Positions 1 to 64,000 of a stretch of DNA of 64,000 bases are shown here, piece after piece (position 1 is the first letter of the stretch; each line of letters opens with the position of its first letter). Under the pieces are notes generated by a model. The model had not been told where the DNA came from. It searched no databases and saw nothing but the letters and a program-made list of their open reading frames with translations. Position numbers and translations under genes: made by a program. This DNA comes from Chloroflexota bacterium (GTDB taxonomy: Bacteria > Chloroflexota > Anaerolineae > UBA4142): positions 62,001-126,000 of the forward strand of contig JACRBM010000054.1 in NCBI GenBank assembly GCA_016219275.1. The letters are read 5' to 3'.

Positions 1-753
1 ATTGGTTTTCAAAAATTCGCGACTAGCGCGCGCGCTTTCAAGCGCGTTTGGTAATGCCTCGTCGCGTTCGTGGACGAGCCACCCATCGTACTTTCCCACG
101 ATTGCCGGTTTCAGCGCGGCGAAATCTACATCGCCGCGACCCAGGTCGGTAAATTTGTCGCCGCGCATATCTTTGATGTGAAAGCACCCGATGCGCGCGC
201 GGAATAGTTCGATCACTTGCGCTGGGGACGCGCCGCCGTGATGCACCCACGCGACATCGAGCAAGAACGACACGCGCGCGGCATCCGTGTTCGCGATGAG
301 ATAGCGCAGTTCGCGCAAATCGTTTTCGATTTCCCAGTAATGATTGTGGTAGATCAGTTTGATGCCGTTCGCGCTACACACATAACCGACGTGGTTCAGC
401 AGTTGCGCCTCGCGCGCCAAATCCGCCGCGCCTTTGTCGGGTCGCGGTTTGCCGCTCAACGCGACGAACGGCGCGCCGACCTGACGCGCAAACGCGCTAA
501 CCTCTTCGGCGCGCCGGGCGATGTCACCCGCTTGCACCGCGTCCGCCAAATCGCCGTGAATGTGCAACGCGCTGACTTGCAAACCATGTTTGACAAGCAA
601 CGCACGGAACGCCGCGGGCTGAGTCAGATCAATTCGATGCGCGCCAATCTCGATGCCATCGTACCCCGCGGCTTTGACTTCGCCAAGCATTCCATCCAAA
701 TCTTTTTCGTGCCGTTCCTGTGACCAGATGTTGGTTTGAATTCCAATTTTCAT
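1..753 (-). CDS. Sugar phosphate isomerase/epimerase, TIM barrel (3' end cut by window edge)
   Basis: The frame opens with ATG at 751-753 behind a purine-rich stretch and stays open for 251 codons to the window edge, so the last residues are missing. The protein begins MKIGIQTNIWSQ and shows the AP-endonuclease-2-like (xylose-isomerase-type) TIM barrel pattern: GYDGIEIGAHR, ALHIHGD, LIYHNHYWE, FLLDVAWVHHGG and GCFHIKD, where the H, E and D residues are the usual divalent-metal ligands. The family interconverts or epimerises free or phosphorylated sugars in the cytoplasm. It is the last visible gene of the minus-strand sugar operon, so it probably acts on the imported sugar or its oxidised product. 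The exact substrate cannot be told. Confidence 0.85.
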   Translation of the reverse strand, partial: MKIGIQTNIWSQERHEKDLDGMLGEVKAAGYDGIEIGAHRIDLTQPAAFRALLVKHGLQVSALHIHGDLADAVQAGDIARRAEEVSAFARQVGAPFVALSGKPRPDKGAADLAREAQLLNHVGYVCSANGIKLIYHNHYWEIENDLRELRYLIANTDAARVSFLLDVAWVHHGGASPAQVIELFRARIGCFHIKDMRGDKFTDLGRGDVDFAALKPAIVGKYDGWLVHERDEALPNALESARASREFLKTN

Positions 754-774
754 TTCTCTCTCACATATCCCGTA

Positions 775-1902
775 TCACGTCTTGTGTGTTCCGTATCGCC
801 TGCAGAACTGCTCGTGCAAATCATCTAGTTCGTGCGGCGGCAATGGGGTTTCGAGCCAAAACGCGAGTCCTTCCGGTTTGAGTTCGTCGCACAATGGCAA
901 TACTTCGTCGGGCGGACACAGTACCTGAACCGACTTGCCGGCGTCCTGAATTTTACGCAACAACGCGACCTTTTGCAAAGCGGACGGCGTACCCGCACCC
1001 GGCACGTACTGAATCGCTTGCAGTTCCGGAATGCGCAGCAAAACGTCAATCTGCCGCGCCGCGTCCGGTCCGTCGAGGTGAAACATCGAACGCCCGGCGG
1101 TTGCCGCGACGCGCACCAGATCGGGCGCGAACAATCGCTCGAACTGACGCGGACTGATCATCGAGTTGAAATCGCACTCGGTTACAAAGTACGGTTCGTT
1201 CGACCACAACCCAGCCCAGCGCATTGCCGCCGCGCCGCGCCCGACCGTGCATTCGTATTGCGCGCGAAACGCCGCGCGCCAACCGTTGTAAATTTTTTCG
1301 AGCGACTCGGCGATCCGTTCGGGTTGATCTACCACATCGAGACACAATTGCGACGAACCGCGAAAATTCAACAGCACATCGCCCGCACCGCCGAGCGCGG
1401 GTTGATGCACGACAAATTTTCCGATGGACGCGTCTGCGGCTTGCATCAAGCGCGCGCGCATCAGATTCCACCACGCGCTCGCATCCACGCGCCAGTCGGG
1501 AACATTCGACCAATCGTCTTTGATGAACGCGTGTTGCCAGGTCGTATCCGAAACAAACTCGACGGGTCCGCCGAACAAGCCACCCAGCATCACGGGACCG
1601 AAATCGACGCGGAACGTCGGCAGTTTATCACCAACGCGATGCAACTGCAACATATCTTGCATTTTTGCATCGAACCACGCGTCGGGTTGATCGAGCAATT
1701 CGAGACGCCGCAGAATTTTGCGTTGCGGATTCGTGTCCGCCGACGCGACAAAGACCGGACGATCAAGACAATCGTGCGCCCACCACGCATCAAAGCGATT
1801 GGCAATCGTGGGAAAATCCGGACAGTACTCGAGCGGTCGCGCGGCGATTTCGGTAAGCTGACGCGACCACGTTACGCGTTCTGGAATTGAATCTGGGATC
1901 AT
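775..1902 (-). CDS. Uroporphyrinogen decarboxylase-like (URO-D fold) protein
   Basis: A 375-residue protein from the start MIPDSIPERVTW; an ATG 16 codons earlier lies inside a palindromic repeat and is less likely. Motifs such as VMLGGLFGGP, DVVDQPERIAESLEKI, MRWAGLWSNEP, FHLDGPDAARQID and IQYVPGAG fit the URO-D-like superfamily, which includes true HemE, corrinoid methyltransferases and many uncharacterised proteins. It lacks the HemE N-terminal signature and sits in a sugar operon, 22 bp from the isomerase gene, so haem synthesis is unlikely. Such proteins recur in carbohydrate operons of Chloroflexota, but their role there is not established. Function is therefore left open. Confidence 0.7.
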   Translation of the reverse strand: MIPDSIPERVTWSRQLTEIAARPLEYCPDFPTIANRFDAWWAHDCLDRPVFVASADTNPQRKILRRLELLDQPDAWFDAKMQDMLQLHRVGDKLPTFRVDFGPVMLGGLFGGPVEFVSDTTWQHAFIKDDWSNVPDWRVDASAWWNLMRARLMQAADASIGKFVVHQPALGGAGDVLLNFRGSSQLCLDVVDQPERIAESLEKIYNGWRAAFRAQYECTVGRGAAAMRWAGLWSNEPYFVTECDFNSMISPRQFERLFAPDLVRVAATAGRSMFHLDGPDAARQIDVLLRIPELQAIQYVPGAGTPSALQKVALLRKIQDAGKSVQVLCPPDEVLPLCDELKPEGLAFWLETPLPPHELDDLHEQFCRRYGTHKT

Positions 1903-1910
1903 TATTGCAA

Positions 1911-1976
1911 TGACCGCTGACCGCCGACGGCAGACCGCAGATATAGCCACTGTCGGCGGTCAGTCGTCGGCAGTCG
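1911..1976. repeat. Palindromic repeat, 'ctgaccgccgac' family, copy 1
   Basis: Perfect 12-nt arms (1917-1928 and 1952-1963) flank a 23-nt loop containing further words of the same type (GACCGC, GCAGAC). It fills the gap between the permease and the URO-D-like gene. A related element lies at 9362-9416. Confidence 0.7.
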
Positions 1977-1980
1977 AATT

Positions 1981-2925
1981 TCAGCGTCCGCCAAACCCGG
2001 TTGTCGCGATGCCTTGCACAAAGTAACGTTGCGCGAAAATAAAGATGAGCAAAACCGGAAGCAACACCGCCGTTGATGCGGCAAACAACAATTCCCATTG
2101 CCCGGTCTGTTGCACGTCGTTCATCGCGCGCAGACCCAGGGCGAGCGTCCAATTGTCTTGACCGTTGAGATAAATCAACGGTTGCAAAAAGTCATTGTAA
2201 CTTTGGAGAAACGAGAACACCGCGACGGTGGCAATCACCGGCTTGGAAAGCGGCAGGATGATACGGAACAAGATTTGCAGCCGACTAGCGCCGTCCATCA
2301 ACGCGGCTTCTTCTAACTCCATTGGAATCCCTTTGAAAAATTGTCGCATCAAGAAAACATAGAGCGGCGACAGCGCGAGCCAGTACGGCACCGTGATCGG
2401 CAAAAAGTTGAGCGGCAAAACGCCGAACACCGTCCCAGGTTTTGTCCAGCCGAGGGTGCGAAACTCGATGAACATAGGGATGAGCGTGACGACTTCCGGC
2501 AACATCATGGTACCGAGCAACAGCGCGAAGAAGAAATCGCGTCCGGGCCAACGCAGGCGCGAAAAAGAATACGCGACGATCGAGCACGACAGCACCGTGC
2601 CAACCACAGTCAAACCGGCAATCACAAACGTGTTCACTGCAAATTTGGCGAATGGCAACAGCGTCAACGCTTGAATGTAATTGCCCCATTGCGGATTTTC
2701 TGGAAGCCACACCATGGGAATCGCGAATATTTCGGTCCGCGCCTTGAGTGACGAAGAGACCATCCACAGCGTCGGACCCAGGAACGTAATCAGCACCAAC
2801 GTCATTATGATTTGGAGAACGATCAACCAACTTCGGCGCAACGTTGCCTGACGTGAACGATGAGCAGCAGCTTGCTGACGAGTCGCGGCTTTCAAAACGC
2901 GCAGGTCTTCTATCTCGGTGGACAT
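1981..2925 (-). CDS. Carbohydrate ABC transporter permease (MalG/UgpE type)
   Basis: A 314-residue inner-membrane protein with about six hydrophobic segments after a basic N-terminus. It carries the cytoplasmic EAA loop of importer permeases, EEAALMDGASRLQILFRIILP (near residues 200-220), which docks to the ATPase. Upstream and 30 bp away lies its partner permease, then the binding protein. No ATPase is encoded in this operon. As in many sugar importers of this class, a shared MsmK/UgpC-type ATPase encoded elsewhere probably drives it. The substrate is inferred to be a sugar or sugar alcohol from the family and neighbours only. Confidence 0.93.
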   Translation of the reverse strand: MSTEIEDLRVLKAATRQQAAAHRSRQATLRRSWLIVLQIIMTLVLITFLGPTLWMVSSSLKARTEIFAIPMVWLPENPQWGNYIQALTLLPFAKFAVNTFVIAGLTVVGTVLSCSIVAYSFSRLRWPGRDFFFALLLGTMMLPEVVTLIPMFIEFRTLGWTKPGTVFGVLPLNFLPITVPYWLALSPLYVFLMRQFFKGIPMELEEAALMDGASRLQILFRIILPLSKPVIATVAVFSFLQSYNDFLQPLIYLNGQDNWTLALGLRAMNDVQQTGQWELLFAASTAVLLPVLLIFIFAQRYFVQGIATTGFGGR

Positions 2926-2955
2926 TTTGAATCTCCTGTCTCCAGTCGCTAACCG

Positions 2956-3864
2956 CTACGCTTCGTAATAGACCCACTTGTTCGACACGTAGAACTGAGC
3001 GATGGTGAAACCGACAACGATGACAAACAACTCCCACGCGAGCGCGGACGCGTAGCCCATATTAAAGAACTGGAAACCATTGCGATAGATATTCAACACG
3101 ACAAACAAGGTTTCGTTTTGCGGACCACCATCCGTCATAATCAGTGACGGGACAAAGGTCTGGAACGAATTGATGATCGCGATGACCATGTTGTAAAAGA
3201 TCAACGGCGTCATGAGCGGAATCGTAATCGTAAACAACGAACGCAATTTACCCGCGCCGTCAATCTGCGATGCTTCCATCAACTGAACCGGAATGTTGCC
3301 CAATCCCGCGATAAAAATAACCATCTGGCGACCGATCATCCAGAAAGACATGAAGATGAACGCGGGTTTGGCAAGATTCGGATCAAGCAGCCAGTTTTGC
3401 GGTGGCACACCAAAGATCCCCAGCACTTCGTTCAAGATTCCAAAATCGGGGTGAAAGACGCGCTGCCATACCACCGCGGTCGCAACGATAGGAATGATGA
3501 TTGGCAAATAAAAACCGGCGCGATAGATGCTCCGCAGTTTGATTGCCTGGGTGAGTGCGAGCGCGAGCGTGAATGAGATAACGAGTTGAATCGGCACGGC
3601 AAAGAGGGTGTAGAACGCGCTGTTGTAGAGCGCTTTGAGCGCGAGTTCATCCGTCAAGGCGCGTTCGATGTTTCGGAAACCCACAAAGACCGGCTCACCG
3701 AGCAAGTCCCATTTCTGAAACATGAGCCAAATCGAAAAGAGCATCGGGAACGCGACGAACGCGAAAAAACCAACCAAGAACGGTCCGGCAAACAAATACC
3801 CTTCGATCCATTCGCGCGCGCGCATCCACGTGATTCGTTCCTTCGAGCGATTTGCGATCATCAT
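2956..3864 (-). CDS. Carbohydrate ABC transporter permease (MalF/UgpA type)
   Basis: A 302-residue membrane protein. The start ATGATG at 3864 is chosen over an ATG 11 codons earlier because AAAGGAGG stands a few bases upstream of it. Hydrophobic segments begin with YLFAGPFLVGFFAFVAF. The EAA loop is present (MEASQIDGAGKLRSLFTITIP), as is the typical FNTFQTF-like region NSFQTFVPSLIMTDGGP. It forms the heterodimeric channel with the neighbouring MalG-type permease, fed by the binding protein encoded 97 bp upstream. Confidence 0.93.
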   Translation of the reverse strand: MMIANRSKERITWMRAREWIEGYLFAGPFLVGFFAFVAFPMLFSIWLMFQKWDLLGEPVFVGFRNIERALTDELALKALYNSAFYTLFAVPIQLVISFTLALALTQAIKLRSIYRAGFYLPIIIPIVATAVVWQRVFHPDFGILNEVLGIFGVPPQNWLLDPNLAKPAFIFMSFWMIGRQMVIFIAGLGNIPVQLMEASQIDGAGKLRSLFTITIPLMTPLIFYNMVIAIINSFQTFVPSLIMTDGGPQNETLFVVLNIYRNGFQFFNMGYASALAWELFVIVVGFTIAQFYVSNKWVYYEA

Positions 3865-3898
3865 GCCGCGCCTCCTTTTCGAGCCGCCTAGTCTCATG

Positions 3899-3949
3899 GT
3901 CGCGTAGTCTTGTAGTCAGAGACGACCGACTACGCGACTACGCGACTAG
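3899..3949. repeat. Short palindromic repeat, 'gtcgcgtagtc' family
   Basis: GTCGCGTAGTC at 3899-3909 is the exact reverse complement of GACTACGCGAC, which occurs twice in overlapping register at 3928-3938 and 3936-3946. It lies in the gap between the binding-protein gene and the permease. Confidence 0.65.
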
Positions 3950-3961
3950 TTGACGATTCGA

Positions 3962-5428
3962 CTACCGGGTCTTCCAGTAATCGTCGAGCATCTTGTTCAG
4001 TTTCTCGTCCACCTTGGGCAACACATCGGTCGGTTTGCCGGTGCCGTTATTGATTACGTCCCACGCCGTCGGCTTGACGACCTCGGACCACATCTTGTTG
4101 CGCGGCACGCCGGCGCTCACGACATCAATTTGACCTTCCTTGAACGCGTCGAGGAACGCCTTGCCATTCTCGATGCCGTACCGCGTTTTGGTTTCGGGAA
4201 CCCACCACGATTCGGCGAGTTGCAAGTTGGCGGGAATGCGACCCGTGACTTCCGAGTACGTCTTGTTGCCGTCTTCGCTCACCAAGTACTTGGCGAATTC
4301 CCACGCGGCATCCGACTTGGCAGTCTTGACGACGCACACGCCTTCGCCCCAACCACGATGCGGTCGTCCCGCACCCGCGCCCTTGGGCATCCGCACCACG
4401 TCGAACACCACTTCTTTTTTCTGCTCGCGCAGTTGCGGCGTGTTGAGTTGCGGCAAGAACCAGGGACCTTCGTACTTCATACCGCACGCGCCGGTGTTGA
4501 TCGTGAACGCGCCCGAGGTGTCCGTCGGATTCGGCGCGACTTTTTGGACGTGCGGCATATCGAACGACACCGTTTGCAACATCTTGACAATATCCGGATT
4601 GCCAAACTGCGATTTCTTTGGATCAATCACGTTGTCGAATTCGCGTTTGCCGGTCAGAACGATCCAGCCAATGTCGCGATACCAGTTGCCATTCGGCTGA
4701 TAACCAAATCTCTTCTTGTCGGCGTTCGTCAATTTCTTGGCAGTGTCCACGAATTGATCGAAAGTCCAATCGTCTTTCGGGTACGCCACGCCGGCTTCGT
4801 CGAATACTTTTTTGGCGTAGAACATGATCATCACCGCCATTTGCAGCGGGACGAGGTACGTCTTGTTTTTCCACTTGACGCTCTGTTCGACGCTGACGAA
4901 ACCTTGCGGGTACGGCGAAGTCACCTTGTCGCGCGCGACGTAATCGTCAACGGGCGCGAGCAAGTTTTTGTCGGCATAGAACTGCCATTCCCATCCCTGG
5001 AATGATGCGAGGTCGGGCGGCGTGCCGCCGGCGAACATGGTTTGCAGTTTGGTGTAAAAGTTGTTGTTCGGATCGGCGACGGGCGTGACGTTGACTTTTT
5101 GTCCGGCGAATTTTGCTTCGTACGCCGGTTTCAATTTTTCCCAGGCGGGCGCATCGGTCGTATCGCCCCAACCCAGGAATTCGATAGTCGCGGGCGCTTT
5201 GGTCGGCGCAGCCGGCGCGGTGGTTGGCGCAGGCATACTGGTTGCCGCAGGCGCGCTTGTCGGTGCGGCAGGCGCTTTGGTTGGTTCCACGGCGGGCGCT
5301 TTGGTTGGCGGCGCGGCGGTCGGCGCGGCAGTCGGCGCGGCGCAACTGGCGAGCACTACCGCCGCGGCGGCGCTACTGCTCAACACCAAGAATTCGCGGC
5401 GCGTGAGTTTGCGTTTCGGTTCAAACAT
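3962..5428 (-). CDS. Extracellular sugar-binding lipoprotein of an ABC importer (family 1)
   Basis: A 488-residue solute-binding protein. The N-terminus has a twin-arginine motif (TRREFLVLSSSA) followed by a lipobox ending LASC near residue 29, then a 50-residue Ala/Pro/Thr linker, so it is probably exported folded by Tat and lipid-anchored. The mature part has the family pattern (GGTPPDLASFQGWEW, LVPLQMAVMIMFYAKKVFDEAG, GWGEGVCVV, ELAKYLVSEDG-like, WSEVVKPTAWDVIN). Its gene is preceded by AGGAGGAG and precedes the two permeases. The specific sugar is not readable from sequence. Confidence 0.92.
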   Translation of the reverse strand: MFEPKRKLTRREFLVLSSSAAAAVVLASCAAPTAAPTAAPPTKAPAVEPTKAPAAPTSAPAATSMPAPTTAPAAPTKAPATIEFLGWGDTTDAPAWEKLKPAYEAKFAGQKVNVTPVADPNNNFYTKLQTMFAGGTPPDLASFQGWEWQFYADKNLLAPVDDYVARDKVTSPYPQGFVSVEQSVKWKNKTYLVPLQMAVMIMFYAKKVFDEAGVAYPKDDWTFDQFVDTAKKLTNADKKRFGYQPNGNWYRDIGWIVLTGKREFDNVIDPKKSQFGNPDIVKMLQTVSFDMPHVQKVAPNPTDTSGAFTINTGACGMKYEGPWFLPQLNTPQLREQKKEVVFDVVRMPKGAGAGRPHRGWGEGVCVVKTAKSDAAWEFAKYLVSEDGNKTYSEVTGRIPANLQLAESWWVPETKTRYGIENGKAFLDAFKEGQIDVVSAGVPRNKMWSEVVKPTAWDVINNGTGKPTDVLPKVDEKLNKMLDDYWKTR

Positions 5429-5536
5429 GTTTACTTTCTCCTCCTTGAGTCTTGGGGGAAATTGGATTCCTCATGCCACGGTCAAACGAACAATCGGCGA
5501 TTGACCTCCTTTCTTGCCCTACGCATGATGAAAGAA

Positions 5537-6538
5537 TCAGCGCGCGGCTTGCATGAAATCGTCGAGGTGGATGATGCGCCCCGTTTCCGCTGATTCGTTA
5601 GCGGCAAGTGTGAGCGCGAGACTGCGAAATGTTTCTGGAATCGAAGAGTGGATGAGCGACGCATCGCGATTCTGCACGGCGGACACAAACGCGCGATTCA
5701 CGCCGAGATGCAACGCGCCCTTGTTCGCGAATTGCTCGCGACCGCGCGGCGTGACGACCGTCAGATCGTCTTGGGTAACCCGTAGAAAAAGCTCGCGCGC
5801 GATCAAATCCACGCGCGGCGGTTGGAACTCGGCGATCTCTTTGAACAGCGCGTATGTGCATCGCAACGAGCCGGCTGCCCCGCTCGCATGCTTGAACGTG
5901 AGCGAGTAACCGTCCCAGTTGTGAAATTCCGCGTCGGTGTACGTGTTGAGCGTGTATGCGGCATACACGTCGGTGACGTCACCGCCGAACCACTGACACA
6001 AATCAGTCAAGTGCGTCGTCTGGTCAACGACCTGACCGCCGCCCAGGTCTTTATCGCGCAACCACAATACCGGCGGCAGCGTCCACAACCATTCCGCCGA
6101 AGTGAGCGCAAGCGGACGCGCCCCCAGGATCTCACGCGCCTTGAGCGTCGCCTGCGTGTATCGCCATTGATAACATACGCACGTCATCACGTTCGACTGC
6201 TCGACCGCGCAACGCACGCGCCACGCATCGCGCATCGTCAGCGTCAGGGGTTTTTCGATGAAGAACGGTAGACCGCGTTGCGCGACCTCGATCGCGATAT
6301 CCGCGTGCGATCCAGTCGGCGTGCAAATGTACACGGCATCGAGTTGTTCTGCATCGAGCATCGCGCAATAATCGGCATATTCCGCCGCGCCCCATTTCGA
6401 AGCGAGCGTATGCGCGAGGTTCGGCAACACATCTGCCACTGCAACGATCTTGGCGTCTGGAACATCGGTAAGACATGCGGCATGCGCATTCGCCATTCGT
6501 CCCGCACCAACCATGCCAATGCGAATCGTCATCGTCAT
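5537..6538 (-). CDS. Gfo/Idh/MocA-family NAD(P)-dependent sugar oxidoreductase
   Basis: A 333-residue dehydrogenase. The N-terminal Rossmann fold shows GMVGAGRMANAHA, ADVLPN and CTPTGSHADIA, and the family's EKPLTL motif (catalytic Lys) follows near residue 98. The C-terminal half is the alpha/beta substrate domain with GGGQVVDQTTHLTDLCQWF. Such enzymes oxidise sugars, inositols or their phosphates. Its start overlaps the stop of the GntR gene by 4 nt, so the two are translationally coupled, and it probably carries out the first catabolic step on the imported sugar. Confidence 0.92.
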   Translation of the reverse strand: MTMTIRIGMVGAGRMANAHAACLTDVPDAKIVAVADVLPNLAHTLASKWGAAEYADYCAMLDAEQLDAVYICTPTGSHADIAIEVAQRGLPFFIEKPLTLTMRDAWRVRCAVEQSNVMTCVCYQWRYTQATLKAREILGARPLALTSAEWLWTLPPVLWLRDKDLGGGQVVDQTTHLTDLCQWFGGDVTDVYAAYTLNTYTDAEFHNWDGYSLTFKHASGAAGSLRCTYALFKEIAEFQPPRVDLIARELFLRVTQDDLTVVTPRGREQFANKGALHLGVNRAFVSAVQNRDASLIHSSIPETFRSLALTLAANESAETGRIIHLDDFMQAAR

Positions 6539-7266
6539 CCACCATGGCGCGCCAAGCGCACTTTGTATTCGTAGCGATCGGCGCGATAAAGCGAGGTCGT
6601 AAATTCAATCGGACGCATATTCGTCGAGTAGGTCACGCGGCGACGCACCAGCAACGGCGCGCGCGGCGCAATCTTGAGTTTGCGCGCCGTATCCGCGTTG
6701 GCAATTTGCGAGGCGATGGATTCTTCGGCTTCGACGAGCGGCACTTGGAATTCGTTCTCGACGATTTCGTACAACGCAACTCGATTCAAATCTTGCGCCG
6801 CCAGTTGTTCGCCGATTTCGGCGATCCAATATCCGCGCGCCACTGCGATGGGTTCGCGGTCGGCAATCTGAATACGTTCGAGGTGAAAAACGCGCGCGCC
6901 GGCGGGGAGATTGAGGGTACGCATCACCTCGTTCGAGGGTTCGATCATCTCAGCGCGAATGAGTCGAAACTGGGGCGTAATGTGGCGAATCTGCATCTCT
7001 TCCGCGAAACTGGTCAGCCGCAAGAGGTTCTCTTCCAATTTGGCGCGGCGCACGAAGGTGCCCTTGCCGGCTTGGCGATAGATCAACCCATCACGCACGA
7101 GGTCGTGGACGGCGCGCCGAACGGTGGTGCAACTCAACGCGTAACGGCGCATCAATTCGTGCTCAGTGGGCAAGGCATCGCCCGGCTTGTAGGTCCCCTC
7201 TTCAATTTGCCGACGCAGGGTTTCCGCAAGCCAGTGATACAGCGGGGAATAACGGGCGGGACTCAT
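6535..7266 (-). CDS. GntR-family transcriptional regulator (HutC/UTRA type)
   Basis: 243 residues from ATG 7266, chosen because AAGGAGGAG lies 9 nt upstream; an ATG 8 codons earlier would overlap that site. The N-terminal winged helix (PLYHWLAETLRRQI, GDALPTEHELMRRY, TTVRRAVHDLVRDGLI, GKGTFV) spans roughly residues 8-75, followed by a UTRA ligand-binding domain (residues about 95-235). It is the first gene of the sugar operon, with a perfect palindromic operator between its promoter and its start. It is therefore a likely autoregulator released by a sugar-phosphate-like ligand. Confidence 0.93.
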   Translation of the reverse strand: MSPARYSPLYHWLAETLRRQIEEGTYKPGDALPTEHELMRRYALSCTTVRRAVHDLVRDGLIYRQAGKGTFVRRAKLEENLLRLTSFAEEMQIRHITPQFRLIRAEMIEPSNEVMRTLNLPAGARVFHLERIQIADREPIAVARGYWIAEIGEQLAAQDLNRVALYEIVENEFQVPLVEAEESIASQIANADTARKLKIAPRAPLLVRRRVTYSTNMRPIEFTTSLYRADRYEYKVRLARHGG

Positions 7267-7292
7267 CGGAGCGGCTCCTCCTTGAATCACGT

Positions 7293-7316
7293 AAATAGTG
7301 CACTATTGCACTATTT
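7293..7316. promoter_or_regulatory. 24-bp palindromic operator of the GntR sugar operon
   Basis: AAATAGTGC (7293-7301) and GCACTATTT (7308-7316) are perfect inverted 9-mers around a 6-bp spacer. The site begins 3 bp downstream of the -10 box and covers the predicted transcription start, the classic position for repression of the gene set that starts at 7266. Confidence 0.82.
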
Positions 7317-7318
7317 GG

Positions 7319-7347
7319 AGTATAGCACAGAATTTTGGGGTTGTCAA
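7319..7347 (-). promoter_or_regulatory. Sigma-70 promoter of the sugar operon
   Basis: On the minus strand TTGACA (7347-7342) and TATACT (7324-7319) are separated by exactly 17 nt. It reads into the GntR gene and the six genes after it. Confidence 0.85.
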
Positions 7348-7367
7348 TCACGAATTTACCGGCGGGG

Positions 7368-7438
7368 GTCCGTCAAAATTTTGGAACACTCAAACCTTCG
7401 CAAGGTTTTTTCACTACCCAAAAACTTGACGCACACCC
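7368..7438. repeat. MITE-like dispersed repeat, family C, copy 1
   Basis: About 71 nt beginning GTCCGTCAAAATTTTGG and ending CCAAAAACTTGACGCACACC-like, so the ends are imperfect inverted repeats. An internal ACCTTCGCAAGGT palindrome is present. Near-identical copies lie at 12873-12989 and 40567-40638. The rest of the 379-bp gap (7267-7645) holds the operon control region, GC-rich sequence at 7440-7580 in which I see no gene, and the kinase promoter. Confidence 0.85.
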
Positions 7439-7585
7439 TTTACCGGCGAGACGGCTTTTCAAAAGTCGGGGCTTTTGTGGAGCGGACGGCTCGTCCGCAC
7501 CGGCGGGCAGGCTACCCGCTCTGCAGGTTGGCGACGCGCCGACTCGCCTGGACGGGAGGACAAAACGGCTACGCCACAAGTCCAA

Positions 7586-7614
7586 TTGCGTCCGCACATC
7601 ATTCGCATTATAAT
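7586..7614 (+). promoter_or_regulatory. Sigma-70 promoter of the kinase gene
   Basis: TTGCGT (7586-7591), 17-nt spacer, consensus TATAAT (7609-7614). It rules out the upstream in-frame ATG at 7613 as start and supports ATG 7646 with AAGGA ahead of it. Confidence 0.75.
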
Positions 7615-7645
7615 GTCCGCAATTCTGATCTCGCAAGGATTGCTT

Positions 7646-9358
7646 ATGAGCATCGCGCCGGGCGAACAACTCGGAGTGTATCGCGTCATCGAACCTCTCG
7701 GTCAAGGCGGTATGGCAACCGTGTACAAAGCGTACCATCCCGCGCTCGACCGGTACGTCGCGATCAAAATTCTCCACCCCGCGTTCAAAGAGGACAAGAA
7801 TTTTATCGCGCGCTTTGAACGCGAAGCGCGCATCGTCGCGAAACTCGATCATCCCAACATCGTGCCGGTGTTCGATTACGCGCAGCACGACGGGATGCCG
7901 TACCTCGTGATGCGGTACGTCGAAGGCAAAACGCTCAAAGCGATTTTGCGCGAAACGAACGCAGCGTTGCCGGTCGAACGCGTGCTCGCGTTCATACGCC
8001 CGGTCGCCGAAGGGCTGACGTACGCGCACATCCAAGGTGTTTTGCACCGCGACATCAAGCCCTCGAACATTATGCGCGCGAACGACGGACACATCTACCT
8101 CACCGATTTCGGTCTCGCGCGCATCGCGCAATCCGGTGAATCCACCATGTCCCAGGACATGGTGATCGGCACACCGCAATACATTTCGCCGGAACAAGCG
8201 CAAGGCGCGCCGGTGAGCGAACGCACTGACATTTATTCGCTCGGCGTCGTGCTCTTTGAAATGCTGACCGGGCGCGTGCCCTTTACCGCCGATACGCCAT
8301 ACGCGGTGATTCACGATCACATTTACACCGCGCTCCCAATGCCTACCGCGATCAATCCTGCGCTCGCGCCAGAGATCGAACGCGTCTTGCTCAAGGCGCT
8401 CGCCAAAGATCCTGCCGCGCGATACACCAGCGCCGGCGATTTGTTCGTCGCGCTCGAAACTTGTGCGAGGGTCTCGCCCGCGCCAACCACGCTGACTCCG
8501 CCACCACAACCAGTCGCGCCACTCATTGTGACGCCGCAAGCACAGCCGGTCGCGCCATCGTCCGTTGCGCGTACACCGCCTCCGCCCGAACCGGTCGCAC
8601 CGCAATCGGCGCGACGTTTCAGCGCGATCACCTGCGCGATTCTCGCGGTCATCGCGCTCGCGCTGCTCGCCGGGTGTGGCGTCTTGGCGTTTAGCCGGCG
8701 CGATGACATTGCGCGCGCGTTGCGACTCTCACCAGCCGGACAAACGGAAACGATTCGGAGCGCGCGCGACCGCGTCAACGCGAATCCGAACGACCCGATC
8801 GCGCACATCCGCCTTGCCGAGGCGCTCGCCAGCGCGAATCAATTCGACGCCGCGTACGCCGAGTACGACCAAGCCATCGCGCTCAATCCCAAACAACCCG
8901 AAGCGTATTTGCGCGCGGGCGCGCAAGCGGAACGCGCGAACGATCTCGACCACGCGTTAAAATACTATGATGCGGGTCATCAGATCGCGCCGGACGACCA
9001 GACCTTGTTGCTCAACATCGGCGACGTGTACATGAAACAAAAACGCTACGAAGACGCGCGGGCGGTTTTTGAAAAAGCGTTGCGGTTCGACTCCGGCAAC
9101 GCGCAAGCCGTGTTCCGCATGGGCGAGTATTATCGCGCGACTGGGCGCCTCGCCGAAGCGTTGCGCGAGTACACGCGCGCCGTCGCGATGGATCCAAATT
9201 TGCCGGAAGCGCACTATGGACTAGGCATGCTCGCGCTCCAACGCGGCGCAACCGATGAAGCGCGCCGGCAATTTCAAATGGTCGTCACCAATCCCAAATC
9301 GCCGGCGGACCTGAAAGACCAAGCCCAACAACAATTACGGGCACTCGATAAAAAATAA
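7646..9358 (+). CDS. Membrane-anchored Ser/Thr protein kinase with C-terminal TPR domain
   Basis: 570 residues from ATG 7646; earlier in-frame ATGs lie in or before the promoter. The PknB-type kinase domain covers about residues 12-275, with glycine loop GQGGMATVY, catalytic lysine in VAIKIL (K41), HRDIKPSN and DFGLAR, then IGTPQYISPEQ. A Pro-rich linker leads to one membrane segment (about residues 345-370, ITCAILAVIALALLAG), after which several tetratricopeptide repeats (AHIRLAEALASANQFDAAY, AQAVFRMGEYYRATGRL, and others) form a presumably extracytoplasmic sensor or scaffold. The next gene is a sensory cyclase, which suggests a signalling pair. Confidence 0.95.
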   Translation: MSIAPGEQLGVYRVIEPLGQGGMATVYKAYHPALDRYVAIKILHPAFKEDKNFIARFEREARIVAKLDHPNIVPVFDYAQHDGMPYLVMRYVEGKTLKAILRETNAALPVERVLAFIRPVAEGLTYAHIQGVLHRDIKPSNIMRANDGHIYLTDFGLARIAQSGESTMSQDMVIGTPQYISPEQAQGAPVSERTDIYSLGVVLFEMLTGRVPFTADTPYAVIHDHIYTALPMPTAINPALAPEIERVLLKALAKDPAARYTSAGDLFVALETCARVSPAPTTLTPPPQPVAPLIVTPQAQPVAPSSVARTPPPPEPVAPQSARRFSAITCAILAVIALALLAGCGVLAFSRRDDIARALRLSPAGQTETIRSARDRVNANPNDPIAHIRLAEALASANQFDAAYAEYDQAIALNPKQPEAYLRAGAQAERANDLDHALKYYDAGHQIAPDDQTLLLNIGDVYMKQKRYEDARAVFEKALRFDSGNAQAVFRMGEYYRATGRLAEALREYTRAVAMDPNLPEAHYGLGMLALQRGATDEARRQFQMVVTNPKSPADLKDQAQQQLRALDKK

Positions 9359-9361
9359 GGA

Positions 9362-9416
9362 TGACTGCTAACCGCAGACCAGCGACCGCCGAAGACAATG
9401 GCGGTCGGCAGTTTGT
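9362..9416. repeat. Palindromic repeat, 'accgccgac' family, copy 2
   Basis: CGACCGCC (9383-9390) pairs with GGCGGTCG (9400-9407), and the outer words (ACTGCTAACCGCAGACC, CGGCAGT) match the style of the element at 1911-1976. It overlaps an in-frame ATG at 9398, which argues for the later start of the cyclase. Confidence 0.6.
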
Positions 9417-9436
9417 TGTCGGCGATCAATGATGCC

Positions 9437-11161
9437 ATGCCAGAAATTTCCGTCACCACCATCGAACGCGCGCGCAGCAACGTTGCTGATCTGCGGCGCG
9501 GGCTGGGCGATCTTGCCAAATGGCTCGACTCGCCCTCGACCATCGCGCATGTGCGCGAACGTCTCGCCCAACTCGGCGAGTTTCTCGAACGCCTGAACGC
9601 CGAACTCGAACAGCAAGAAAAAGAACGCGCGCAACTGGAGGGGTTGTTCGCCGTCAGTCGCACCGTCAACTCGACGCTCGATCTCGACGAGGTGCTGAAT
9701 CGCGCCATGGACGTCGTCATCCAAGTCACCGGCGCGGAACGCGGCTTTTTGATGTTGTTCGATGCAACCGACCAGCTTGTCTTTCAAGTCGCGCGCAACC
9801 TGGAACGCTCGACGATCACGAGTCCCGTATTCGAAGTGAGCCGTAGCATCGTCGAACGCGTGGCGCGCAGCGGGCAACCCGTCATCACCACCGACGCGTT
9901 GAGCGATCCGCGTTTCTCGTACCAAGAAAGCGTCGTCACGCTTTCGCTCCGCTCGATCCTCTGTATTCCACTCCAAGCCAAACAACGCGTGATTGGCGCG
10001 GTATATGTGGACAACCGTTTGCACGCCGGCACCTTCAAGCAAGAAGACTTGAACACGGTGCGCGCGTTCGCGAACCAAGCCGCCATCGCGATTGAGAACG
10101 CGCAGTTGTTCGAGAGCGTGCAACAAAAAGTGAACGAGATCACCGCGCTCAAAACATTTCAGGATAACATCTTTGCGTCCATCGCGTCCGGCGTCCTGGT
10201 GACTGACCTGGAGGATCGCATCACCGCGTTCAATCGCGCCGCAGAAATGATCTTTGCAATTCCGGCAACGCAGTCGCTGGGACATCCCTACCATGAAACC
10301 TTGCGCGCACTGCTCAACACGAATCTGCCCCAGATCGTCGAACAAGTGAAATTGCGGGGCGTCCGTTTGCTCGCGACAGAGATCGCGTCCGAACTGCCCG
10401 AGCGCGGCGCGGTGAACCTGAGTTTCAGTGTGTCCGCGCTCAAAGATGCGGGCGGCAATCCGCAGGGCGTCACGATTGTGGTGGACGATCTGACCGAGCA
10501 ACGGCGTCTGGAAGCCACGCGCGATATGTTCCGGCGCTATGTTGCGCCGGCGGTCGTGGATCGTTTGCCGAACAATCCTGATCAATTGAAACTGGGCGGC
10601 AAGCGGCAAACGCTCACAATTTTGTTCGCGGACATTCGCGGCTTTACGCGTTTCAGCGAACCGCTTGCCCCGGAACAATTGGTGGACGTGCTCAACGAAT
10701 ATCTGTCCGTCGCCGCGGACGCGATTCTGAGAGAGGAAGGCACGCTCGACAAATTCATGGGCGACGCAGTGATGGCGGTGTTCAACGCGCCGCTGCCGCA
10801 ACAAGACCACGCGTTACGCGCGGCGCGCGCCGCGCTCGCGATGCAGCGCGCGGTCACCGCGTTGCACACGCGCTTGCCCGCGGCATTGCGCTTGCAGTAC
10901 GGCATCGGCATTCACACCGGCGACGCGGTCGTCGGCAACGTCGGCACACAACAACAGATGAATTTCACCGCGATTGGCGACGCGGTGAACGTGGCGAAAC
11001 GTTTACAAGAGAACGCCCACGGCGGACAAATTTTGTTGAGCAAGCAAACCTATACGCAAATCGGCGACCGCGCGCGTGCGCGCAAACTCGCCGCCTTGCG
11101 CGTCAAGGGACGCGCCGCCGTGGTCGAAGCGTGGCGCTTGGAGGAACTACTCGGGTATTGA
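9437..11161 (+). CDS. GAF-PAS sensory adenylate/guanylate cyclase (class III)
   Basis: 574 residues if translation starts at ATG 9437; an ATG at 9398 falls inside a repeat. Domains in order: N-terminal coiled coil (about 35-75), GAF domain (about 80-215; LDEVLNRAMDVVIQVTGAERGFL, SILCIPLQ), coiled linker, PAS domain (about 228-350; GVLVTDLEDRITAFNRAAE) and a class III nucleotidyl cyclase (about 385-560). Metal-binding aspartates are in FADIRGFTRFSE and GDAVMAVF. It makes cAMP or cGMP in the cytoplasm; no transmembrane segment is seen. It follows the Ser/Thr kinase gene by 78 bp. Confidence 0.93.
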   Translation: MPEISVTTIERARSNVADLRRGLGDLAKWLDSPSTIAHVRERLAQLGEFLERLNAELEQQEKERAQLEGLFAVSRTVNSTLDLDEVLNRAMDVVIQVTGAERGFLMLFDATDQLVFQVARNLERSTITSPVFEVSRSIVERVARSGQPVITTDALSDPRFSYQESVVTLSLRSILCIPLQAKQRVIGAVYVDNRLHAGTFKQEDLNTVRAFANQAAIAIENAQLFESVQQKVNEITALKTFQDNIFASIASGVLVTDLEDRITAFNRAAEMIFAIPATQSLGHPYHETLRALLNTNLPQIVEQVKLRGVRLLATEIASELPERGAVNLSFSVSALKDAGGNPQGVTIVVDDLTEQRRLEATRDMFRRYVAPAVVDRLPNNPDQLKLGGKRQTLTILFADIRGFTRFSEPLAPEQLVDVLNEYLSVAADAILREEGTLDKFMGDAVMAVFNAPLPQQDHALRAARAALAMQRAVTALHTRLPAALRLQYGIGIHTGDAVVGNVGTQQQMNFTAIGDAVNVAKRLQENAHGGQILLSKQTYTQIGDRARARKLAALRVKGRAAVVEAWRLEELLGY

Positions 11162-11185
11162 CATGATCTATACTTTGGCTATACT
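11158..11185 (+). promoter_or_regulatory. Promoter of the VapBC operon
   Basis: TTGACA (11158-11163, overlapping the cyclase stop codon) and TATACT (11180-11185) with a 16-nt spacer. The expected start lies just before GGAGG at 11193-11197, giving a very short leader. Confidence 0.72.
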
Positions 11186-11204
11186 GCCGTTTGGAGGTAG
11201 AAAA

Positions 11205-11474
11205 ATGGCTAAAGTGATGATTACGATGCCGGACGAATTTCTGAAACAGATTGACAAGGCAGCAGCGGCGGAACACCGCAGCCGCAGCGAAATGGTGCGC
11301 GAGGCAATGCGCGCCTATTTGGCGGAACGCGCGAGTGGCAAACGTCCGTCCTTGCTGGATAAACCCAGCGTCCGTGCGGCGGTCGAATTTCAGGATCGAA
11401 TGAGCGAGAAATCGCGCGGCGTCAAGTTCAACACCGTCGCATTCATTCGCAAAATGCGCGGTCCCTTGAAATGA
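11205..11474 (+). CDS. vapB: Ribbon-helix-helix antitoxin (VapB-like)
   Basis: 89 residues from ATG 11205, preceded by GGAGG at 11193-11197. The N-terminus MAKVMITMPDEFLKQID followed by HRSRSEMVREAMRAYL is a typical MetJ/Arc ribbon-helix-helix DNA-binding fold; the Lys/Arg-rich C-terminus would wrap the toxin. It overlaps the PIN-domain gene by 4 nt (ATGA), so the pair is co-translated. It probably neutralises VapC and represses its own promoter, which sits at 11158-11185. Confidence 0.88.
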   Translation: MAKVMITMPDEFLKQIDKAAAAEHRSRSEMVREAMRAYLAERASGKRPSLLDKPSVRAAVEFQDRMSEKSRGVKFNTVAFIRKMRGPLK

Positions 11475-11929
11475 CCACCCATGCGCTTCCACTTTTGCTC
11501 GACAGTTCGGTGTTAGTCAAATGGCAATATCGTCTTGAGCAAGACGCCGCGATTGCGCTTGAATTGCGCGCCAGACATTTGCGCGGCGAACTCGAATTGC
11601 AACTTGCGGACGTCTCATTTTACGAATTTGCCAACGCCTTGTTCTATCTGCGATTGTACACAACCGAGGAAATCATCCAAAGCGTGCATACGGTACTCGC
11701 CATGGAATTGCGCGTTTATCAATTCGACCTGTTCGCTCTGCGCGCCGCGCTCGAGCTGTGCGCGCACAAAGGCATCGCAATTTACGACGCCTATCTCGTG
11801 GCGCTCGCTCAACGCGAGAATTTAGTGTTGGTAACGGCGGATGAAAAACTCTTGCGGAAATTGGGGCGCAACGCGCCCGCCGTATCGCTGCGCGAATTTA
11901 AACGGCTTACCGACTCGACTGATGAATAA
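11471..11929 (+). CDS. vapC: PIN-domain ribonuclease toxin (VapC-like)
   Basis: 152 residues. The PIN signature is visible: LLLDSSVLVKW with the first acidic residue, DVSFYEFANAL with the Glu, IAIYDAYLVALA and VLVTADEKLLRKLG with the last two Asp. VapC proteins cleave specific RNAs (often initiator tRNA or rRNA) when released from the antitoxin. The length is at the upper end of the family's usual 130-150. It is placed directly after the ribbon-helix-helix gene with ATGA overlap, and rnz starts 2 bp after its stop. Confidence 0.9.
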   Translation: MTTHALPLLLDSSVLVKWQYRLEQDAAIALELRARHLRGELELQLADVSFYEFANALFYLRLYTTEEIIQSVHTVLAMELRVYQFDLFALRAALELCAHKGIAIYDAYLVALAQRENLVLVTADEKLLRKLGRNAPAVSLREFKRLTDSTDE

Positions 11930-11931
11930 AC

Positions 11932-12858
11932 ATGTTTGAACTATGCTTCCTCGGCACCTCCGCCTCCGCGCCGAGCGTCGAACGCAACATGACCTCGACG
12001 CTGTTGATTCACGACGGTCAACGCTTCCTGCTCGACTGCGCGGAAGGTACGCAACGTCAAATTTTACAAAGCGGCATGGGCTTTAAAGACCTGCGCCGCA
12101 TTTTTCTCACGCACGGTCATCTCGATCACATCCTGGGACTTGGCGGCATCGTCTCCACGTTCGGACGCTGGGAAGCGATCAACCGCATCGAGATTTACGC
12201 CGGACGTTGGGCGCTCGACCGCGTGCGCGATTTGATCAAGGTCGTCTTGCGCGGCAAAGAAGTCGAAATGGACATCGAGTTCATCGAAGTGAAACCCGGC
12301 GTGCTCGTCGTCGAAAAAAATCTGACGGTAACTGCATTTCCGGTGTTGCATCGCGGGAGTGGTTGTTTCGGTTACGTGTTCGAGGAGAAGACCAAACGTC
12401 CGTTTCTCGTCGAGCGCGCGGAGGCATTGGGCATCCCGGTGGGACCCGAGCGGCGGCGACTGGTCGGCGGCGAAATGCTCACGCTCGTAAACGGTCGCGT
12501 TGTTACGCCGGACGAGGTGCTTGGCGCGCCCGTGCCAGGGACGAAATTCGTGTACGTCGGCGACGTTGCGCGCACGGACGAAGTGATGGAACCCGCGCAT
12601 CACGCGGACGCGCTCGTGATGGAATCTACATACATCGCGGCAGATGCCGCGATCGCGCGGCAGTTCGGACACATCACTGCCGCGGAATCTGCCATGTGTG
12701 CGCGCGATGCGGGCGTCCAGACGTTGTACCTCACGCACATCTCGCGGCGCTATTCCGGCGCAGTGATCGAAGCCGAAGCGCGCGCGATCTTTCCGAACAC
12801 GATTGTCGCGAACGACCTGGATCGCGCGATCGTCAAGCGCGTGACCGAACCAAGTTAG
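11932..12858 (+). CDS. rnz: Ribonuclease Z (tRNA 3'-processing endonuclease)
   Basis: 308 residues, normal for short RNase Z. It is a metallo-beta-lactamase fold with GTSASAPSVERNMTS, the zinc motif THGHLDHILGL, GYVFEEK, YVGDVARTDE, MESTYIA, and the C-terminal THISRRYSG that supplies further histidine ligands. The enzyme removes 3' trailers from tRNA precursors in the cytoplasm. It starts 2 bp after vapC, so it may be transcribed from the toxin-antitoxin promoter as well as its own. Confidence 0.92.
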   Translation: MFELCFLGTSASAPSVERNMTSTLLIHDGQRFLLDCAEGTQRQILQSGMGFKDLRRIFLTHGHLDHILGLGGIVSTFGRWEAINRIEIYAGRWALDRVRDLIKVVLRGKEVEMDIEFIEVKPGVLVVEKNLTVTAFPVLHRGSGCFGYVFEEKTKRPFLVERAEALGIPVGPERRRLVGGEMLTLVNGRVVTPDEVLGAPVPGTKFVYVGDVARTDEVMEPAHHADALVMESTYIAADAAIARQFGHITAAESAMCARDAGVQTLYLTHISRRYSGAVIEAEARAIFPNTIVANDLDRAIVKRVTEPS

Positions 12859-12872
12859 TCCTGCCACATTCA

Positions 12873-12989
12873 GGTGTCCGTCAAAATTTTGGAACACTCA
12901 ACCTTGCGAAGGTATTGGCGACAAATCAAATATGGTTGCCGTTCAACCTTCGCAAGGTTTTTTCACCACCCAAAAACTTGACGCACACC
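12873..12989. repeat. MITE-like dispersed repeat, family C, copy 2 (extended)
   Basis: GGTGTCCGTCAAAATTTTGG at the left end and CCAAAAACTTGACGCACACC at the right end. This copy is about 46 nt longer than the other two and holds two internal palindromes (ACCTTGCGAAGGT and ACCTTCGCAAGGT). It directly follows rnz. Confidence 0.87.
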
Positions 12990-13033
12990 CGCCACATCAC
13001 GGCTTTTCAAAAGCCGCTTGACTCACTTGCCAA

Positions 13034-13082
13034 CCTAACCCCCAACCCCCTTCCCTATAAGGGAAGGGGGCAGGGGGATGGG
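13034..13082. repeat. Palindromic 'ccccctt-ccc' hairpin repeat
   Basis: CCCCCTTCCCT (13046-13056) and AGGGAAGGGGG (13060-13070) form a perfect 11-bp stem with a 3-nt loop, flanked by CCTAACCCCCAA and CAGGGGGATGGG. The form is that of a short mobile palindrome; it could also end rnz transcripts, but no U-tract follows. Confidence 0.6.
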
Positions 13083-13128
13083 TCTGCAAATGACTTTAGA
13101 AAAACCGTGCCCGCCACATTCGAAACCA

Positions 13129-13157
13129 TTGACACACATTGGAAACCGGTTTATATT
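13129..13157 (+). promoter_or_regulatory. Sigma-70 promoter of the leader RNA
   Basis: Consensus TTGACA (13129-13134), 17-nt spacer and TATATT (13152-13157). It lies about 225 bp upstream of the next coding start. Confidence 0.82.
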
Positions 13158-13163
13158 CTTCAC

Positions 13164-13345
13164 ACACGTACTGCGACAGTTGTTGACGCGCTGATGCCGG
13201 CGCGGTCAGGGTTAAGACCAGCCCACTCAACGGATGCGTTGATCTCTAGTTTGTCCACACGCAACCTGGGACTGGACGCTTGTACCTAGAGGGAGCAAAT
13301 AGCGTAACCGACCGTTGGTTATTCCAATCGGTCGGTTTTTGTTTT
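13164..13345 (+). ncRNA. Candidate structured RNA (leader or small RNA), class unknown
   Basis: About 180 nt run from the predicted start of a consensus promoter to an intrinsic terminator, with no credible open reading frame. Visible pairings include GGTC-GACC (around 13204-13219), a long-range GTTGACGC with GCGTTGAT, and CTCTAG with CTAGAG enclosing GTCC-GGAC (about 13241-13291). The terminator is followed within 40 nt by a strong ribosome binding site, so it may be a regulatory leader for the HExxH lipoprotein gene, or a free small RNA of 6S-like size. I could not match it to a known family. Confidence 0.45.
13306..13345 (+). terminator. Intrinsic terminator ahead of the secreted HExxH protein gene
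   Basis: AACCGACCGTTGG (13306-13318) pairs with CCAATCGGTCGGTT (13324-13337) with one bulged base and a 5-nt loop, followed by TTTTTGTTTT. It ends the RNA that starts near 13164. Confidence 0.82.
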
Positions 13346-13381
13346 ACCAAACGCACGCATTTACCCAGCAGGGAGGAGAAA

Positions 13382-14905
13382 GTGAAGACACTTGTGACTT
13401 GGCAAATTGCGTTTTGCCTTGCCGTATTCATCCCTGGCGTGATCGCATGTTCCGCGCCATCTTCGCCGGCAACGCTTCCACCGCCAACTCTGTTGTCTAG
13501 CCCAACCGCCGCGCCAAGTTCGACGACTCTCCCATCAACAACCACGCCAATTCCACCCAGCCCTTCGCCAACTGTCGCCGCGGCGACTCCGACGACCGCG
13601 CGCGCGACTAGTACACCAACCCCAATGCGAAAGGATGCGCGCGGGTTTTCGATCTGGGAAACCGAGCACGCGACTATATTCGCGCAACCTGGCGTCGGCG
13701 ATACCCGCACACAAGAGGTGGGCAAAGCATTCGAGATTGCTTATCGCGTGGTCAGCCAAGACCTGGGTGTGGCTGAAATAAAGTCCGCGCTCTACGTCTA
13801 CCAGTCCTACGATGATTTGCTCCAAGACCTCGTGACAACGTGGAAGTATTCCGAATGGTTCAAGACCTTTCGCGCGATTCCACGCATGAATCGCGATTAT
13901 GTGATGTGGGTTCCACCCCTCCCGCGCGGCGATGCATCGTTTATCGGACACGAGTACAGCCATCGGATTATCGAGCAGATCGCCGGGATCAATTCGCAAA
14001 TCCACTACAAGTGGTTCGACGAGGGGATCGCCGAATACGCGGGACTCGCGTCGTTGGCGCAACAATCGCCGGAGCAAGCCCAAGCTAGATCAACCGAAAG
14101 AATCGAAATCGTCATCAACGCGCAAAAAAACGGAAGACTCTATCGGCTCAAGGAACTGACGACAGAAGAACAATTCGCCAAAGCAATTGAACGCGACGCG
14201 ATGCTTGCCTACTCTCAATCTGCGCTCGCGGTAGATTATCTCATCCATCAACGCGGCATGACCAAAATCAAGAATGTACTCAGCATGATCGGCGCGGGTT
14301 CGCCATTTGCCGATGCCTTTCAGAAAACGCACGGTTCGACGATTGACGATTTCGAAAATGATTTCTTGATCTACGTGACCAAGCTAAAGAATGAACGCAC
14401 AGACACGCTCTCCGACGTATGTTTCAAGGTAGACGGTGACGCGAGCGATTGGCAAAAACTGCAACCGTTGATCAAGGACGCCGCCAATCCGCAAATCATC
14501 CGCGCGGCGGATATTCTTCTCGTTCACGCCGCGGTGTGCCAGGGCGCGCTTTACGTGATGTTCACGGTGGATGGTCGCGCGGATGCCGGCGAAGAAGTAA
14601 ACTATGCGTTTGAGTTGGACACGACCGGCGACGAAACTCCGGAGTTTCAACCTGGCTTTGATCGTACACGCGGATGGTTGTGGGATCTACGCGGGACTGG
14701 CTACGCGGATATAAAGAGCAACATGGTCATGTTGAACGATACGCAATATCAAGTCGCCGTCGCGCAGGTAGCAGAATTTATGATCCCGATAAAATTATTG
14801 AATACGCCAACCACTCTGCGGATTCGACCATATAATTTCGTGCAGGGGCAGATGGCAAACCGGCGCACCTTGTGGGGAGTTGTTCCGACTCTGTTGGGAC
14901 GATGA
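13382..14905 (+). CDS. Secreted lipoprotein with HExxH gluzincin-type (peptidase MA-like) domain
   Basis: 507 residues from GTG 13382, chosen because GGAGGAG lies just upstream and the residues that follow form a lipoprotein signal (VTWQIAFCLAVFIPGVIAC). A Pro/Ser/Thr linker follows. The zinc motif is GHEYSHRIIEQ, with downstream WFDEGIAEYAGL giving the third ligand Glu, as in the peptidase MA family. A C-terminal region (from VCFKVDGDASDWQKL) looks like a separate beta-rich domain of the DOMON/carbohydrate-binding-9 style. It presumably acts on the cell surface; the substrate is unknown. A second HExxH protein is encoded at 15519-16898. Confidence 0.82.
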   Translation: MKTLVTWQIAFCLAVFIPGVIACSAPSSPATLPPPTLLSSPTAAPSSTTLPSTTTPIPPSPSPTVAAATPTTARATSTPTPMRKDARGFSIWETEHATIFAQPGVGDTRTQEVGKAFEIAYRVVSQDLGVAEIKSALYVYQSYDDLLQDLVTTWKYSEWFKTFRAIPRMNRDYVMWVPPLPRGDASFIGHEYSHRIIEQIAGINSQIHYKWFDEGIAEYAGLASLAQQSPEQAQARSTERIEIVINAQKNGRLYRLKELTTEEQFAKAIERDAMLAYSQSALAVDYLIHQRGMTKIKNVLSMIGAGSPFADAFQKTHGSTIDDFENDFLIYVTKLKNERTDTLSDVCFKVDGDASDWQKLQPLIKDAANPQIIRAADILLVHAAVCQGALYVMFTVDGRADAGEEVNYAFELDTTGDETPEFQPGFDRTRGWLWDLRGTGYADIKSNMVMLNDTQYQVAVAQVAEFMIPIKLLNTPTTLRIRPYNFVQGQMANRRTLWGVVPTLLGR

Positions 14906-14920
14906 CACAGCGCGACGCAA

Positions 14921-14967
14921 AAATCCGGGGCGATGCCGAAACATTCGGCATCGCCCCGGATTTTTTT
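14921..14967. terminator. Bidirectional intrinsic terminator
   Basis: A perfect 20-bp stem (14921-14940 with 14944-14963) with a 3-nt loop, flanked by A-runs on the left and T-runs on the right. It serves the plus-strand HExxH gene and the minus-strand ppa gene that converge here. Confidence 0.92.
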
Positions 14968-14979
14968 CGATTGTCAAAA

Positions 14980-15522
14980 TCAACGAAACCCGATGCGGCG
15001 TTGCTGGCTGTATGCAACCAATGCTTGCTCGATTATCGGGTACGCCGTTTCGGGCGGCTCGATCTCGCCAACTTGAACGCTCTTGCCTTCGAGCAATTTG
15101 TAGTCGGAAAAAAATCGCTTGAGCATCATCAACCGATGCGGCGGCATTTCCGAAATCTGATTGTACGAATTAAAGGATGGATCATCGAGCGCCACGGCGA
15201 TGATCTTGTAATCCATCTCGCCTTGATCCACCATCGTCATCAAGCCGACGCACCGCGCGCGCATCATCGTCAGCGGCACGACCGGCTCTTGACAAAACAC
15301 CAACACGTCGAGCGGGTCGTGGTCCTCGCCAAGCGTTTGCGGAATGAAACCGTAATTTGCCGGATAGAACACCGCCGAGTACAGCACGCGGTCCATTCTG
15401 AGCAAACCACTCCGCTTGTCCAGTTCGTACTTGATGCTACCGCCTGCCGGGATTTCGATCACGGCGTTGAACTCGCCTGGCAATTTGTCGCCAGGCGAAA
15501 CATCGTGCCAGGGATGAATCAT
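14980..15522 (-). CDS. ppa: Inorganic pyrophosphatase (family I, soluble)
   Basis: 180 residues from [12 protein letters not shown], the family's usual length. The catalytic signature [11 protein letters not shown] carries the metal-binding aspartates, with [14 protein letters not shown] and [18 protein letters not shown] also typical. It hydrolyses pyrophosphate to phosphate in the cytoplasm. The start overlaps the stop codon of the upstream HExxH gene by 4 nt, so it is co-translated with it, an unusual partner with no obvious functional link. The open frame extends far upstream, but that part overlaps the neighbour and has no family similarity. Confidence 0.94.
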
Positions 15523-16898
15523 TGCCAGGTCTCCCTTGTCTTGTGTAACCGTTTCCATGCCCACGTCGCGCCAACCAGACCGAGAAGGATGAAACCGAAC
15601 GCGCCGCCACACACCGAAGTGAGTGGATTGTTGCTGGGCGCGGATTTTGGCGCGGCGGTCGGCGCGGGCGCTGAGGTTGCGGCGGCGGCAACGGATTGCG
15701 GCGTCGCCGTTGCGCGCGCAACGGTCGGCGGCGGATTCGGATCGGTCGAAAGACTGAATGTCGGGAACGGCGTCGCAGTCGCGTTCGAACGCGTAGCGAC
15801 TACGCGCGGTTTCGCGCCAATGTCTTTGCGCCACTCGGCTTCCAAACCATCCGTGTCCACGCTCAACACTTCGCGCATAACGTCGTCGTAGTGGCGCGCG
15901 TTCTTAAACGCGTCAAGCAATCGCATGAGTTTGTCCTTGCCATAGTGGCGCGTGATAAATTCAATCATGCTATAACTTTGCGCGTAAGACAAGTACGCCG
16001 CCTCGTTCGCCGTCGCGAAACTGCCGACGAGCGTCCGCATCGGCAACAACGTATCGTTCTGAATCGCGCGTTTGAGCGCGCGATCCAAATAATCTTCGAG
16101 CGACGGCGGCACCGTCTCGTAATAGACCGCGAGACCTTCGTTCATCCATTGCGGCAACGCGGACGTACCCAAGTCGCCGAGCTTGAGTTGAATCACCAGG
16201 TGCGTCAGTTCGTGCGGCACCGCGCGCAAACCAAATTCCAAATCGTTCGATCCGATGTTGATGAGCGTGATCCCATAATCGGAAAATGCGCGCCCGCCGG
16301 TCCAATCGCGCGTGCCCGGTTCCATCGCCGCGAAGAAATCGGCGCGATTGCCATACACGAAAATTTGCAATTGGCGACTGACGTTGGCATTGATCCCTTT
16401 TTCGGTCGCGTTCAAGCCGGCAATCGCGCGGTCGAACAACTGCTTGCCGAACGTATCGCCGCCGGAGTACCAGTAGAGCGCGAATTTTTCGTTCGACATT
16501 TTTTTCCAGGTCTTGGTCGTATCCTCGACGCGGAAATTGAACTTGTCGCTTTGCTTTTTGTTGCCGGCTTTGTCTTCAATCGTCCACCAGTACTGCCCCG
16601 TCACCCCCGGCGGAATGTAACGCGTGGCAAGATTCCACGTGTATGTCGCATTGACTCGCGCGCCCGGCGTGAACTCGGGCACAAAACGACTGCTCGACGC
16701 GATGCCGTCCAGCTGAACCGTAATTGCCATCGTCGTAATCTCGGCTGAACTTTGGGCATCCACTTGAAACAACAAGTTGGTCCGAAAGTTGCTCGTGAAT
16801 TTATTCGACGTGATCGTGATGGCATCTTGCGCGTGCGTTGGCATCGCCGACACCAGCGCCACCATCAGCATCACGAAAAAAACTAGCGCGCGTTTCAT
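15519..16898 (-). CDS. Exported peptidase MA-like (HExxH) protein with C-terminal membrane anchor
   Basis: 459 residues: signal peptide ([20 protein letters not shown]), a beta-sandwich-like N-terminal part, then the gluzincin core with PHELTHLVI (HExxH) and [14 protein letters not shown] (third ligand Glu) near residues 215-255. A Pro/Thr/Ala stretch precedes a single hydrophobic segment ([20 protein letters not shown]) and a basic tail, as in a wall or membrane-retained protein. It resembles the protein encoded at 13382-14905 in catalytic core but differs in anchoring. Target unknown. Confidence 0.85.
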
Positions 16899-16922
16899 TT
16901 GTGCTCCTTTTGAGCGATCCAG

Positions 16923-16991
16923 GAAACAAGGACACAGGTAGACCGGTCAACCTGCCTGTTTACCTGTGTCCCGAATCACCTGCCTTGTTTC
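16923..16991. repeat. Nested palindromic repeat, 'ggacacaggta' family
   Basis: GAAACAAGG (16923-16931) pairs with CCTTGTTTC (16983-16991), and inside it GGACACAGGTA (16930-16940) pairs with TACCTGTGTCC (16961-16971), all perfect. It fills the gap between the Trm112-like gene and the HExxH gene. Confidence 0.75.
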
Positions 16992-16995
16992 ATTT

Positions 16996-17232
16996 TCACG
17001 CCGGCGCGCCCAGTTGTTCGACCGGCGTACTCACGTGCTTGTCCCCTTCCTCAATTAGCATGATCGGAATGTCGTTCTTGATCGGATACTTGCGCCCGCA
17101 ATCTTTTTCCTGACACACCAGCCACACGTCTTTGTACAACACCAAACGACCGGGATCAGGTCCTTCTTTGCGATTGGGACCACTCACACACGCGGGACAG
17201 CGCAAGATTTCGAGCAGTTCTTGATTGACCAT
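16996..17232 (-). CDS. Trm112-like zinc-ribbon protein (UPF0434 type)
   Basis: 78 residues beginning MVNQELLEILRCPAC, with a second cysteine pair spread over VCQEKDCGRKYPI, and ending in the typical NDIPIMLIEEG. This matches the YcaR/Trm112 family of small zinc-binding proteins, which in eukaryotes and archaea activate methyltransferases; the bacterial role is unclear. The loop between the cysteine pairs (SGPNRKEGPDPGR) is longer than in short homologues. It follows rimI by 68 bp on the same strand. Confidence 0.85.
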   Translation of the reverse strand: MVNQELLEILRCPACVSGPNRKEGPDPGRLVLYKDVWLVCQEKDCGRKYPIKNDIPIMLIEEGDKHVSTPVEQLGAPA

Positions 17233-17300
17233 TGGATTCTCCTACAACCTAAAAAGTGTTGGCAACGCTTGGGGTTGGCGACAATTCTACCACATTCATA

Positions 17301-17903
17301 CTAGCGCGACAAGCGGTCAAACAATTGCGTCTTTAATTTTTGAAATTGCTGTTGATAAACGGCGCTGCCAATCGCGGGCGTCGTCATGATCCAAGCATTC
17401 TCGCCGTTGTCGCTGTAATAGTTGACGCGTTCGCCGACGACGGCGAAACCGTACTTGGCGTACAGCATTTGCGCGACGTGATTCGATACGCGCACTTCGA
17501 GCGTGGCGACGCGCGCGTTCAACTCCGCCGCGGCTTCGATCATCGCGACGAGCAACAATTCGCCGATGCCGCGCTTGCGCCAAGCCGGATGCGATGCAAT
17601 CGTACTGATGTGCGCTTCATCCGTCATCAACCAAAAGCCGCCATAGCCGACGACAGGCGTGGACCCGTTCGACTCGCCATGCTTAAACCAGCGCGACCGG
17701 AATGATTGGAACACCGACTTGCGAATCGGCGTTTGCGGCACGCTGATATAATAGTGCGCCATCGCGTTGTGATGCAATTCGTACTCGTACGCGTTCGCCG
17801 ACCACGGCGCGGAGAAGGCGGCGTACTCGATCTCCATCACGGTATCGAGATGCTGCGTCCGCATCGGTTCGACGCGAAAAGCCAGCGTGGAATAATCAAT
17901 CAT
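17301..17903 (-). CDS. rimI: Ribosomal protein S18-alanine N-acetyltransferase (GNAT)
   Basis: 200 residues from MIDYSTLAFRVEPM; the earlier in-frame ATG would place a palindromic repeat inside the protein. GNAT features: RTQHLDTVMEIEYAAF, acetyl-CoA loop HPAWRKRGIGELLL, and VRVSNHVAQMLYAKYGFAVVGERVNYY, which is the RimI-type end. The placement after tsaE-tsaB, a very common arrangement, supports RimI rather than another GNAT. The protein is longer than E. coli RimI because of an insert around SVFQSFRSRWFKHGESNG and a C-terminal tail. Confidence 0.85.
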   Translation of the reverse strand: MIDYSTLAFRVEPMRTQHLDTVMEIEYAAFSAPWSANAYEYELHHNAMAHYYISVPQTPIRKSVFQSFRSRWFKHGESNGSTPVVGYGGFWLMTDEAHISTIASHPAWRKRGIGELLLVAMIEAAAELNARVATLEVRVSNHVAQMLYAKYGFAVVGERVNYYSDNGENAWIMTTPAIGSAVYQQQFQKLKTQLFDRLSR

Positions 17904-17912
17904 TGGATGTAT

Positions 17913-17982
17913 GATTTTCGATTTAGGATTTGCATTTGGGCGCGCGTGCAATCCTAAATCATCAATCCGAAATCTTAAATTC
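17913..17982. repeat. Palindromic repeat, 'gatttaggatt' family
   Basis: GATTTAGGATTTGCA (17920-17934) faces TGCAATCCTAAATC (17947-17960) with one extra base in the left arm. Outer AATC words extend it to the last codons of tsaB. A related element lies at 35377-35536. Confidence 0.7.
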
Positions 17983-18652
17983 CCTGCGCGAGATAGATCG
18001 GCGCGAGCGACGACGCGTCGTCGGCTTTGCCGCGTTGGAAACGCGCCCACGCGAGTTCCGCCAACGCGCCAGCCCGCCGCGCGTTTTGCGCGGGCGAGGC
18101 GATCACGACCCGCGTGCCGAATCGTTCGGTCAACAGATCGGCAAGCGCCGTGTCCACATCACCGCAGACCAACGCGCGCGTATTCCGCTCCCCTTGCGTC
18201 GCGCCCACCAAGTCCGCGATGCCCGCGGCGTTCGTCAGCGCGTACTCGCTTGCGCGTTTTGCCGCGCCGCGTGCGACCGCATAGCGCGCCACCATCATGC
18301 GCCCGCGCCCGGCTTCGAGAATCGTCCAAATTGGCAGCGTTTGGTGCGCGTGCGCGTGCGCGATGCCATCGAGCGTGGGAATGCCGAGGAGCGGAATCTG
18401 CCGACCGAAGGCGAGACCTTTGGCGATGCTCATGCCGACGCGCAACCCGGTGAACGACCCAGGACCCAGCGCGACGCCAATCGCTTGCAACTCGCGTTGC
18501 GTCGCGCCGACAAGCGCGAGTAGGCGCACGATTTGCTCCATCGTCTCGACGGTGTGATTATCGCGCGAGCGCCAGGTCAATTCGCCAAGGACGCCCGCGC
18601 GATAGAGCGCGATGCTTGCCGCGCGCGTCGCGGTATCAATGGCTAACAACAT
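17975..18652 (-). CDS. tsaB: tRNA threonylcarbamoyladenosine biosynthesis protein TsaB
   Basis: 225 residues. N-terminal ASKHA-fold pattern MLLAIDTATRAASIAL, then GVALGPGSFTGLRVGMSIAKGLAF, the TsaB hallmark, near residues 60-85, and the C-terminal LAPIYLAQGI. TsaB binds TsaD and TsaE to form the t6A-synthesis complex acting on tRNAs that read ANN codons. Its start overlaps tsaE by 17 nt. The last codons abut a palindromic repeat, which may have trimmed the tail. Confidence 0.93.
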   Translation of the reverse strand: MLLAIDTATRAASIALYRAGVLGELTWRSRDNHTVETMEQIVRLLALVGATQRELQAIGVALGPGSFTGLRVGMSIAKGLAFGRQIPLLGIPTLDGIAHAHAHQTLPIWTILEAGRGRMMVARYAVARGAAKRASEYALTNAAGIADLVGATQGERNTRALVCGDVDTALADLLTERFGTRVVIASPAQNARRAGALAELAWARFQRGKADDASSLAPIYLAQGI

Positions 18653-19157
18653 CGTCTTCGCTCCGTGCGAATGTCCGCGACTTGAACTCGGCGAGCAGTT
18701 GTTCGTACCGCGCGCCGGTCGCGCGTAGAATCAACCCGCGTTTGGCTTCGCCGAGATGACGAAACTGAATCCATAAATGCTCGGACGGCAATATCGCGTC
18801 AATCTTTTCCGCCCACTCGATCACGCACACACCATCCCCGTACACATAATCATCGAGACCGATCCCGCGCGCTTCGTCCGCGCCGCGCAGGCGATACACG
18901 TCGAGATGATACAGCGTCAAACGTCCGCCGCGATGCTCGTTCGCCAAAATAAACGTCGGGCTGTGAATCGCGTCGGATACGTTCAACCCGCGTCCTACGC
19001 CTTGGGTGAAACACGTTTTGCCCGAACCCAGGTCACCTTCGAGACAAAACAAATCGCCGGGACGCGCGAGTTCGCCCAGCCGCGCGCCGAGACGCTGGGT
19101 CTGCGCCGCGCTGTGGCTGATAATATCGAGAACGTGAGGAGAAGTGATGAGAGACAT
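18636..19157 (-). CDS. tsaE: tRNA threonylcarbamoyladenosine biosynthesis ATPase TsaE
   Basis: 173 residues. P-loop GDLGSGKTCFTQG near residue 43, then SPTFILANEHRGG, HLDVYRLRGADEARGIGLDDY and VCVIEWAEKI, the standard TsaE blocks. The ATPase activates the TsaBD complex in t6A synthesis. It heads the tsaE-tsaB-rimI set, reading from a promoter at 19220-19248. It extends about 20 residues beyond the usual C-terminus (FKSRTFARSEDDVVSH), and this tail is encoded in the overlap with tsaB. Confidence 0.93.
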   Translation of the reverse strand: MSLITSPHVLDIISHSAAQTQRLGARLGELARPGDLFCLEGDLGSGKTCFTQGVGRGLNVSDAIHSPTFILANEHRGGRLTLYHLDVYRLRGADEARGIGLDDYVYGDGVCVIEWAEKIDAILPSEHLWIQFRHLGEAKRGLILRATGARYEQLLAEFKSRTFARSEDDVVSH

Positions 19158-19219
19158 GATTTTCGGTAAACAGTGTTCAGAATTCAGTATTCAGTGCATA
19201 GTGTTGAGACGCCGCGTGT

Positions 19220-19248
19220 ATTATATGCAGATTGCACTATCGCGACAA
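19220..19248 (-). promoter_or_regulatory. Promoter of the tsaE-tsaB-rimI operon
   Basis: On the minus strand TTGTCG (19248-19243), 17-nt spacer, TATAAT (19225-19220). A stretch of 'attcagtattcagtg' repeat words lies between it and the start codon. Confidence 0.72.
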
Positions 19249-19273
19249 GGCGCGCGCGTCGCGCATCACTCAC

Positions 19274-19302
19274 TTGTCACTCGCCGCGCGTTGTGGTAGA
19301 AT
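19274..19302 (+). promoter_or_regulatory. Promoter of the phosphoesterase gene (leaderless)
   Basis: TTGTCA (19274-19279), 17-nt spacer, TAGAAT (19297-19302). The ATG at 19311 is only 8 nt past the -10 box, so the mRNA would begin at or just before the start codon. Confidence 0.72.
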
Positions 19303-19310
19303 AACGCACG

Positions 19311-20045
19311 ATGAAAATCCTAGTGATCTCCGATATTCACGCAAACTTGGTCGCGCTAGAAACCGTCATCCACAACGCGGGTGCGTTCGACCGACTGTGG
19401 TGTCTGGGCGATGTGGTCGGCTATGGACCCGCCCCGAATGAATGCATCGAGAAATTACGCGAGTATCCCCTGCTCTGCCTCGCCGGCAATCACGACTGGG
19501 CGGTGCTCGACAAATTGGATCTCGAAGAATTCAACCCCGATGCGCGCCGCGCCGCGATCTGGACACGCGAGCAGTTGAGCGTCCGCAATCTCGATTGGCT
19601 CCACGCCTTGCCCGAACGCGTGCCGACCGAGCTGGACCGCTTTACGTTGATTCACGGCAGTCCGCGCTATCCGATTTGGGAATACGTGCTCACGCCAGCG
19701 GTCGCGCGCATCAATTTCGATTTCTTCGACACGCGCATTTGCTTGATGGGGCACACGCATGTGCCAGTGATTTTCCGACATATTCCGGATGAACGCCGCG
19801 CGACGGCGGAAACGCTCATCGAAGGCGTGCCTACTCCGCTTGCCGATGGACGCATGATGATCAACCCTGGCAGTGTCGGTCAACCGCGCGACGGCGATCC
19901 GCGCGCGGCGTATGCGGTGCTCGATAGCGATGCCTGGTCGATCACGCATCGTCGCGTTGAGTACGACATCGCGGCAACACAGAAAAAGATGGAGCAACTC
20001 AACCTGCCGGCGCGTCTGATTGCGCGTTTGAGTTACGGTTGGTGA
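19311..20045 (+). CDS. Calcineurin-like metallophosphoesterase (YfcE/MPE type)
   Basis: 244 residues with all family motifs in order: ISDIHANLVAL, LGDVVGYGP, AGNHDW, HGSPRYPI and MGHTHVPV, which hold the dinuclear metal site. This compact class cleaves phosphodiesters or phosphomonoesters in the cytoplasm; 2',3'-cyclic or small nucleotide substrates are typical, but the substrate here is unknown. No ribosome binding site is seen and the promoter suggests a leaderless mRNA. A terminator follows directly. Confidence 0.92.
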   Translation: MKILVISDIHANLVALETVIHNAGAFDRLWCLGDVVGYGPAPNECIEKLREYPLLCLAGNHDWAVLDKLDLEEFNPDARRAAIWTREQLSVRNLDWLHALPERVPTELDRFTLIHGSPRYPIWEYVLTPAVARINFDFFDTRICLMGHTHVPVIFRHIPDERRATAETLIEGVPTPLADGRMMINPGSVGQPRDGDPRAAYAVLDSDAWSITHRRVEYDIAATQKKMEQLNLPARLIARLSYGW

Positions 20046-20048
20046 ACT

Positions 20049-20086
20049 AGACCCGAAGGGATTTGTTGAAGCCCTTCGGGTCTCCA
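20049..20086 (+). terminator. Hairpin terminator after the phosphoesterase gene
   Basis: Perfect 12-bp stem AGACCCGAAGGG (20049-20060) with CCCTTCGGGTCT (20072-20083). The U-tract is weak, so this could also be a processing hairpin. Confidence 0.6.
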
Positions 20087-20155
20087 TTTGTGGAACTAGA
20101 TTCGGATGGCAAACGTCTATCGAGAGAAGGATACTCGAAGCAAAAGGAGTTCGCC

Positions 20156-21073
20156 ATGAAATACACTTTGTTGATTTTCGCCTTGCTCGTCAGCGCAATG
20201 CTGATCGGCGCGTGCGCCGCGCCCACGCCGGCTCTGTCCGGAAATCGTGCGGTTGCGCCAGCGGCGCTCCCTCCAGTCCCGGCACCGGCACAACCGCAAG
20301 TCGGGGCAGCAAACGATCAGGCACTGACTGAATCCAAAACGTCGAATGCCCAGTCCGCCGAGAGGATGATCGTTTATACCGTACAACTCACGCTCGAAGT
20401 CCAAGAGACCGAGAAAGCGGTCGCCGACATCACCGCCATCGTGAACCAACAGAAAGGATATATCTCCTCGACGAATCTCACGCGCGATGCGAAAGGACAA
20501 CTGCGCGGTTCGGTCAGCGTGCGCATTCCAGCCACATCGCTTGACGCCACGCTCAAGCAGATCAAAACAATCGGCTTGAAGGTGATGAGCGAAAATTCGA
20601 ACGCGAACGACGTGACCGATCAGTACAGCGATTTGGGCGCGCAGTTGAAAAATCTCGAAGCGACGGAAACCGAGTTACGCAAATTGCTCGAAACGGTGCG
20701 CGAGCGGACTGGCAAAGCCGAAGAGATCCTCGCGGTCTACAATCGGCTCACCGAAATTCGCGGACAGATCGAGCGCATCAAAGGGCAAATGAACGTACTC
20801 GAAAAAACAAGTACGCTCGCGACGGTAACGATTCAGTTGACGCCCAAGCAAGAGATTCAGGTGCTCGAGCCGGACACCTGGGTGCCGAATCGCACTGCGG
20901 CAGAAGCGCTTCGCTCGCTTGTCCAAGCACTCCAGGGTTTGGTTGATCTAACGATCTGGGCAATTCTGTTTCTCTTACCCGTTGGGATCGTCCTGGCTTT
21001 ACCCTTTGTCGTGCTCGTGATTGTCGTGCGCGCGTTCGTCAAACGGCGCGCCAAGCCCAAATTAGCGGCGTAA
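20156..21073 (+). CDS. DUF4349 membrane lipoprotein
   Basis: 305 residues from ATG 20156, which has AAGGAG 7 nt upstream. The lipobox is LIGAC after a short hydrophobic signal. The core from about residue 65 (MIVYTVQLTLEVQETEKAV, GYISSTNLTRDAKGQLRGSVSVRIP) through a long coiled coil (LRKLLETVRERTGKAEEIL) is the DUF4349 pattern, and it ends with one membrane helix (about residues 265-290) and a basic tail. Both ends are therefore membrane-tethered with the coiled coil outside. The molecular role of the family is not established. Confidence 0.88.
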   Translation: MKYTLLIFALLVSAMLIGACAAPTPALSGNRAVAPAALPPVPAPAQPQVGAANDQALTESKTSNAQSAERMIVYTVQLTLEVQETEKAVADITAIVNQQKGYISSTNLTRDAKGQLRGSVSVRIPATSLDATLKQIKTIGLKVMSENSNANDVTDQYSDLGAQLKNLEATETELRKLLETVRERTGKAEEILAVYNRLTEIRGQIERIKGQMNVLEKTSTLATVTIQLTPKQEIQVLEPDTWVPNRTAAEALRSLVQALQGLVDLTIWAILFLLPVGIVLALPFVVLVIVVRAFVKRRAKPKLAA

Positions 21074-21082
21074 GAACCACCG

Positions 21083-21108
21083 ACGGCTCGCGCGAGTGCG
21101 CGAGCCGT
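21083..21108 (+). terminator. Hairpin after the DUF4349 gene
   Basis: Perfect 11-bp stem ACGGCTCGCGC (21083-21093) with GCGCGAGCCGT (21098-21108). Few T residues follow, so terminator activity is only probable. Confidence 0.55.
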
Positions 21109-21133
21109 TTCGCGTAATTTTAAGGCGTGTTTC

Positions 21134-21162
21134 TTGACAACGCCCAGCGTTTGGCATACACT
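21134..21162 (+). promoter_or_regulatory. Promoter of the sulfurtransferase-pdxST region
   Basis: TTGACA (21134-21139), 17-nt spacer, TACACT (21157-21162). The start codon at 21176 is 13 nt past the -10 box, leaving about 7 nt of leader and no ribosome binding site. Confidence 0.72.
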
Positions 21163-21175
21163 CTCGACGAACAAA

Positions 21176-21985
21176 ATGAGCGACGATTCGAACGATGTTC
21201 TGATCGAGGTGGCGTGGCTCGCGCAGCATCTCGACGATCCGTCTTTACATTTGATTGATGCGCGACTCGCCGACCCGCGTGTGCCATTCGGTTATCGCAC
21301 GGGTCACATTCCGCATGCCATCGCGCTCGATCCGTTGCGCGACTTTTTTGTGTACGACTCGCGTACACGCGAACTGAAATCGCCGGAGCAAATTGCGGAG
21401 GCGTTGGGGCGTCACAGCATCACCAACGACGCGCTCATCGTGCTTTACGATGACTGGACCGGCGAACTCGCGGCGATTGCATTCTGGGTTCTGCGATACA
21501 TCGGGCATCGCGAAGTGAAAATTCTGAACGGCGGACTCGCCGCGTGGCATCAAGCCGGCGGAGAGATCACCCGCGCGATGCCTTCTGCCGCGATCACCGC
21601 GTATCACGCAGCGCCCAACGACGATACGCACGCGACCGCCGAGTGGATTCAACAAAATGCAGCGCGCAGTGATATGGTCTTGCTCGACGCGCGTTCGGAA
21701 CAGGAATTTGTCGCGGGACACATTCCGGGCGCGGTCAACTGGTCGTTCGAGCAGGCATTGGATTTGCGGGCGCATCGTTACCGCGATATCCAGAGATTGC
21801 AAGCGCAACTAAAAGTGATTGGCGCAACGCCCGACAAGGAAATCGTCGTGTATTGCCACGTCGGCAATCGTTCATCGCACTTGTTCACCACACTGAGTAT
21901 TCTCGGCTATCCGCGCGCGAGAAACTATAGCGGCTCGATGGCAGATTGGTTTGAGACACGCAGATTACCGATTGATTCTGGATAG
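21176..21985 (+). CDS. Thiosulfate sulfurtransferase (tandem rhodanese)
   Basis: 269 residues from ATG 21176; an ATG at 21134 is inside the promoter. Two rhodanese domains: the N-terminal one (about 10-125) lacks the active cysteine ([12 protein letters not shown]), while the C-terminal one (about 150-265) has [12 protein letters not shown] with the catalytic Cys. This is the usual architecture of SseA-type enzymes, which transfer sulfane sulfur from thiosulfate or 3-mercaptopyruvate. CHVGNR is closer to the thiosulfate type. pdxS begins 14 bp after its stop, so the three genes may be co-transcribed. Confidence 0.9.
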
Positions 21986-21999
21986 ATGAAAGGAGAACT

Positions 22000-22890
22000 A
22001 TGGCAGAGAAACAAGTTGGAACCTGGGCAGTCAAAGTTGGTTTGGCGCAAATGCTCAAAGGCGGCGTGATCATGGATGTGACGACCGCCGAGCAAGCGAA
22101 AATCGCGGAAGACGCCGGCGCGTGCGCGGTGATGGCGCTCGAACGCGTACCTGCCGACATTCGTCGCGAGGGCGGCGTTGCGCGGATGGCGGACCCCACT
22201 AAGATCGTTGAGATCATGGAAGCGGTCACGATTCCAGTGATGGCAAAAGCGCGCATCGGTCATTTCGTCGAAGCGCAAGTGCTCGAGGCGCTCGGCGTGG
22301 ATTACATTGACGAAAGTGAAGTCCTGACGCCGGCGGACGAAGAAAATCATATCGCCAAGCATGATTTCAAAGTGCCGTTCGTGTGCGGTTGCCGCAATCT
22401 CGGCGAGGCGTTGCGCCGCATCGGCGAAGGCGCGGCGATGATTCGCACGAAAGGCGAAGCCGGCACCGGCGATGTGGTCGAAGCGGTGCGGCATGCGCGC
22501 ACCGTGCTCGGCGAGATTCGTCGCATTCAAAACATGCGCCCCGACGAATTGATGCGCGTCGCGAAAGAACTGGGCGCGCCGTACGAATTGTTGAAAGAGA
22601 CCGCCGACCTGGGTCGCTTGCCAGTTGTGAACTTTGCCGCGGGCGGCATCGCGACGCCGGCAGATGCGGCATTGATGATGCAACTCGGCGTGGATGGCGT
22701 CTTTGTCGGCTCCGGCATTTTCAAGTCCGGCGATCCGGCGAAACGCGCGAAAGCGATTGTCGAAGCGACGACGCACTATAACGATCCCGATATCATCGCG
22801 CGAGTTTCACGCGGACTGGGCGAACCCATGTCTGGTCTCGCCGCGCGCGCGATTCCGGAAAAAGAACAACTCGCGGTTCGCGGCTGGTAA
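22000..22890 (+). CDS. pdxS: Pyridoxal 5'-phosphate synthase lyase subunit PdxS
   Basis: 296 residues, the expected length. Highly conserved blocks: [16 protein letters not shown] with the first strand's Asp, [34 protein letters not shown] with an active lysine, [18 protein letters not shown] with the second lysine, and [21 protein letters not shown]. PdxS builds PLP from ribose 5-phosphate, glyceraldehyde 3-phosphate and ammonia delivered by PdxT. AAAGGAG precedes the start. pdxT follows after a 62-bp gap holding a small palindrome. Confidence 0.97.
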
Positions 22891-22893
22891 AGT

Positions 22894-22929
22894 GTAATTG
22901 GTAAGTGGTAATTACCATTTACCAATTAC
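22894..22929. repeat. 36-bp loop-free palindrome between pdxS and pdxT
   Basis: Two 18-nt arms (22894-22911, 22912-22929) built of GTAATTGGTAA words with one mismatch and no loop. It belongs to the same style as the TTCGTAATT element at 39306-39381. Confidence 0.75.
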
Positions 22930-22952
22930 AGCCCCAAGACGGATAACTCGAC

Positions 22953-23552
22953 ATGAAGGTGGGAGTTCTCGCGCTGCAAGGCGCATTCATCGAACACATC
23001 AAAATTTTGCAATCCCTCGGCGTGGACGCGATTGAAGTACGCAAACCGGAACAGTTGCGCGATCTCGACGGGCTGATCATTCCCGGCGGCGAAAGCACGA
23101 CGATTGGCAAGCTCGCGGTCGAGTACGGTTTGATCGAACCGATTCGGGAAATGTGCCATGCCGGCAAACCGGTGTGGGGCACGTGCGCGGGCATGATCTT
23201 TCTCGCGAAAGATGTTGGCATGCGTCAGCCGCTCATCGGCGTGATGGATGTGCAAGTCAGGCGCAACGCGTTTGGGCGACAGGTGGATAGCTTTGAAGCA
23301 GACCTCGACGTTCCCACACTCGCAAGCGTCACGAGCAATGGCGACCCGCATCGTCCATTCCACGCGATTTTCATTCGCGCGCCGATGATGGAAAGCGTCG
23401 GCAAACACGTCGAGGTGCTTGCCAAGTTGGACGACGGCACGATTGTCGCCGCGCGCCAGGGCAACTTGCTCGCGACCTCGTTTCACCCCGAGTTGACCGG
23501 CGACACGCGATTTCACCGATATTTTGTCGAACGACTCAAGCCAAGTTCATAA
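22953..23552 (+). CDS. pdxT: Pyridoxal 5'-phosphate synthase glutaminase subunit PdxT
   Basis: 199 residues, class I glutamine amidotransferase. MKVGVLALQGAFIEHI is the PdxT start, IIPGGESTTIGKLA follows, the nucleophile Cys is in WGTCAGMIFLAKD, and the catalytic His-Glu pair is in SFHPELTGD. It releases ammonia from glutamine and channels it to PdxS. The pair is functional as a unit with the gene upstream. Confidence 0.97.
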   Translation: MKVGVLALQGAFIEHIKILQSLGVDAIEVRKPEQLRDLDGLIIPGGESTTIGKLAVEYGLIEPIREMCHAGKPVWGTCAGMIFLAKDVGMRQPLIGVMDVQVRRNAFGRQVDSFEADLDVPTLASVTSNGDPHRPFHAIFIRAPMMESVGKHVEVLAKLDDGTIVAARQGNLLATSFHPELTGDTRFHRYFVERLKPSS

Positions 23553-23565
23553 CAGCGGAGGCACG

Positions 23566-23823
23566 ATGCTCGACCACAAACTTTACAAACGCTACTTGAC
23601 CGAGTATCTGCGCGATGGTATTGCGAATAGCGACGGCACGAATGCCGGGATTATCGAGTGGCTAATGCAACAAAAAGAACCCGGCAGATTTGCCTCACAT
23701 CGCAACGAACGGATTCGCGCGCTCAGCGACGCGCGCGCCGCATTCAACGAGCATCGCCAGTGGCCCACCGAAATCGTGCTGTCATTCATCGGCGTCAAGC
23801 CGGACGAGGTCCAGAGCAAGTGA
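23566..23823 (+). CDS. Hypothetical small protein
   Basis: 85 residues from ATG 23566, which has GGAGG 4 nt ahead; the longer frame starting inside pdxT lacks one. The protein is soluble and mixed in charge (MLDHKLYKRYLTEYL, IIEWLMQQKEPGRF, EIVLSFIGVKPDEVQ), with predicted helices and no cysteines, signal or membrane segment. I do not recognise a family. It follows pdxT by 13 bp and may be its co-transcribed neighbour. Confidence 0.65.
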   Translation: MLDHKLYKRYLTEYLRDGIANSDGTNAGIIEWLMQQKEPGRFASHRNERIRALSDARAAFNEHRQWPTEIVLSFIGVKPDEVQSK

Positions 23824-23873
23824 CGTTCGTCGCTCCAAAAAAAATACTTGAACCGTCGCATCCACAAATCAAT

Positions 23874-23902
23874 TCGACAAACCACTCGAAATCGTGTAAA
23901 CT
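23874..23902 (+). promoter_or_regulatory. Promoter of the methyltransferase gene (leaderless)
   Basis: TCGACA (23874-23879), 17-nt spacer, TAAACT (23897-23902), with the ATG 8 nt later at 23911. It is another case of a -10 box directly upstream of a start codon. Confidence 0.6.
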
Positions 23903-23910
23903 CCCTCGCG

Positions 23911-24777
23911 ATGACCGACACACCGATTCGCCAACCCATTCCCGTTGATCGCTGGAAGAAATATCTCACCGATTACAACGAAGGGCTGGGGCTAGTCTAC
24001 GAACGACTCGTCCTCAACGATTATCTCGACCGCATCGTCAGCCAGCATAACATTCGCTCCGTCCTCGAAGCGCCCATTTTCGGAATGGCGGGTGTGAGCG
24101 GCATCAACAGCGTCCGCCTCGCGCAACGCGGCTGCGCCGTAACGCTCGTGGACGAGCACGCGGACCGTCTCGCCGGCGTCGAGCGCATCTGGGACGAACT
24201 GGGTTTGCGCGCGACCTTCACACATCACACCGATTTCGCGCGCTTGCCATTCGACGATCATTCGTTCGACCTGACCTGGGAATGGGCGGGGTTGTGGTAC
24301 CTGCCGAACGCGGAAGCGTTGTTGCGCGAACTCGTGCGCGTATCGCGCAAACTCGTTTTCGTCGCGATGCCGAACCGTGTGCAAGTCGGTTACTTGATGC
24401 GCAAGTATTTGCTCGAACGCGATTTCGTCAATTACGTGGACGAAGCGTGGGCGAACATCAACCGCATCAAGAGAATTCTGCGCGATTGCAAAATCAACTT
24501 TATTGACGAAGGCGTGCTCGACGTGCCGCCGTGGCCCGACACGGTGATGCCGGCGTCCCAGGTTTTGCGACGACTCGGCATCCAATCGAAAAAACTCGAC
24601 GCGCAATTTACCGGCGCGGGATGGAATTGGAGCACGATGGACTATTATCTGGGTCGCCGTCCTGAACTCAAAGCGATGATTGATCGCTATACGTTTCTCG
24701 AACGCGCGCCGATCCCGTGGCAGATCAAGGCAATTTGGGCGCACCATCGGTACGTGCTGGGGCAAGTGAGGAAATAA
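23911..24777 (+). CDS. Class I SAM-dependent methyltransferase (Methyltransf_11-like)
   Basis: 288 residues from ATG 23911. The Rossmann core runs from VLEAPIFGMAGVSGINSVRLAQRGCAVTLVDEHA to LPFDDHSFDLTWEWAGLWYLP and ELVRVSRKLVFVAMPN. The usual glycine-rich SAM loop is altered (EAPIFGMAGVSG), so activity is likely but the site is unusual. The C-terminal 130 residues include YLMRKYLLERDFVNYVDEAW and VDVPPWPD-like stretches unlike common families. It heads a four-gene plus-strand set with Uma2, GT2 and radical SAM genes, so a role in lipid or glycan modification is a reasonable guess. Confidence 0.78.
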   Translation: MTDTPIRQPIPVDRWKKYLTDYNEGLGLVYERLVLNDYLDRIVSQHNIRSVLEAPIFGMAGVSGINSVRLAQRGCAVTLVDEHADRLAGVERIWDELGLRATFTHHTDFARLPFDDHSFDLTWEWAGLWYLPNAEALLRELVRVSRKLVFVAMPNRVQVGYLMRKYLLERDFVNYVDEAWANINRIKRILRDCKINFIDEGVLDVPPWPDTVMPASQVLRRLGIQSKKLDAQFTGAGWNWSTMDYYLGRRPELKAMIDRYTFLERAPIPWQIKAIWAHHRYVLGQVRK

Positions 24778-24778
24778 A

Positions 24779-25474
24779 ATGGCAACGGTTATTTCACCAC
24801 CAAAAACAGAACCGCCCATCACCGCGCGCGTAATCTATCCCGAATCGGACGGTAAACCCATGACAGAAACTGACTTTCATGCCCAAGTCCTGATCTACCT
24901 CCGCACCGCACTCGAATATTACTTTCGCAACGAGCCGAATGTTTATGTGTCTGGCAACTTGATGCTGTACTACGAGGAAGGTAACCCAGCGGCATCCATC
25001 TCGCCTGACGTGTTCGTCGTCAAAGGGATCAACAAAAAACTGCGCCGCACGTACAAGTTGTGGGAAGAAGGTAAAGCGCCCGATGTCGCCATCGAAATCA
25101 CTTCGCGCTCTACGCGACTCGAAGACCTGGGTAACAAGCGCGCGTTGTACGCCGAACTTGGCGTCACGGAATATTTTATCCACGATCCGTATCAAGAATA
25201 TCTCAAGCCGCCCCTGCAAGGTTATCGCCTCGAACAAAACAACTATGCGCCGATTACGCCGGACACGCAAGCCAAACTGCATAGCACAATTCTAGGACTC
25301 GCTTTGCAAATCATCGAAGGTGACTTGCGCTTGTTCGATCCGCGCACGGGCGAACTGCTCAAGACACCGCTCGAAGCCCAGGAAGCCGCGGAAGAAGAAG
25401 CCGCCGCGCGGCAAGCCGCAGATGCCGAAGTGGAACGCCTGCGCGCTGAATTGAAAAAACTACAACAACGCTGA
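24779..25474 (+). CDS. Uma2-family (DUF820) endonuclease-like protein
   Basis: 231 residues, starting 1 bp after the methyltransferase stop. The PD-(D/E)XK-type core is visible: SPDVFVVKGI with the Asp, then PDVAIEITSRSTRLEDLGNKRALYAELGVTEYFIHDP with the E-x-T/K region. The C-terminus is a charged coiled coil (EAAEEEAAARQAADAEVERLRAEL), common in cyanobacterial and Chloroflexota members. Families like this are abundant and their targets are unknown. A second Uma2 protein is encoded at 48961-49434. Confidence 0.85.
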   Translation: MATVISPPKTEPPITARVIYPESDGKPMTETDFHAQVLIYLRTALEYYFRNEPNVYVSGNLMLYYEEGNPAASISPDVFVVKGINKKLRRTYKLWEEGKAPDVAIEITSRSTRLEDLGNKRALYAELGVTEYFIHDPYQEYLKPPLQGYRLEQNNYAPITPDTQAKLHSTILGLALQIIEGDLRLFDPRTGELLKTPLEAQEAAEEEAAARQAADAEVERLRAELKKLQQR

Positions 25475-25482
25475 ACGCGCCG

Positions 25483-26364
25483 ATGCAATCGCAAATCGAA
25501 AATCACAAATCGAAAATCTCGATCATCATCCCCGTCCATAACGAAGAAGCCAGCATGCCCAAGTTGGTGGACGGTTTGTGCGCTTGGAAAGAGCGCGCCG
25601 AAATCATTCTGGTTGACGACGGCTCGACCGACCGCAGCGCCGAAATCGCCCAGCGCGCCGGTTTTCGCGTGATGCGCCATCGTACCAACAAGGGCTACGG
25701 CGCGGCGCTCAAGACCGGAATTCGCGCGGCATCCGGCGACATCATCGTGATGATGGACGCGGACAGCGAACACAACGCCGCGCAGATTTCCAAACTGCTC
25801 GACAATTTTGGCGATAACGACATGGTCGTTGGCGCGCGCGCCAAGGGCTCGAATTTTCCGTTGTTGCGCCGCCCGGGGAAATGGCTTTTGTCTCAAGTGG
25901 CGAACTATCTCGCGCAAACCGACATTCCCGATTTGAATTCCGGCTTTCGCGCGTTTCGCAAAGACGTGGCAAAATTATTCTTGCACATTTTACCGAACGG
26001 TTTTTCGTTCACCACCACACTGACGCTCGCACTGTTCAAAGAAGGGTACAACATCGCTTATATCCCGATCACAACCGCGCCGCGTGTTGGCACAAGCACG
26101 GTCAATCCGGTCAAAGACGGTTTGAATACGCTGATGTTGATCGTCCGCATCATCGCGCTTTTCGATCCGCTGCGCGTCTTTGCGCCAACGAGCGCGATTC
26201 TATTCTTCATCGGCATCGGATACTGGATTCTCGACGTTGTTCTGCGCCAACGTTTGAACATTCCCTCCGGCGCAATCGTCGTTATTCTCGCGAGCATTAT
26301 CATTTTCATGTTCGGCATTCTTGCCGATCAAGTCAGCGCGATTCGGCGCGAAAAGTATGAATAG
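25483..26364 (+). CDS. Family 2 glycosyltransferase, DPM1-like, with two membrane helices
   Basis: 293 residues. The GT-A domain shows ISIIIPVHNEEASMPKL, ILVDDGSTDRS, NKGYGAALKTGI, and DADSEHNAAQI in place of the DXD site. SGFRAFRK fits polyprenyl-phosphate sugar transferases. Two C-terminal membrane helices (about residues 235-285) anchor it. The first codons (MQSQIENHKSK) are made of AAATCGAAAATC repeat words, so the N-terminus was probably shaped by a repeat. It likely loads a sugar onto a lipid carrier for export. Confidence 0.88.
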   Translation: MQSQIENHKSKISIIIPVHNEEASMPKLVDGLCAWKERAEIILVDDGSTDRSAEIAQRAGFRVMRHRTNKGYGAALKTGIRAASGDIIVMMDADSEHNAAQISKLLDNFGDNDMVVGARAKGSNFPLLRRPGKWLLSQVANYLAQTDIPDLNSGFRAFRKDVAKLFLHILPNGFSFTTTLTLALFKEGYNIAYIPITTAPRVGTSTVNPVKDGLNTLMLIVRIIALFDPLRVFAPTSAILFFIGIGYWILDVVLRQRLNIPSGAIVVILASIIIFMFGILADQVSAIRREKYE

Positions 26365-26409
26365 TGTGATCGTGTGATAGTGCACATAGTGCACTCGGCA
26401 GGAGATTGA

Positions 26410-27528
26410 ATGGCACTTGGTACGTATGTCAACATCGCAAAAGCGGTGGTCAATAATAAAATTGGACGCGTCGAATTACCCAACATGGCAACGTTCATCG
26501 TCACCTGGCGCTGCAACTTGCGTTGCTTTATGTGCGACGTGTGGAAAAAGACCGACCACGACGATATGACGGTGGATCAAATCCGTCACGTCTTCAAACA
26601 AATTCCGCACCTCGATTCGCTGCGTATCACTGGCGGCGAACCATTCCTGCGCCGCGACCTTACCGAGATCACGCGCGCGATTCTCGAAGAGACGAACCCG
26701 ACCGTGCTCCACGTGACGACGGCGGGCGTGATGACCGAGCGCATTCTCGAGTACGTCAAAGCGATTGGTTCGAAGCAACTACATCTCAAACTTTCGATTG
26801 ACGCGGTTGGCGCGCGGCACGACGAGATTCGCGGCTATCGCGGCTTGTACGACAAAGCGATGCGAACTCTGCGCGGCTTGGTTGAATTGCGCGACCAGTC
26901 CGGATTCTATGTCGGCGTCAATCAAACGATCACCGACAAAAACTGGGATCACATCGAACCGCTGCGCGACGAAATGGCGAAACTCGGCGTGAGCGTGCAT
27001 TATGCAATCGCAACCGATCATTACACACTCTATCGCATGAACACGGACAAGGAAAAAGATGTGCCCGATATGAAATCGGTCTCGATGTCCGATTTCACGT
27101 CGGAGCAACTCAATTACATTTTCGATCAACTCGATCGGCGCGATGGCATCCACGATATTCCGGAATATCTGGTGCAAAAGTATTATGTGCGCGGCTTGAA
27201 GAACCGCTTGCTGTTCAATCGCGAAGACCCCAAGCCACCGTGCATCGAATTACACAATCACATGCGCTTGATGCCGAACGGCGATGTGATGACGTGCGTG
27301 TACTATCCAACCGTCGTCGGCAACTTGCGCCAGCAATCGCTCCAAGAATTGTGGTATAACGAAAAGACGAAACAACAGCGCGAGGTCGTTCGCAAATGTC
27401 CGGGATGCTGGGCAGGATGCGAAGCGAAACCGAACGCGATTTACACCGGCGATATTGCGAAAGCGTTTTGGATGGGCGGCGCGGTTGAACCTGGGAAGAA
27501 AGACCTAGTCGTAACGGCGAAAGCGTGA
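26410..27528 (+). CDS. Radical SAM/SPASM protein
   Basis: 372 residues. The [4Fe-4S]-SAM motif is CNLRCFMC near residue 36 (CxxxCxxC), followed by ITGGEPFLRRDL. The C-terminal SPASM-like region has cysteines in PPCIELHNHMRL, VMTCVYYP, and KCPGCWAGCEAKP for extra clusters. GGAGAT precedes the start. Such enzymes modify peptides, sugars or lipids; no precursor peptide gene is visible, so a lipid or glycan target, in keeping with the adjacent GT2 and methyltransferase genes, is more likely than a peptide product. Confidence 0.88.
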   Translation: MALGTYVNIAKAVVNNKIGRVELPNMATFIVTWRCNLRCFMCDVWKKTDHDDMTVDQIRHVFKQIPHLDSLRITGGEPFLRRDLTEITRAILEETNPTVLHVTTAGVMTERILEYVKAIGSKQLHLKLSIDAVGARHDEIRGYRGLYDKAMRTLRGLVELRDQSGFYVGVNQTITDKNWDHIEPLRDEMAKLGVSVHYAIATDHYTLYRMNTDKEKDVPDMKSVSMSDFTSEQLNYIFDQLDRRDGIHDIPEYLVQKYYVRGLKNRLLFNREDPKPPCIELHNHMRLMPNGDVMTCVYYPTVVGNLRQQSLQELWYNEKTKQQREVVRKCPGCWAGCEAKPNAIYTGDIAKAFWMGGAVEPGKKDLVVTAKA

Positions 27529-27535
27529 GAGGTAA

Positions 27536-27865
27536 ATGATGGAGCAAATCGAATTACGTGTGCCGAAGGCAATCGAATCGCTGACTAGCGACGAACGCGA
27601 ACGTTTGATGCGAACCGCGCTAAGGATTGCCGCCAAGCAACGCGCACGCGAACTCACCAAAGAAAGCCGTGAGGCGCTCGCGCGCATCCATCGCTATGAA
27701 CGCAAGTACGGCGTTGCGCTTGCCGAGTTCGAACGAAAAAAACTGCGTGCACTGAATACGGTACAGGCGCATGAAGATTACAATGACTGGTTTTTCTGGA
27801 CTCAAGTCTTAGCGCGTGCCAAGCATGTCTCTCACGCGCTGAAAGAAATGGCAAGCCTTCCGTGA
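27536..27865 (+). CDS. Hypothetical protein, putative antitoxin of a TumE-like pair
   Basis: 109 residues, strongly helical and basic (RLMRTALRIAAKQRARELTKESREALARIHRYERKYG has the look of a long charged helix; KYGVALAEFERK follows). I know no firm family. Its stop overlaps the GTG start of the next gene by 4 nt (GTGA at 27862-27865), the compact coupling seen in toxin-antitoxin modules, and the next gene resembles the TumE toxin family. No DNA-binding fold is obvious, so the antitoxin role is inferred only from position. Confidence 0.55.
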   Translation: MMEQIELRVPKAIESLTSDERERLMRTALRIAAKQRARELTKESREALARIHRYERKYGVALAEFERKKLRALNTVQAHEDYNDWFFWTQVLARAKHVSHALKEMASLP

Positions 27866-28206
27866 ATGACGCATTGCTCATACACTATCGCCAACTCATT
27901 ACGCGCGTCGAATCTTCCGATCAATTTATCCGCGAGGGACTGGGACAGTATAAAGCGAAATTTCTGCTTGCGGACGGAAGTAATTTGCGAGTTTCGCAAG
28001 TCTGGATTGACGGTGCGTTGATAAAATACAGCTATTATTGGCTGGACGAGTCAGACAATTTGATTGCGGGCTGGGACAATGCGCCACACCACCCAGAAAT
28101 CAAAACGCATCCACATCACCTTCACACCGCGGATGATGTAAGCGATTCATCAGTTCGCGCTTTGGAAGATGTGCTCACGCTTCTTTCCAAAAGAATTTTA
28201 AAATAA
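27862..28206 (+). CDS. TumE-like (DUF6516) protein, putative toxin
   Basis: 114 residues from a GTG start at 27862. The pattern AKFLLADGSNLRVSQVWIDGALIKYSYYWLDESDNLIAGWDNAPHHPE, followed by HPHHLHT, matches the DUF6516/TumE family, whose members have a beta-rich core with conserved Asp/His residues and are annotated as toxins of two-gene modules. The His-rich end may form the active or metal site. It overlaps the upstream helical protein gene by 4 nt. Confidence 0.65.
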   Translation: MNDALLIHYRQLITRVESSDQFIREGLGQYKAKFLLADGSNLRVSQVWIDGALIKYSYYWLDESDNLIAGWDNAPHHPEIKTHPHHLHTADDVSDSSVRALEDVLTLLSKRILK

Positions 28207-28248
28207 GCGGCGAGTATATCGCCAATTCTGCATCTGGTTTATTTTGGC

Positions 28249-29622
28249 ATGAGCGACATGACCATCTCCGCCCTCTCTCCCCTCGATGGACGCTATGCGC
28301 GCGAGACTGAATCTCTGCGCGACCATTTCTCCGAATTCGCACTGATCCGCGAACGCGCACGCGTTGAAGTGGACTACCTCATCGCACTCTCGCGCGATGC
28401 ACATCTCGTTCGTCCGCTCGCCGAACCCGAAATCGCTCATCTCCAATCTCTAATTTCCAATTTCGATATTTCCGACGCACAACGCGTCAAAGAGATCGAG
28501 GCACGCACGCGGCACGATGTCAAAGCCATCGAGTACTGGCTGCGCGAAAAACTCGGCGCGACCTCGCTCGCCGATGTGATCGAGTGGCTCCACTTTGGCT
28601 TGACCTCCGAGGATGTGAACCTCATCGCGCAAGCGATTGCGTTGCGCGATTCACGCGATACGATCATCCTGCCCGCGCTCGACCGCATCATGGCGCAGAT
28701 TGCCGCGCGCGCGCGCGAACACAAAGCCACGCCGATGCTCGCACGCACGCACGGTCAGCCCGCCGTGCCGACGACGCTCGGCAAAGAATTCGCCGTGTTC
28801 CTCGCGCGCTTGAAAACACAACGCGCGATGCTTGCCGCGCATCGCTATGAAGCAAAACTGACCGGCGCGGTCGGAAATTTCAACGCGCTCGTCGCTGCCG
28901 CGCCACAAGTAGACTGGCTCGCGTTCAGCGACGCGTTCATTCGCACGCGCGGACTCGAACCGAATCTCGTTACGACGCAACTTGTACCGTACGACAATTG
29001 GATTCGCTTTTTCGACGCGGTGCGTTTGACCAACTCGATCTTGATTGATTTCGCGCAAGACGTGTGGCGGTACATCAGCGACGACATTTTCAAACTGCGT
29101 GTCGTCGCCGGCGAAGTCGGCTCGTCCACGATGCCGCAAAAAGTGAATCCGATTGATTTCGAGAACGCGGAAGGCAACCTGGGAATCGCGAATTCACTCC
29201 TCGCGCATTACGCGGACAAATTATCGCGCTCGCGTCTGCAACGCGATTTGTCTGATTCGACGGTGCGGCGCACGTTCGGCGTCGCGCTCGGTCACACGCT
29301 CATCGCGTACACCAGTTTAGCGCGTGGTTTGACGCGCATCGCCGCGAATGAAGAGAAGATTCGCGCCGAGTTGGAATCGCATTGGGAGATCATTGCCGAA
29401 GGCGCGCAAACGATCCTACGCGCGGCGGGCGTAGCGGATGCCTACGAGAAACTCAAATCGCTCACGCGCGGTGCGTGTTTCTCGCGCGACGATTTCGAAT
29501 CCTGGGTTGCGTCGCTCGATGTAAACGAATCGGTCAAGGCGCAGTTGCGCGAATTGTCGCCGTTCTCGTACGTCGGATTGGCTGAAGCAATCGTCGAACG
29601 CGTTCTGAATACAGAATACTAA
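28249..29622 (+). CDS. purB: Adenylosuccinate lyase
   Basis: 457 residues, E. coli PurB length class. Signature GSSTMPQKVNPIDFENAEGN (about 302-321), with active-site THGQPAVPTTLGKE and WLHFGLTSEDVNL. It acts twice in purine synthesis, on SAICAR and adenylosuccinate. The last codons (VLNTEY) and the following gap are written in 'gaatactgaata' repeat words, so the natural C-terminus may have been replaced by a short repeat-derived tail. purA follows 28 bp downstream. Confidence 0.95.
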   Translation: MSDMTISALSPLDGRYARETESLRDHFSEFALIRERARVEVDYLIALSRDAHLVRPLAEPEIAHLQSLISNFDISDAQRVKEIEARTRHDVKAIEYWLREKLGATSLADVIEWLHFGLTSEDVNLIAQAIALRDSRDTIILPALDRIMAQIAARAREHKATPMLARTHGQPAVPTTLGKEFAVFLARLKTQRAMLAAHRYEAKLTGAVGNFNALVAAAPQVDWLAFSDAFIRTRGLEPNLVTTQLVPYDNWIRFFDAVRLTNSILIDFAQDVWRYISDDIFKLRVVAGEVGSSTMPQKVNPIDFENAEGNLGIANSLLAHYADKLSRSRLQRDLSDSTVRRTFGVALGHTLIAYTSLARGLTRIAANEEKIRAELESHWEIIAEGAQTILRAAGVADAYEKLKSLTRGACFSRDDFESWVASLDVNESVKAQLRELSPFSYVGLAEAIVERVLNTEY

Positions 29623-29640
29623 CCACTGAATACTGAATAT
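29604..29640. repeat. Short 'gaatactgaata' repeat at the end of purB
   Basis: The words CTGAATACAGAATACTAA and ACTGAATACTGAATATTGG run across the purB stop codon up to the purA ribosome binding site. Similar words occur at 19162-19195. Confidence 0.5.
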
Positions 29641-29650
29641 TGGAGGCACC

Positions 29651-30919
29651 ATGTCTGTCACGGTCGTGCTCGGCGCGCAATGGGGCGATGAAGGCAAAGG
29701 CAAAGCGATTGATTATCTCGCGCGTGATTTCGATTTTGTCGCGCGCTACAACGGCGGCAACAACGCGGGACACACCGTCGTCAATCCGTTCGGCACGTTC
29801 AAGATTCATCTGATTCCATCCGGCATTTTTTATCCGCACGTCAAGTGTCTCGTCGGCGGCGGTGTCGTGATTGATCCCGCGGTACTCATCGAAGAACTGA
29901 ACACGTTGCGCGACGCGAACATTCGCGTGGAAAAACGATTGTTTATTTCGCCGCGCGCACATTTGATCATGCCGTATCACAGAGTCCTCGATGGATTGTA
30001 CGAAGATGCGAAAGGCGCGGGCGCGACGGGGACAACTCGACGCGGCATCGGTCCCGCGTTTGCGGACAAGGTAAGTTACAACGGTCTGCGCTGGAGCGAT
30101 GTCGCGGACGAAAAACTGTTCGCGGAAAAATTGCGCGTGCAACTCGCGTTGAAAAACAAAATCATTGTCGCATTTGGCGGCGCGCCACTCGACTTTGAAA
30201 AAATCTTCGCCGATTATCGCGGATACTTTGCCGCGCTCAAGCCCTATATCGCCGAAGTTTTTCCGATAATTCAGCAAGCGATGAGCACAAAGAAAAAAAT
30301 GCTCCTCGAACAAGCGCAGGGTTCATTGCTCGATCCCGACTGGGGCACGTACCCGTTCGTCACTGGCTCGACGACGCTCGCGTCCGCGGCGACCGCTGGC
30401 TTGGGCATACCCCCGCGCGCGCTCACGCGCATCGTCGGCGTCGCGAAAGCGTACACAACGCGCGTCGGCGCGGGCGCATTGCCAACCGAAATCCGCGACG
30501 ACGCCGACCCAGCCCGGCGCGCGCTCCAAGAAGTCGCGGCGACGACCGGGCGCACTCGCCGCGGCGGCTGGTTCGACGCCGAGGTCGTACGCTTTTCGTC
30601 GCAAGTCAACGGCACGGACAGTTTGTTCCTGACCAAGCTCGACATCCTCAGCCAATTCGACACGATCAAGATTTGTGTCGGCTACGAATTCAACGGCAAG
30701 CGCGCACATTATTACGCGCTCAACGCGTACCAACTCGAACAGGTCAAACCGATTTATCGCGAACTGCGCGGTTGGCGCACCGACATTACGCGCGTGCGCA
30801 AGTACGCCGATCTGCCCGCCCGCGCGCGCCAGTACATCGCGACCATCGAAAAGTTGGTCGGCGTGCCGGTCAAATGGATTTCGGTCGGACCTGAAAGAGA
30901 AGCGACGATCAAGCGATAA
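29651..30919 (+). CDS. purA: Adenylosuccinate synthetase
   Basis: 422 residues. MSVTVVLGAQWGDEGKGKAID is the GTP/IMP loop, NNAGHTVV follows, and TTRRGIGPAFADK, QGSLLDPDWGTYPFVT and RTRRGGWFD are all conserved PurA blocks. It makes adenylosuccinate from IMP, aspartate and GTP. The preceding gene, purB, encodes the next step, so the pair forms a coherent AMP-branch operon. GGAGG precedes the start. Confidence 0.97.
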   Translation: MSVTVVLGAQWGDEGKGKAIDYLARDFDFVARYNGGNNAGHTVVNPFGTFKIHLIPSGIFYPHVKCLVGGGVVIDPAVLIEELNTLRDANIRVEKRLFISPRAHLIMPYHRVLDGLYEDAKGAGATGTTRRGIGPAFADKVSYNGLRWSDVADEKLFAEKLRVQLALKNKIIVAFGGAPLDFEKIFADYRGYFAALKPYIAEVFPIIQQAMSTKKKMLLEQAQGSLLDPDWGTYPFVTGSTTLASAATAGLGIPPRALTRIVGVAKAYTTRVGAGALPTEIRDDADPARRALQEVAATTGRTRRGGWFDAEVVRFSSQVNGTDSLFLTKLDILSQFDTIKICVGYEFNGKRAHYYALNAYQLEQVKPIYRELRGWRTDITRVRKYADLPARARQYIATIEKLVGVPVKWISVGPEREATIKR

Positions 30920-30921
30920 AG

Positions 30922-30951
30922 TTGGTCAATTGAACCGACCCCGGCTATAAT
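30922..30951 (+). promoter_or_regulatory. Promoter of the DUF4143 ATPase gene
   Basis: TTGGTC (30922-30927), 18-nt spacer, consensus TATAAT (30946-30951). The -10 box overlaps an in-frame ATG at 30950, so the real start must lie downstream. Confidence 0.68.
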
Positions 30952-30994
30952 GACGATCAGACAAGAGGATTTCCCCAACTTGTCCGAGGCGCAA

Positions 30995-32482
30995 ATGCAA
31001 ACTTTGTTTCAACGGCTTCAACAAGGCGCGGAACGAAACTTGCGCGACGCGAATCCGTGGTGGAACAATCAACCGATGCGGCAACTTCCACCCTTGAAAC
31101 GGTGGGCGTTCGAACCGGTTCTCGCGCGGCTTAAAGGAGGACTCGCGCCGGTCATTGTTTTGCGCGGCGCGCGCCAAGTCGGCAAAACGACACTCTTACA
31201 ACAGATCATCCAACAGCTCCTTGACGAAGGCGTGGAGCCGCAACGCATCCTGCGCGTCCAGTTCGACGAACTGCCCTCATTGCTGGAATTGAGCGAGCCA
31301 ATTCTTGAACTCTCGCGCTGGTTCGAACAATCCATTCTCGGTAAAACTTTTAACACTGCCGACCGTGATGGACGACCTGCCTTTTTGTTTTTCGATGAAG
31401 TTCAAAATCTCCCGGATTGGGCGCCGCAACTCAAACACCTTGTTGATTTGCACGGCGTCCGCGTGATGGTGACCGGTAGTTCCGCACTTCGCATCGAGAT
31501 GGGGCGCGACAGTCTCGCGGGACGTCTGAGTACGGTTGAAATGGGACCACTCTATTTACGCGAGATTTCCGCCTTGCGCGGGTTCGCTCCGATTCCCGCT
31601 TTCTTGCCATTCAACGGGCTTACCCCGCTCAAGGATAAAAAATTTTGGCAGGATCTTGCTTCGTTTGGACAGCAACATACCCAAACGCGTCATGCGGCAT
31701 TCGCGGCTTTTTCCGAACGCGGCGCGTATCCTATTGCACACGTCCACGCCGAGCGTCCCTGGGAGGAACTTGCTGATCAGCTGAATGAAACAATTATCCG
31801 CCGCGTGATCCAACACGATTTGCGGATCGGCGAGAAAGGACGCCGCCGCGATGAAAAATTATTGGAGGAGGTTTTCCGCGTCGCGTGTCGTTACATCGGA
31901 CAATCCCCGAACCAACCACTTTATCTTGATGAACTCAAGCGCGCGATGGGCGCGAATATCGGGTGGCAACGCATTCTCGCCTACTTGCGCTTTTTGAATG
32001 GTACGCTCCTGGTGCGCCTGATAGAGCCACTCGAATTGCGTCTAAAACGCCGCCGCGGCGCGTCTAAGTTGTGCTTGTGCGATCACGCCTTGCGCGCCAG
32101 TTGGCTGCAAGAAGTCGTGCCCTTAACCGAAGAAGGACTGGCGGCGCAACCTCATCTCTCCGATCTTGCTGGACACGTTGCCGAAAGTGTCGTGGGATAT
32201 TTCGTCAGTTCGATTCTCGGTTTGGATGTGGCGCATTTTCCCGAACGCGGCGCAGAGCCAGAGGTGGATTTCGTCTTGACGGTTGGCGAACAACGCATCC
32301 CAATCGAAGTGAAATATCGCCGACGGATTGAGTACAGCGACACACGCGGCTTGCGAAGTTTCATCGAGCGCTCCGTCTACAATGCGCCATTTGGCTTGCT
32401 CATCACGCTCAACGAATCGGTTGACATTGACGATCCGCGCATTGTCGCGATGCCACTTTCGACATTATTACTGCTGCGCTAA
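30995..32482 (+). CDS. AAA-14/DUF4143 ATPase
   Basis: 495 residues from ATG 30995, with GAGG 5 nt ahead; the upstream ATG at 30950 lies in the -10 box. Walker A is LRGARQVGKTTLL (near residue 55), Walker B FLFFDEVQNLPDW, then VTGSSALRIEM and LAGRLSTVEMGPLYLREIS. The C-terminal DUF4143 half carries a PD-(D/E)XK-like pattern, EVDFVLTVGEQRIPIEVKYR, with D-Q-x-E-V-K residues. These proteins are widespread and mobile; their function is unknown. Confidence 0.88.
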   Translation: MQTLFQRLQQGAERNLRDANPWWNNQPMRQLPPLKRWAFEPVLARLKGGLAPVIVLRGARQVGKTTLLQQIIQQLLDEGVEPQRILRVQFDELPSLLELSEPILELSRWFEQSILGKTFNTADRDGRPAFLFFDEVQNLPDWAPQLKHLVDLHGVRVMVTGSSALRIEMGRDSLAGRLSTVEMGPLYLREISALRGFAPIPAFLPFNGLTPLKDKKFWQDLASFGQQHTQTRHAAFAAFSERGAYPIAHVHAERPWEELADQLNETIIRRVIQHDLRIGEKGRRRDEKLLEEVFRVACRYIGQSPNQPLYLDELKRAMGANIGWQRILAYLRFLNGTLLVRLIEPLELRLKRRRGASKLCLCDHALRASWLQEVVPLTEEGLAAQPHLSDLAGHVAESVVGYFVSSILGLDVAHFPERGAEPEVDFVLTVGEQRIPIEVKYRRRIEYSDTRGLRSFIERSVYNAPFGLLITLNESVDIDDPRIVAMPLSTLLLLR

Positions 32483-32559
32483 CTGCGCCAGCCAGCAACG
32501 ATTTTCCAAACAACCGGCACCCTGTGACGAATCACGCGGGTTTCGGACAGGAGCACCCT

Positions 32560-32883
32560 ATGCCTTTCATCGAATTGAACGATCTCACCGAACACGAAAT
32601 CGTCCCAGGTTTTCACGGACGGTTTGTCCACTCGGCGAACATGACGCTGTCGTCGTGGCAGATTGATGCGGGCGCAATTTTGCCGGAGCACGCGCATCCG
32701 CATGAGCAAATCTCGATCGTGCTCGAAGGTGAATTCACATTCACGCTCGTCGGTGAAACGCGCACTGTGAGACCTGGGTCGGTCATCGTAATTCCGGCAA
32801 ACGTCAAACATTCCGGCAAAGCAATCACACCTTGCCGGTTTATGGATGTCTTCTATCCAGCACGCGAAGATTATCGCAAGTAG
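32560..32883 (+). CDS. Small cupin-domain protein
   Basis: 107 residues from ATG 32560, behind AGGAG. One cupin: motif 1 EHAHPHEQISIVLEGEF with two His and one Glu, motif 2 VIVIPANVKHSGKAI with the last His, so the metal site is complete. Single-cupin proteins of this length act as small isomerases, dioxygenase-like enzymes or ligand sensors. No neighbour suggests a substrate. Its promoter is not obvious. Confidence 0.85.
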   Translation: MPFIELNDLTEHEIVPGFHGRFVHSANMTLSSWQIDAGAILPEHAHPHEQISIVLEGEFTFTLVGETRTVRPGSVIVIPANVKHSGKAITPCRFMDVFYPAREDYRK

Positions 32884-32887
32884 AACA

Positions 32888-32935
32888 TGGAAAATAGGGA
32901 AACCAGGGAAATTAGGGAAACGGTGACCTCATTTC
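32888..32935. repeat. Palindromic 'gggaaaccaggg' repeat
   Basis: Words GGAAACCAGGGAAAT and ATTTCCCTCGTTTCC form inverted arms with one mismatch over 15 nt, with extra AGGGAAA units inside. It fills the gap between the cupin gene and the membrane protein gene. Confidence 0.65.
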
Positions 32936-32974
32936 CCTCGTTTCCTTGTCGCGCTTTTTCCAGACTTTTTCCCC

Positions 32975-33817
32975 ATGCGCTTTGATCGCAACCACATCCT
33001 CACATTCCTCGCGCGTCTCTTTTTTCTTTGGATCATTTATCAGTACGCACTCGGCGGATGGGAGAACGCGCGAATAATTTTTGATTACATCGGTTTGTCT
33101 GCCTGGCTCGCACTTTTCACCGTCATCGCGCTGGTATTGTATCAAAGCGATTGGCGCGCGGATGTGCCGTTGTTCGTCGCGGCGTATGCGCTCGGTTACT
33201 GGGGCGAATGGTGGGGCACGACGCGCGGCGTGTGGACGTACTCGAACGGGCAAACTCCGCCGGATTATTTGCCGCCGTTGTGGGCAATCGGTTTGCTCAC
33301 CGTCACACATTTGCGTGCGTTGATTATGGGACGCGGATTAACGCAGACGAACGCGGATAAAAATAATCTGTCCGCGTTCGTCCGCGTTAATCCGCGTCCT
33401 ATGTTTATGCTCGCGTCGTTCATCGCGCTACCCGTACTTACGTTTGCCATCAGCGCGCCAAAACTCACGGCGGTAGATTGGTCGGGACGACTCGACGCGA
33501 TGTTAGCCGCGGGCATCCTGGTCGGCAGCGCGTTGATCGCGTACCGCTTCAATCTCGACGAAGCATTCGAGTTGTATCTGTGCGGGATGTTATTGGGAGG
33601 AACGTACGAGTGGCTGGGCACAACAATGCGCGAGTGGACCTATATCACGGGCGAAGCGCCGCCGCTGTGGATCATTCCATTGTGGGGACTCGCGTGCATC
33701 GCGATGTTAAAATTGTCGCGCTTGATTTCGGTTCTCGCGCGTCAAGCGCATTCTGCTCTCATGTTTATCATTGATGAATTTTACACATGGAACAAGATCA
33801 AAAAAACCAAGCCCTAG
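32975..33817 (+). CDS. Multi-pass membrane protein with internal duplication and inserted palindrome
   Basis: 280 residues with about eight hydrophobic segments. It contains two copies of one unit: EWWGTTRGVWTYSNGQTPP..PLW at about residues 78-105 and EWLGTTMREWTYITGEAPP..PLW at about 212-237, each followed by a hydrophobic stretch, so it looks like a gene duplication and fusion. Residues 119-142 (GRGLTQTNADKNNLS and on) come from a 71-nt palindromic element and sit in the loop after the first unit. I do not recognise a named family. The start has no ribosome binding site. Confidence 0.75.
   Translation: MRFDRNHILTFLARLFFLWIIYQYALGGWENARIIFDYIGLSAWLALFTVIALVLYQSDWRADVPLFVAAYALGYWGEWWGTTRGVWTYSNGQTPPDYLPPLWAIGLLTVTHLRALIMGRGLTQTNADKNNLSAFVRVNPRPMFMLASFIALPVLTFAISAPKLTAVDWSGRLDAMLAAGILVGSALIAYRFNLDEAFELYLCGMLLGGTYEWLGTTMREWTYITGEAPPLWIIPLWGLACIAMLKLSRLISVLARQAHSALMFIIDEFYTWNKIKKTKP
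33329..33399. repeat. In-frame palindromic element, 'acgcggattaacgcgga' family
   Basis: 29-nt arms (33329-33357 and 33371-33399) match with one mismatch around a 13-nt loop. It lies inside an open reading frame without breaking it. Related words occur in the gap at 45511-45558. Confidence 0.88.
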
Positions 33818-34260
33818 CTGAATTCGTTTTGCGCGAACTTGAGGATGAACGCAACCAGGATGATGTGATTGCCTCAATCTGTCTACAGAGTGGCTGGCAT
33901 TGGCAGGACGCCAAGAAATTTCTGGAACAGGTGCAAGTCAATTATCAACCACAACTTCGAGCCAAGCAAAACAATCTGGTTTTTCTCGCGAGCATAATTA
34001 TGATCCTTGATGGCATCGTCAATGTCATCATTGGATTTAGCTGGATATTCGGACCCGCGTTCTTTAACCCGCGCCTTCTCAGTTCCAAGCCACCCACCGA
34101 CGGTGTCATCGTCGCAACGGTGATGAGCTACCTGATTCGGGCACAGATCATCAACAGTTTTTTTCTGGGACTGATTCTCACCGGCATTGGTATGATTGCT
34201 GGCGGCATCATCTGGATCGGCGTGTCTATCTGGCGAGGACTGAAATCTCCACTGACATAA
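33787..34260 (+). CDS. Hypothetical membrane protein
   Basis: 157 residues. An N-terminal soluble part (residues 1-60, EQDQKNQALAEFVLREL) has a helical, acidic look resembling a small helical domain, followed by two hydrophobic hairpin segments (FLASIIMILDGIVNVIIGF and FFLGLILTGIGMIAGGIIWIG). Its start overlaps the end of the preceding gene by 31 nt in another frame, implying translational coupling. I do not recognise a family. Confidence 0.65.
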   Translation: MEQDQKNQALAEFVLRELEDERNQDDVIASICLQSGWHWQDAKKFLEQVQVNYQPQLRAKQNNLVFLASIIMILDGIVNVIIGFSWIFGPAFFNPRLLSSKPPTDGVIVATVMSYLIRAQIINSFFLGLILTGIGMIAGGIIWIGVSIWRGLKSPLT

Positions 34261-34262
34261 AC

Positions 34263-35363
34263 CTACTTGCCGAAGATCATACGTAATGCATGAAACCCCG
34301 CACGATAAAACCAATCGCCGCGCTTGCCGTAGGCAATGTGCGCGACCAGTCGCTTGAATTGCAGTCGTCGCCCCAACGCGCTCCACGCGATACGCCGTTC
34401 GTAATCGGCAAACGAAAAATCCTCATGCTCAATCGCGCGCATCGCCGCGTTCGCCGCGAACTTGCCGAAATCGAGCGCGTGCGAAATTCCTTCGCCGAAC
34501 AACGGCTCGGTCCCCGCCGCATCACCCGCGAGCAAGACGCGCGGCGAGGAATGCTTCATCGCCGCGTCGTACCACCGTTCGGGATGTCCTTGCAAACGCG
34601 CCTCGTCCAATTCGACGTTTCGTCGCGCGAGCGATTCATCGAAAATCGGCTTGAGTGGCGCGCGCGGAAAATCGGGATGCACACGCGAATCGAACACGCC
34701 GCGATTCATCGCCGGCGTGCCTTGCTTGAACGATGGAAAGTCCCAGTAGTAACCTTGCGCGCCGCGCGCTATCGGCGTGAAATCGAATACCGCCGTGTTT
34801 TCGATAAACTCTGGCGCGCGAGTCGCGTCCGCCGGCGTGAGAATTTCCATCAAGCGCGAAATGCGATCCCAGCGCGCCAGACCCAGTTTTTGGCGGACGA
34901 CACTGTTCGCGCCATCCGCTCCGATCACGATTTTTGCGCGATAGCTCCCGCGCGTCGTTTGGATCTCCACACCGCGCTCATCGCGTCGCAAATCACGCAA
35001 CGCCTCATCTTCGCGCAGTTCGATGCCGCGTGTGCGCGCGATACGCGTCAACGCCATATCGAATTCTTCACGGCGTACAACGCGAAAGATATCGCGTTGA
35101 TGAAACGTGAACCGCAAATCGTCGTACACAAACCGAATCGCGTGAATCGGAAACGACGGCACATCCACCGTGACGCGCAACTGCGCGAGCAACGCGTCCG
35201 CGTGTGTCGTCACGCCGCCGCCGCACAGTTTGGGTCGTGGGAATACCGCTTTATCAATAACGAGTGTGCGTCGCGCGAGATCGGAATCGCGATTCGCGAT
35301 TTGAATCGCGGCAGATGAACCCGCTGGTCCCGCGCCAACAATCAGAATATCGTACTCGGTCAC
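34263..35363 (-). CDS. FAD-dependent geranylgeranyl reductase-family oxidoreductase
   Basis: 366 residues. Rossmann dinucleotide motif DILIVGAGPAGSSAAI at the N-terminus, KLCGGGVTTHAD typical of the GGR family, a second FAD motif VVIGADGANSVVRQKLG, and LLAGDAAGTEPLFGEGISHALDFG near residue 270. This family reduces isoprenoid double bonds of archaeal lipids, chlorophylls or menaquinones; other members hydroxylate. The plus-strand neighbour stops only 2 bp away, convergent with it. The substrate is not determinable. Confidence 0.88.
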   Translation of the reverse strand: MTEYDILIVGAGPAGSSAAIQIANRDSDLARRTLVIDKAVFPRPKLCGGGVTTHADALLAQLRVTVDVPSFPIHAIRFVYDDLRFTFHQRDIFRVVRREEFDMALTRIARTRGIELREDEALRDLRRDERGVEIQTTRGSYRAKIVIGADGANSVVRQKLGLARWDRISRLMEILTPADATRAPEFIENTAVFDFTPIARGAQGYYWDFPSFKQGTPAMNRGVFDSRVHPDFPRAPLKPIFDESLARRNVELDEARLQGHPERWYDAAMKHSSPRVLLAGDAAGTEPLFGEGISHALDFGKFAANAAMRAIEHEDFSFADYERRIAWSALGRRLQFKRLVAHIAYGKRGDWFYRAGFHALRMIFGK

Positions 35364-35376
35364 TCGCCTCCGTCAT

Positions 35377-35536
35377 TTTAGGATTTGCGATTGGTTCAGT
35401 GACTGCTCACCCTTGCGAAGGTTCGAGCGCATCTTGGAGTGGAATGTGGTCTCCTTTGCCAAGAATCGTTACTTTCGCAAGGATGGCTGTGGCACAATCC
35501 ATTTCATCAAATCCTAAATCTGAAATCATAAATTCA
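35377..35536. repeat. Composite palindromic repeat between reductase and ogt2
   Basis: Outer arms TTTAGGATTTG (35377-35387) and CAAATCCTAAA (35508-35518) match the family of the element at 17913-17982. Inside are CCTTGCGAAGG and TTTCGCAAGG words like those of repeat family C. It looks like one element nested in another. Confidence 0.6.
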
Positions 35537-36137
35537 CCGCCGCGCCTTCGAGTGCGAGCAATTTACGCTTGAGCGCCAGCCCGCCGCCGTATCCACCCAG
35601 CCCGCCGTCACTGCTGATGACGCGGTGGCAAGGCAGAATGATTGGCAACGGATTCGCACCGAGCGCCTGACCGACCGCCCGCGACGCGCCGGGTTTGCCA
35701 ATCGCCCGCGCGATCCAACCATACGACCGTGTTTCGCCGAACGGGATACGATGCGCGGCTTGCAACACCGCGCGCTGAAACGGTTTCACCAAAGACCAGT
35801 CCAAGCGCACATCGAATTCGCGGCGATGACCTTCAGCGTACTCGCGTAATTCACGCGCGAGGTCGGCAGGCGGCGCGTCCACAGTTGTGGCATCGGGAAA
35901 CGCGCGTTGCAAATCGCGCAACATTTGCGCGCGCGAACCGCGTGGTAGATGCAATGCCGCGATGCCGCGCTCGGAAAACGCGATGCCTAGCCAACCGATG
36001 CGCGTTGCAAAAACTGCGAGTTGCATTTCGCCATACGCGCGCATCAACTGCGCGCGTATCGCCGCGCGACGCGTGGACGGGGGAATGGACTCGCGTCGCC
36101 GCCATTCGAGCAACGTCTCCTCAAGATCACGCTTCAT
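35526..36137 (-). CDS. Methylated-DNA-protein-cysteine methyltransferase, paralogue 2, with N-terminal extension
   Basis: 203 residues. The C-terminal Ogt/MGMT domain has FQRAVLQAAHRIPFGETRSYGWIA and the active-site LPIILPCHRVISSDG, followed by GYGGGLALKRKLL. The alkyl-acceptor Cys is present. The first about 38 residues (MKRDLEETLLEWRRRESIPP and on) are an extra helical, charged segment not needed for the fold. The gene overlaps the ECF sigma gene by 11 nt and is the place where an anti-sigma gene often sits, so this extension may bind the sigma factor (inference). It repairs O6-alkylguanine. Confidence 0.85.
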   Translation of the reverse strand: MKRDLEETLLEWRRRESIPPSTRRAAIRAQLMRAYGEMQLAVFATRIGWLGIAFSERGIAALHLPRGSRAQMLRDLQRAFPDATTVDAPPADLARELREYAEGHRREFDVRLDWSLVKPFQRAVLQAAHRIPFGETRSYGWIARAIGKPGASRAVGQALGANPLPIILPCHRVISSDGGLGGYGGGLALKRKLLALEGAAVNL

Positions 36138-36663
36138 CGAGCAACACCTTTCTCAGTTTCGCCAACGCGCGATGCAAACGCACGTACGCGCTGTTCGCCG
36201 AACAACCGAGCATCGCCGCGAGGTCTTCGCCGCTCAATTCGTCGAAATACGCGAGGCGAATGATCTCACGATCGCGATCGCTCAGACGCGCGATGCCGCG
36301 CCGCACCGCCGCGAATTCATCTGCGCGCGTCACCGCGTCGTTCGGGTTATCGTCCGACGCGCGCGCCGCGATCTGATCGAGCGCGATGTGATCGCGCCGC
36401 GCACGATAAAAATCCACAACGCGACGCGACGCGATGCGATACAACCACGCGACGAGCGGCTTGTCCTGCCAACGCAAACGTTTGATGTCGCGCAGCGCAT
36501 CCTCAAACACACTCGCCGCAATATCTTCGGCGATCTCACGCGAACCGACGCGGCGATATGCGTACACGTAGATGCGCTTATAGTGCGCGTCGAACAATTC
36601 GCCGAACCCCGCCGCGCTCGTTTGGGCGCGCGCCAACAAGGCGCGATCATCCACTCGGCGCAT
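36127..36663 (-). CDS. ECF-type RNA polymerase sigma factor
   Basis: 178 residues. Region 2: FGELFDAHYKRIYVYAYRRVGSREIAEDIAASVFEDAL; then KPLVAWLYRIASRRVVDFYRARR. Region 4: LSDRDREIIRLAYFDELSGEDLAAMLGCSANSAYVRLHRALAKLR, the helix-turn-helix that binds -35 elements. It is flanked by two alkyltransferase genes that overlap it on both sides (17 nt and 11 nt), so it probably responds to alkylation stress. No separate anti-sigma gene is seen. Confidence 0.92.
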   Translation of the reverse strand: MRRVDDRALLARAQTSAAGFGELFDAHYKRIYVYAYRRVGSREIAEDIAASVFEDALRDIKRLRWQDKPLVAWLYRIASRRVVDFYRARRDHIALDQIAARASDDNPNDAVTRADEFAAVRRGIARLSDRDREIIRLAYFDELSGEDLAAMLGCSANSAYVRLHRALAKLRKVLLDEA

Positions 36664-37162
36664 TCATCACCCGCACACCCAAAACGCCCTCGAAATTCAG
36701 CAACCACTCTTTGCGCCACAATCCGCCGCCGTACCCGGTGAGCGAGCCATCCGAACCGATAACGCGATGGCACGGCACGATGATCGAAATCGGATTCTGT
36801 CCATTCGCGCTGCCGACCGCGCGTAGCGCGTTGCGGTCGCCCAACGCGATTGCCATGTCGCGATAGGAAATCGTTTTGCCGAACGGAATTTTCAGCAACT
36901 CGCCCCACACGCGTTTTTGAAAATCGGTCCCGCGCAGATCCAACGCGAGCGAAAACTCTGTGCGCGTGTGATTAAAATACTCGTCCAGCTGTGAAACGCC
37001 TTCGCGCAAACAATCTGGGAGCGTGACGCTCGGCGTCCCGGCATCAACAAAATAGAGCGAGGCGATGCCCTTTGCGCTCGATGTGATCTTGATCAAACCG
37101 ATTGGCGAACGATAATATGTGATTTGTTTTTCCAACCCGTCGTCCTTATGTGGCACGCGCAT
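36647..37162 (-). CDS. ogt: Methylated-DNA-protein-cysteine methyltransferase, paralogue 1
   Basis: 171 residues, the normal Ogt length. ITYYRSPIGLIKITSSAKGIASLYF, FQKRVWGELLKIPFGKTISYRDMA, and the active site ISIIVPCHRVIGSDGSLTGYGGGL with the acceptor Cys. It removes alkyl groups from O6-guanine or O4-thymine in a suicide reaction. Its 3' end overlaps the sigma gene by 17 nt and its 5' end overlaps the DUF4442 gene by 17 nt, so the four form one tightly coupled operon. Confidence 0.93.
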   Translation of the reverse strand: MRVPHKDDGLEKQITYYRSPIGLIKITSSAKGIASLYFVDAGTPSVTLPDCLREGVSQLDEYFNHTRTEFSLALDLRGTDFQKRVWGELLKIPFGKTISYRDMAIALGDRNALRAVGSANGQNPISIIVPCHRVIGSDGSLTGYGGGLWRKEWLLNFEGVLGVRVMNAPSG

Positions 37163-37610
37163 TTTTCCTCCGTACGTAGAGCAATTTTTCGACGCGCGCG
37201 ATCACCTCGCCTGTGTCGCTCACGACATCCACCGCAAACGTCGGCTCGATTTTTTGTCCTGCGTCTGCCTGCGCGCGAATCGCGTCAATCGTTTCACCCG
37301 GAATGTGAAACGTCGCCGACACTATGCCCCGTCCTGGCTTGAGAAATTGAATGCTCGCCGATTTGTCCCACACCACATAGTCCGCGCCAAGCGCATTCAT
37401 CAGAATGAGCATAAACCAGGGATCGCACATCGCGTAGAGCGAGCCGCCGAAATGCGTACCGACCGCGTTGAGATTCAAGCGCGTCAATTTCATCTCGACG
37501 ACAATCGTCCGGAAATCGGCGGCGGCGCGTTTGACACGAATGCCCGCGCCGAGAAAAGGTGGATAGAAATTGATCCAGCGCATCAGAAAAGCAGGGTCGA
37601 GTCGTTTCAC
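37146..37610 (-). CDS. DUF4442 hotdog-fold protein
   Basis: 154 residues. LTRLNLNAVGTHFGGSLYAMCDPWFMLILM is the hotdog-fold helix region of the DUF4442/YiiD thioesterase-like family, with VWDKSASIQFLKPGRG and ARVEKLLYVRRK following. Related proteins are thioesterases acting on acyl-CoA or acyl carrier protein, but the family's substrate is not known. It heads the operon that continues with ogt, sigma and ogt2. Its relation to DNA repair is not clear. Confidence 0.82.
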   Translation of the reverse strand: MKRLDPAFLMRWINFYPPFLGAGIRVKRAAADFRTIVVEMKLTRLNLNAVGTHFGGSLYAMCDPWFMLILMNALGADYVVWDKSASIQFLKPGRGIVSATFHIPGETIDAIRAQADAGQKIEPTFAVDVVSDTGEVIARVEKLLYVRRKNARAT

Positions 37611-37696
37611 GATGTCTCCAATTCTATTATCGTTTTTCCGTGGAGAATCTTACCAGCGCGCGTGAATTCGTTTAGTTGTGTGGGCTGATTCGTGGC

Positions 37697-38482
37697 TCAA
37701 CTCGACGCGCTCGAATAGTGGCGGAGCGCGAAATTCCAAAACCGATTCGAGGCGATGAGCAGACCCAGCGCGAACGCGAAACCGGTGGCGGTCATCGTCG
37801 TATCGAGACGACCCAGTAACGCGCTCGCCGGAAACGTCGTCACGAACGCGATCGGCACGATGAACGTCAACAGCACGCGCACAAGTCCGCGATAGATCGT
37901 GACCGGGTAGCGTCCCGCTTCGTAAAACGCGAAGAACAGTTCGGTGATGTTGTCAATCTTGACGAACCAGAACGCGAGCGACACCATCATCAACCAGATC
38001 GAATAGACGATGATAATCGCGCTCGCGGTCATCACGACAAAGAACGCGATGCTCGCGAGCGACGGGGTGACATGCAGTTGACCCAGCGCGTAAACAATCA
38101 AGCCCAGACCAATCGCCACATCCACGAGTCGCCACAAGACAACGTTCCGCAAACTCGCGATGAATTGCGCGTTCACGGGCTTGGTCAGCACGAAATCAAA
38201 GGTGCCATCGCGAATCTGCTCGATCACTGCGCCGACGTTCGGGCGCAGGAACGATTCCATCACGCCGTTGAAAAACGTGAACAAGCCGACGACGATCAGC
38301 ACTTCGGGAAAGGTCCACTCACCCATCTTGTCGCGATGCAAAAAGAAAATCGAAACGCCAACTACGCCCCACACCAGCCAGAACACACTCATCAACACAT
38401 TGGAAAAAAAGTTGACGCGGTACTCTAGCTCTTTGAGGAGCGAATAGCGATAAAACACACCGAGCAGTCTTAGGTAACGCAA
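37697..38482 (-). CDS. ABC-2-type transporter permease (second subunit)
   Basis: 261 residues, six hydrophobic segments, beginning MRYLRLLGVFYRYSLLKELEYRVNFFSNVLMSVFWLVWG, typical of the DUF990/ABC-2 exporter permease family (ABC-2 family transporter protein). VLTKPVNAQFIAS is a conserved loop. It works with the neighbouring permease and ATPase at 39385-40416. The cargo of such exporters is often unknown; lipids, antibiotics or peptides are possible. Confidence 0.88.
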   Translation of the reverse strand: MRYLRLLGVFYRYSLLKELEYRVNFFSNVLMSVFWLVWGVVGVSIFFLHRDKMGEWTFPEVLIVVGLFTFFNGVMESFLRPNVGAVIEQIRDGTFDFVLTKPVNAQFIASLRNVVLWRLVDVAIGLGLIVYALGQLHVTPSLASIAFFVVMTASAIIIVYSIWLMMVSLAFWFVKIDNITELFFAFYEAGRYPVTIYRGLVRVLLTFIVPIAFVTTFPASALLGRLDTTMTATGFAFALGLLIASNRFWNFALRHYSSASS

Positions 38483-38500
38483 ATCTATTCCTTCCGCTCG

Positions 38501-39289
38501 TTACGCGCCAAACGCGCTGAATTGGCGAATGCCCTTGCGCCAGAGCCAGCGATACACAATTACAATGACGATCAGCCAAAACGTCATCGTCGCGAAACCG
38601 GTCACAAGTTCGGCTGGCGTCAATCGCCCGGAGACAATCTCGACCGGGAAAGCAAGCATGAATCGAAACGGTAAATAGTTTGCCACGTCGCGTACGTTCG
38701 CCGGAAACAGGTCGAGCGGCGCTACGATGCCACCCAGCATCATCGTCATGGCGAACCAAACATCGTTCAACGTAATGGACTCGGAAATCCAAAACGCCAG
38801 CAGACCGAAACAGTACTGCGAGAGAAAACGAATCAACCACGCGATCACCGTGGCAATCAGCATGAGCAGGAAATTGAGTGGCGTCAGATCGTAGTGTATC
38901 GTTGGAAAAATCCACCACGCGAGCAAGCCAAGCGGAATCAAGACTACCACGCGCAATACCTTGTCCGTGAGATGACCCGCGATGTACTCGTGGATCGGAT
39001 CAATCGGATGCAACAGTTTGATCGCAAGAGCGCCGTGACGAATTTCGTAATCGAGTTCCCAAATCACCCAGACACTCGTCATCTGCCGAACCACGGTGAG
39101 CAGAAGATAGTACGCGACGAAATCATCCTGGGTGTACCCGGCAATCGGTCCGTCTTCGGCGAGCGAAAACCACACTGCCAGCATGACGAGCGGCATCACA
39201 TTCGTCAGCATCCAGATAAAAATCGCGGCGCGATATTCGAACATCGCACCCATACTGCGGCGGAGCAAAGCCGCGTATTTTCTTAACAT
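38501..39289 (-). CDS. ABC-2-type transporter permease (first subunit)
   Basis: 262 residues, six hydrophobic segments, with the paralogous pattern MLRKYAALLRRSMGAMFEYRAAIFIWMLTNVMPLVMLAVW and LDYEIRHGALAIKLLHPIDP, the equivalent of the loop in its partner. The two permeases share style but not close sequence, so they probably make a heterodimer. The ATPase gene lies 95 bp upstream, across a palindromic repeat. Confidence 0.88.
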   Translation of the reverse strand: MLRKYAALLRRSMGAMFEYRAAIFIWMLTNVMPLVMLAVWFSLAEDGPIAGYTQDDFVAYYLLLTVVRQMTSVWVIWELDYEIRHGALAIKLLHPIDPIHEYIAGHLTDKVLRVVVLIPLGLLAWWIFPTIHYDLTPLNFLLMLIATVIAWLIRFLSQYCFGLLAFWISESITLNDVWFAMTMMLGGIVAPLDLFPANVRDVANYLPFRFMLAFPVEIVSGRLTPAELVTGFATMTFWLIVIVIVYRWLWRKGIRQFSAFGA

Positions 39290-39305
39290 GATGTCCCTTT
39301 GTCAA

Positions 39306-39381
39306 TTCGTAATTGGTAATTCGTAATTCGAATTCTAACCCAGAGTAGAAATTGCAATTTGGAATTACGAATTACGAATTT
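39306..39381. repeat. Palindromic repeat, 'ttcgtaatt' family
   Basis: TTCGTAATTGGTAATTCGTAATTCG on the left and AATTACGAATTACGAATTT on the right are imperfect inverted repeats made of the same 9-nt word, around a 25-nt middle. It lies between the ABC ATPase and permease genes. Confidence 0.65.
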
Positions 39382-39384
39382 GCA

Positions 39385-40416
39385 TCACTCGTCTTCCGCA
39401 TCCTCGTCCGTCTCGCCGCGTTCGGCGCGCGCGCGCGCGGCTTGTTCGAACACGCGTGTGATGACGTCTTCGATGGGCGGCTCTTCAATCGTCACGTCCG
39501 CGATCGGCAACTCGGCAAGCATCCGCGCGGCGATGTTCGGCGTCGCGTCGCGCGGGATGAGCAGTTCGGCGTGTTGCCCGCGCACCTTGACGACCTCGCC
39601 ATAATTTTCGAGTCGCTGTCCGTTCAACACTTGCGAAAACTCAACGCGCACCAATTTATGTGGCGCGATTTTTTCCGCGAGCGCGTGCAGGTCGCCGTCG
39701 TACAACACCTTGCCATGATCAATCACGATGACGCGTTTGCACAGCGCGGTCACGTCCGCCATGTAGTGACTCGTGAGAATGATCGTCGCGCCGGACCGCG
39801 CGTTATAGTCGCCGATGAATTGGCGAATCTTGGTTTGCATCGTCACGTCCAACCCGATCGTCGGCTCATCGAGAAACAACACGCGCGGACGATGCAAGAG
39901 CGCGGCAGCAAGTTCGCACTTCATCCGTTCGCCAAGCGACAGCTTGCGGACTTGCTTTTTCAACAGCGGCGCGAGTTCCAAGAGTTCCGTCAGTTCCGCC
40001 AGAGTTTGCTTGAACTGATCGTCGGGGATTTCATAGATCGCGCCATTCACCAGGAACGTGTCCATCGCCGGTAAATCCCAATTCAGTTGTTGCTTCTGCC
40101 CCATCACGAGCGTGATGCTGCGGAGAAAATCCGCGCGGCGTTCGTGCGGCGTGAAATCGAGCACGCGCGCGTCGCCGCGCGTCGGATACAACAAGCCGGA
40201 GAGCACCTTGAGCGTCGTCGTCTTGCCCGCGCCGTTCGGTCCGAGAAAACCGACGACCTCGCCCGCGTCAATCGTGAACGATACATCGTCTACCGCCTTG
40301 ACATCGGTGTACTTGCGCGCGACAAACGATTTGAGCGAACCGCGCAACCCAGGTTCTTTTTGGTGAACCTGGTAATATTTGCAAAGATTCTGGGACTGGA
40401 TGATATGTGATGCCAT
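39385..40416 (-). CDS. ABC-2-type exporter ATPase
   Basis: 343 residues from ATG 40416. Walker A FLGPNGAGKTTTLK, signature KLSLGERMKCELAAALLHRP, Walker B VLFLDEPTIGLDVTMQ, and the H-loop LTSHYMADV. A C-terminal extension from residue 250 (VRVEFSQVLNGQRLENYG) is common in this ABC-2 subfamily. Reading order is ATPase, permease, permease, with the last two within 18 bp, so this is a complete exporter. Confidence 0.93.
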   Translation of the reverse strand: MASHIIQSQNLCKYYQVHQKEPGLRGSLKSFVARKYTDVKAVDDVSFTIDAGEVVGFLGPNGAGKTTTLKVLSGLLYPTRGDARVLDFTPHERRADFLRSITLVMGQKQQLNWDLPAMDTFLVNGAIYEIPDDQFKQTLAELTELLELAPLLKKQVRKLSLGERMKCELAAALLHRPRVLFLDEPTIGLDVTMQTKIRQFIGDYNARSGATIILTSHYMADVTALCKRVIVIDHGKVLYDGDLHALAEKIAPHKLVRVEFSQVLNGQRLENYGEVVKVRGQHAELLIPRDATPNIAARMLAELPIADVTIEEPPIEDVITRVFEQAARARAERGETDEDAEDE

Positions 40417-40566
40417 TGATTGAAACCCTCTAAAGTTGATTGCAACAAGCACGCCTAAATCGAAATGGGGATGAGCCGTATTTTCATTCCTTCGCGACGA
40501 CGCGGTCGAGAACAGATAACATTATAGCATACCGAACCGGCGGCAACAAGCGATGCGGAGATGAGG

Positions 40567-40638
40567 GGTGTCCGTCAAAATATTGGAACACTCAACCTTC
40601 GCAAGTTTTTTTCACCACCCAAAAACTTGACGCACACC
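40567..40638. repeat. MITE-like dispersed repeat, family C, copy 3
   Basis: GGTGTCCGTCAAAATATTGG on the left, CCAAAAACTTGACGCACACC on the right. It matches copy 1 closely. It occupies the 368-bp space between the zinc-ribbon gene and the ABC ATPase (40417-40784), where I otherwise see no gene; 40451-40530 looks like the upstream region of the ATPase gene. Confidence 0.85.
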
Positions 40639-40738
40639 CGTAGATAAGGGAGGGGGTAGTTCAGTTGAGGGGCAAACCCGACCTTAATGGCAGAAGCAAC
40701 CACACGCGCACAACGAGGCTTGCAACGAGTCGTACATG

Positions 40739-40766
40739 CGCCAAGCCACCGGGCGGTGGCTTGGCG
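40739..40766 (-). terminator. Hairpin after the zinc-ribbon gene
   Basis: A perfect 12-bp stem CGCCAAGCCACC (40739-40750) with GGTGGCTTGGCG (40755-40766). No U-tract follows on the minus strand, so it is only a possible terminator or RNA-end stabiliser of the operon. Confidence 0.4.
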
Positions 40767-40784
40767 GCGCGATGAACGCGCGAG

Positions 40785-40979
40785 TCAACGTCCCATCGTG
40801 ACGGGCGATGGATTGAACATCACTTGATGCGTTGGCTTTTTGCGGCAGTCGCGACAATGCTTGCAATGGCGCGGCTGATGCTTGAGGTGGTTGCTCTGAT
40901 ACCATGACTGTTCGCCCGCATCCCATAAAAATTGCTTCCCGCATGATGAGCAGATCAACCACTTGTCGGTGTAGTTCAT
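40785..40979 (-). CDS. Small zinc-ribbon protein
   Basis: 64 residues. MNYTDKWLICSSCGKQFLWDAGEQSWYQSNHLKHQPRHC pattern with cysteine pairs CSSCG (C10, C13) and CKHC (C38-C41 region), typical of the zf-trcl-like zinc-binding family whose members often have the W/F-rich D-x-x-F-x-W stretch. AGGAGGCAGGC precedes it. The function is unknown. It reads from the end of the minus-strand gene set headed by alaS, 164 bp after the GT4 gene. An overlapping, longer frame without family similarity is rejected. Confidence 0.75.
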   Translation of the reverse strand: MNYTDKWLICSSCGKQFLWDAGEQSWYQSNHLKHQPRHCKHCRDCRKKPTHQVMFNPSPVTMGR

Positions 40980-41143
40980 TTGCCTGCCTCCTCTTTGGTC
41001 TTCTATTTCTATTGATGCAAAAAAGAGGCAAACCTATCGCCGGGCAATGGATAAATTATTTTAACCTTTGGGGCAAAGTTAGATTTCCCTTTGCCGGGAA
41101 AAAAATCAGCGGCGATGTTTACCCATCGCCGCCGTCTCTTCGC

Positions 41144-42343
41144 CTACCACTCCGCCTGGGCGCGTTCGCGCAGAATTCGTTCGTACACCATGCGCGTCGC
41201 ATCCGCGATGTGGTCCCAGTTGTACTCTGCTTTCACCACGCGATACGCGTTCTCCGCGCGCGCGCGCGCCCAGTCGGGATGTTGGAGCGTGTGCGTCATA
41301 CCCCACACGAGCGAATCCACATCGTCGGGATAAACTGTGATGCCGGTCTCGTACAACTTGACGACCTCGCCCAAGCCGCCCACCGAACTGACGATGATCG
41401 GACAACGCGCCGCCATCGCTTCGAGCGCGACGATGCCGAACGGCTCGTACAACGATGGATACACCGCCGTGTCCGCGACCTTGAGCAACCGATTGCGATC
41501 ATCGTCCGAAATAAATCCAGTGATGTTCACGCGGTCGGCGATACCCAGCTCGCGCACGCGTTGCTTGAGCGGTTCGCTCATCCCGCCAGTGCCCGCGATC
41601 ACGAACTTGGTGCACGGCATTTGCGCGAGCACGCGCGGCGCGGCTTCGATAATCAACGGCGCGCCCTTTTCGTGGACTAAGCGCCCGACATTGAATACGA
41701 TCCGTTCTTCGGGCGACGCCCACCGCGCGCGAAACTCGGACAAGTCTTCGCCGTCGAGCGCGTCGAACGGCGCGGCATCCACCCCGTTCGGCACAACGTC
41801 CACTTTATTCGGCGGCGTCTGAAAGTACGTTTCCACTTCGCGCGCCATAGATTGGCTCGTGCAAATCACGCGCCATGCTTCGTAGGTCAGCCACCACTCG
41901 GCGCCGTTGATCGCGAACGACATCTCGCCGCCGAGGTTGCCGCGTCCGCGTCCGCGCTCAGTCGCGTGAATCGTCGCCACCAAGGGTGTCTTGTGTAACC
42001 GCTTGAGCGACGCGCCGGCAAACGCGACGAGCCAATCGTGCGCGTGAATCAGATCGAACCCACCGACGCGTTCCCACACAATCTGCGCGTGCTCTTCGAG
42101 ATTCAAATTCGTCTGATGCGCGTCCGCGTAAAAGTTGCCCATTGCGCCAAACGGCGGATCGACGCGATGAACCACCGCGTTGCCCGCGAGAATTTCTTCC
42201 GTCGCACCGCCACGCCAACGCGGCGTAACGACGTGCACCTCCACGCCGGCGCGCGCGAGCGCCGGCGCTAATTCGGCGACGTGCGTGCCCAACCCGCCAA
42301 CCACGTGCGGAGGGAATTCCCAGGAAAACATCAGAACTTTCAT
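41144..42343 (-). CDS. Family 4 glycosyltransferase (glycogen synthase-like)
   Basis: 399 residues, GT-B fold. N-terminal MKVLMFSWEFPPHVVGGLGTHVAELAPAL, then HAHDWLVAFAG, NVGRLVHEKGAPLII, VIAGTGGMSEPL, and the donor-site EPFGIVALEAMAARCPIIVSSVGGL with the conserved E-x7-E. The N-terminal GGLGTHV motif resembles ADP-glucose-dependent glycogen synthases of the GT4 type (GlgM-like). No other glycogen gene is nearby, so the sugar and acceptor are uncertain. Confidence 0.88.
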   Translation of the reverse strand: MKVLMFSWEFPPHVVGGLGTHVAELAPALARAGVEVHVVTPRWRGGATEEILAGNAVVHRVDPPFGAMGNFYADAHQTNLNLEEHAQIVWERVGGFDLIHAHDWLVAFAGASLKRLHKTPLVATIHATERGRGRGNLGGEMSFAINGAEWWLTYEAWRVICTSQSMAREVETYFQTPPNKVDVVPNGVDAAPFDALDGEDLSEFRARWASPEERIVFNVGRLVHEKGAPLIIEAAPRVLAQMPCTKFVIAGTGGMSEPLKQRVRELGIADRVNITGFISDDDRNRLLKVADTAVYPSLYEPFGIVALEAMAARCPIIVSSVGGLGEVVKLYETGITVYPDDVDSLVWGMTHTLQHPDWARARAENAYRVVKAEYNWDHIADATRMVYERILRERAQAEW

Positions 42344-42368
42344 TTACGATGTCCGATTGACGATTGAT

Positions 42369-43538
42369 TTATTTTCCGCCGTACTTGGTTTGATTCTGCA
42401 AATGTTCTTCGTACGTTTTCGCAAACGCGTGCGAGCCATCCCCTTTCGAGAAAAAGAACAAGTAATCAGTCTGTGCCGGTTCGAGCGCCGCGGTGATGGA
42501 CGCGAGACTGGGATTACAAATTGGCGCGGGCGGCAAGCCCGGATTCAAGTACGTGTTGAACGGCGACTTCGCCGCGATCAGTTCTTCAATCGTCACCGGA
42601 ATCTTCCACCATTGCTTGGTCGCGGTTTGATAGCCCAGCGCGTACTGCGCGGTCGGATCGGATTGCAACAACATTTTCTTTTTGATCCGATTCAAGTACA
42701 CGCTCGCGATGATCGGGCGTTCGTTCGCGACGACCGCTTCACGTTCGATAATCGAAGCGAGCGTGAGCACTTCGTGCAAAGTCATTTTTGCGGCGGCGGC
42801 TTTTTGGCGCAACTTGACATCCACGCGCGCGTTGAACGTGTCGAGGATCACGACGAGCAACGTGTCCGTTGGCGTATCGAACGGCACGTTGTAGGTTTCC
42901 GGAAAAAGATACCCTTCGAGTGTCGTCGGCGCGCCTTTAGGACGGTCGCGCAAAAACTCGTAATCGAATTTGCTGGTTTTGACCGATTGCAGAAATTGGT
43001 CCTTGTTGAATTTGGTCAATCCCAGCGTCGCCAAATAATCTGCAACCTCCTCCGCGCGCCAACCCGGTCGCACCGTGATCGTGATCGCGCGCGCGTAGCC
43101 ATGTTGCAACGCCTCGACCAACTCGCTCATCGTCATCGTGCGCCGCAACACGTAATCGCCGGCTTGAATCTTGGTTCCGACATGTAGGTACTTGATCCAG
43201 TCCACGAATAAATCCGCGTCCTTGATCAGTCCTTGTTTCTGCAAACGCGTTGCTACATCGCGCGGCAATTCGCCGGGCAGAATCGTAAACGCGAACGGCG
43301 TCGCGTCCGTGCCGGCGGGCGCGTTCAATTCATCTTGCCGTTGTTGCAAACGCATGCCCAGCAAGGTATCCTCGACCGAAACCGGCGTGGGAAATGACTT
43401 GGTGCTCACTAACAAACTACCGCTATCATCACGCGGCGGCGCGAGCAATGAATAGACAAACCAAAACGCGCTCGCGACAAAGGCAAACAGCGCGATGGCA
43501 AACAGCGCGGCAACCACGCGTCGGATCGTACGTTTCAT
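42369..43538 (-). CDS. mltG: Endolytic transglycosylase MltG (peptidoglycan chain terminator)
   Basis: 389 residues from ATG 43538, coupled to ruvX by a 4-nt ATGA overlap; the frame is open 49 codons further but into ruvX. One N-terminal membrane helix (about 9-30), a LysM-like N-terminal part, then the YceG catalytic core with TLEGYLFPETY, LASIIEREAVVANERP (catalytic Glu) and SPFNTYLNPGLPPAPICNPSLASI. It cuts nascent glycan strands at the outer face of the membrane, so the cell makes peptidoglycan. Confidence 0.93.
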   Translation of the reverse strand: MKRTIRRVVAALFAIALFAFVASAFWFVYSLLAPPRDDSGSLLVSTKSFPTPVSVEDTLLGMRLQQRQDELNAPAGTDATPFAFTILPGELPRDVATRLQKQGLIKDADLFVDWIKYLHVGTKIQAGDYVLRRTMTMSELVEALQHGYARAITITVRPGWRAEEVADYLATLGLTKFNKDQFLQSVKTSKFDYEFLRDRPKGAPTTLEGYLFPETYNVPFDTPTDTLLVVILDTFNARVDVKLRQKAAAAKMTLHEVLTLASIIEREAVVANERPIIASVYLNRIKKKMLLQSDPTAQYALGYQTATKQWWKIPVTIEELIAAKSPFNTYLNPGLPPAPICNPSLASITAALEPAQTDYLFFFSKGDGSHAFAKTYEEHLQNQTKYGGK

Positions 43539-43957
43539 TCCGTCTCGTTCCTTTGCGAATCCAAATAATCTTGCAGGATGACTGCCGCCGCCATCGCATC
43601 CAGGTATTGGCGCGATTTTTTGCCGCGCGCGCCGGTCGCGTTGCGCCGCTCCGTCGCCGCGACAGTCGTCAGGCGTTCGTCCCAAAACGCGAGCGGCACC
43701 TTGAGCGCGCGTTCGAGATGTTGCGCAAGTGTCATCACCGCTTGCGCCTGCTCGCCGAGCGTGCCGTCCATGTTGCGCGGCAAGCCGACGATGAATCGTT
43801 CGGCGTCGTACTTGCGAATCGCGTCGCCGAGCGCGCGCGTATCGTGGTCGAACGATCCGCGCGTGATCACGCTCACCGGCGTCGCGATGTTCACTGTCGT
43901 ATCGCCGAACGCGACGCCAATTCGTTTGTCACCCACATCCAAACCCAGCACTCTCAC
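43535..43957 (-). CDS. ruvX: Holliday junction resolvase-like RuvX (YqgF)
   Basis: 140 residues from GTG 43957. The GTG overlaps the stop of the upstream gene by 4 nt and gives the usual start VRVLGLDVGDKRIGVAFGD with the first catalytic Asp. FIVGLPRNMDG, and FWDERLTTVAA and SRQYLDAMAAAVILQDYL with the remaining acidic residues, complete the RNase-H-like site. RuvX is linked to 16S rRNA processing and to recombination in different bacteria. The gene order alaS-ruvX-mltG is widespread. Confidence 0.93.
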   Translation of the reverse strand: MRVLGLDVGDKRIGVAFGDTTVNIATPVSVITRGSFDHDTRALGDAIRKYDAERFIVGLPRNMDGTLGEQAQAVMTLAQHLERALKVPLAFWDERLTTVAATERRNATGARGKKSRQYLDAMAAAVILQDYLDSQRNETE

Positions 43958-45495
43958 TTTTTCACCGCCGGCGGCTCGACAAACACGGCAATGCGAAAGC
44001 CCAGCCACGGCAAACGATTCCACCCGATGGGCGACACTTCAATCTCCGGCGATTGTGCGACCGCGATCACACTCGCGAGATAACTTTTCGCGTCGTCCAC
44101 CGTGCGTCCCTGCAACGCGCGGCTCACCTTGTTCGGGTCCACTTGCGGCGTCGTGTACCCGATCGCGCGAATCGGCATCCGAAACGCGATGCCCTGGTAC
44201 TTGCCGCCCGGTTGCGTTTCCACGACGACACCATCCGGCAACAATTGGTAACCGGTTTCCATTTGCCGCTGGATGATCGCGCTGACCATCGTTGCGAGAT
44301 TTTCCTGATCGAACGCGATACCAAACGCGACGGCATTCATTCGCAAAGTGAGTACGTCTGCCGGTTCGTCTACCGCGTGATCGAATACCGAATCGGTCGG
44401 ATCAATGATCACCGAATCGAGCGCGAGAAATTCGCCGGGCTTGAGTTCGCTCTTGAGCGTCTCCTGACTTTGTTGCTTGAGTTGCTGAATCAATTGCGCC
44501 TCAAGTTTTTTCTTGTCATCCGCCGTAACAACGCGCACCGGTTTGAGCGTTCCGCTCACCGTAGGTTTAGTATTGATGACGCGCGCGGCAATCGCGAGCG
44601 ACCCTTCAATCGTGTTGATCGCGAGTTCCTTGACATTTCCTGATGGTCCTGGGTCAATCGCTTGAATCGGCGCGTCGGCGCGCGCACCGACACCCGCCGG
44701 CACGGTCGTGGTCGTCGTCGTCGTGAAACGAATCGGCACACCCGCGCTTGTTTTGACGATGGTGCTCGGTGGAATGATCGTCTCTTCCGTGCGTTGATTC
44801 GTGAACGTCACCGTGCCGATTGAAGGCGCGTTCGGCACTTGGCGTTGTGTCGTCGTCCGTAGTTGCGCCGAGCCGCTAACATCGTGCGAAATGCGCCGCG
44901 CCGGAATTGTGCGCGTGGACGAAGTGATTTGTTGCACGGTTGGATCGGCAATCGCATCGCCGGTCACCGCGATGGCGACGGGCGATGGCACGACCCGCAC
45001 CTTCGCCGCGGGCACGAGCAAAAACGCGGCGACGCAAATCACAAGCAACACCACAACAATCGAGACGATGACTGTGCGATACTCGCGCACCAGGTCGAAC
45101 ACGCGCGCGACGATTGGCGCGGTCGTTTCAGGCGGTGCGCTCGGCGCGCGTTGTTGTCGCTCGACGAACAAGCGTCCGCCACTCGCATCCTGCCACTTGC
45201 CGGGCGCGAGCGGCTCCATCGTCCAGCGCGTTTTCTGCGCTTTGGCGAGCGAACTGAAAACCGGAAACCCCAATGCCTCGGCGCGATCACGAATGTCGTC
45301 GTCGTGAACGACGAGCGCGACCTGTGCGCCGGAACCTTCGGCGGCGCGGCGCACGAGTTGTAAGCCGCGTTCATTCGCCAGCGCGCGGCAATGGCGCGGC
45401 ACCACGAGCACGAGGTAACTCAGTTCCGCGGATTCGACCCGCGCGCGAATCGCGGCGATGTCATCTTCGGAATTCAACTGGATAATTTGTTGCAT
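43954..45495 (-). CDS. Single-pass membrane protein with baseplate-J-like repeats
   Basis: 513 residues. A cytoplasmic N-terminal domain (residues 1-110, IIQLNSEDDIAAIRARVESAELSYLVLVVPRH has a strand-helix look), one membrane helix near residues 143-165 (VIVSIVVVLLVICVAAFLLVP), then a large external beta-rich region with pattern IPARRISHDVSGSAQLRTT, GTVTFTNQRTEETIIPPSTIVKT, and PGPSGNVKELAIN, which resembles the baseplate J/gp47-type domain found in membrane proteins of Chloroflexota. It is co-translated with ruvX. Function unknown; it may act at the envelope with mltG. Confidence 0.7.
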   Translation of the reverse strand: MQQIIQLNSEDDIAAIRARVESAELSYLVLVVPRHCRALANERGLQLVRRAAEGSGAQVALVVHDDDIRDRAEALGFPVFSSLAKAQKTRWTMEPLAPGKWQDASGGRLFVERQQRAPSAPPETTAPIVARVFDLVREYRTVIVSIVVVLLVICVAAFLLVPAAKVRVVPSPVAIAVTGDAIADPTVQQITSSTRTIPARRISHDVSGSAQLRTTTQRQVPNAPSIGTVTFTNQRTEETIIPPSTIVKTSAGVPIRFTTTTTTTVPAGVGARADAPIQAIDPGPSGNVKELAINTIEGSLAIAARVINTKPTVSGTLKPVRVVTADDKKKLEAQLIQQLKQQSQETLKSELKPGEFLALDSVIIDPTDSVFDHAVDEPADVLTLRMNAVAFGIAFDQENLATMVSAIIQRQMETGYQLLPDGVVVETQPGGKYQGIAFRMPIRAIGYTTPQVDPNKVSRALQGRTVDDAKSYLASVIAVAQSPEIEVSPIGWNRLPWLGFRIAVFVEPPAVKK

Positions 45496-45510
45496 CAGTC
45501 AATTTGAAAA

Positions 45511-45558
45511 AGAACGCGGACTCGCGCGGAGCAACCGTTGTTCCGCGTTCATCCGCGT
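45511..45558. repeat. Palindromic repeat with 'gaacgcgga' words
   Basis: GAACGCGGA (45512-45520) pairs with TCCGCGTTC (45542-45550). Its words match the arms of the in-frame element at 33329-33399, so this is a non-coding relative. Confidence 0.65.
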
Positions 45559-45587
45559 AAGATTCGAGTACGGCAAGTCAATTCGCG

Positions 45588-45860
45588 TTACGCCGCTTCG
45601 CGCAACTTTTCAGCGAGCCATGCGTTGATCAATGTCTCCGTCGAGATTCCCTCTTCCTCCGCGCGACGAGAAACTTGTTTCATCAAGCGTGGTCGCAGCG
45701 CAACAAAATAGTGTCGGCGTTTGATATTGACTTTTGCTTTGACTTCACGAAACGCTTCAGGATAGTCCGCCGTACTATGTGAGTCCCAGAACTTAACGAA
45801 TTCGTCAATCGTCTTGAACGATTTTGGGAGTGGATCACGAGCTTTCTTATTTTTTTGCAT
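45588..45860 (-). CDS. CopG/BrnA-like antitoxin
   Basis: 90 residues from ATG 45860, preceded by GGAGG and overlapping brnT by 14 nt. YFVALRPRLMKQVSRRAEEEGISTETLINAWLAEKLRE is a ribbon-helix-helix fold; the N-terminal half (residues 1-45, KSFKTIDEFVKFWDSHSTADYPE) is the extension typical of BrnA-like antitoxins. It would neutralise the BrnT-like protein encoded just upstream and repress the pair. Confidence 0.78.
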   Translation of the reverse strand: MQKNKKARDPLPKSFKTIDEFVKFWDSHSTADYPEAFREVKAKVNIKRRHYFVALRPRLMKQVSRRAEEEGISTETLINAWLAEKLREAA

Positions 45861-46125
45861 ATCGCCTCCGTTCTTTGGCATCCTCATCACGCGCACTAGT
45901 TACCAGCGCAACGCGGTTTTTTTTGTAAATAAAGAACACCGCCAGGTATCGTCCATCATCGGTTCGTCCCAATCCCAAATATACATCTTCACCTACAATG
46001 TTGCCCTTTTCGACAAAGAAGATTCGCGGATTGTTGAGCAGGACTTGCTCAACCTCATACGGGCGGACATTATGTTTCCGATCCAGCTTGTCTTCGTCAA
46101 GAATATCCACCCACGCAATATCCAT
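45847..46125 (-). CDS. BrnT-like ribonuclease toxin
   Basis: 92 residues. VEQVLLNNPRIFF, YLGLGRTDDGRYLAVFFIYKKNRVALVTSARDEDAKERRRY matches the BrnT fold, with the C-terminal SARD...ERRRY block being the family signature. BrnT is an RNase toxin related to RelE. It is placed first and the antitoxin second, as in BrnTA modules. The pair sits between alaS and the ruvX-mltG block, which are otherwise often adjacent, so it is probably an insertion. Confidence 0.8.
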   Translation of the reverse strand: MDIAWVDILDEDKLDRKHNVRPYEVEQVLLNNPRIFFVEKGNIVGEDVYLGLGRTDDGRYLAVFFIYKKNRVALVTSARDEDAKERRRYAKK

Positions 46126-46171
46126 TCGTGATGCTCCAAGGTGGTGATTGGGAATTCAGATCTGAAGAACA

Positions 46172-48925
46172 CTACGCCTTGCCTACCACACTTACCACCA
46201 TCGCGAGCGCTTCGGCGAGACGCGATACATCCTTGCCGCCGGCTTGCGCGAGATTCGGTTTGCCGCCGCCGCCACCGCCGACGACCTTGGCAACTTCGCG
46301 CACGATCTTGCCGGCGTCGAATCCTTTGGCGACCAGGTCGGGCGTGACAGCCGCGATCAAACTGGGCTTGCCGTCAATCGCCGCGCCCAGCACGACAATG
46401 CCCGACCCCATTCGGTCACGGAAAAAATCGGCTAGCTCGCGCAGTGTGTCCGCGTTCGCGGCTTGTACCTGGGTCGCGAGCACGCGCACTTCGCCGACCT
46501 GTTGCACGCGCGCGAGTAATCCTTCCGCGTCGCGCAACGCGAGATCGCGGCGCAACTTTTCGATTTCCTTGCGTTGCGTTTCAATCTCGCTCATCAACGC
46601 CAGCACCTTGGATTCGATTTGCTCTGCGGTCGTTCGCAGAAACGCGGCAGTTCGATCCAAGCGTCCGGAATTTTCCTGCAAGAGTTTCGCCGCGCCGTGT
46701 CCCGTCACCGCTTCGATGCGGCGCAAGCCCGCGCCGATGGACGATTCGGAAACAATGTGGAACGCGCCGATCTGACTCGTGTGTTGGACGTGCGTGCCAC
46801 CGCATAACTCTTGGCTAAACGGATGACCTGGGTCGCCCACCTTGATCACGCGCACGCGGTCGCCGTACTTTTCGGTGAACAGCGCCATCGCGCCGCCGGC
46901 GACGGCTTCTTTGTATGACAATTGGAACGGCACGACCGGAAAATCCGCAAGCACCGCGTCGTTGACCGCTTGCTCGATCGTGTTCAATTCATCCTGGGTC
47001 AACATCGTGTTGTGCGTGAAATCGAAACGAAAACGATCCGGCGCGACGAGCGACCCGGCTTGTTGCACGTGTTCGCCCAGCGCGTACCGCAATTCGCGAT
47101 GCAATAAATGCGTCGCCGTGTGATTCCGCATAATATCCCAGCGACGCAAACGATCCACTTCCACCGCGACTTGATCGCCGACGCGCGGCGCGCCTTTCAC
47201 TACCTTGCCCACATGAACGATCAACCCAGGCAGCGCGGCACGCGCATCCGTGATTTCAATTGCCCATTTCACATTCGCGTCTTCGGTCTCCGCGCCATCC
47301 GCTATGCCGACGTACTGCACGAGGCGACCCGTGTCGGTGATTTGACCACCCGACTCGACGTAGAAGCACGTGGCTGGCAAAACGATCTCAACCTGGTCGC
47401 CCGCGTTCGCCTGCTCGACCAAGTCGCCATCGCGCAAAATTCCGGCGATGGTCGTATCCAGTTCGGTGCGCGAGTACGGATCGTGCGAAACGCCGGACGC
47501 CGGCAACACGCCGGACACGACGAGTTGTTCTTGCGCGGCGATGTACTTTTGCTCGGACGCGACATCAATGCCCATCGCCGACGCCGCGCGCGAACGGTCC
47601 GCTTGCTCTTCCATCGCCTTGCGAAAACCGGCTTCATCCACCTGCATCCCAAACGCGGTTGCATAATCGCGCGTGAGTTCGAGCGCGAATCCGTACGTGT
47701 CGTGCAGTTTGAACGCGTCCGCGCCGGAAATCATTTTGGCGTTTTTCGCGCGCAGTTCATCCACCAACTCTTCGAGCAACGCTGACCCGGTTTTTAGCGT
47801 CGCCTGGAACCGTTTCTCTTCTTCGCGCGTAATTTTGAGAATCGCATCGCGACGCTTTTCGAGTTCCGGATATGGCTCGCTCATCATTTCGATGACGGTC
47901 GGCAGCACCTCGGTGAGGAACGGTTCCTGGAAACCGAGCAGATAGCCGTGCCGCGCCGCGCGGCGCAAAATCAAACGCAAAACATAGTTGCGCCCTTCGT
48001 TGCCCGGCACGACACCGTCGGCAGTGAGGAACGCAATCGCACGCGAGTGATCCGCGATGACGCGGTACGACGCGAGTTGTTTCTCCAGCGCGTCCTTGTC
48101 GTGACCGAGCAGTTTGCGCGTGTGCTCGATGATTGGCTTGAACAAATCAGTTTCGTAGTTCGACAGTTTGCCCTGCAAGACCGCGGTCACGCGCTCCAAC
48201 CCCGCGCCGGTGTCCACCGAGGGTTTAGGCAGCGGATCGAGTTTGAATCCATCGCCGTCTTGGTAACGATTGAACTGCATAAAAACGAGATTCCAAATTT
48301 CAATCGTCTCTTCGCCCTTGCCATTGACGTACTCGGCGCGATTAAATTCCGGATTCCTGGGATGCTTGCCGCGATAATAATGAATCTCGGAGCACGGACC
48401 GCACGGACCGGTGTCGCCCATCTGCCAGAAATTATCTTTGCGGCTAAAACGACGCACGCGATCCGGCGCCGCGCCGGCTTTCACCCAGAGATTCGCGGCT
48501 TCTTCGTCTGCGCGTACTTCATCGTCGCCTTCAAAAATCGTGAACCACAAGCGCGTCGGGTCGAGTTCGTAGTGATTGACGAGCAGATCCCACGCGAATT
48601 TGATCGCGTCGGCTTTGAAGTAATCGCCGAACGAAAAATTGCCGAGCATCTCGAAGAAGGTGTGATGCCGCGGCGATGGTCCGACGTTTTCCAGATCGTT
48701 GTGTTTGCCGGAGACGCGCATACACTTTTGCGACGTGGTCGCGCGCGTATAATCGCGTTTCTCGCGACCCAGGAAGGTGTCCTTGAATTGCACCATCCCG
48801 GCGTTCGCGAACAAGAGCGTGGGGTCGCCCGCCGGAATCAGCGACGACGACGCGACGACCGCGTGCTTGCGGCGTTTGAAATAATCGAGAAAGGTTTTGC
48901 GGACCACAGAAGATGATAGAGGCAT
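46172..48925 (-). CDS. alaS: Alanyl-tRNA synthetase
   Basis: 917 residues from MPLSSSVVRKTFLDYF (ATG 48925; an ATG two codons earlier is equally possible, the open frame goes on upstream without family similarity). Class II core (FANAGMVQFKDTFLG, CMRVSGKHNDLENVGPSPRHHTFFEMLGNFSFGDYFK), editing domain with HTATHLLHREL and CGGTHVQHT zinc site, and a C-terminal oligomerisation domain ending VVGGGGGGKPNLAQAGGKD. It charges tRNA-Ala in the cytoplasm. It is the head of the alaS-brnT-brnA-ruvX-mltG set. Confidence 0.97.
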   Translation of the reverse strand: MPLSSSVVRKTFLDYFKRRKHAVVASSSLIPAGDPTLLFANAGMVQFKDTFLGREKRDYTRATTSQKCMRVSGKHNDLENVGPSPRHHTFFEMLGNFSFGDYFKADAIKFAWDLLVNHYELDPTRLWFTIFEGDDEVRADEEAANLWVKAGAAPDRVRRFSRKDNFWQMGDTGPCGPCSEIHYYRGKHPRNPEFNRAEYVNGKGEETIEIWNLVFMQFNRYQDGDGFKLDPLPKPSVDTGAGLERVTAVLQGKLSNYETDLFKPIIEHTRKLLGHDKDALEKQLASYRVIADHSRAIAFLTADGVVPGNEGRNYVLRLILRRAARHGYLLGFQEPFLTEVLPTVIEMMSEPYPELEKRRDAILKITREEEKRFQATLKTGSALLEELVDELRAKNAKMISGADAFKLHDTYGFALELTRDYATAFGMQVDEAGFRKAMEEQADRSRAASAMGIDVASEQKYIAAQEQLVVSGVLPASGVSHDPYSRTELDTTIAGILRDGDLVEQANAGDQVEIVLPATCFYVESGGQITDTGRLVQYVGIADGAETEDANVKWAIEITDARAALPGLIVHVGKVVKGAPRVGDQVAVEVDRLRRWDIMRNHTATHLLHRELRYALGEHVQQAGSLVAPDRFRFDFTHNTMLTQDELNTIEQAVNDAVLADFPVVPFQLSYKEAVAGGAMALFTEKYGDRVRVIKVGDPGHPFSQELCGGTHVQHTSQIGAFHIVSESSIGAGLRRIEAVTGHGAAKLLQENSGRLDRTAAFLRTTAEQIESKVLALMSEIETQRKEIEKLRRDLALRDAEGLLARVQQVGEVRVLATQVQAANADTLRELADFFRDRMGSGIVVLGAAIDGKPSLIAAVTPDLVAKGFDAGKIVREVAKVVGGGGGGKPNLAQAGGKDVSRLAEALAMVVSVVGKA

Positions 48926-48960
48926 TTGCATTCCTGAGGTATGATTTGCAATTGATGAAT

Positions 48961-49434
48961 TCAGATTTTCGTCGGGAAGCGCGCGACCAGCTTGGATTTT
49001 TTGACTGCGCCGGAATGATCGTTGAATGTGACGCGACCTTTTTCGTCGCACACCCATACTTCGCGCGCGCCTTTGGAGAGATACAACGCGATTTTCTCCG
49101 CAATCTCGGCGCGGCTATTCGAGGGTGAAGTAATCTCGACGCAAATCTCCGGCGATTGAGTGTAAGGCGTTTCATACCGATGTTTTTTCAGAAACTCGCT
49201 CGATGCCCAAACCACATCCGCTACCTTAACGCCATCGAGCGTCTGAATCGAACATTCAGTCAGTGTTTCGCCCCCGCGCAACATCTCAGCGAGAATACCG
49301 CTAATCTTGGCTTGATACCGGGCATGGCGATTTGACGCGGGCGTCATAACGATTCTCCCTCGCGCATCGAGTTCGATTTTATACGGTAAATCCCGTAGTG
49401 ATTTGTCTTTTAATACATCTGCCCACTGCAACAT
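48961..49434 (-). CDS. Uma2-family (DUF820) endonuclease-like protein
   Basis: 157 residues from ATG 49434, with AGGTGG ahead; two earlier in-frame ATGs fall in the -10 and -35 boxes of its promoter. LDGVKVADVVWASSEFLKKH holds the catalytic Asp and ICVEITSPSNSRAEIAEKIALYLSKGAREVWVCDEKGRVTF the E-x-T region. It is shorter than the Uma2 protein at 24779-25474 and lacks its coiled-coil tail. It stops 35 bp before alaS on the same strand. Confidence 0.82.
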   Translation of the reverse strand: MLQWADVLKDKSLRDLPYKIELDARGRIVMTPASNRHARYQAKISGILAEMLRGGETLTECSIQTLDGVKVADVVWASSEFLKKHRYETPYTQSPEICVEITSPSNSRAEIAEKIALYLSKGAREVWVCDEKGRVTFNDHSGAVKKSKLVARFPTKI

Positions 49435-49456
49435 CGTCCACCTCACTTTGCGTGGC

Positions 49457-49485
49457 ATTTTAGTCGAACCCTCTGCGAATGTCAA
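49457..49485 (-). promoter_or_regulatory. Promoter of the Uma2-alaS transcription unit
   Basis: On the minus strand TTGACA (49485-49480), 17-nt spacer, TAAAAT (49462-49457). It is divergent to the plus-strand promoter at 49503-49531. Confidence 0.75.
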
Positions 49486-49502
49486 ACATCGCGGCGCGTT
49501 TT

Positions 49503-49531
49503 TTGACTTGGGCGCATTTCTTGTTTATGAT
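49503..49531 (+). promoter_or_regulatory. Promoter of the secreted-protein gene
   Basis: TTGACT (49503-49508), 17-nt spacer, TATGAT (49526-49531). The two divergent promoters start 17 bp apart. Confidence 0.72.
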
Positions 49532-49562
49532 AGACACAGATTCACTCGTCAGGGAGGTCGCG

Positions 49563-50594
49563 ATGACACGCCATCAATGGTTTCTGATCGCTGGGTTGGG
49601 TGGAGCAGTTCTGTTGGTCTACTGCCTGGGCATGGTGTTGCTCGCGCAGCAATTTTTTGGGCGAAGCGCACCGGTAGCCCAACTCGTCGTACCGCCGATT
49701 GCCGAGCCAACCGCCACTCACACTCCACTCCCAACCTGGACGCCTACCACCGCGCCAACACCCCGCCCGACCGCGACGCTCGTCATCGCGAGACCAACGA
49801 CGCGCCCATCGCCGGTCGTTGGCACGCGCACCGCCGCCGCGTCCGCGATTGAGAACGCGTGGAAGAAATCCGAATTGGCTAAAACCTATCGGTTCGATTT
49901 TGGGATGTCCGCCAAAGGCAACCTGAAGGGATTCCCCGGTGTGACCAATGCGACTCAAGAAATCGCCTTGTTTCAAATCACCGGCGCGATGAACAACAAG
50001 GACAGTCACATCACAGCCAAAGGTCTACTCAGCGCGTTTATCGGCGGCGATCCGACCAAGGGATTCGAAATGATGACCGTGGGCGGCAAGACGTTTGTCA
50101 AAGGACCGATCGCGATGTTCAGCGCGCCGGAAGACAAGTGGTACGTCGCGAATAGTTCACTCAAAACCAGTTTCACCGATAGCAACCAGGTGATCCAATC
50201 CGGTCAATCGGTGGACTGGAACGGCTTTAAGAAAACGGCGGCTGAAACGTTGGATAGCCGGCGGTGCGATGTCTACACTGCCGACAAGGACGCGACACTA
50301 AATTTATTCAGCGCCATTGCAAGCCAAACCGGGCAAACGAGCGACGTCATAGATACGATGGACAATGCTGAAACGAAACTCTGGATCTGCGACGACGGAT
50401 ATTTTCATCAGGCGTCACTGATCTTGGAAGGACATGCCGAAAATCAGCCGACGCAGAAAGTGTCCATCCGCGTTCAGGCGCGCGCCTTTGATTACAACAC
50501 GAACGTTAGCATCATCGCGCCCACGAATGCCGCGCCGATGGAAACGCCCTCGTTCAACTTTCAGTTTCCTACCGCGACTCCCACGCGCAAGTAA
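49563..50594 (+). CDS. Secreted or membrane-anchored protein of unknown function, LppX-like core
   Basis: 343 residues from ATG 49563, which has GGGAGG upstream; earlier ATGs lie in the promoter. A signal-anchor helix (WFLIAGLGGAVLLVYCLGMVLLAQ) is followed by a Pro/Thr linker (about 45-90) and a globular domain of about 230 residues (TYRFDFGMSAKGNLKG, TVGGKTFVKGP, DKWYVANS, WNGFKKTAAETLDSRRCDVYTAD, TKLWICDDGYFHQASLILEGHA). The alternation resembles the LppX/LprG-type lipid-carrying fold, but that is only a fold-level guess. Two cysteines could pair. An intrinsic terminator follows. Confidence 0.7.
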   Translation: MTRHQWFLIAGLGGAVLLVYCLGMVLLAQQFFGRSAPVAQLVVPPIAEPTATHTPLPTWTPTTAPTPRPTATLVIARPTTRPSPVVGTRTAAASAIENAWKKSELAKTYRFDFGMSAKGNLKGFPGVTNATQEIALFQITGAMNNKDSHITAKGLLSAFIGGDPTKGFEMMTVGGKTFVKGPIAMFSAPEDKWYVANSSLKTSFTDSNQVIQSGQSVDWNGFKKTAAETLDSRRCDVYTADKDATLNLFSAIASQTGQTSDVIDTMDNAETKLWICDDGYFHQASLILEGHAENQPTQKVSIRVQARAFDYNTNVSIIAPTNAAPMETPSFNFQFPTATPTRK

Positions 50595-50614
50595 TCGAAT
50601 CCACAACGCAAAAT

Positions 50615-50640
50615 CCGGCGGAGCAGACTCCGCCGGTTTT
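50615..50640. terminator. Bidirectional intrinsic terminator
   Basis: CCGGCGGA (50615-50622) and TCCGCCGG (50629-50636) form an 8-bp stem with AAAT before and TTTT after, so it serves the converging genes on both sides. Confidence 0.78.
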
Positions 50641-50665
50641 CACTTTTCATACTGATTGCGCGCGA

Positions 50666-51505
50666 TTACGGATTCTTGATTCGATCCACTTCTTCCCACT
50701 GCACCCAGGCTTCCGCAAACGCCGGCTCCATATACTTGTCCGAAAATAGGTACACCGCGCCGGTGGACGCCACTACTTTTTTGATATCGTGATATTCTTC
50801 GCGGCGCAACAAACTCTCGACGATCACTTGCATTTGACCGGCGTCAATCCGAAACAAGTGTTCGTAAAACAGCGCGACCTTGGTCGGACGCGGATAGATG
50901 CGCGATTCGTCGCGCACGGTTGACACGATGAGCGAGTACGGATCGTTTGCCTCCACACGCGCGAGAATCGTCGCATAGTTCTCCGTCATATCACGATCGC
51001 TGTAGAGATAGGGAATCCCCGTGGGACCAACGATCTGCCGAATATCCGCATAGCGCGGGTCGCCGAGCATACTCGCCGCTAATTCGCGCACCCGGCTTGG
51101 CTCCATGGTCGGGAAGAGCGCGTTGAGCGATTCGACTTCGGTGAGACGGATAGCATCGCGCGTATCTTCGCGTACTCGACTCGCAATTTGATCCTGCGTT
51201 TCTTCACGGACGATTTTCTCGTTCGCCACGTCCATCGGAAACGCGTTCTCCGAATACAAGAACGCCGCGCCGCTCGGCGAAAAGATCACTTTGATGTCCG
51301 CATACTCGTCGAGTTTGATCAACTCGCCCAACGTACCGACGATTTGTTCCGGCGCGCGATATGGAAATAGCGCGCCCAGGTCTTCGATATGCATCGGACG
51401 CGCGTGGGTCTGCGAATCCGCTCTAACTTTGTTGGCAATCGCGAGATAATCTTCATTCACCGACATCGTTGGCGCAATCACCGGCATGGCAACCATCTCT
51501 TCCAT
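50666..51505 (-). CDS. Protein of three tandem repeats, third gene of the oxidoreductase operon
   Basis: 279 residues from ATG 51505, chosen for the GGAG upstream. It contains three related units of about 80 residues, each starting V-R-x-D/E-S/T and ending in a strand such as IKVIFSPSGAAFLYSE, IRQIVGPTGIPYLYSD, IKKVVASTGAVYLFSD. Each unit also has an L-F-P or L-F-R helix. No cysteine or membrane segment is seen, so it is a soluble cytoplasmic protein. It comes 78 bp after the oxidoreductase stop. Function unknown; a helical chaperone or regulator of the enzyme is possible. Confidence 0.72.
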   Translation of the reverse strand: MEEMVAMPVIAPTMSVNEDYLAIANKVRADSQTHARPMHIEDLGALFPYRAPEQIVGTLGELIKLDEYADIKVIFSPSGAAFLYSENAFPMDVANEKIVREETQDQIASRVREDTRDAIRLTEVESLNALFPTMEPSRVRELAASMLGDPRYADIRQIVGPTGIPYLYSDRDMTENYATILARVEANDPYSLIVSTVRDESRIYPRPTKVALFYEHLFRIDAGQMQVIVESLLRREEYHDIKKVVASTGAVYLFSDKYMEPAFAEAWVQWEEVDRIKNP

Positions 51506-51583
51506 TTTTTCATCACTCCATCGTATCATCATCGGTGCTGGGCGGAGAGAGCATCCTAGCCCAGCACCGTATCGTCTCGCGGT

Positions 51584-53674
51584 TTACGCGATCAAACCTT
51601 GCTTGGCTAATTCATCGGCAACGTACTTGAGTCCGGCTTTTTCAAGCGTCGCGCGCGTCGGCATGCCGGTCGCCTTGTCCCAGCCCATCTCTTCGTAGAA
51701 CAAGTCTTTGGCGAGTTCGATGTCTGCGCGATCCATCCGGCTGTGACCAGCCGTGAACGGTTGTTTATCCGCCGGATAGTCAAAGACCCACTTGTTCGCC
51801 AAATCGTGCTTGTTGCGCATATCTTTCTCGTTCATAAAGCGCGCGGTCAGCGCGCGGAACAAGTGGAGAATCCGCATCCCGGTCGCCTCGATTTCTTCGC
51901 GGCTGATCTTTTCGCCGGTCACGTGCGACAGCGCCTTGGCTTCCATCGCGACATCGCCGCGATACTTGCGATCCTTGCGCGGTGACGCCCACACCGGCAG
52001 CGTCCAGTTGCACGCGGTCAGCGAGTTGTGCAGTTCGAGATAGATCAGCGACATCTTGGTGAAGACCGCCTTGCCCTTGTTCATCGGCTTGTAGTTGTTG
52101 TTCGCGTCAATCGCATCCGGCGAACCGAACAACTCCGCTCCGATTTCTTTCTGCAACGCCAAGGGTAGACCATTCGCCAAATAGTTGCTGTGCGTGTGGT
52201 TTTGCGAATCGCGATTGTACATCATGTTGATCAGCGTGCCGACTTGTCCGCCATTTTCGCTCGAGTGGTGTTTGGCGTGCGCGTCCTTCCAGCAACTCGA
52301 CTCGTACGTTTGATGGTATTCGGCAATCTCAGACCATTTCTTTTCCAAGAATGCTGGACCATCCGCGAACAACTTGCCCAGTTCGCCTTGCTTGAACGTG
52401 ATGCGTTTCATAATGTCGAGCAGGAATGCTGGGTCGCCCGCATCCAACAGTTTCCACGGAATGCTGTCGTACTCTTTCGGGTCCAACTTGGCTTTCAGAA
52501 TGCCCTTGCGGTACGCGTAGAGCAGATCGCGCGGGAACTGTCCATAGTCGTTCCACAAACCGTAATCATCCGCGAGCGCACTGCCCAACTGCGACGCTTC
52601 GATCGCGGTTTCCGTGCCGCTCGTGATATTGTCAAAGAACCCGCGCCCGAACGAGTTGCCCACACAGGTGTTGCCGTTGAAACGCGACACACCGTACTTG
52701 GTTTCGAGCGCCGGGATATCGGTGTACACGTGGCAACGAATCGGGCACGAGTAGCAACCGCCGGAACGAACATGGTGTCGCTGACCAGGACCATCGCCGT
52801 GATCCAAAACTCCCTTGTGCGTGCGATAGCCGATGCGATTCAAATCATCCGCGCTGCATTCGCCGGTTTCGACTGGCGGATTTGCGGCGCCCCAGTATTG
52901 CCCCTTCTGCGCGTTCCAGCGCGTCGCGCCATAGTACTCCGCCCAGGGTTGCGGCGTCGTCGGCACGACGCCTTGGTTGTTCGCGCCAAGCAACGAAAGG
53001 TATTCGTTGACGAATTCTTTCCATACTTTTTTGTCCGCCGCTATGGCAACCGACCCGGTGCCTTTGACCCCAATTGCCTTGAGATTCTTGGAACCCAGGA
53101 CGCTGCCCACGCCGCCTGCAGAGTGCGAACGATTGCACAGCACGCACGAGACGCGCACGAGATTTTCGCCCGCTTGACCAATCGCCGCGACCTGGACATC
53201 GGAACCAACTTCATTGCTGATTTCTTCCGTCGCGCGGAAGATGCCGTTGCCCCAGAGATTCTTGGCGTCGCGAATCTCAACCTTGTCATCATTGATGTAA
53301 ATCCACACGGGCTTGGGCGCTTTGCCTTGCACGATCACCGAGTCCCAACCGGCAAATTTCAACTCAGCGCCCCAGTGTCCACCCATGTGTCCCGTGCCGG
53401 GCAATTCATTGATGTTGACGGGAAACAACGTCGTAATCGAAACACGACCCGAGAGCGGTGAGCCGGAACCGGTCAACGGACCCACGCCAAAAATGATCCG
53501 GTTTTCCGGATCCCACGCCTTGGTGCCGGGCTTGACTTCATCCCACAAAATTTTGTAACCCAGCCCGGTGCCGCCGAGAAAGTCCTTGTATTTCGCGGTA
53601 TCTTCCGAACTGATCTTGCCGGTGGAAAGATCAATCCGTAGAATCTTGCCGCGATATCCACCTATTGCTGCCAT
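51584..53674 (-). CDS. Aldehyde:ferredoxin oxidoreductase-family enzyme (tungsten/molybdopterin)
   Basis: 696 residues, longer than classic AOR (about 605) and near the YdhV/BamB-like length. Domain 1 opens with GGYRGKILRIDLSTGKI; ELKFAGWDSVIVQGKAP and GGVGSVLGSKNLKAIGVKG bind the pterin. The [4Fe-4S] ligands are GGCYSCPIRC (C307, C310, C314) and C555 in LTACNWTLP. It should oxidise an aldehyde, or reduce an acid, with ferredoxin. It has no signal peptide, whereas the partner gene product upstream has one. Confidence 0.93.
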   Translation of the reverse strand: MAAIGGYRGKILRIDLSTGKISSEDTAKYKDFLGGTGLGYKILWDEVKPGTKAWDPENRIIFGVGPLTGSGSPLSGRVSITTLFPVNINELPGTGHMGGHWGAELKFAGWDSVIVQGKAPKPVWIYINDDKVEIRDAKNLWGNGIFRATEEISNEVGSDVQVAAIGQAGENLVRVSCVLCNRSHSAGGVGSVLGSKNLKAIGVKGTGSVAIAADKKVWKEFVNEYLSLLGANNQGVVPTTPQPWAEYYGATRWNAQKGQYWGAANPPVETGECSADDLNRIGYRTHKGVLDHGDGPGQRHHVRSGGCYSCPIRCHVYTDIPALETKYGVSRFNGNTCVGNSFGRGFFDNITSGTETAIEASQLGSALADDYGLWNDYGQFPRDLLYAYRKGILKAKLDPKEYDSIPWKLLDAGDPAFLLDIMKRITFKQGELGKLFADGPAFLEKKWSEIAEYHQTYESSCWKDAHAKHHSSENGGQVGTLINMMYNRDSQNHTHSNYLANGLPLALQKEIGAELFGSPDAIDANNNYKPMNKGKAVFTKMSLIYLELHNSLTACNWTLPVWASPRKDRKYRGDVAMEAKALSHVTGEKISREEIEATGMRILHLFRALTARFMNEKDMRNKHDLANKWVFDYPADKQPFTAGHSRMDRADIELAKDLFYEEMGWDKATGMPTRATLEKAGLKYVADELAKQGLIA

Positions 53675-53718
53675 TTGTTTTCTCCTTCTAATTCAATCTG
53701 ACTGCTCAATGTGCGCTG

Positions 53719-54483
53719 TTACTTGTGGCACGAACCGCATGTGCTCGACACACTCTGCGGCGACGCCACATAGCCCGGTATCGTCCAGCGCGGTGGAATG
53801 TCCTTGGTACGATCTTGCCACGGCACATAGCGGAGCGCGCTGTTTGGGCACGCCTTGACGCATTCAGGATCGCCATTGCACAAGTGACACTTGGTTGATT
53901 TTTTCGCTTGTTCGTCGAACGCCAGCATTGCCCAGGGGCACGCGGCTTGGCACAAGCGACAACCGGTGCACTTGTCCACGTTGATCACACGCGCGTTAGT
54001 CGGCGCGACGATTTCAATCGCGCCATTCGGGCACGCGCTCATGCACGGCACCGGGTGTGGACACTGGCGACACGTATCTTGAACCAGCAAAAAGTTTCCG
54101 AAATGCCCTTCGCCGCGCCGATAACCCAACTGTGCGCCGCCTGGACCAAAGTTCAAATTACGCCCAACCTTGACACGCGCAAGCGTCGGCTCATTGCGAC
54201 CATCGTTAAAACTGGTGCAGGCAATCTCGCAACGACGACACCCCGTGCAGCGCGAGGGATCGCCGATCACCATGCCTTTGGAATTCGGACCATATCCTTG
54301 TTCTGCCGGCGAAGCCGCCACGACTTCTGCCGGGAGAAAATACGGCAAAGCAATGCCGAGTGAGCCGATCCCAGCCACGCGGAGAAAATCGCGGCGTGAA
54401 ATCGGCATCTGAATCGCGACGGACAATGGGCTAGCATCACCCAGGGTCACATCGCTGGTGTTTGCTTCTCTTTGATTTTCCAT
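53719..54483 (-). CDS. Tat-exported four-cluster ferredoxin-like subunit with C-terminal CxxCH
   Basis: 254 residues with GGGGGAG upstream of the start. Tat signal ISRRDFLRVAGIGSLGIA near residues 28-45. Four [4Fe-4S] sites: CTGCRRCEIAC (79-89), CRQCPHPVPCMSACP (138-151), CTGCRLCQAACP (172-182) and CHLCNGDPECVKACP (199-212). The C-terminus ends CGSCHK (249-254), a possible c-type haem motif. The gene order with the oxidoreductase is that of the E. coli ydhY-ydhV pair. It would relay electrons between the enzyme and a membrane or periplasmic partner. Confidence 0.9.
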   Translation of the reverse strand: MENQREANTSDVTLGDASPLSVAIQMPISRRDFLRVAGIGSLGIALPYFLPAEVVAASPAEQGYGPNSKGMVIGDPSRCTGCRRCEIACTSFNDGRNEPTLARVKVGRNLNFGPGGAQLGYRRGEGHFGNFLLVQDTCRQCPHPVPCMSACPNGAIEIVAPTNARVINVDKCTGCRLCQAACPWAMLAFDEQAKKSTKCHLCNGDPECVKACPNSALRYVPWQDRTKDIPPRWTIPGYVASPQSVSSTCGSCHK

Positions 54484-54709
54484 TTTCTTCTCCCCCGATC
54501 AATAATGTCTTGCTTGGTCGTTCCAGTTCCTTTCCCAGCACCGCCTCCTCTCTGACTGAGTACGCTTCCTTGCAAAAATAAAAACGCCTTTGCGTTCAAG
54601 CACACAAAAGCGTTCTCCGCTAGAGTAAATCAATCTGCAAAGCCCACTGCCCGCCGAAAGTACACCCTTAATCAGGAAATCAGACGAGACAGATTGTTAC
54701 CCGTACTTT
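54484..54709 (-). promoter_or_regulatory. Long structured leader of the oxidoreductase operon, putative riboswitch or attenuator
   Basis: From the predicted start near 54709 to the ATG is about 225 nt. In transcript order CAAAGTAC (54710-54703), CAATCTG (54696-54690), GTACTTT (54663-54657) and CAGATTG (54637-54631) occur, so the first pairs with the third and the second with the fourth. These are interleaved, giving a pseudoknot or two exclusive states. A terminator follows (54572-54614) before the ribosome binding site. I cannot match it to a named class. The other half of the 372-bp gap holds the tyrS promoter. Confidence 0.6.
54572..54614 (-). terminator. Intrinsic terminator inside the oxidoreductase leader
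   Basis: In the transcript AACGCTTTTGTG (54614-54603) pairs with CGCAAAGGCGTT (54594-54583) over 12 bp with two G-U pairs and an 8-nt loop, followed by TTTATTTTT. It lies upstream of the gene it would control. Confidence 0.85.
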
Positions 54710-54715
54710 GTAATT

Positions 54716-54744
54716 ATTATAACAAACACGCGGCATACTGTCAA
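54716..54744 (-). promoter_or_regulatory. Perfect consensus promoter of the oxidoreductase operon
   Basis: TTGACA (54744-54739) and TATAAT (54721-54716) with a 17-nt spacer, the full sigma-70 consensus. Initiation is expected to be strong, so control by the leader is likely. Confidence 0.9.
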
Positions 54745-54797
54745 TTTTTTCACAATCGCGGAGATTGAGACAATTTTGCATTCACGCTGAACCGTTT

Positions 54798-54826
54798 TTC
54801 ACCAGACTGCGATGCTGTGGTATAAT
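54798..54826 (+). promoter_or_regulatory. Promoter of tyrS
   Basis: TTCACC (54798-54803), 17-nt spacer, consensus TATAAT (54821-54826). AGGAG lies upstream of the start codon. No T-box-like leader fits in the about 23-nt leader. Confidence 0.65.
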
Positions 54827-54855
54827 GCGCGCAAATCGGAATCAGGAGATCCATC

Positions 54856-56037
54856 ATGTCCACGCTCTCACTCGATCATATTTTGAAACGCGGCATCGCC
54901 GAAATCATCAGCGAGGAAGGTTTGCGTAAACGTCTCGCCGCCGGCAAACCATTGCGTATGAAAATGGGCTTCGATCCATCCAAGCCGGATTTGCATGTCG
55001 GTCACGCGGTCGGCATGCGAAAACTGCGCCAACTTCAAGACTTGGGGCATACCGTCGTGCTCATCGTCGGCGATTGGACCGCGCAAATTGGCGATCCTTC
55101 CGGGCGCGATGAATCGCGCACGATGTTGACGCACGATCAAGTACAGGTCAACGCGCAAACGTACATGGATCAATTCTTCGTCATTGTGGACCAGAGCAAA
55201 ACCGAAATTCGTTGGCAGAGCGAATGGTTCGGCAAGTTCTCGCTCGCCGATGTGTTCAATCTCACCTCGCGCTTTACGTTCGCGGATATGATGGAACACG
55301 AAACGTTCGACAAGCGCGTCAAAGACGGCAAACCGCTCTCGTTGATGGAATTGATGTACCCGTTGCTCCAAGCGTACGATTCGATCGCGGTTGATGCGGA
55401 TGTCGAGTTCGGCGGGATGGATCAAAAGTTCAACATTTTGCAGGGACGCAAACTGCAAGCGATGCTGGGCAAAACGCCGCAAGAAGTTTTTCTCGTTCCC
55501 TTGCTCGTCGGCACCGATGGACGCAAGATGTCGAAATCGTTTGGCAACACGATTGACGTGCGCGCCGCGCCGAGCGATATGTACGGCAAAGTCATGTCGC
55601 TCGTGGACAATGTGCTCGTCGAGTATTTTAAACTCGTCACCGACGTGCCGGACACTGAGATTGCCGAGATGGCAGACGCGATGGCAAGCGCCAGCGTCAA
55701 CCCGCGCGATTTGAAAATGCGTTTGGCGCGCGAAATCATCGCGCAATTGTACGATGCGAACACCGCGCGCGATGCCGAAGCGGAATTCGTCAAAGTGTTC
55801 CAGCAACGCGAACTACCAAGCGATATGCCGACCTTCGCCATGCCTGGCGCGATGCCGATCATTGATTTGCTGGTCGCCGCAAAAACGGTCGAGTCGCGCA
55901 GTGAAGCGCGCCGGCTTGTCGAACAACGCGGCGTGCGTCTCGACGATGTGGTCATCGAAAAGAGTGATGAGCAGATCCCTGCGCAGCCAGCTGTGTTGCG
56001 CGTGGGACGTCGCAAGTTTGTGCGACTGACCGCGTGA
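54856..56037 (+). CDS. tyrS: Tyrosyl-tRNA synthetase
   Basis: 393 residues. The ATP motifs are HVGHAVGMRKL (HIGH-type) and GRKMSKSFGN (KMSKS), with FGFDPSKPDLHVG-type start and GGMDQKFNIL for tyrosine and ATP binding. The C-terminal S4 RNA-binding domain covers about residues 325-390 (ESRSEARRLVEQRGVRLDD). It is of the TyrZ-like, shorter type. It charges tRNA-Tyr in the cytoplasm. Confidence 0.96.
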   Translation: MSTLSLDHILKRGIAEIISEEGLRKRLAAGKPLRMKMGFDPSKPDLHVGHAVGMRKLRQLQDLGHTVVLIVGDWTAQIGDPSGRDESRTMLTHDQVQVNAQTYMDQFFVIVDQSKTEIRWQSEWFGKFSLADVFNLTSRFTFADMMEHETFDKRVKDGKPLSLMELMYPLLQAYDSIAVDADVEFGGMDQKFNILQGRKLQAMLGKTPQEVFLVPLLVGTDGRKMSKSFGNTIDVRAAPSDMYGKVMSLVDNVLVEYFKLVTDVPDTEIAEMADAMASASVNPRDLKMRLAREIIAQLYDANTARDAEAEFVKVFQQRELPSDMPTFAMPGAMPIIDLLVAAKTVESRSEARRLVEQRGVRLDDVVIEKSDEQIPAQPAVLRVGRRKFVRLTA

Positions 56038-56064
56038 GACCTCGTGCGCTTTTCATCAAATTTA

Positions 56065-56100
56065 TGCCGCCGGCAACGCGTCCTTCCGTTGTCGGCGGTA
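56065..56100 (+). terminator. Hairpin after tyrS
   Basis: TGCCGCCGGCAACG (56065-56078) pairs with CGTTGTCGGCGGTA (56087-56100), 14 bp with two G-U pairs. Few T residues follow, so the terminator call is moderate; it may be one of the palindromic repeats. Confidence 0.55.
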
Positions 56101-56165
56101 TCGCGTTACGAGTCCAACCCCCGTACCGTTTTGCGCGATCCAGCGTCAAATAAAGTGATCCACGA

Positions 56166-56927
56166 ATGAATCCAACTCATCTACGCGCGTTTGTGTTCGT
56201 ACTCATAACGGCTTTGACATTGGCGTGTCAGTCCGTCAATTTGTTTAGCGCCGCGCCGCCCGCAACCGAAGCGCCAATCATCCTTGCCCAGGTTGAACCC
56301 TCGGCGACGACCGCGTTGACGGCGACGACCGCGTTGGCGTCACCGACTGTCGCCGCGCCACTCGCCGCGCCGACCTCCGCGCCCAGCGCAACCGCAAATC
56401 GTGCGAGCGCCGCGTCGCCGACACGCGCGAGCGCATCCCCGACCACGCGCCCACCCGGAGCACTCGCACCCACATCAGTCGCGATGGCTAGCGCGACACC
56501 GACGACGCGAGCATCCACCACACTCGCGCCGAGCGCAACGGCAACCCCAACGAGTCGCTGTCCGGCAATCACACCGCAGACGAAAACATCGGGCTGGGTC
56601 AAAAGCGTGACGCTCGCGCGGAGTGTCAATGCGGACACGTACGACCCAGTGAATCCGACAACCGAATTCGCGCGCGCCGCGACCATTCACGCGGTCGTCG
56701 CAACCCAGAACGCGCCGGCGTATACCAAAATCAAAGCCGCGTGGTATGCGAGCGATGTGAGCGCGGTCGCGTGCAATACGTTTATTGACCAAGCCGAACT
56801 ATCCGAAATCGAGGGAACGCGCAACATTGATTTCACGTTGGGTGGCAACAACCCAGTCGGCGCGTATCGCGTGGAAATCTCTGTGAATGGAACCCTGGAA
56901 CGCGTAGTAACCTTTACCGTCAAATAG
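56166..56927 (+). CDS. Putative lipoprotein with Thr/Ala/Pro-rich linker
   Basis: 253 residues. The lipobox TLAC ends a short hydrophobic signal (FVFVLITALTLAC). Residues about 30-130 are a low-complexity linker of Ser, Thr, Ala and Pro. The C-terminal about 120 residues (TKTSGWVKSVTLARSVNADTY, AAWYASDVSAVACNTFIDQAELSEIEGTRNIDFTLGGNNPVGAYRVEISVNGTLERVVTFTV) look like one immunoglobulin-type beta sandwich. It is presumably a surface-exposed, lipid-anchored domain. No family is recognised. Confidence 0.7.
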   Translation: MNPTHLRAFVFVLITALTLACQSVNLFSAAPPATEAPIILAQVEPSATTALTATTALASPTVAAPLAAPTSAPSATANRASAASPTRASASPTTRPPGALAPTSVAMASATPTTRASTTLAPSATATPTSRCPAITPQTKTSGWVKSVTLARSVNADTYDPVNPTTEFARAATIHAVVATQNAPAYTKIKAAWYASDVSAVACNTFIDQAELSEIEGTRNIDFTLGGNNPVGAYRVEISVNGTLERVVTFTVK

Positions 56928-57111
56928 CGCCAATCCATTTTCGTTGCGTTTTACGCCACCCGTATCTACCGACGCGTTTGGGCGTCTCAATCAGTGTAGT
57001 CGCAACAACCAAATGCCATCGGCGCGGATAGTACCGCGGTCGTATCCCTCAAACCGAGATACGCGTGTACAATATCCCGCAGTTGGCAGATTCAACAGGG
57101 AGGTAAACGGT

Positions 57112-58251
57112 ATGCGAAAAATTCCAATGCGTTGGCTTGTGCTCGGTGCTTTGCTGTTGCTCGCGCTCGCGTTGTTCTTCTCGATCAGCGAGGTGACACT
57201 CGCCGATAACGCGCACCCGGTACGTTTCGTGGGACTGATCAAGAGCTTGCCTGTGTCCGGTTTGATCGGTGATTGGACGATTGAAGGACGGTACCTGTCA
57301 CAGCAAGTCATTTCCCAAACGGTCACCACGCATATCACAACGACAACCCGAATTGATCAAACGATGGGCGCGGTCAAAGTGGGCGCGCTCGTCGAAGTGG
57401 AAGGAATCGCGCAGGCAGACGGTTCGATTAACGCGTTTCTGATTCGCGTCTTGCCCGACCTGAGCAACGGCATCCCGGTCAAGTTCTTTGGCATTGTGGA
57501 CACGTTGCCGGCGTCCGGCTTGATCGGCGATTGGACGATCCGCATCGGCTTGAACGAGCCGATTACGCCGACGCGTACCTCGAATGGACATCGCTTGGTT
57601 ACGGTTCACGTTACATCGGCAACGAACATCATTCAAGAAGAAGGACAAGCCAAGGTTGGCGCGTTCGTCAAGGTTGAGGGCTGGGTGTTGCCCGATCGCA
57701 CCGTGATCGCGCGCGAGATCGAAGTCAAGACACCGCCGCCACCGCCTGGTTTGCCCGTCGAATTCTTCGGGCGCATCGAGCAATTACCGGCGTCCGGGTT
57801 GATCGGCGATTGGACGGTGAGCGGGCGCACGGTGCATGTTTCAGCGCAGACGAAGATCGAGCATCCCGAAAAAGCCAAGGTCGGCGCGTTCGTGCACGTC
57901 AAAGGGACCGCACTCACCGATGGCACGGTGAACGCCCGTGAGATCGAAGTTCGTTCGGATGTCCCGCCCACCATCACGCCGCCGGTGCGTTACATCCGGT
58001 TTTATGGGATCGTGCAAGAACTGCCGAATACGACTGGCTGGATCGGCGATTGGAAAGTGAATGGTTTGACGATTCACGTCACCGCGCAAACCCAGGTTCA
58101 ACAATCGAACGGCGCGCCGGCAGTCGGCAAGCCCGTCGAGGTCAAAGGCATTTTGCAAAACGATGGCACGGTGAACGCGCTGCGCATCGAAACGAAACGC
58201 CCGATTACGACGACCAACACGTTTGGGTCTGCAAGCGCAGTCTCCAAGTAA
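57112..58251 (+). CDS. Exported protein of four DUF5666-like repeats
   Basis: 379 residues from ATG 57112, which has GGGAGG upstream. A signal-anchor helix (WLVLGALLLLALALFFSI) is followed by four units of 75-110 residues, each starting like VRFVGLIKSLPVSGLIGDWTI, then T-x-I and KVGA-VEVEG, ending INAFLIRV, VIAREIEV, VNAREIEV, VNALRIET. Each unit has the DUF5666 style of small beta-barrel. It is secreted or membrane-bound, of unknown role. A promoter is not clear; a terminator-like hairpin follows. Confidence 0.85.
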   Translation: MRKIPMRWLVLGALLLLALALFFSISEVTLADNAHPVRFVGLIKSLPVSGLIGDWTIEGRYLSQQVISQTVTTHITTTTRIDQTMGAVKVGALVEVEGIAQADGSINAFLIRVLPDLSNGIPVKFFGIVDTLPASGLIGDWTIRIGLNEPITPTRTSNGHRLVTVHVTSATNIIQEEGQAKVGAFVKVEGWVLPDRTVIAREIEVKTPPPPPGLPVEFFGRIEQLPASGLIGDWTVSGRTVHVSAQTKIEHPEKAKVGAFVHVKGTALTDGTVNAREIEVRSDVPPTITPPVRYIRFYGIVQELPNTTGWIGDWKVNGLTIHVTAQTQVQQSNGAPAVGKPVEVKGILQNDGTVNALRIETKRPITTTNTFGSASAVSK

Positions 58252-58279
58252 TCAGGCACTCTGGAACAAAATAAAGAAC

Positions 58280-58320
58280 GCGGACACTTGCCCCATGCAA
58301 GTGTCCGCGCTCGCGTTTTT
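58280..58320 (+). terminator. Terminator after the DUF5666-repeat gene
   Basis: GCGGACACTTGC (58280-58291) and GCAAGTGTCCGC (58297-58308) form a perfect 12-bp stem, with TTTTT 7 nt further on. Confidence 0.65.
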
Positions 58321-58327
58321 CTAATTC

Positions 58328-58389
58328 GTAGGGCAAATTTCCAATTTGCCTAACGCGAATCTGGGTGGCAATTTGGAAAATTGCCCCAC
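58328..58389. repeat. Tandem palindromic 'ggcaaatt' repeats
   Basis: Two short palindromes stand side by side: GTAGGGCAAATTTCCAATTTG (58328-58348) and GTGGCAATTTGGAAAATTGCC (58365-58385). The pair at 60472-60545 has the same words. Confidence 0.65.
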
Positions 58390-58442
58390 AAGTTCACACT
58401 TCGTTTTTTAATTGGCGAACAACTCGACTTGGAGGATTCGGA

Positions 58443-59084
58443 ATGCTTCGTCGCAAACCTGTTTGGGCTGGGCTGTTAATCGCACTCGGCATCGGCATCG
58501 CGCTGCTCGTTCTTCCCGCGCCCGCACGCGCGCAAAACCCCACGCCCTCGCGCATCTTTATGCCAATGATTGTCGCGGGATGCTCGCGCGAAATGATGAG
58601 CGACTGGAGTTTCGAAGCCGGTCTGCCAAATACGTCTTGGGTAACCACTAGTACAGCGGCGAGCAACATCCTCGACAGCTCCTCGATTCCATCGCCTAAT
58701 CCAACTCACTACGGCGCATGGAAGGTATGGTTGGGTGGAAGTGATTCGCTCACCGAAAGCGTATGGCAAACTGCCACCGTTCCCGCGTGGACGACGACAA
58801 TGCGAATGAGTTTCTGGTTCGTGGTCAACACCCAGGAAACGAATCCGCTCACGAACGACCATGTCAGCATACAAATTCGCAACAGCGCCGGTGTTCCACT
58901 CGAAACACTTTACGATTTATGGGACGGCGACTGGGGAACGAGTTGGGCGCAACGCGTCATTACGCCGACCGGCAACTATGCTGGGCAAACGATTCAACTA
59001 GCGTTCTTTGCGAAAACCGATAGTTCCAACCCTACAAACTTTTTCATTGACGATGTGTCTATGCAGATTGGATGCGGACAGTAG
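58443..59084 (+). CDS. Secreted protein with carbohydrate-binding-like beta domain
   Basis: 213 residues from ATG 58443, with GGAGG upstream. A signal peptide (VWAGLLIALGIGIALLVLP ending ARA) is followed by a beta-rich domain starting MMSDWSFEAGLPNTSW, with WKVWLGGSDSLTESVWQTATVP, RMSFWFVVNTQE and FFIDDVSMQIGC, the jelly-roll pattern of CBM-like surface proteins. The stop codon TAG is formed by the left arm of a repeat element (59081-59183), so the natural end may have been cut. Confidence 0.72.
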   Translation: MLRRKPVWAGLLIALGIGIALLVLPAPARAQNPTPSRIFMPMIVAGCSREMMSDWSFEAGLPNTSWVTTSTAASNILDSSSIPSPNPTHYGAWKVWLGGSDSLTESVWQTATVPAWTTTMRMSFWFVVNTQETNPLTNDHVSIQIRNSAGVPLETLYDLWDGDWGTSWAQRVITPTGNYAGQTIQLAFFAKTDSSNPTNFFIDDVSMQIGCGQ

Positions 59085-59183
59085 GGGCGAAGCATTCACC
59101 AAACGGAGATTCAGCTGTCAGTCACATCGCATTCGATGCACGATTATCAAAGCATCAACATCCGGCGAATGCTTCGCCCCTAC
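59081..59183. repeat. Palindromic element, 'gtaggggcga' family, copy 1
   Basis: Perfect 17-nt arms (59081-59097 and 59167-59183) reading GTAGGGGCGAAGCATTC, around a 69-nt middle. Positions 59082-59084 of the left arm are the stop codon of the preceding gene. The related in-frame copy is at 62431-62536; both share the word CCGGCGAAT. Confidence 0.87.
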
Positions 59184-59189
59184 CACGTC

Positions 59190-60449
59190 CTACTGCACCT
59201 CACCCCAATCGAGCATTTGAATCTCGACTGTCTCGCCGGCGCGCACCCGCGCGACATTTTCCGGAATCACCAACAATCCGTTCGCTTTCGACACCGACGT
59301 GAGCACACCCGATCCTTGCTCGCCGGTCGTTCGCGCGATGAAACCCTCGCCACGTTTTTCGACCTGCACGCGAATGTGATTGCGGCGGTCGGACGCATTC
59401 TCCACATCTTCTTGCAAAATCGCGCGCACTGTTGGTCGCGCGAATTTTGTTTTGCCGAGCATCGTCAGAATCGCGGGACGCGCAAACGTTTCGAACGAAA
59501 TGAGCGCGCTGACCGGATTGCCGGGCAATCCCAGCAAAGGCACACTCTTCTTGCCGCGCAGAACACCGAATGCGAGCGGTTTGCCGGGTTTCATCTTGAC
59601 TTGCCAAAAGTGCATCTCGCCTTCCGCGTTCAACACATCCTTCACGATGTCGTAATCGCCGACCGACACGCCCGCGCTCGTGAGAAACAAATCCGCGTCC
59701 GCATCCAACCCCGCGCGAATTTTCGCGGTGAGGTCGGCGATGTTATCGCGCGCGATGCCGAGTTGAATCGGAATGCCGCCCGCGCGCAAAACCGCCGCCG
59801 CGTTCGAGTACTCGTTCGAGTTGCGAATTTTGCCGGGCGCGACCGGCTCGTTGATCGCGACGAGTTCATCGCCGGTCGCAAGAATCGCGACGCGCGGACG
59901 CCGATGCACCGCGACCTGACTTTTGCCGATGGACGCAAGCACGCCGATTTCCGCCGGGCGCACAATCGCGCCGCGCGGCATAACGACCTCACCCGCGCGA
60001 ATATCTTCACCGGCTTGGCGCACATTGTCGCCGCGCTCCGCGCGCTTGAGAATCTCGACGGTCGCGCGTCCCTTGGTTGCCGCGCGACCTTGCACGCCTT
60101 CGGACGTGTCCTCGAATCGCACGACGGTATCCGCGCCGGGCGGCAACGGCGCGCCGGTCATGATCCGCATCGCCGTCCCAGGTTCGACCGCGCGCTCGGC
60201 GAGGTACCCCGCCGCGACATCGCCGATCACGCGCAAGACTGCCGGTTGCTCGCGCGACGCGCGCGCGATATCCTCGGCGCGCATGGCGTAGCCATCCATC
60301 GCCGAATTGTTGAACGGCGGCACATTCATTTCCGCGATCACATCTTCTGCCAATACGCGATCGAGCGCGTCGAGCAAGGCAACGCGTTCCGGTTCGAGCG
60401 GCTGAAAATGTTTGAGAATGTATGCGAGCGCTTCTTCAACTGAAATCAT
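59190..60449 (-). CDS. moeA: Molybdopterin molybdotransferase MoeA
   Basis: 419 residues from ATG 60449, behind AGGGGAA-like purines. ISVEEALAYILKHFQPLEPERVAL, DVIAEMNVPPFNNSAMDGYAMRAEDI and TGAPLPPGADTVVRFED are the MoeA N-terminal blocks; VSVGDYDIVKDVL and GLPGNPVSALISFETF follow, and the C-terminal domain IV is complete. MoeA inserts molybdate, or in tungsten users tungstate, into molybdopterin. It fits the need of the oxidoreductase operon 5 kb away. Confidence 0.95.
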   Translation of the reverse strand: MISVEEALAYILKHFQPLEPERVALLDALDRVLAEDVIAEMNVPPFNNSAMDGYAMRAEDIARASREQPAVLRVIGDVAAGYLAERAVEPGTAMRIMTGAPLPPGADTVVRFEDTSEGVQGRAATKGRATVEILKRAERGDNVRQAGEDIRAGEVVMPRGAIVRPAEIGVLASIGKSQVAVHRRPRVAILATGDELVAINEPVAPGKIRNSNEYSNAAAVLRAGGIPIQLGIARDNIADLTAKIRAGLDADADLFLTSAGVSVGDYDIVKDVLNAEGEMHFWQVKMKPGKPLAFGVLRGKKSVPLLGLPGNPVSALISFETFARPAILTMLGKTKFARPTVRAILQEDVENASDRRNHIRVQVEKRGEGFIARTTGEQGSGVLTSVSKANGLLVIPENVARVRAGETVEIQMLDWGEVQ

Positions 60450-60471
60450 ATTCCCCTTCCGTTCTGAAATT

Positions 60472-60545
60472 GTGAGGCAAGTTGGAAACTTGCCCCACTT
60501 GGTTAGCACATCAAATCAATGAGGCAAGTTAGAAACTTGCCCTAC
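60472..60545. repeat. Tandem palindromic 'gaggcaagtt' repeats
   Basis: GTGAGGCAAGTTGGAAACTTG (60472-60492) and GAGGCAAGTTAGAAACTTGCC (60521-60541) are two short palindromes of the same type as 58328-58389, one running into the stop of the phosphoesterase gene. Confidence 0.7.
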
Positions 60546-60551
60546 ATTGTT

Positions 60552-61565
60552 TTACTCCACTTTGAATTCAAATTGGTCATCCACGCGAAACGTCCGATCT
60601 GGCAGCATCTGCTTGTACTCGAAAGCGACCGAATTGCCGCGCATTGTGAATACTCCAAAGCCATAGTGCATCGAATCCGTTGCCTGAACTTGCATTTGAT
60701 ACTCTGGCTTGAACGCGGTCAAGGGAGCGCCGCCGCCACCGACGACGAGTTGCGTCACCGCACGCCCAGCTTTATCGGCGATGACCGAGCGATTGTAGAG
60801 ATGCACGTGCCCGGTCAGATACATCGCGCCCGCGCGTCCCAGACTGCTCCAAAATGCGTCGCGCTCTTTCGGACGCGCCGACAAATTATCCGATGAGCCC
60901 CAAAATGCCGGCGCGTGACCGTAGACAAAAATCAATTTCTTGTCGTTGCGCTCAAGTTGTTCGTCGAGCCATTTCTGATTGACGAGATTGTCTTGCGCGC
61001 CGTACTCATCGAGTCCAACGAAAAATGCGTTCTGATACGTAAAACTGTACGTCAAGCGCGTTTCGTCTGGCGGACCATTCGTCGGAATCGGCAAATCCGC
61101 GATGGCGTTCAAGTATGCTTGGCGCACCGCGGTGGACGAAGGGTTGCTATCGTCGTCGTGATTGCCACGCACCGGATAAATCGGAATGTGCGCGTCGTAC
61201 ACTGGTTGCATCGCGCGTTTCCAATTCGCGTACTGCTGCTCGTACGTTAGATGCGAACAATAGTACGTGCCGTTCACCAAATCGCCAACAAAAATAATCA
61301 GGTCCGGTTTTTCCAACGCGACGCCGCGCGCGAGCGCATTTACCGCTTCGCCCACACACGTTGCGTTCGACGGTCCCGTGCGATCACCGCGCGTATCGCC
61401 GAACACGACAAACTTCCACGCGTTGGCTTGCGCCGCGCTTGTTGGCGGCGCAATAGTAGGCGGAGGCAGCGTGGCTGTCGGCGCGGATGTTGGAGCGCTG
61501 CATGCGACTAACATCAACAGCGTCAAATAACAACCCAGGATTAGGAAAATTTTATTGTTTTTCAT
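60552..61565 (-). CDS. Secreted metallophosphoesterase lipoprotein
   Basis: 337 residues. The signal ends in lipobox LVAC near residue 22, followed by a Pro/Thr linker. The calcineurin-like core has VVFGDTRGDRTG, IIFVGDLVNGTYYC, VRGNHDDDS, FVYGHAPAFWG and LTGHVHLYNRS, so all metal ligands are present. It is anchored outside the membrane. It is coupled by ATGA overlap (61562-61565) to the epimerase gene upstream. Substrates in this class include nucleotides and phosphate esters. Confidence 0.9.
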   Translation of the reverse strand: MKNNKIFLILGCYLTLLMLVACSAPTSAPTATLPPPTIAPPTSAAQANAWKFVVFGDTRGDRTGPSNATCVGEAVNALARGVALEKPDLIIFVGDLVNGTYYCSHLTYEQQYANWKRAMQPVYDAHIPIYPVRGNHDDDSNPSSTAVRQAYLNAIADLPIPTNGPPDETRLTYSFTYQNAFFVGLDEYGAQDNLVNQKWLDEQLERNDKKLIFVYGHAPAFWGSSDNLSARPKERDAFWSSLGRAGAMYLTGHVHLYNRSVIADKAGRAVTQLVVGGGGAPLTAFKPEYQMQVQATDSMHYGFGVFTMRGNSVAFEYKQMLPDRTFRVDDQFEFKVE

Positions 61566-62653
61566 TTCATCGCTTTCCCGCGTGAATCAAGATAACCATT
61601 TGCCGCGAGCCATTCCGCCGTGCGGCGCATTCCCTCCACGAACGAAACGCGCGGCGTGTATCCCAGTATCCGCGTAGCGTGCGAAATGTCGAACACGACG
61701 CGATGCGAATAAAACCGCACGCTCGATAACGCGATGCGCGGCGGATAACCGCGTACGCGCGCGAGCAACTCGAATGCCGTCGCGATGGCGAGCGCGGGCA
61801 GGCGCGGCACACGCTTGAGTTTTTTTCCACCCAGCATGTACGCGTACGCGCCGTAAAACTCGCGCCAGGTCACGCCGCGTCCCTCCGCGCCAATGAACGC
61901 GTGCCTAATCGCCGCGTCATTTTTCAGCGCGAGCAAAATCAAGTCAACGAGATTGTCAATGTACACCGCGTTGCACATTCCATTGCCATCGCCGACCAAC
62001 ACACGCGCGCCGCGCCGCACACGCGCGAGCGGCGTCAACGTCCACGCGCCGGAACGCGGACCGTACGTGCACGCGGGACGAATCACGACGAGCGGTACGC
62101 CATTCGCATTTGCAAATGCGCGCGCGGCGTGTTCGCCCTCCGCCTTGCTCACCGAGTAGAAATCGCCGCGATACGCGAGCGGCGAATCGGCGTTCGCGTC
62201 GCGCGGCGGCGGAATGCCGTGCGCGTTGATCGTGCTGAGATGAATAAAGCGCGCGACGTTCGCCGCACGCGCGGCGCGCAAGAGATTCAACGTACCGCCC
62301 ACATTCACGCGCCGATATTCGTCCAGGTGCGCGCGTCCGCTCTGCATCGCCGCGCAATGCAACACCGCATCGCATCCTTCCATCGCGCGACGCACCGCGT
62401 CTTCATCGGTCACATCGCCGGTCACGAATTGTAGGGGCGAGGCATTTGTAGAATCGCGTTCCGGCGAATACCCGGTCTGTGAATAATAATCGCGAATCCT
62501 GGACTGGACTGGACTCGACAAATGGCTCGCCCCTACATCACGCACCAACCCGCGTACCCGCGCGCCTTCTTCCGCGATCAATCGTTCGGCGAGTCGTCCG
62601 CCGATAAATCCGTTCGCGCCGGTGATGAGAATTTTCGCGTCCTGTAAATTCAT
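61562..62653 (-). CDS. NAD-dependent epimerase/dehydratase (extended SDR) with in-frame insertion
   Basis: 363 residues from ATG 62653, overlapping the upstream gene by 4 nt. TGANGFIGGRLAERL binds the dinucleotide, then GDVTDEDAVRRAMEGCDAVLHCAA, HLSTINAHG, and YSVSKAEGEHAARAF with the YxxxK catalytic pair. Residues 40-75 (GASHLSSPVQSRIRDYYS and on) correspond to a 106-nt palindromic element. This replaces the short turn expected there. It probably acts on nucleotide sugars or related molecules. Confidence 0.88.
   Translation of the reverse strand: MNLQDAKILITGANGFIGGRLAERLIAEEGARVRGLVRDVGASHLSSPVQSRIRDYYSQTGYSPERDSTNASPLQFVTGDVTDEDAVRRAMEGCDAVLHCAAMQSGRAHLDEYRRVNVGGTLNLLRAARAANVARFIHLSTINAHGIPPPRDANADSPLAYRGDFYSVSKAEGEHAARAFANANGVPLVVIRPACTYGPRSGAWTLTPLARVRRGARVLVGDGNGMCNAVYIDNLVDLILLALKNDAAIRHAFIGAEGRGVTWREFYGAYAYMLGGKKLKRVPRLPALAIATAFELLARVRGYPPRIALSSVRFYSHRVVFDISHATRILGYTPRVSFVEGMRRTAEWLAANGYLDSRGKAMK
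62431..62536. repeat. In-frame palindromic element inside the epimerase gene, 'gtaggggcga' family, copy 2
   Basis: 19-nt arms (62431-62449 and 62518-62536) reading GTAGGGGCGAGSCATTTGT, with one mismatch, around a 68-nt middle. It keeps the reading frame open and adds about 35 residues to the epimerase near the start of its Rossmann fold. Confidence 0.9.
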
Positions 62654-63756
62654 TTTGCAGTCGCCGCTTTGCGTTGTTGTTTTTCGATGAGACCCATGCG
62701 CGCACGACCCTGGGATCGGTCGGACGACCAGGGCGCGGGCGGCGCCATCGTCAGATCGCACAACGCGAGGAGTGCAGTATCGTAGTTCACGCGCCACCCG
62801 GCGAAATCGCGCCACGCTTGCTCGCGGTCCGTTTTGAGCGCGACGCCTTGCCGCGCGAGTCGTTCGCACGCCGCGTCGAATTCCGCGCGCGTGATGCTGA
62901 TCGGATCGGTCGGCTTGGGGCTGGGATCGTACGCAAAATTGTAAAAGTCCGCGATGCGGCGCAATGCGAGAAAACCGGCGCGAATGCACAAGTCCGCCTG
63001 CGGATCGCGCGGCACATCGAGCGTGGACGCGGTGAACGATGCCGCGTCGAGCACCGCGCCCGCCGCCGTGACCCAGGAACGATTCGGCACGGGCGAGCGA
63101 AACATGTTGAGCGCGGGCAACGACGTGTGGCTCTCTTCAACTTCGGCGAACCACACTTCCCAGGTTCGCCACATTTCGGCGAGACGATGCAACCCGTGAA
63201 TGCGCTGATAGCGCTCGATCATTTCAATCGCGGAAGGCGGCACGCCCGCGCGCACTTCGAGCAACGTTACCGCGGCTTCACGTTTGGAAAACGCGGCGTA
63301 CATCGTCGGCAAGTACGCGATCAACACCGAGAGCAAGATCAAGCCGGTCATGGCTTCGAGGTATGCGAGAATCGTTTGCGCGAGTCCTTGCGGCGGCACG
63401 TAACCCAGCGTCAGCAAGGACGAACCACTTTCGACGAACGCGTCGTACAGCGTCGGCACGCCGACCGCCCAATACATCAGCGTAAAACCAAGCGCGACGA
63501 TAGACAACCATACGGGCAAAAGTGTGATCAAACTGACCGGCGCATAGTACGCCATCAAGCGATCTTTCGCTTCGTACGTTTCGCGTCGCCAGAGCAACAC
63601 GCGAAACAACACGCGCGTCGTGAGAAAGACCAGACGTGTGAGCAGGGTTTGCTCGGCGCGCGGCACGACGAACGTGCGAATCGCGGAAAGCAGTGTAGCG
63701 ATCACGATGCCCGCGCCCATAACAAATCCGGCAACCGCAAGAATCGAATCAACCAT
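62650..63756 (-). CDS. Ion-channel-like membrane protein
   Basis: 368 residues from ATG 63756. Four or so hydrophobic segments lie in the first 180 residues (ILAVAGFVMGAGIVIATLLSA, LITLLPVWLSIVALGFTLMYWAVGV, ILAYLEAMTGLILLSVLIAYLP). Between them sits FVESGSSLLTLGYVPP, which resembles the pore helix and filter of two-pass potassium channels, though the filter is TLGY rather than TVGYG. The C-terminal 190 residues are soluble. It is preceded and followed by overlapping genes. An ion-conducting role is only a suggestion. Confidence 0.68.
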   Translation of the reverse strand: MVDSILAVAGFVMGAGIVIATLLSAIRTFVVPRAEQTLLTRLVFLTTRVLFRVLLWRRETYEAKDRLMAYYAPVSLITLLPVWLSIVALGFTLMYWAVGVPTLYDAFVESGSSLLTLGYVPPQGLAQTILAYLEAMTGLILLSVLIAYLPTMYAAFSKREAAVTLLEVRAGVPPSAIEMIERYQRIHGLHRLAEMWRTWEVWFAEVEESHTSLPALNMFRSPVPNRSWVTAAGAVLDAASFTASTLDVPRDPQADLCIRAGFLALRRIADFYNFAYDPSPKPTDPISITRAEFDAACERLARQGVALKTDREQAWRDFAGWRVNYDTALLALCDLTMAPPAPWSSDRSQGRARMGLIEKQQRKAATAK

Positions 63757-64000
63757 GTGGCGCCGTGTCCGGTATGATTTCGAGCGCGACAACGCCCAAC
63801 GATTCTTTTTCGCGCGGGTAGAGTGCGCGCAGAGTCGCACCGAGTTCTTCGTGCGAAAAACCAGGCGCAATCGCATCCACATCTTCGCGCGCGCGCAATT
63901 CGTCGAAACTCGCGTAACGCGCGATGCGCGTAATGACGAATGTGTGCTGACCGTTCAAGCGCAATTGATCGCCCACCTGCAAGCGCGCGATGTTGCTGTA
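63749..64000 (-). CDS. ASCH-domain-like protein (5' end beyond window)
   Basis: The frame is open to the window edge; 83 codons are seen, reading YSNIARLQVGDQLRLNG at the visible start. VGDQLRLNGQHTFVITRIARYASFDELRAREDVDAIAPGFSHEELGATLRALYP is the ASCH pattern, a PUA-like RNA-binding fold, with the final ALEIIP strand. The N-terminal part lies outside the window, since a start at TTG 63982 would remove the first strand. It overlaps the channel-like gene by 8 nt. Confidence 0.72.
   Translation of the reverse strand, partial: YSNIARLQVGDQLRLNGQHTFVITRIARYASFDELRAREDVDAIAPGFSHEELGATLRALYPREKESLGVVALEIIPDTAPHG

Follow-up and report, generated by a model that had tools for sequence, protein, structure and literature searches.

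The 64,000-nucleotide window analysed here carries a ferredoxin/aldehyde:ferredoxin oxidoreductase (AOR) operon behind a promoter, a stretch of leader RNA with interleaved pairings, and a terminator, and it raises the question of how such an arrangement controls the operon. The preliminary description had considered a new riboswitch or an attenuator. The former is disfavored here, there being no Rfam family and no conserved relative of the leader, while the latter is upheld by the anatomy of the leader and by the repeated presence of a terminator in the leaders of such operons. The leader is best regarded, with a probability of roughly 0.6, as a lineage-specific transcription-attenuation leader of a ydhYVW-type operon in which some condition raises read-through.

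The operon itself is as first described. Encoded on the minus strand are a ydhY-like 4Fe-4S ferredoxin with a TAT signal (53719–54483), a ydhV-type AOR (class V WOR) of 696 amino acids (51584–53674; NF007354, 936 bits with a cut-off of 868), and a YdhW-like protein (50666–51532; NF007411, 164.5 bits, below the cut-off of 203). The E. coli control genome likewise contains an NF007354 match above cut-off. The ydhY, ydhV, and ydhW genes are common to the window operon and E. coli ydhYVWXUT; however, in E. coli FNR and NarL/P act at the promoter, a difference from the leader terminator of the window. YdhV-type enzymes constitute class V in a 2026 classification, with no function assigned; some are probably Mo enzymes, and the class may depend on Mo instead of W (PMC13328260). 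The window also harbors a moeA-like molybdopterin biosynthesis gene (59190–60509, minus strand) approximately 5 kb from the operon, and its genome contains 10 AOR-family genes; among named genomes, it is closest to Anaerolineales/Chloroflexi MAGs.

The promoter, the interleaved helices, the terminator, and the operon all lie on the minus strand, which the preliminary description had left unstated. The promoter conforms fully to the sigma-70 consensus reported earlier (TTGACA-17-TATAAT, 54744–54716; score 12/12) and has an extended −10 element, i.e., TG before the −10. Across 427 kb of the same genome, a similar scan finds only seven promoters with this score. From the sequence, transcription is predicted to start at ~54709 on the minus strand, giving a leader of ~92 nt between promoter and terminator and an RNA of ~130–135 nt up to the terminator. 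The 5′ end of the predicted transcript, AAAGTAC (54703–54709, minus strand), has two alternative partners: GTACTTT (54663–54657) and GTGCTT (54603–54598), the latter being part of the terminator 5′ half and a candidate antiterminator partner. In the second interleaved helix, CAATCTG (54690–54696) is the 5′ strand and CAGATTG (54631–54637) its partner, both on the minus strand. The interleaved pairings noted previously are thus confirmed as two perfect 7-bp helices, although the first base of the strand CAAAGTAC, as originally given, is left unpaired in AAAGTAC/GTACTTT. CAATCTG also falls within a long nested hairpin, P2 (GGGUAACAAUCUG...CAGAUUGAUUUACUC, 54623–54702, minus strand), with a predicted energy of −26 kcal/mol and a z-score of −1.7 to −2.2 relative to shuffles. 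The terminator with its U-tract was likewise correctly recognized: a 16-pair stem of −20.4 kcal/mol (54617–54580, minus strand) is followed by ATTTTTGC, with the U-rich tail reaching ~54575. Approximately 95 nt separate the terminator from ydhY, which starts at 54483 behind a Shine–Dalgarno sequence.

An intrinsic terminator thus stands between the promoter and the first gene; it serves no upstream gene because the neighboring tyrS (54856–56037, plus strand) is divergent from the ydhY operon. In the proposed mechanism, the very strong promoter would start transcription at ~54709, most transcripts would end near 54580, at the terminator, with read-through into ydhY-ydhV-ydhW increased under some condition. 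The operon is, therefore, probably under premature-termination control. We infer a functioning terminator, regulated read-through, and a lineage-specific regulator, be it a ligand or a factor made of protein or RNA. Among the arrays of promoter, leader, and terminator in the part of the genome that was sampled are c-di-GMP-II-GAG and Moco riboswitches as well as the apparent peptide attenuators of metG and cysK, so the layout is one that works in this organism.

Terminators recur in leaders of the same operon type. The ydhYV operon is found in 4 of 396 genomes of the class, with YdhV 77–87% identical, and in all three orthologous operons (genomes G011, G001, and G002) a promoter-like site is followed by a terminator ahead of the genes. 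G011 has a strong promoter (TTGACA-17-TATACT) and a leader of 146 nt; the promoters of G001 and G002 are weaker, with leaders of 77–93 nt. The G002 leader matches that of another ferredoxin-AOR operon in the genome to which the window belongs (G000:C101) with an E-value of 7e-10, and the conserved terminator leader ATGAYGAGGGTCGCGAAATCTCTCG is common to G000:C101, G001, and G002. Among the 396 class genomes, matches with 0 mismatches to its core, ATGAYGAGGGTCGCGAAAT, are confined to these three places. All five ferredoxin-AOR operons of the family that were examined (the window, G011, G001, G002, and G000:C101) therefore carry a leader terminator, falling into three unrelated sequence types, as compared to a gene-oriented terminator at 4 of 60 gene sides in divergent intergenic regions of the window's genome. 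This enrichment is suggestive, not decisive, because homology makes three of the leaders non-independent and the window case had been chosen beforehand. Together with the anatomy, the recurrence supports the attenuator reading.

The leaders of G000:C101, G001:C94, and G002:C266 resemble that of the window in placing a terminator before ferredoxin and AOR genes in the same family; they differ in being unrelated in sequence, shorter (~75–95 nt), and preceded by histidine kinase/response regulator genes. The ATGAYGAGGGTCGCGAAATCTCTCG... leader (L118:4504-4560, L111, and L109) lies between this gene pair and the ferredoxin-AOR operons and has no Rfam match. The pair consists of a histidine kinase and a NarL/LuxR-type response regulator in all three places (checked with Pfam for C101). 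A small receiver-like ORF is also found between the leader terminator and ydhY in G002 and G001 (L002:997-1490 and L003:1072-1500) and is absent in the window; the G001 ORF has no Pfam match.

Outside the class, leader RNAs of a known family precede the same genes. In the genome collection, 17 further loci encode YdhV relatives with 47–55% identity. A Moco riboswitch scores above its cut-off before ydhY at L057:2746-2906, L058:3076-3237, and L060:1917-2099, and a probable one scores below it at L056:3116-3286 and L050:24-186 (E 0.006 and 0.017). These ydhY-ydhV operons belong to Spirochaetes and Halanaerobium, and no paper reporting Moco RNA before ydhY was found. Outside the window, its genome contains a single true Moco riboswitch (G000:C32, 66.2 bits). 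The window leader is similar to the Moco/Tuco riboswitch (RF01055; PMC2408646) in being a leader RNA before a Mo/W-enzyme operon, some Moco RNAs also having terminators. In contrast, it lacks the GCCTCCC/GGAAAGGAG core, and RF01055 fails to match it at the gathering cut-off or, over 331 bases, at E ≤ 10, although the model does work on orthologous loci and elsewhere in the window's genome. Judged by these model matches, leader-RNA control of a ydhYV operon has precedent and the window leader is not a Moco RNA, as had been suspected.

The two interleaved helices count in favor of a ligand-binding switch. Among dinucleotide shuffles, 0.3% contain two 7-bp helices of this kind, and none of 1000 contains an interleaved pair; the comparison was made once the feature had already been singled out and so overstates the case. 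The whole leader folds with a z-score of −4.5. This value is dominated by the terminator, without which the 5′ domain (z −1.7, to −2.2) is only marginally more stable than shuffles. The predicted nested hairpin contains CAATCTG/CAGATTG, lengthened to 14 bp; because this helix uses one of the 7-bp pairings and excludes the other, the two together are incompatible with the predicted fold. The nested hairpin is favored at −26 versus −13 kcal/mol for the interleaved pairing, and forcing AAAGTAC/GTACTTT at 92 nt costs 13 kcal/mol. Of the earlier proposal of a pseudoknot or two states, the pairings exist, whereas a simultaneous pseudoknot on the full P2 hairpin is rejected on energy and also, by inference, because its 5′ strand directly abuts the base of P2.

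A switch between the transcript 5′ end and the terminator may be considered a candidate in the folding models. In truncated transcripts, the 5′ AAGUAC is predicted to pair with GUGCUU of the terminator 5′ half over 6 bp; however, 64 of 400 shuffled leaders match a pairing of this type, i.e., chance level. A smaller hairpin (AACGC-AAAG-GCGUU) backed by the same U-tract persists in the antiterminated fold; thus, a clean on state is not evident. The 5′ strand of the window leader, like that of the G011 leader, is predicted to be able to close around hairpins by pairing with the 5′ arm of the terminator. As shuffles reproduce this in 16% (window) and 39% (G011) of cases, the idea of one structure shared by the three leader types was dropped. 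Leader-peptide attenuation of the window leader was also rejected for want of a start codon: no ATG occurs within 54710–54617, and the GTG/TTG frames have neither a spaced Shine–Dalgarno sequence nor repeated codons, unlike the metG and cysK leaders.

A new riboswitch class, in which the 5′ domain would bind molybdate/tungstate, the pterin cofactor, or a substrate and two folds would spare or disrupt the terminator, is unlikely. The rarity of the interleaved helices (fewer than 1 in 1000 shuffles), the presence of a terminator in the leader, and the Moco RNAs of orthologous operons argue for it; the 13 kcal/mol penalty of the interleaved state and the z-score of only −1.7 for the 5′ domain argue against it, as does the search for relatives. 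The Rfam and homologous-leader covariance checks that had been suggested returned neither a family nor a relative. At gathering cut-offs, no Rfam family matches the leader, and the best lax scores (PyrR, 17.6 with a cut-off of 54; bglG-cis-reg, 16.4 with a cut-off of 80) are at chance level. BLAST of the leader DNA in 60 related genomes finds the query itself only. A covariance model built from the single sequence of the 5′ domain likewise finds nothing else in the 60 relatives (next best E 0.22) and has no match in 24 ydhYV and neighboring loci. Relatives are lacking even where the ydhYV operon is retained, in three other members of the family, to which the comparison of ydhY leaders within the family is confined, and Rfam finds nothing on the G011, G001, and G002 loci. 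The same type of BLAST search recovers the metG leader in 12 of 14 family genomes, and the method is therefore able to detect a conserved leader RNA. By these searches, the window leader lacks the kind of conserved aptamer that a widespread riboswitch would have. No literature on regulation of ydhY/ydhV by a leader RNA was found.

The promoter and terminator could instead delimit an independent small RNA gene of ~130 nt between tyrS and ydhY, with the operon served by another promoter. The full-consensus promoter, the stable hairpin, and the strong terminator would suit such a gene. However, no second promoter-like site is found on the minus strand between the terminator and ydhY, no RNA homologue was found, which is unusual for a functional small RNA, and terminators recurring before the same operon type point to action in cis, making this distinctly unlikely. 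Quite improbable, too, is that the CAATCT(G) repeats (copies at about −57, +15, and, inverted, +74) are DNA operator sites through which a DNA-binding regulator controls initiation, the terminator only lowering basal expression. In its favor are the CAATCTG/CAGATTG pair within the leader, the inverted repeat CAATC-N5-GATTG just 5′ of the −35 element (54753–54767), a possible protein-binding site, and the kinase/regulator genes preceding the sibling leaders, whose response regulator has no RNA-binding output domain. Nevertheless, the palindrome is weak and near chance (1 match in the window versus 0.2 expected), and no matching regulator gene is adjacent in the window. Very unlikely is a narrowly distributed riboswitch for Mo/W, the pterin cofactor, or an enzyme substrate that would use the two mutually exclusive 7-bp helices and replace the Moco riboswitch of other phyla.

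Under the attenuation reading, the recurrent leader terminators, together with the Moco riboswitches on orthologues, tie expression of class V enzymes to their cofactor or another signal. Were the window leader ligand-responsive, it would represent a new way of sensing Mo/W status, for which the present evidence falls short. The more valuable by-products are the Moco-controlled ydhYV operons, the shared leader of the sibling ferredoxin-AOR operons, and the metG and cysK leaders.

The leader of metG, encoding methionyl-tRNA synthetase (L097:4951-5115, i.e., G000:C40:44951-45115, and L143–L151), is conserved in 12 of 14 family genomes and has no Rfam match. In the ten leaders read, a short ORF ending in MxM with a PSGAP*-like tail is followed by a GGCGCACCG/CGGUGCGCC hairpin and then by a terminator with near-invariant arms. 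This looks like leader-peptide attenuation through Met codons, of which no report was found in the literature, and it is better supported than the ydhY leader of the window. The cysK leader (L103:811-1030, i.e., G000:C40:160811-161030) combines a 12/12 promoter, the ORF MAVKKVDSLESIAFRITCLCPRRRR* (Cys-Leu-Cys), and a terminator, and it is an apparent peptide attenuator with no DNA relative in 60 genomes. A thiolase-like gene also has a promoter and a leader terminator (L093:10823-10703, minus strand), and a c-di-GMP-II-GAG riboswitch with promoter and terminator lies within the window at 13223–13322 on the plus strand (RF03169, 43.5 bits).
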